The notes under the pieces: model-generated | Seen by the model: the letters and a program-made list of their open reading frames with translations, nothing else | The model's database searches: none | Told to the model about the DNA's origin: nothing | DNA from: JBHIBR01 sp046759145 [NCBI: Nitrospinota bacterium] | GTDB lineage: Bacteria; UBA8248 | Direction of reading: 5' to 3' | NCBI GenBank assembly: GCA_046759145.1 | Contig: JBHIBR010000051.1 | Span: 1-8,605, forward strand | Length of the DNA: 8,605 nt | In this document: one piece after another, positions 1 through 8,605 of the stretch | Position numbering within the stretch: the first letter of the stretch is position 1 | Layout: the number at the start of each line of letters is the position of its first letter | Position numbers and translations under genes: made by a program

Positions 1-3000
1 CTGCTTCGGCCACGAGCTTCACGCACACCTTGGCCCGGGGGTTCACTTGCTTGAGGTCGTAGATGAGCTGGGCCAGATCCTCGATGCTGTAGATGTCGTG
101 GTGGGGGGGCGGCGAGATGAGAGGAAGCCCCGGCACCGCCAGGCGCAGCTTGGCGATGTACGGGGAGACCTTGTGGCCCGGCAGCTGACCCCCCTCGCCC
201 GGCTTGGAGCCCTGGGCCATCTTGATCTCCAGCTCCTCGGCGTTCACCAGGTACTCGGGCGTGACCCCGAAGCGGCCGGAGGCCACCTGCTTGATGCGGC
301 TGTTGCGGTCGAACCGAGGCCTGCGCCCGCGGTAACGACGCGGGTCCTCGCCCCCCTCGCCCGTGTCGCTCTTGCCCCCGAGCCGGTTCATGGCGATGGC
401 CAGGTTCTCGTGGGCCTCGGCCGAGAGGGCCCCGAGGGACATCCCCGCCGTGATGAAGCGCCGCGTGATGGCCTCGATGGGCTCCACCTCCTCCAAGGGG
501 ATAGGCTTCCCCTCCTTGTGACGGAGGAGGTCCCGGATGGTGAGGGGCTCGCGGTTGTTCACCAGGGCGGCGTAGTGCTTGTGGTCCTCGTAGCGGCCGG
601 TCTTGGCCACCCGGTGGATGGCCTTCACCACGTCCGGGTTGAAGGCGTGGTACTCCCCCTCCCGGCGGCGGTAGCGGTAGTGCCCGCCTATGTCGAGCTT
701 GCCATCTAGCAAAGCGTAAGCCCTGGCGTGGCGGGCCAGCACCTCCTCTGCCAGCTCCCGGAAGCCCGCCCCCCGCACTCGGGAGGCCGTCCCCGCGAAG
801 CAGCGCTCCACCACCTCCTCGCCCAGGCCGATGACCTCGAAGATCTGAGCCCCGTGGTAACTGGTAATGGTGGAGATGCCCATCTTGGAGATGATCTTGA
901 GGAGGCCCGCCTCGACGGACTTCCTGTAGCGCGCCACGGCGGCGGCCGGGTCCTTGTCCTGGACCGAGCGGTCGTGGGCCGCGAGATGCCTCACCAGGGA
1001 GATCGCCAGATAGGGGTTCACGGCCGAGGCCCCGAAGCCCACCAGCGCACCGAAGTGGTGCACCTCTCGGGCCTCGCCCGTCTCGGCGATGAGGCTCACA
1101 CGCATCCGCTTCCCCTCGCGGATCAGGTGGTGCTGGACCGCCCCCACGGCCAGGAGCATGGGGATAGGTGCGCGGACCGCGTCCGTCCCCCGGTCGCTCA
1201 GGATGAGGATGCTCACCCCTTCGTCCACCGCCTCCGAGGCCCGCCGGCAGAGTTCCTCCAGCCCCGCCCGCAGGCCCTCGGGCCCCGCCGCCACCTCGAA
1301 GAGACACGGCAGGGTGCGGGAGCGGAAAGCGGGGTCGTCCAGCCGTCGGAGGGCCTCCAGCTCCTCGTCCAGGAGGAAGGGGCTCTCCAGCCGGATGAGC
1401 TTGGCGTGCTCGGGGGTGGACTCCAGAATGCTCCCGCGCGCCCCCAGGTAGGTGCAGAGGCTCATCACCAGCTGCTCGCGCAGGGGGTCGATGGGCGGGT
1501 TGGTCACCTGGGCGAAGAGCTGTTTGACGTAGGTGTAAACGAGCCGGGACTTTTTGGAGAGCACGCTCAGAGGGGTGTCGTCCCCCATGGAGCCCACGGG
1601 CTCCTTCCCCGTCTCCAGCATGGGCTTCAGGATGAAGGGAAAGTCCTCCACAGTGTAGCCGAAGACTTGCTGGAGGTTGAGGGGAGGCGCCTCCTGGGAC
1701 TGGCCGGAGCTGGCCGAAGGGGGCAGGGCGGGCACCTGCCTGAGGGAGCGGTCGAGCCACTCCCCGTAGGGCCTCCTGCGGGCCACCTCGCGCTTGATAT
1801 CCTCGTTGCGCAGGAGCACCCCCCGCTCGGTGTCCACCGCCACCATCTGGCCCGGCCCCAGGCGACCCTTTTCCACCACGCGGGCGTCATCGATCTCCAC
1901 CACCCCCACCTCGGAGCCCAGGACCATGAGGCCGTCCTCGGTCACCTTGTAGCGGGCCGGGCGGAGCCCGTTGCGGTCGAGGGCGCCCCCCACGTAGCGG
2001 CCATCCGTGAAGGCAAGGGCCGCCGGGCCGTCCCACGGCTCGCTCAGGCACGCCCCGAACTCGTAGAAAGCCCGCAGGTCCTTGGGCATGAGGGGCATAT
2101 TCTCCCACGCCTCGGGGACGAGGAGCATGAACGCCTCCAAGATGTCCCGGCCCGACATCACCAAGAGCTCGAGGGCGTTGTCGAGGCTCATGGAGTCGCT
2201 CCCGCCCGCCATCACCACGCGCTTGAGCTCCTCCGCCCGCTCCCCCCAGAGGTCGCTGCGCAGCTCCGCCTCCCGGGCCCGCATCCAGTTGCGGTTGCCC
2301 ATGAGGGTGTTGATCTCGCCGTTGTGGGCGAGGAAGTGGAAGGGCTGGGCCAGCACCCAGGTGGGGAAGGTGTTGGTGCTGTAACGCTGGTGGAAGACGG
2401 CGAGGGCGGTCTCGAAGTCCGGATCGCTGAGGTCCCGGTAGAAGTGGGAGAGCTGGGTCGCCACCAGCAGCCCCTTGTACACCACCGTCCGGGAGGAGAG
2501 GGAGGGGATGTACAGCTCCTTGAGCCCTTCTTCGAGGGCGCGCCGCTCGACGGCCTTGCGGAGGAGGAAGAGTTCCCGCTCATAGGCCTCCCGGGAGAGG
2601 GCCGAGGGGCGCAGGAGGAGGAGCTGTTGGATGGAAGGCTGGGTTGCGGCGGCCTTCGCTCCAAGGGCCTCCGCATCGACAGGAACTTCCCGCCACCCCA
2701 CCACTTGGAGGCCGCGGCTGCGGGCCAACCCCTCGCAAAGGACCTGGGCGCGCCCTCGGGCGGCCTGCTCCCGGGGCAGGAAGGCCATGGCGAGCCCCAG
2801 GTCCCGCGCGTCCTCCACCCGGACCCCTAGCCGCTCCGCCTCCCGGCGCAGGAGCCGCCCAGGGAGCTGCGTCAGGACGCCCGCCCCGTCGCCCGTCTTG
2901 GCGTCCGCGCTCACGGCCCCGCGGTGGACGACGTTGACGACCGACTCTATCGCGAGCTCGAGGATGCGGTGGCTGGCGTGGCCGCCGATGTCGGCCACGA

Positions 3001-3061
3001 AGCCCACCCCACACGCATCGTGCTCGAACTCCGGTCGGTAGAGGGTCCTGCGGTAGTCCAT
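1..3061 (-). CDS. gltB: Glutamate synthase large subunit, N-terminal ~1020 residues (3' end cut by window edge)
   Basis: GltB makes two glutamates from glutamine and 2-oxoglutarate in the cytoplasm, usually with a small GltD subunit or ferredoxin as electron donor. One open frame runs from ATG 3061 to base 1 without a stop. The N-terminal class II glutamine amidotransferase domain starts with EHDACGVGF. Cys17 would be the Ntn nucleophile exposed after removal of a 16-residue propeptide. RYSTNTFPTW begins at R226 and HNGEINT is at 246-252. The central domain includes MGDDTPLS from M492 and KMGISTITSYHGAQ around M727. The FMN/2-oxoglutarate domain begins near 870 (AGMSLGALS, then GGKSDTGEGGED, KPGEGGQLPGHK and ISPPPHHDIYS). 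The family is about 1500 residues, so roughly a third is missing, including the 3Fe-4S cysteines. AAGGTG about 10 nt upstream supports the start. The motif residue at 899 is Asp where family members usually have Asn. Identity is very secure; whether gltD follows cannot be seen. Confidence 0.97.
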   Translation of the reverse strand, partial: MDYRRTLYRPEFEHDACGVGFVADIGGHASHRILELAIESVVNVVHRGAVSADAKTGDGAGVLTQLPGRLLRREAERLGVRVEDARDLGLAMAFLPREQAARGRAQVLCEGLARSRGLQVVGWREVPVDAEALGAKAAATQPSIQQLLLLRPSALSREAYERELFLLRKAVERRALEEGLKELYIPSLSSRTVVYKGLLVATQLSHFYRDLSDPDFETALAVFHQRYSTNTFPTWVLAQPFHFLAHNGEINTLMGNRNWMRAREAELRSDLWGERAEELKRVVMAGGSDSMSLDNALELLVMSGRDILEAFMLLVPEAWENMPLMPKDLRAFYEFGACLSEPWDGPAALAFTDGRYVGGALDRNGLRPARYKVTEDGLMVLGSEVGVVEIDDARVVEKGRLGPGQMVAVDTERGVLLRNEDIKREVARRRPYGEWLDRSLRQVPALPPSASSGQSQEAPPLNLQQVFGYTVEDFPFILKPMLETGKEPVGSMGDDTPLSVLSKKSRLVYTYVKQLFAQVTNPPIDPLREQLVMSLCTYLGARGSILESTPEHAKLIRLESPFLLDEELEALRRLDDPAFRSRTLPCLFEVAAGPEGLRAGLEELCRRASEAVDEGVSILILSDRGTDAVRAPIPMLLAVGAVQHHLIREGKRMRVSLIAETGEAREVHHFGALVGFGASAVNPYLAISLVRHLAAHDRSVQDKDPAAAVARYRKSVEAGLLKIISKMGISTITSYHGAQIFEVIGLGEEVVERCFAGTASRVRGAGFRELAEEVLARHARAYALLDGKLDIGGHYRYRRREGEYHAFNPDVVKAIHRVAKTGRYEDHKHYAALVNNREPLTIRDLLRHKEGKPIPLEEVEPIEAITRRFITAGMSLGALSAEAHENLAIAMNRLGGKSDTGEGGEDPRRYRGRRPRFDRNSRIKQVASGRFGVTPEYLVNAEELEIKMAQGSKPGEGGQLPGHKVSPYIAKLRLAVPGLPLISPPPHHDIYSIEDLAQLIYDLKQVNPRAKVCVKLVAEA

Positions 3062-3123
3062 GCGTGTCACCTTGCCCTTGGCCACCGAGCGGCCCGGTGG
3101 CATCTCACACTTGCGAAAGCTCT

Positions 3124-3155
3124 TGCGCGCGCCGTTGGGGAGAGGGGCGCGCGCA
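3124..3155 (-). promoter_or_regulatory. GC-rich hairpin in the gltB leader
   Basis: A perfect 10-bp inverted repeat, TGCGCGCGCC (3124-3133) and GGCGCGCGCA (3146-3155), encloses a 12-nt loop. It lies between the proposed promoter and the gltB start, so it would sit in the 5' untranslated RNA. No T-run follows it on either strand, so it is not a standard intrinsic terminator. It could stabilise or regulate the leader, or be a chance result of very high GC. Confidence 0.35.
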
Positions 3156-3182
3156 CCTCCCTGACTCGACAAACGATTGGAA

Positions 3183-3211
3183 ATGCTAACCCAAGCGGCG
3201 GGGCGTGTAAA
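3183..3211 (-). promoter_or_regulatory. Candidate sigma70-type promoter for gltB
   Basis: On the minus strand, TTTACA (3211-3206, 5 of 6 to the -35 consensus) is followed by exactly 17 nt and then TAGCAT (3188-3183, 4 of 6 to the -10 consensus). This is one of the few AT-rich spots in the region. It lies between the end of the MTHFR remnant and gltB, giving a leader of about 115 nt. This is motif matching only. Confidence 0.45.
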
Positions 3212-3220
3212 CAAAAAAAT

Positions 3221-3565
3221 TCAGAGAATCCCGTCCAGGATCCGGGGGACCTTGTCGTACCACCCGATGGGGATGATGTGCACCCCCTGAGTGAGTCCCC
3301 GGCAGCCCGCCACCAGCTCCCGGCAGATGGCCACGCTCTCGGCCACCCGGTCGCGGGCGCGCTCCATGCGCTCAATGAGGTGCTCGGGCACCCGGACGCC
3401 GGGGACCTTCGCGTTCAGGAAGCGGGCCATCTTGGCCGACTTGAGGGGGATGATGCCGCACAGCACCCGGGGGTGGACCTCCTCCACCATGGCCAGAAAG
3501 CGCTCGAAGGCCTTGAGGTCATGGGGGAGATGGGTCGGCGTCTCGGAGCGGACGTGAATCGCCGC
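3221..3565 (-). pseudogene. C-terminal remnant of a second methylenetetrahydrofolate reductase-like protein
   Basis: The frame ending in TGA at 3223-3221 encodes about 100 residues matching the end of MTHFR-family TIM barrels of the acetogen/archaeal-like subfamily: DLKAFERFLAMVEEV, then GIIPLKSAKMARFLN, AKVPGVRVPEHLIERM and finally GVHIIPIGWYDKVP. Nothing resembling the N-terminal two thirds (FAD-binding ExxPP and RGDLPP motifs) precedes it, and the intact metF stops only about 30 nt upstream of the remnant. The stretch before DLKAF reads IHVRSETPT. It may be a decayed form of the usual F-Q-T-Q/I-T-Q strand, with the folate-contacting Gln lost, but that is inference. The first in-frame ATG (3490) has no Shine-Dalgarno and would give only 89 residues. 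It differs from the neighbouring metF C-terminus (GILPVRDIDQLL), so it is not a recent tandem copy. A translated small MTHFR-like domain cannot be excluded. The left boundary is approximate. Confidence 0.65.
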
Positions 3566-3594
3566 ATGCGCCGACCGCAGCGGGTACCCTCGCT

Positions 3595-4497
3595 CTAAGC
3601 CGGGACCTCCTTTCGCCAGTCCAGGCGATCGGCGATCCGGAGGAGGATGTCCGACTTGTTCAGGACGTAGATGTGGAAGTGCCGCACCCCCATGGACTCG
3701 AGCTCGCGGATCTGGGCGGCGGCCAGGTCGGCGGACTTCTCCTTGAAGGCCTTGGGGTCGCCGCGGTAGGGCTCGAGCGCCGAAACCACCCAGGCGGGCA
3801 CCGAGGCCCCGCACCGCCCGGCGAAGCGCAGCAGTTGGTCGATGTCCCGCACGGGGAGGATGCCCGGGACGATGGGCACCTTCACCCCCCGGCGGAGGAC
3901 CTCCTCCCGGAACCGCTCATAAAGGCTGTTCTCGAAGAAGAACTGTGTGATAGCGTAGTTCGCGCCGGCTTCCACCTTGGCGACGAAATGCTCCAGGTCC
4001 TCCGACCTTTCGGGGGTCTCCGGGTGCCCCTCGGGATGGCAGGCCACCCCAATCGAGGAGAAGCCGCCCACCTTCCGCAGCCAGCGCACCAGGTCGGCGG
4101 CGTAGTGAAAGCCCCCCGCGGTCGCCTCCTCGGGGGCCATCCCCGGGGGGAGATCACCCCGCAGGGCGAGGATGTTCCGCATCTCGTTCTTCTTGTAGAT
4201 GCCCATGAGCTCGGCGAGCTCGGCCTCCCCCGAGCCGACGCAGGTCAGGTGTGCCACCACGCGGCCGGGATAGCGGGCCGCGAGCGCCAGGACAACGCGG
4301 AGGGTGCCGTCGCGGGTGGAGCCGCCCGCCCCGTAGGTCACCGAGGTGAAGGCCACCTCCATCCCCTCGTGGATGCGGCCCACCTCGCGCATGAGACGGG
4401 AGAACCCCTTCTCATCCTGGGGCGGGTACAGCTCGATGGAGGCGGTGACCTCGGGCGACCTGATTCGCTCGGCGACGTCCATTGGCCCGGATCCCAT
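3595..4497 (-). CDS. metF: 5,10-methylenetetrahydrofolate reductase
   Basis: MetF is a cytoplasmic FAD enzyme that reduces 5,10-methylene-THF to 5-methyl-THF, the methyl donor for methionine synthesis. The product is a single-domain TIM barrel of about 300 residues, close to E. coli MetF (296). Numbered from ATG 4497, visible motifs are SIELYPP with the catalytic Glu at 22, SVTYGAGGS at 52-60, LRGDLPP with Asp115 (flavin/folate site), and AITQFFF with Gln185. The C-terminus HFHIYVLNKSD is intact. The start is uncertain. ATG 4497 and ATG 4482 are both in frame and neither has a strong Shine-Dalgarno. The best purine run (AAAAGGGGAGG, 4533-4523) lies too far upstream, and a TTG at 4536 would extend the frame further. 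A degenerate second MTHFR tail follows about 30 nt downstream. No riboswitch pattern known to me was recognised upstream. Function is secure. Confidence 0.94.
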   Translation of the reverse strand: MGSGPMDVAERIRSPEVTASIELYPPQDEKGFSRLMREVGRIHEGMEVAFTSVTYGAGGSTRDGTLRVVLALAARYPGRVVAHLTCVGSGEAELAELMGIYKKNEMRNILALRGDLPPGMAPEEATAGGFHYAADLVRWLRKVGGFSSIGVACHPEGHPETPERSEDLEHFVAKVEAGANYAITQFFFENSLYERFREEVLRRGVKVPIVPGILPVRDIDQLLRFAGRCGASVPAWVVSALEPYRGDPKAFKEKSADLAAAQIRELESMGVRHFHIYVLNKSDILLRIADRLDWRKEVPA

Positions 4498-4805
4498 GTT
4501 CACCGGAGTTATGCCGCAACAACCTCCCCTTTTCAAGTTCGGGCCTACTTGCCCTCGCTCTGGATGTGCTTCTCGCAGAGGAAGGCCATCAAGTCTAGCG
4601 AAAGATACCCTCCGAGGCGCCTCCTACAGCCAAAACCGCGGCCAGAAAGCGGCGTTTTCCTTTTCCGGGCATGATGTGGGTATAGACCGCCCGGGTCTGG
4701 AAGAACGGGGCCCCCGACTCCAGCCGCCGCTGGCGGGCACTCTTCTCTTCCTCGGCCGCCGCCGCTTGCCTGGTGAGCCCTTCCATTGCACCCCCGGCCA
4801 CTGCT
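4498..4805. other. Region without a convincing gene, upstream of metF
   Basis: This stretch separates the peroxiredoxin terminator from metF. It contains the purine-rich AAAAGGGGAGG (minus, 4533-4523), a 10-bp perfect palindrome GAGGCGCCTC near 4614-4623, and short minus-strand open stretches described separately. I found no tRNA, no known riboswitch pattern and no persuasive promoter for metF. Confidence 0.5.
4595..4786 (-). CDS. Possible small hypothetical protein (63 aa), doubtful
   Basis: ATG 4786 to TAG 4597-4595 reads MEGLTRQAAAAEEEKSARQ and continues with RRLESGAPFFQTRAVYTHI. The first ~38 codons have high G/C in third positions like real genes here, and the start resembles a charged amphipathic helix. 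The last ~25 codons lose this bias and look like read-through. GGGGGTG lies about 3 nt before the ATG, too close for a good ribosome site. I do not recognise a family. It may be a decayed gene, a small real gene or chance. Confidence 0.2.
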   Translation of the reverse strand: MEGLTRQAAAAEEEKSARQRRLESGAPFFQTRAVYTHIMPGKGKRRFLAAVLAVGGASEGIFR

Positions 4806-4840
4806 GCACACAAACAAGGCCCCCGCCTGGGCGGGGGCCT
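4806..4840 (-). terminator. Rho-independent terminator of the sod-prx unit
   Basis: AGGCCCCCGC (4817-4826), a 4-nt loop, and GCGGGGGCCT (4831-4840) form a perfect 10-bp stem. On the minus strand the stem is followed directly by the T-rich TTGTTTGTGTG (4816-4806). It begins 41 nt past the peroxiredoxin stop codon, as expected for the end of that transcript. Confidence 0.82.
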
Positions 4841-4880
4841 CCCCGCGCCGCTGCCACCGCAAGCGCCTGCCCCGGGCGGG

Positions 4881-5336
4881 CTAGAGCTTCTCCACCGCCT
4901 CCATCAGCTTCTCGAAGTCGGGCTGGGTGGTGGGGGCAGGGGTGACCTCTTTGTAGACCACCCTCCCCTGTCTGTCAACGAGGAAGACCGCCCGATTGGA
5001 GAAGCCCTCCTCCCGCAGCACGCCGTACCTCTTGCAAGCCTCCTTCCCGAAGAAGTCGCTCAGGAGGGGGAACTGGATCCCGTACCTCTCCGCCCACCCC
5101 TCGTGGGCGAAGGAGCTGTCCACGCTGATGCCGATGACCTCGCAGTCCTTCTTCTGGAAGCGCTCGTAGTTCGCCTGGTAGGAGGGGAGCTGCTCGCTGC
5201 ACACCGGGGAGAAGTCGAAGGGGTAGAAGGCGAGCAGCACGTTCTTCTTCCCTCTGTAGTCGCTGAGCTTCACCTTCTGGTCGCGCGTGCGCGGCAACTC
5301 GAAGTCGGGCGCCAGATCGCCCACCTTCACGGCCAT
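4881..5336 (-). CDS. Peroxiredoxin (AhpE/BCP-like redoxin)
   Basis: This is a cytoplasmic thiol peroxidase of 151 residues that reduces H2O2 or organic peroxides using a reactive cysteine. The thioredoxin-fold core begins [11 protein letters not shown]. The peroxidatic motif is [10 protein letters not shown], with Pro39, Ser43 and Cys46 fitting P-x3-(T/S)-x2-C. The conserved Arg is 116 in SNRAVFLVD. There is no Cys at Cp+5, the resolving position of many BCP proteins. Other cysteines are Cys65 and Cys101. It may therefore be a 1-Cys enzyme, or use an external thiol or one of these as partner. ATG 5336 was chosen because [12 protein letters not shown] is the usual family start and GGAGG lies about 11 nt upstream. 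An open extension to 5417 is proline/glycine-rich and not family-like. The gene lies 96 nt after the SOD stop on the same strand and is followed by a strong terminator, suggesting a sod-prx transcript. The physiological reductant is unknown. Confidence 0.92.
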
Positions 5337-5359
5337 CCTCTCACGCTCCTCCTCGCCGC

Positions 5360-5390
5360 GGGCAGGGGGAGGGTATCCTTCCCCCTGCCC
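5360..5390. promoter_or_regulatory. Strong hairpin in the sod-prx intergenic spacer
   Basis: GGGCAGGGGGA (5360-5370) pairs perfectly with TCCCCCTGCCC (5380-5390). The inner bases can continue pairing through a G-T wobble and GG/CC to a 3-nt TAT loop, giving about 14 pairs. No T-tract follows on either strand, so it is unlikely to be an efficient intrinsic terminator. It lies between the SOD stop and the peroxiredoxin Shine-Dalgarno. It could therefore protect the sod message 3' end or set the ratio of the two proteins. A second shorter GC palindrome occurs near 5401-5415. Confidence 0.6.
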
Positions 5391-5432
5391 CGGACGGATC
5401 GCCCCCCCGGGGGGCACTCACTCGATCTCGGC

Positions 5433-6047
5433 CTACTTGGCGTCCCTGAGCCGCTGGGCTACGTCGTCCCAGTTCACCACGTTCCACCAGGCGTTCACGT
5501 AGTCGGCCCGGCGGTTCTGGTACTTGAGGTAGTAGGCGTGCTCCCACACATCAATGCCCAGCAGCGGAATCAAACCCTCCGTGCGCGGGCTCGTCTGGTT
5601 CGGCATCGTCTTGAGCTCGACCTTGCCGGAACCCCGCTTCGTCGTCAGCCAGCACCAGCCGCTGCCCTGCACCCCCACGGCCGCCTTCGAGAACTGCTCC
5701 CTGAAGCTGGCGAAGCTGCCGAAGGCCGCGTTGATGGCAGCGGCGACCTCACCGCCGGGCTCGCCCCCGCCGCCCGGCTTCATGTTCTTCCAGAAGATGT
5801 TGTGGTTGTCGAAGCCGCCGCCGTTGAAGTTCACGGCGCCCCGGATATTGGCCGGCACGCTGTCCGGGGAGGACAACAGGTCTTCGATGCTCCTGGCGGC
5901 GAGGTCGGCCTTCCCCTCGAGGGCCGCATTCAGGTTGTTGATGTAGGTCTGATGATGCTTGGTGTGATGGATTTCCATCGTCTGGGCGTCGATGTGGGGC
6001 TCCAGGGCGTTATACGCATAGGGCAACTTGGGCAGCTGGTGGGGCAT
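5433..6047 (-). CDS. sodA: Superoxide dismutase, Fe/Mn family, Mn-type signature
   Basis: This 204-residue cytoplasmic enzyme dismutates superoxide to O2 and H2O2. There is no signal peptide. The N-terminal helical hairpin reads [13 protein letters not shown] and then [15 protein letters not shown], with metal ligand His27, His31 and Tyr35. The second ligand is His82 in [11 protein letters not shown]. The C-terminal domain has GSGWCWL, then NQ with Gln151 and [15 protein letters not shown], giving ligands Asp166 and His170. GG at 77-78 and Gln from the C-terminal domain are Mn-type hallmarks. Phe79 replaces the His often found in GGH, so cambialistic metal use is possible. ATG 6047 has AGGGAGG a few bases upstream and gives the standard family start; an open upstream extension is arginine/glycine-rich and unlike the family. 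The promoter proposal implies a leader of about 157 nt (6048-6205), including a small GCGCC/GGCGC hairpin (6144-6158). Confidence 0.97.
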
Positions 6048-6211
6048 GGTTGATCCTCCCTCCCCACGCCGGGAAGACACCTCCGGCCCATATCCCCCCG
6101 CCTTCCTCCTGGAGGGCTTTCCAAACCTCCCCCCGGGGAGGGTGCGCCGCGGAGGCGCCCGCAAGACCCGACCCTTGCGAAATGCCGGGGGAGACTGGTT
6201 CCTTGCCCATC

Positions 6212-6240
6212 CTTATATCACCCCCTCCGGGGCACGTCAA
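6212..6240 (-). promoter_or_regulatory. Sigma70-type promoter for sod-prx
   Basis: On the minus strand, TTGACG (6240-6235, 5 of 6) is separated by exactly 17 nt from TATAAG (6217-6212, 5 of 6). Such a match stands out in this GC-rich window. Transcription would start near 6205, about 157 nt ahead of the SOD start codon. It is back to back with the aquaporin promoter. Confidence 0.7.
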
Positions 6241-6246
6241 ACCGGA

Positions 6247-6265
6247 AATGGGCCGCGGGGCCATT
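6247..6265. promoter_or_regulatory. Imperfect palindrome between two divergent promoters (candidate operator)
   Basis: AATGGGCCGCGGGGCCATT has half sites AATGG-n-CC and GG-n-CCATT arranged symmetrically about position 6256. It sits in the 28-bp gap (6241-6268) between the -35 boxes of the sod and aquaporin promoters. A dimeric regulator bound here would touch both -35 regions. I do not recognise the half site as that of a named regulator, and the GC-rich centre could be chance. Confidence 0.4.
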
Positions 6266-6268
6266 GCG

Positions 6269-6297
6269 TTGACAGGGGGTGAACCCTCCCTTACCAT
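6269..6297 (+). promoter_or_regulatory. Sigma70-type promoter for the aquaporin gene
   Basis: TTGACA (6269-6274, perfect -35) is followed by exactly 17 nt and TACCAT (6292-6297, 4 of 6 to -10). The predicted start is near 6304, leaving a leader of about 115 nt. That leader holds a small GGGCC/GGCCC hairpin (6372-6385) and a TTTTT run (6366-6370). Confidence 0.6.
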
Positions 6298-6419
6298 GCC
6301 GCCCGCCAACTTCCGGTCGGTGAGGTTCGGCGTCTCATCGCCCGCAGCAGGGAATGGGCGTCGCCTTTTTCGGGCCGGGCGGCCCTCATCGAGCGGTGTG
6401 TCCGGTGGGAGGAACGCTC

Positions 6420-7094
6420 ATGGGAGAGACCGGCAAGAAGGTCGTCGCCGAGTTCATCGGGACCTTCGCCCTGGTCTTCATCGGGGCGGGGGCCATCTGC
6501 ACAAACGCGATGTTCAAAGGACAGGTGGGGCTCATCGGGGTTGCCTTCGCCCACGGGCTCGTGTTGGCGGTCATGATCAGCGCCCTGGGACACATCTCGG
6601 GGGGTCACATCAACCCGGCGGTCACGGCGGGCTTCCTGGTGACGGGGAAGATGCGGTGGGAGGAGTGCTGCTATTACGCCATCAGCCAGCTCTTGGGCGG
6701 CGTGGTGGCAGCCTTCTTCCTGCGGGCCATCTTCCCCCTGGCCTCCTGGCAGGAGGCCAAGCTGGGCGCCACCCTCCTGGGGTCCGGCGTGGGCCCCTGG
6801 ACGGGCACCTTCGTCGAGCTCATCCTCACCTTCTTCCTGGTCACCGCCGTCTTCGGCACCGCCGTGGACCCGCGCCACCCGCCCATCGGGGGCTTCGGCA
6901 TCGGCCTGGTGCTGACCTTCGACATCCTCATGGGAGGCCCCCTCACGGGCGCCTCGATGAATCCCGCCCGGAGCTTCGGCCCCGCCCTGGTGGGGGGTTA
7001 CTGGGCGGCGCACTGGGTCTACTGGCTCGGGCCCCTCGTGGGAGGCATCCTGGCCGCCCTCGTCTACGAGAAGCTCTTCATGGGGAAGCGATAA
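6420..7094 (+). CDS. MIP-family channel (aquaporin) with a TIP-like selectivity filter
   Basis: This is a six-helix inner-membrane channel of 224 residues, a normal length for bacterial aquaporins. Both half-helix motifs are present: SGGHINPAVT with Asn65-Pro66-Ala67, and GASMNPARS with Asn181-Pro182-Ala183. Aligning by distance to these motifs, the aromatic/arginine filter residues are His45, Ile169, Ala178 and Arg184. E. coli AqpZ has Phe/His/Thr/Arg and GlpF has Trp/Gly/Phe/Arg. His/Ile/Ala/Arg is instead typical of plant tonoplast TIPs (TIP3-type), and the C-terminal SMNPARSFGPAL and HWVYWLGPLVGG stretches also look TIP-like. The substrate may thus be water plus H2O2, urea or ammonia; this is inference. 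There is no His in the loop before helix 4. ATG 6420 follows GGGAGGA at about 7 nt; an earlier ATG at 6354 adds a non-family segment. It is divergent from sod. Confidence 0.96.
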   Translation: MGETGKKVVAEFIGTFALVFIGAGAICTNAMFKGQVGLIGVAFAHGLVLAVMISALGHISGGHINPAVTAGFLVTGKMRWEECCYYAISQLLGGVVAAFFLRAIFPLASWQEAKLGATLLGSGVGPWTGTFVELILTFFLVTAVFGTAVDPRHPPIGGFGIGLVLTFDILMGGPLTGASMNPARSFGPALVGGYWAAHWVYWLGPLVGGILAALVYEKLFMGKR

Positions 7095-7373
7095 GAAGAC
7101 AGGGCCTCCGGGGCGAAAAGGGACCGCCCAGCTCCGCTCTCCGGCACCCTTGACAAAGGGGCGGTCGCACTGTTAGCTAGAAAGGGGTTGCACTGTCCTC
7201 CGCATAATCGTGTGGGGGCTCCCGCGGGCGTCGGAATTTCTGTGGCGCCGCAGCGCGAGCGGGGGTCTCGCTTCGATATTTTTCCGGTCCATGGGGCTGA
7301 CCTCACACAGGCCGCAGGGCCTTTGTGGCGGATGGGCGCGCGGCCGAAAGCCCCCGGTGAGGAGGAGATGCCC
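7095..7373 (+). other. Aquaporin-ino1 spacer with candidate regulatory elements
   Basis: The spacer holds an 8-bp perfect inverted repeat, GACCGCCC (7122-7129) and GGGCGGTC (7159-7166). It also has a perfect -35-like TTGACA (7150-7155) without a good -10 at standard spacing, and a CATAAT (7203-7208) without a good -35. A small hairpin GCGAG/CTCGC (7255-7271) is followed by TTCGATATTTTT, which could weakly terminate aquaporin transcripts or attenuate ino1. None is strong. The ino1 frame is open upstream to 7188 but the sequence there is not family-like. Confidence 0.3.
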
Positions 7374-8486
7374 ATGACGCCCATCAAGGTTGCAGTGGCG
7401 GGGGTGGGGAACTGCTGCAGCTCGCTGCTCCAGGGGATCGAGCACTACCGCCATCATCCGAACACTGACCTGGGCCTTATGCACCGCACCCTCGGGGGTT
7501 ACGGCCCCGAGGAGATCCAGTTCGTGGCCGCCTTCGACATCGACGCCCGCAAGGTGGGCCGACCGCTTAAGGAGGCGGCTTTCGCCCCCCCTAATTGCAC
7601 CCGCACCATCTGGGAGGACCTGCCCGACTACGACGTGAGGGTGCAGATGGGCCCCGTGATGGACGGGGTGGCCCCCCATATGGCCCATTACCCGCCCGAG
7701 CGCTCGTTCCTGGTGGCGGAGGAACCTCCCTGCGATGTGTCGAAAGTCCTCCGGGAGAGCGAAGCGGAGATCCTCCTCAACTACCTCCCCGTCGGGTCGG
7801 AGGAGGTGAGCCGCTTCTACGCCCAGTGCTGCCTGGAGGCGGGGGTCTCTTTCATCAATTGCGTCCCCGTCTTCATCGCCTCGGACCCCGCGTGGGCGCG
7901 GCGTTTCGCCCAGGCGGGCGTGCCCGTGGTGGGCGACGACATCAAGTCGCAGCTGGGGGCCACCATCCTCCACCGCACCCTCGCCCAGCTCTTCGTGGAC
8001 CGGGGGGTCAAGCTCCTGCGCACCTATCAGCTCAACACCGGCGGCAACACCGACTTCCTCAACATGCTCGAGCGCCAGCGGCTGGCCTCGAAGAAGGTGA
8101 GCAAGACGGAGGCGGTCCAGAGCGTGATGCCCGAGCCCCTCTCGCCCGAAGACATCCACATCGGGCCGAGCGACTACGTCCCCTGGCAGAAGGACAACAA
8201 GGTCTGCTTCCTTCGGATGGAAGGGGAGGGCTTTGGGGGGATCCCCCTCCAGGTCGAGCTGCGTCTCTCGGTGGAGGACTCGCCCAACTCGGGCGGGGTG
8301 GTGGTGGACGTCATCCGGCTCTGCCGCCTCGCCCGCGACCGGGGGGAGGCCGGCCCCCTTTACCCGGTGTGCGCCTACGCCATGAAGCATCCGCCCGTCC
8401 AGATGAGCGACGAGGAGGCCCGGCGGAAGGTCGAGGCCTACCTCGGCAGGGCCGCGCTGGGGGTGGAGAAGCCCAGGGCGCTCTGA
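7374..8486 (+). CDS. ino1: Inositol-3-phosphate synthase (short actinobacterial/archaeal type)
   Basis: Ino1 converts glucose 6-phosphate to 1D-myo-inositol 3-phosphate in the cytoplasm, using bound NAD+ catalytically. It is the first step to inositol lipids and inositol solutes. The 370-residue product starts IKVAVAGVGNCCSSLLQG (Rossmann glycine motif G10-S17), with DID at 55-57 at the expected NAD-ribose strand. NYLPVGSE begins at 136 and the signature GDDIKSQLGATI at 187, with active-site Lys191. NTGGNTDF is at 221-228, KKVSKT at 240-245, GPSDYV at 264-269 and DSPNSGG at 302. All core motifs are intact. GGAGGAG sits about 6 nt before ATG 7374. The alternative ATG 7368 lies right against that Shine-Dalgarno, so 7374 is preferred. 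The stop codon shares its last base with the ATG of the next gene, implying translational coupling. Confidence 0.96.
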   Translation: MTPIKVAVAGVGNCCSSLLQGIEHYRHHPNTDLGLMHRTLGGYGPEEIQFVAAFDIDARKVGRPLKEAAFAPPNCTRTIWEDLPDYDVRVQMGPVMDGVAPHMAHYPPERSFLVAEEPPCDVSKVLRESEAEILLNYLPVGSEEVSRFYAQCCLEAGVSFINCVPVFIASDPAWARRFAQAGVPVVGDDIKSQLGATILHRTLAQLFVDRGVKLLRTYQLNTGGNTDFLNMLERQRLASKKVSKTEAVQSVMPEPLSPEDIHIGPSDYVPWQKDNKVCFLRMEGEGFGGIPLQVELRLSVEDSPNSGGVVVDVIRLCRLARDRGEAGPLYPVCAYAMKHPPVQMSDEEARRKVEAYLGRAALGVEKPRAL

Positions 8487-8605
8487 TGGAAGCCGTCATC
8501 CTGGCGGCCGGGGCGGGCAGCCGCCTCCACGGGGTCTCGGGTGGAAGGCCGAAGGTGCTCCTCCCCCTCCTCGGCGTCTCCCTCCTCCAGAGAAACCTCC
8601 TCGCC
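8486..8605 (+). CDS. Nucleotidyltransferase-family protein, N-terminal 40 residues (cut by window edge)
   Basis: The first 40 residues begin MEAVILAAGAGSRL, the LAAGxGxR nucleotide-binding loop of the NTP_transferase (sugar-phosphate nucleotidyltransferase) family. RPK follows at 21-23, with Lys23 the expected phosphate contact, then LLPLLGVSLLQRNL. The LLGVSLLQR segment resembles inositol-1-phosphate cytidylyltransferases (IPCT part of IPCT/DIPP synthases), but 40 residues cannot separate this from glucose-1-phosphate or MobA-like relatives. Its start overlaps the ino1 stop (TGATG), so the two are very likely co-translated. That favours a substrate derived from inositol phosphate. The rest of the gene, and whether it is fused to a CDP-alcohol phosphatidyltransferase domain, lies outside the window. 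Confidence 0.85.
   Translation, partial: MEAVILAAGAGSRLHGVSGGRPKVLLPLLGVSLLQRNLLA

Follow-up and report, generated by a model that had tools for sequence, protein, structure and literature searches.

Channels of the MIP (aquaporin) superfamily are tetrameric, and their NPA half-helices help to exclude protons. A histidine in helix 5 is typical of strict water channels, hydrogen peroxide is close to water in its size and its hydrogen bonds, and the plant channel TIP2;1 conducts NH3.

In that channel, a loop-C histidine (His131; Phe in TIP1 and TIP3) displaces the filter arginine, as described by Kirscht et al. 2016 (PMC4814140). According to the same study, helix-2 His to Phe was the only single TIP2;1-to-AQP1 substitution that was incompatible with complementation for ammonia, joint replacement of the helix-5 and loop-E residues likewise failed, and H180I by itself conferred some ammonia permeability on AQP1 in stopped flow, yet failed the growth assay; the water permeability of AQP1 H180I was about 100-fold lower (33.2 to 0.32 per s).

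Prokaryotic aquaporins are described under the grades AqpZ, AqpM, AqpN, AqpX and GlpF (PMC11316224, PMC8355241), and AqpZ homologues usually have a helix-2 Phe according to a 2019 review (PMC6912568), which also reports that no aquaporins were found in Nanoarchaeota or Micrarchaeota and ascribes this to possibly incomplete genomes. No prokaryotic clade with an H/I/A/R filter is described in the consulted portions of the main texts of these three papers (supplementary trees may list such sequences unlabelled) or of PMC4245216, PMC12578469, PMC3111385 and PMC8406300. Here, we describe an aquaporin (the query) encoded in an 8,605-nucleotide stretch of DNA from a Nitrospinota bacterium (the window), and we report that it is a typical member of a widespread, little-described prokaryotic aquaporin family.

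Results

The window encodes an aquaporin that appears to have its own promoter

The open reading frame of the query contains no internal stop (Table 1), and its coordinates, its frame, the NPA spacings and the four filter residues given in a preliminary description of this DNA were all exact on recount. Its product matched the Pfam MIP profile PF00230 at 5.5e-62 (209.9 bits, against a cut-off of 25) and TIGR00861 above its cut-off, its NPA motifs lie at residues 65-67 and 181-183, and a six-helix aquaporin fold with two NPA half-helices is seen in both the sequence and the model, making it a member of the MIP/aquaporin superfamily. The AlphaFold2 model, computed from 34 sequences (the query and fetched loci), had a mean pLDDT of 96.7 and a pTM of 0.92. 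A structure search with this model using VIA-align returned aquaporin folds at Z 31-36: AQP4 came first (Z 36.4), followed by AQP0, AQP2 and AQP5, while AtTIP2;1 reached Z 35.1 (rmsd 1.4 over 217 residues) with 42% identity, the highest among the 50 entries listed, the AqpM proteins of Methanothermobacter and Archaeoglobus reached 35.1 and 34.7, and AqpZ about 32-33. Since Z gaps below 1 are ties, TIP is not singled out by structure. A viral structure library gave one strong unnamed match, which was uninformative.

Table 1. Features of the window around the aquaporin gene
Feature	Position	Strand	Basis
Peroxiredoxin (AhpC/TSA family), same strand as the superoxide dismutase gene and 3' of it	4881..5336	-	profile match; start codon by inspection
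Fe/Mn superoxide dismutase (SOD), divergent from aquaporin	5433..6047	-	profile matches; start codon by inspection
Sigma-70-like promoter TTGACA-17-TACCAT, 5' of aquaporin, 10/12 matches	6269..6297	+	consensus match only
Shine-Dalgarno-like GGGAGGA, 5' of ATG 6420	6407..6413	+	direct sequence reading
MIP-family channel (aquaporin), 224 aa	6420..7094	+	ORF, Pfam, residue read-out, AlphaFold2 model
Two overlapping terminator-like hairpins, aquaporin-INO1 interval	7257..7275	+	terminator scan, weak
Myo-inositol-1-phosphate synthase (INO1), downstream of aquaporin	7374-8486	+	profile match

When positions 4400-7420 were scanned, one promoter site was found against 0.2 expected in shuffles, and the aquaporin appears to be served by a promoter of its own. 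Given this promoter-like site and the terminator-like hairpins that follow the gene, the aquaporin may be transcribed as a one-gene transcript. A transcript shared with INO1 was rejected on the same two features, a rejection that is weak because the scan for terminator-like sites gave three in the same interval against 2.3 expected in shuffles, near the shuffle mean.

The SOD and aquaporin start codons are 372 bp apart. We looked for a shared regulatory palindrome in this gap, a GC-rich stretch with 18 short inverted pairs, none of which was convincing. Beyond the peroxiredoxin gene lie MTHFR and then glutamate synthase (gltB), both on the minus strand, which places gltB about 3 kb from the aquaporin with three genes between. 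The INO1 protein was closest to the mycothiol-linked type TIGR03450, at 427.5 bits and thus below the cut-off of 638. The GltB protein reached 62% identity to Chloroflexota sequences, compared with 50% or less in the six genomes from other phyla that matched over about 1000 residues (in G008, an Actinomycetota MAG, the match came in two pieces at 48% and 69%), which makes Chloroflexota or a neighbouring lineage a likely host for these genes.

The filter agrees with TIPs at four positions and differs at the fifth

The filter of the query consists of His45/Ile169/Ala178/Arg184, with His in helix 2, Ile at the helix-5 position, a small Ala in loop E and the customary Arg. HMMER and MAFFT both pair these positions with H/I/G/R of AtTIP2;1 and F/H/T/R of E. 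coli AqpZ, in keeping with the positions first proposed, and the four residues fit the TIP pattern H/I/(A or G)/(R or V). The fifth filter position, in loop C, is Thr118, at a site where TIP2 has His and TIP1 and TIP3 have Phe. Among the 52 H/I/A/R rows of our alignment (below), this position is Pro in 42, Thr in eight (query included) and Gln in two. The pore of the query may thus be narrower than that of TIP2;1, because no His or Phe is present in its loop C to displace the filter Arg as in TIPs. Judged by the complementation assay of PMC4814140, the query retains the residues that matter most there, without the loop-C one.

The best PDB relative of the query by sequence is AtTIP2;1, at 41-42% identity and well ahead of AqpZ. 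The SFGPAL and HWVYWLGPLVGG stretches, which had been read as TIP-like, turned out to be non-specific, as close versions occur in AQP0, AQP5 and AQP8 in our alignments (the AQP8 reference sequence being provisional). Read by eye, the residues at what we take to be Froger positions P2-P5 of the query are Ser/Ala/Tyr/Trp, the pattern of water channels.

H/I/A/R is a standard filter in a broad prokaryotic family

A genome scan by similarity yielded 48 loci, 46 of them with a complete filter. H/I/A/R was found in 19 of these and a helix-2 His in 30 overall, the remaining filters being F/I/A/R (8), P/I/A/R (3, all Meiothermus), GlpF-type (3), F/A/A/L (1) and I/A/G/V (1). With all four residues common to 19 of 46 relatives, H/I/A/R is no chance combination, and the picture of a bacterial oddity carrying a plant filter gives way to that of a filter standard across a broad prokaryotic family. 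In the similarity-picked set of 110 prokaryotic rows, 52 had H/I/A/R (query included; one gene is present twice, as L005 and L080). The closest relatives found are prokaryotic, with up to 64% identity, compared with 41% for TIPs, and the query almost certainly belongs to this prokaryotic His-filter group on the basis of its sequence.

His-filter relatives come from Nano- and Micrarchaeota as well as from ten bacterial phyla, and MAGs account for many of them. By record title, the hosts of H/I/A/R proteins are Gemmatimonadota, Neomarinimicrobiota, Acetothermia, Acidobacteria, Caldithrix, Actinomycetota, Planctomycetota, Dehalococcoidia, Deltaproteobacteria, Meiothermus, and Nano- and Micrarchaeota; binning errors are possible, since MAGs are numerous among them. 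The family, present in MAGs of these two archaeal groups, is frequent in Chloroflexota (the phylum of genome G022), where matches at 1e-20 were found in 195 of 400 genomes. In Acidobacteriota (the phylum of genome G005), 141 of 247 genomes gave matches at E 1e-3; those scoring below the family threshold and classified were mostly F/H/T/R. When 25 family genomes were searched, many of them incomplete MAGs, the family member was the sole MIP gene detected in 21.

Two filter variants were also seen. Nine Chloroflexota aquaporins (L018, L019, L023, L027, L028, L030, L031, L032 and L034) have H/H/A/R, H/S/A/R or H/H/T/R filters and an extra loop-C His, so that a single filter is lined by two or three histidines; the ones included in our tree group with eukaryotic TIP/AQP8/PIP/AQP1. 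Three Meiothermus proteins (L024, L026 and L029) have Pro at the helix-2 site (P/I/A/R), and other Meiothermus rows have His.

A subset of family loci has redox genes as neighbours

Neighbours were searched with phmmer from 15 seeds in flanks mostly within 5-6 kb. The FUR, KatG, GDH and ZIP seeds came from family loci, those for SOD, Prx, GltB, MTHFR and INO1 from the window, and the rest from E. coli K-12; several were picked after the first neighbours had been seen. Loci with a phmmer score above 138 were counted as family, which gave 82 family loci (including one GlpF-type row found via a GlpF query, and L033 with F/A/A/L) and 71 control MIP loci (including one H/H/A/R row and the partial L040).

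FUR, SOD, KatG or catalase genes were found in the flanks of 10/82 family loci (the query, L002, L003, L004, L006, L014, L023, L143, L170 and L171) and 1/71 control loci (L164), leaving 72 family loci with none of the four; the Fisher p is 0.011 (0.020 without the query, 0.036 with L002 and L004 also merged) for a comparison that uses post hoc gene families, counts related genomes and is confounded by phylum. Adding peroxiredoxin (query, L031 and L154 in the family, L237 in the controls) changed the counts to 12/82 and 2/71. A hand tally within Acidobacteriota alone gave 1/19 family loci (L143) versus 1/53 control loci (L164), without clear enrichment (family rows L005, L015, L017 and L139-L154; control rows L155-L167 and L202-L241). 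OxyR and Dps gave no matches in the scan of the 82 family and 71 control loci. With E. coli seeds, AmtB and GlnK were absent near all 82 family loci, and one AmtB match was found at a control locus.

A genome-wide expectation was also derived from gene counts in 72 genomes, for neighbours within 1.2 kb. Fur-family genes were observed four times against 0.148 expected (P 1.8e-5; 4.8e-4 when the related loci L002 and L004 are merged), catalase twice against 0.017 (P 1.5e-4) and SOD once against 0.073 (P 0.07, non-significant); genomes G554 and G639 look related. The Fur-family gene lies directly upstream on the same strand, 4-79 nt away (frame edges), in L002, L003, L004 and L143. Three of these four were scanned; PerR models were their best matches, with scores under the curated cut-offs. 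PerR binds its metal through His37/Asp85/His91/His93/Asp104, and Fur has Glu at the Asp104 site (PMC4866751); read by eye, the L003 and L143 proteins retain all five residues and those of L002 and L004 have Asn at the Asp104 site.

In two large Chloroflexota genomes, catalase and aquaporin genes stand in tandem, separated by 200 and 148 nt, and KatG lies 220 nt (frame edges) downstream of the aquaporin in L023. SOD was found in the flanks of only 3/82 family loci (the query, L006 and L014), and SOD-aquaporin as a conserved pair was therefore rejected.

Several arrangements were recorded alongside these counts. At two Marinimicrobia loci (L002:1906-3794 and L004:5617-7528), a PerR-like Fur regulator, the aquaporin and a ZIP metal transporter stand in a one-strand row. 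The catalase tandems lie at L245:1771-4115 and L246:1986-4383; the L245 aquaporin frame stops soon after the second NPA and adjoins what looks by eye like a transposase frame. At the control locus L164:361-3041, on a 3-kb contig, KatG-like frames flank an aquaporin of the AqpZ type (F/H/S/R). In a SAR202 MAG (Chloroflexota), glutamate dehydrogenase is divergent from an H/H/A/R aquaporin, with 94 nt between frame edges (L028:2418-4511).

Water and, tentatively, hydrogen peroxide are the proposed cargoes

Our best guess is that the query is a water channel that would also pass H2O2 and possibly NH3. We regard it as an even call that the query is a passive channel for water and small neutral solutes, from a deep prokaryotic group marked by the histidine-based H/I/A/R filter, with H2O2 a useful cargo in some hosts. 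In such a passive pore, Ile169 and Ala178 would make the outer constriction wider than in AqpZ, and His45 and Arg184 would provide hydrogen bonds in the filter. A filter wider than that of AqpZ, as mutagenesis of AtTIP2;1 and AQP1 suggests, would pass water plus H2O2 or NH3, and H2O2 would move down its gradient; the neighbours suggest a coupling with PerR-like regulation or with SOD, catalase, KatG or peroxiredoxin encoded close by. Conduction of water is very probable, and permeability to NH3 in vitro could equally well be expected or not by analogy with TIP2;1. The gene neighbours point weakly to H2O2 and make it the better guess for physiology; as a physiological cargo it is a tentative assignment, suggested by gene context, for which the streptococcal channels So-AqpA and Aagp (below) are bacterial precedents.

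A rather unlikely alternative is that the query is a plain osmotic water channel, a general cell aquaporin with an incidental H/I/A/R filter and incidental redox neighbours. As the sole MIP gene in 21/25 family genomes (many of them incomplete MAGs), such a channel may cover general water permeability, and both the water-channel-like residues at the presumed P2-P5 positions and the 72/82 family loci that lack the four redox genes are consistent with it, whereas the roughly 100-fold loss of water permeability on replacing the helix-5 His of AQP1 by Ile, together with Fur and catalase neighbours above the genome-wide expectation, argues against it.

Somewhat less likely again is an aquaammoniaporin resembling TIP2;1 or AQP8, conducting NH3 and perhaps urea in the service of nitrogen metabolism. 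Only the helix-2 His and helix-5 Ile of the query agree with that class; these are the ammonia-associated residues, but the loop C lacks the counterpart of His131. Glutamate synthase lies about 3 kb away in the window, although three genes separate it from the aquaporin, and glutamate dehydrogenase lies 94 nt away in L028, against which stands the lack of any AmtB or GlnK match (E. coli seeds) near the 82 family loci.

Filter-stripped trees place the query apart from AqpZ and TIPs

To keep the filter itself from shaping the result, maximum-likelihood trees were computed without the four filter positions and the loop-C position. The alignment comprised 110 prokaryotic and 12 reference rows (122 in all); eight rows were eukaryotic (NIP2;1 apart), four of these being provisional sequences, including two of the three TIPs. 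The partial L040 and L046, L120 (which has a stop) and the duplicate loci L049-L073 had been excluded beforehand. For the first tree (85 rows), 37 prokaryotic rows were dropped, mostly near relatives of kept ones, and for the second (59 rows), 26 more, namely long branches, AQP8, GlpF-type, W/x/A/R, AqpM-like and Meiothermus rows and the H/H clade.

In the 85-row tree, the query fell in a 61-row group (94/78) without AqpZ, AqpM, NIP/AqpN-like or GlpF rows, in which TIP, AQP8, PIP and the AQP1 group were nested. The Chloroflexota H/H/A/R (or H/S/A/R, H/H/T/R) clade with loop-C His (99/92) sat with these nested eukaryotic rows. In the 59-row tree, the query fell in a 44-row group (98/95), with TIP and PIP/AQP1 still inside as one branch (96/92). 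AqpZ formed its own branch in both trees (99/97 in the first), the three TIP rows did so at 100/99 in both with the query outside, and in both trees AqpM rows lay outside the group of the query and the query lay outside the branch with OsNIP2;1. The query also lacks the W/G/(F or Y)/R filter of GlpF and lay outside the GlpF branch of the 85-row tree. As to its nearest kin within the family, no starred set of at most half the rows held the query in either tree.

The AU test, with groups defined after tree inspection, gave p 0.045, barely below 0.05, for the query inside the AqpZ clade, p 0.052 for AqpZ with the core His-filter prokaryotes, p 0.094 for the His-filter prokaryotes as one clade with eukaryotes outside, and p 0.151 (0.234 in the 59-row set) for AqpZ and PIP/AQP1 as one clade, which is hence unrejected. 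A MIP phylogeny including AqpM and TIPs, proposed in the preliminary description as a check, thus placed the query outside AqpZ with the filter columns removed, and the query is probably not an AqpZ.

It is accordingly very improbable that the query is an AqpZ whose filter converged on H/I/A/R: aquaporin Z (NF003838) was its best-scoring NCBIfam equivalog, at 134.8 bits, but this is far under the cut-off of 256, AqpZ was the weakest of 12 blastp references (90 bits, against 150 for AtTIP2;1, the best), it stood apart in both filter-stripped trees with the borderline AU result just given, and the query has His45 in place of the helix-2 Phe that accompanies helix-5 His or Ile in AqpZ. Horizontal gain of a plant TIP gene can practically be discarded, since TIPs, despite AtTIP2;1 being the best PDB match, branch alone without the query, whose prokaryotic relatives are closer. 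With TIP and AqpZ branches excluding the query and prokaryotic kin closest, both of these origins were rejected.

The label "plant TIP-like" therefore survives in part: it holds for the four filter residues and for a closeness of sequence that extends beyond the filter (best PDB match, best of 12 blastp references), and it fails for the branch, the loop-C Thr and the supposed motifs. A safe statement is that the TIP likeness of the query probably reflects ancestry more than convergence, and in our trees the His-filter group appears more closely allied with plant and animal aquaporins than with E. coli AqpZ.

Discussion

The interest of the family lies in selectivity, in its redox neighbours and in a possible kinship with eukaryotic aquaporins. 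It offers a prokaryotic comparison group for TIP/AQP8 selectivity, it links PerR or catalase to a channel in a testable way, and it opens a route to the question of eukaryotic aquaporin origin. It is conceivable, if doubtful, that the main eukaryotic water channels (TIP, AQP8, PIP and the AQP1 group) descend from the prokaryotic His-filter family and not from AqpZ. If so, H/I/A/R would be older than plants, the F/H/x/R water filter of PIP/AQP1 would be a second invention, separate from that of AqpZ, and intermediates would include, for example, the Chloroflexota H/H/A/R proteins (which, like TIP2;1, have a loop-C His) and the F/H/A/R type seen in AQP0.

Comparison with known systems

The query shares with E. 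coli AqpZ the fold, the paired NPA motifs, a prokaryotic host and a length near 230 aa, and differs in the filter (F/H/T/R in AqpZ), in its low blastp score and in its branch. AqpM of Methanothermobacter and Archaeoglobus has the same helix-5 Ile, the Arg and a similar fold, whereas its helix-2 Phe and loop-E Ser (F/I/S/R) and its place outside the group of the query set it apart. The streptococcal channels So-AqpA and S. suis Aagp resemble the query in proposed cargo (H2O2) and PerR link, a likeness by description only, and Aagp has another filter type: So-AqpA passes H2O2 and is repressed by PerR and MntR, and Aagp is described as 68% identical to the atypical Y/V/P/R type of S. pneumoniae (PMC10461500). 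Animal AQP8 has the helix-2 His, the helix-5 Ile and a D-I-L-x-G-G-P stretch in helix 5 (provisional AQP8 sequence) in common with the query, but differs by its loop-E Gly and an identity of 39% over 199 residues, and it forms a long branch of uncertain place in the 85-row tree. Plant TIPs (AtTIP2;1 and the TIP3 type) have the H/I/(A or G)/R filter and, at 41-42% identity, the closest solved structure by sequence, whereas the query is encoded by a bacterial gene, lies outside their branch and carries a loop-C Thr (mostly Pro in its family) where TIPs have His or Phe.
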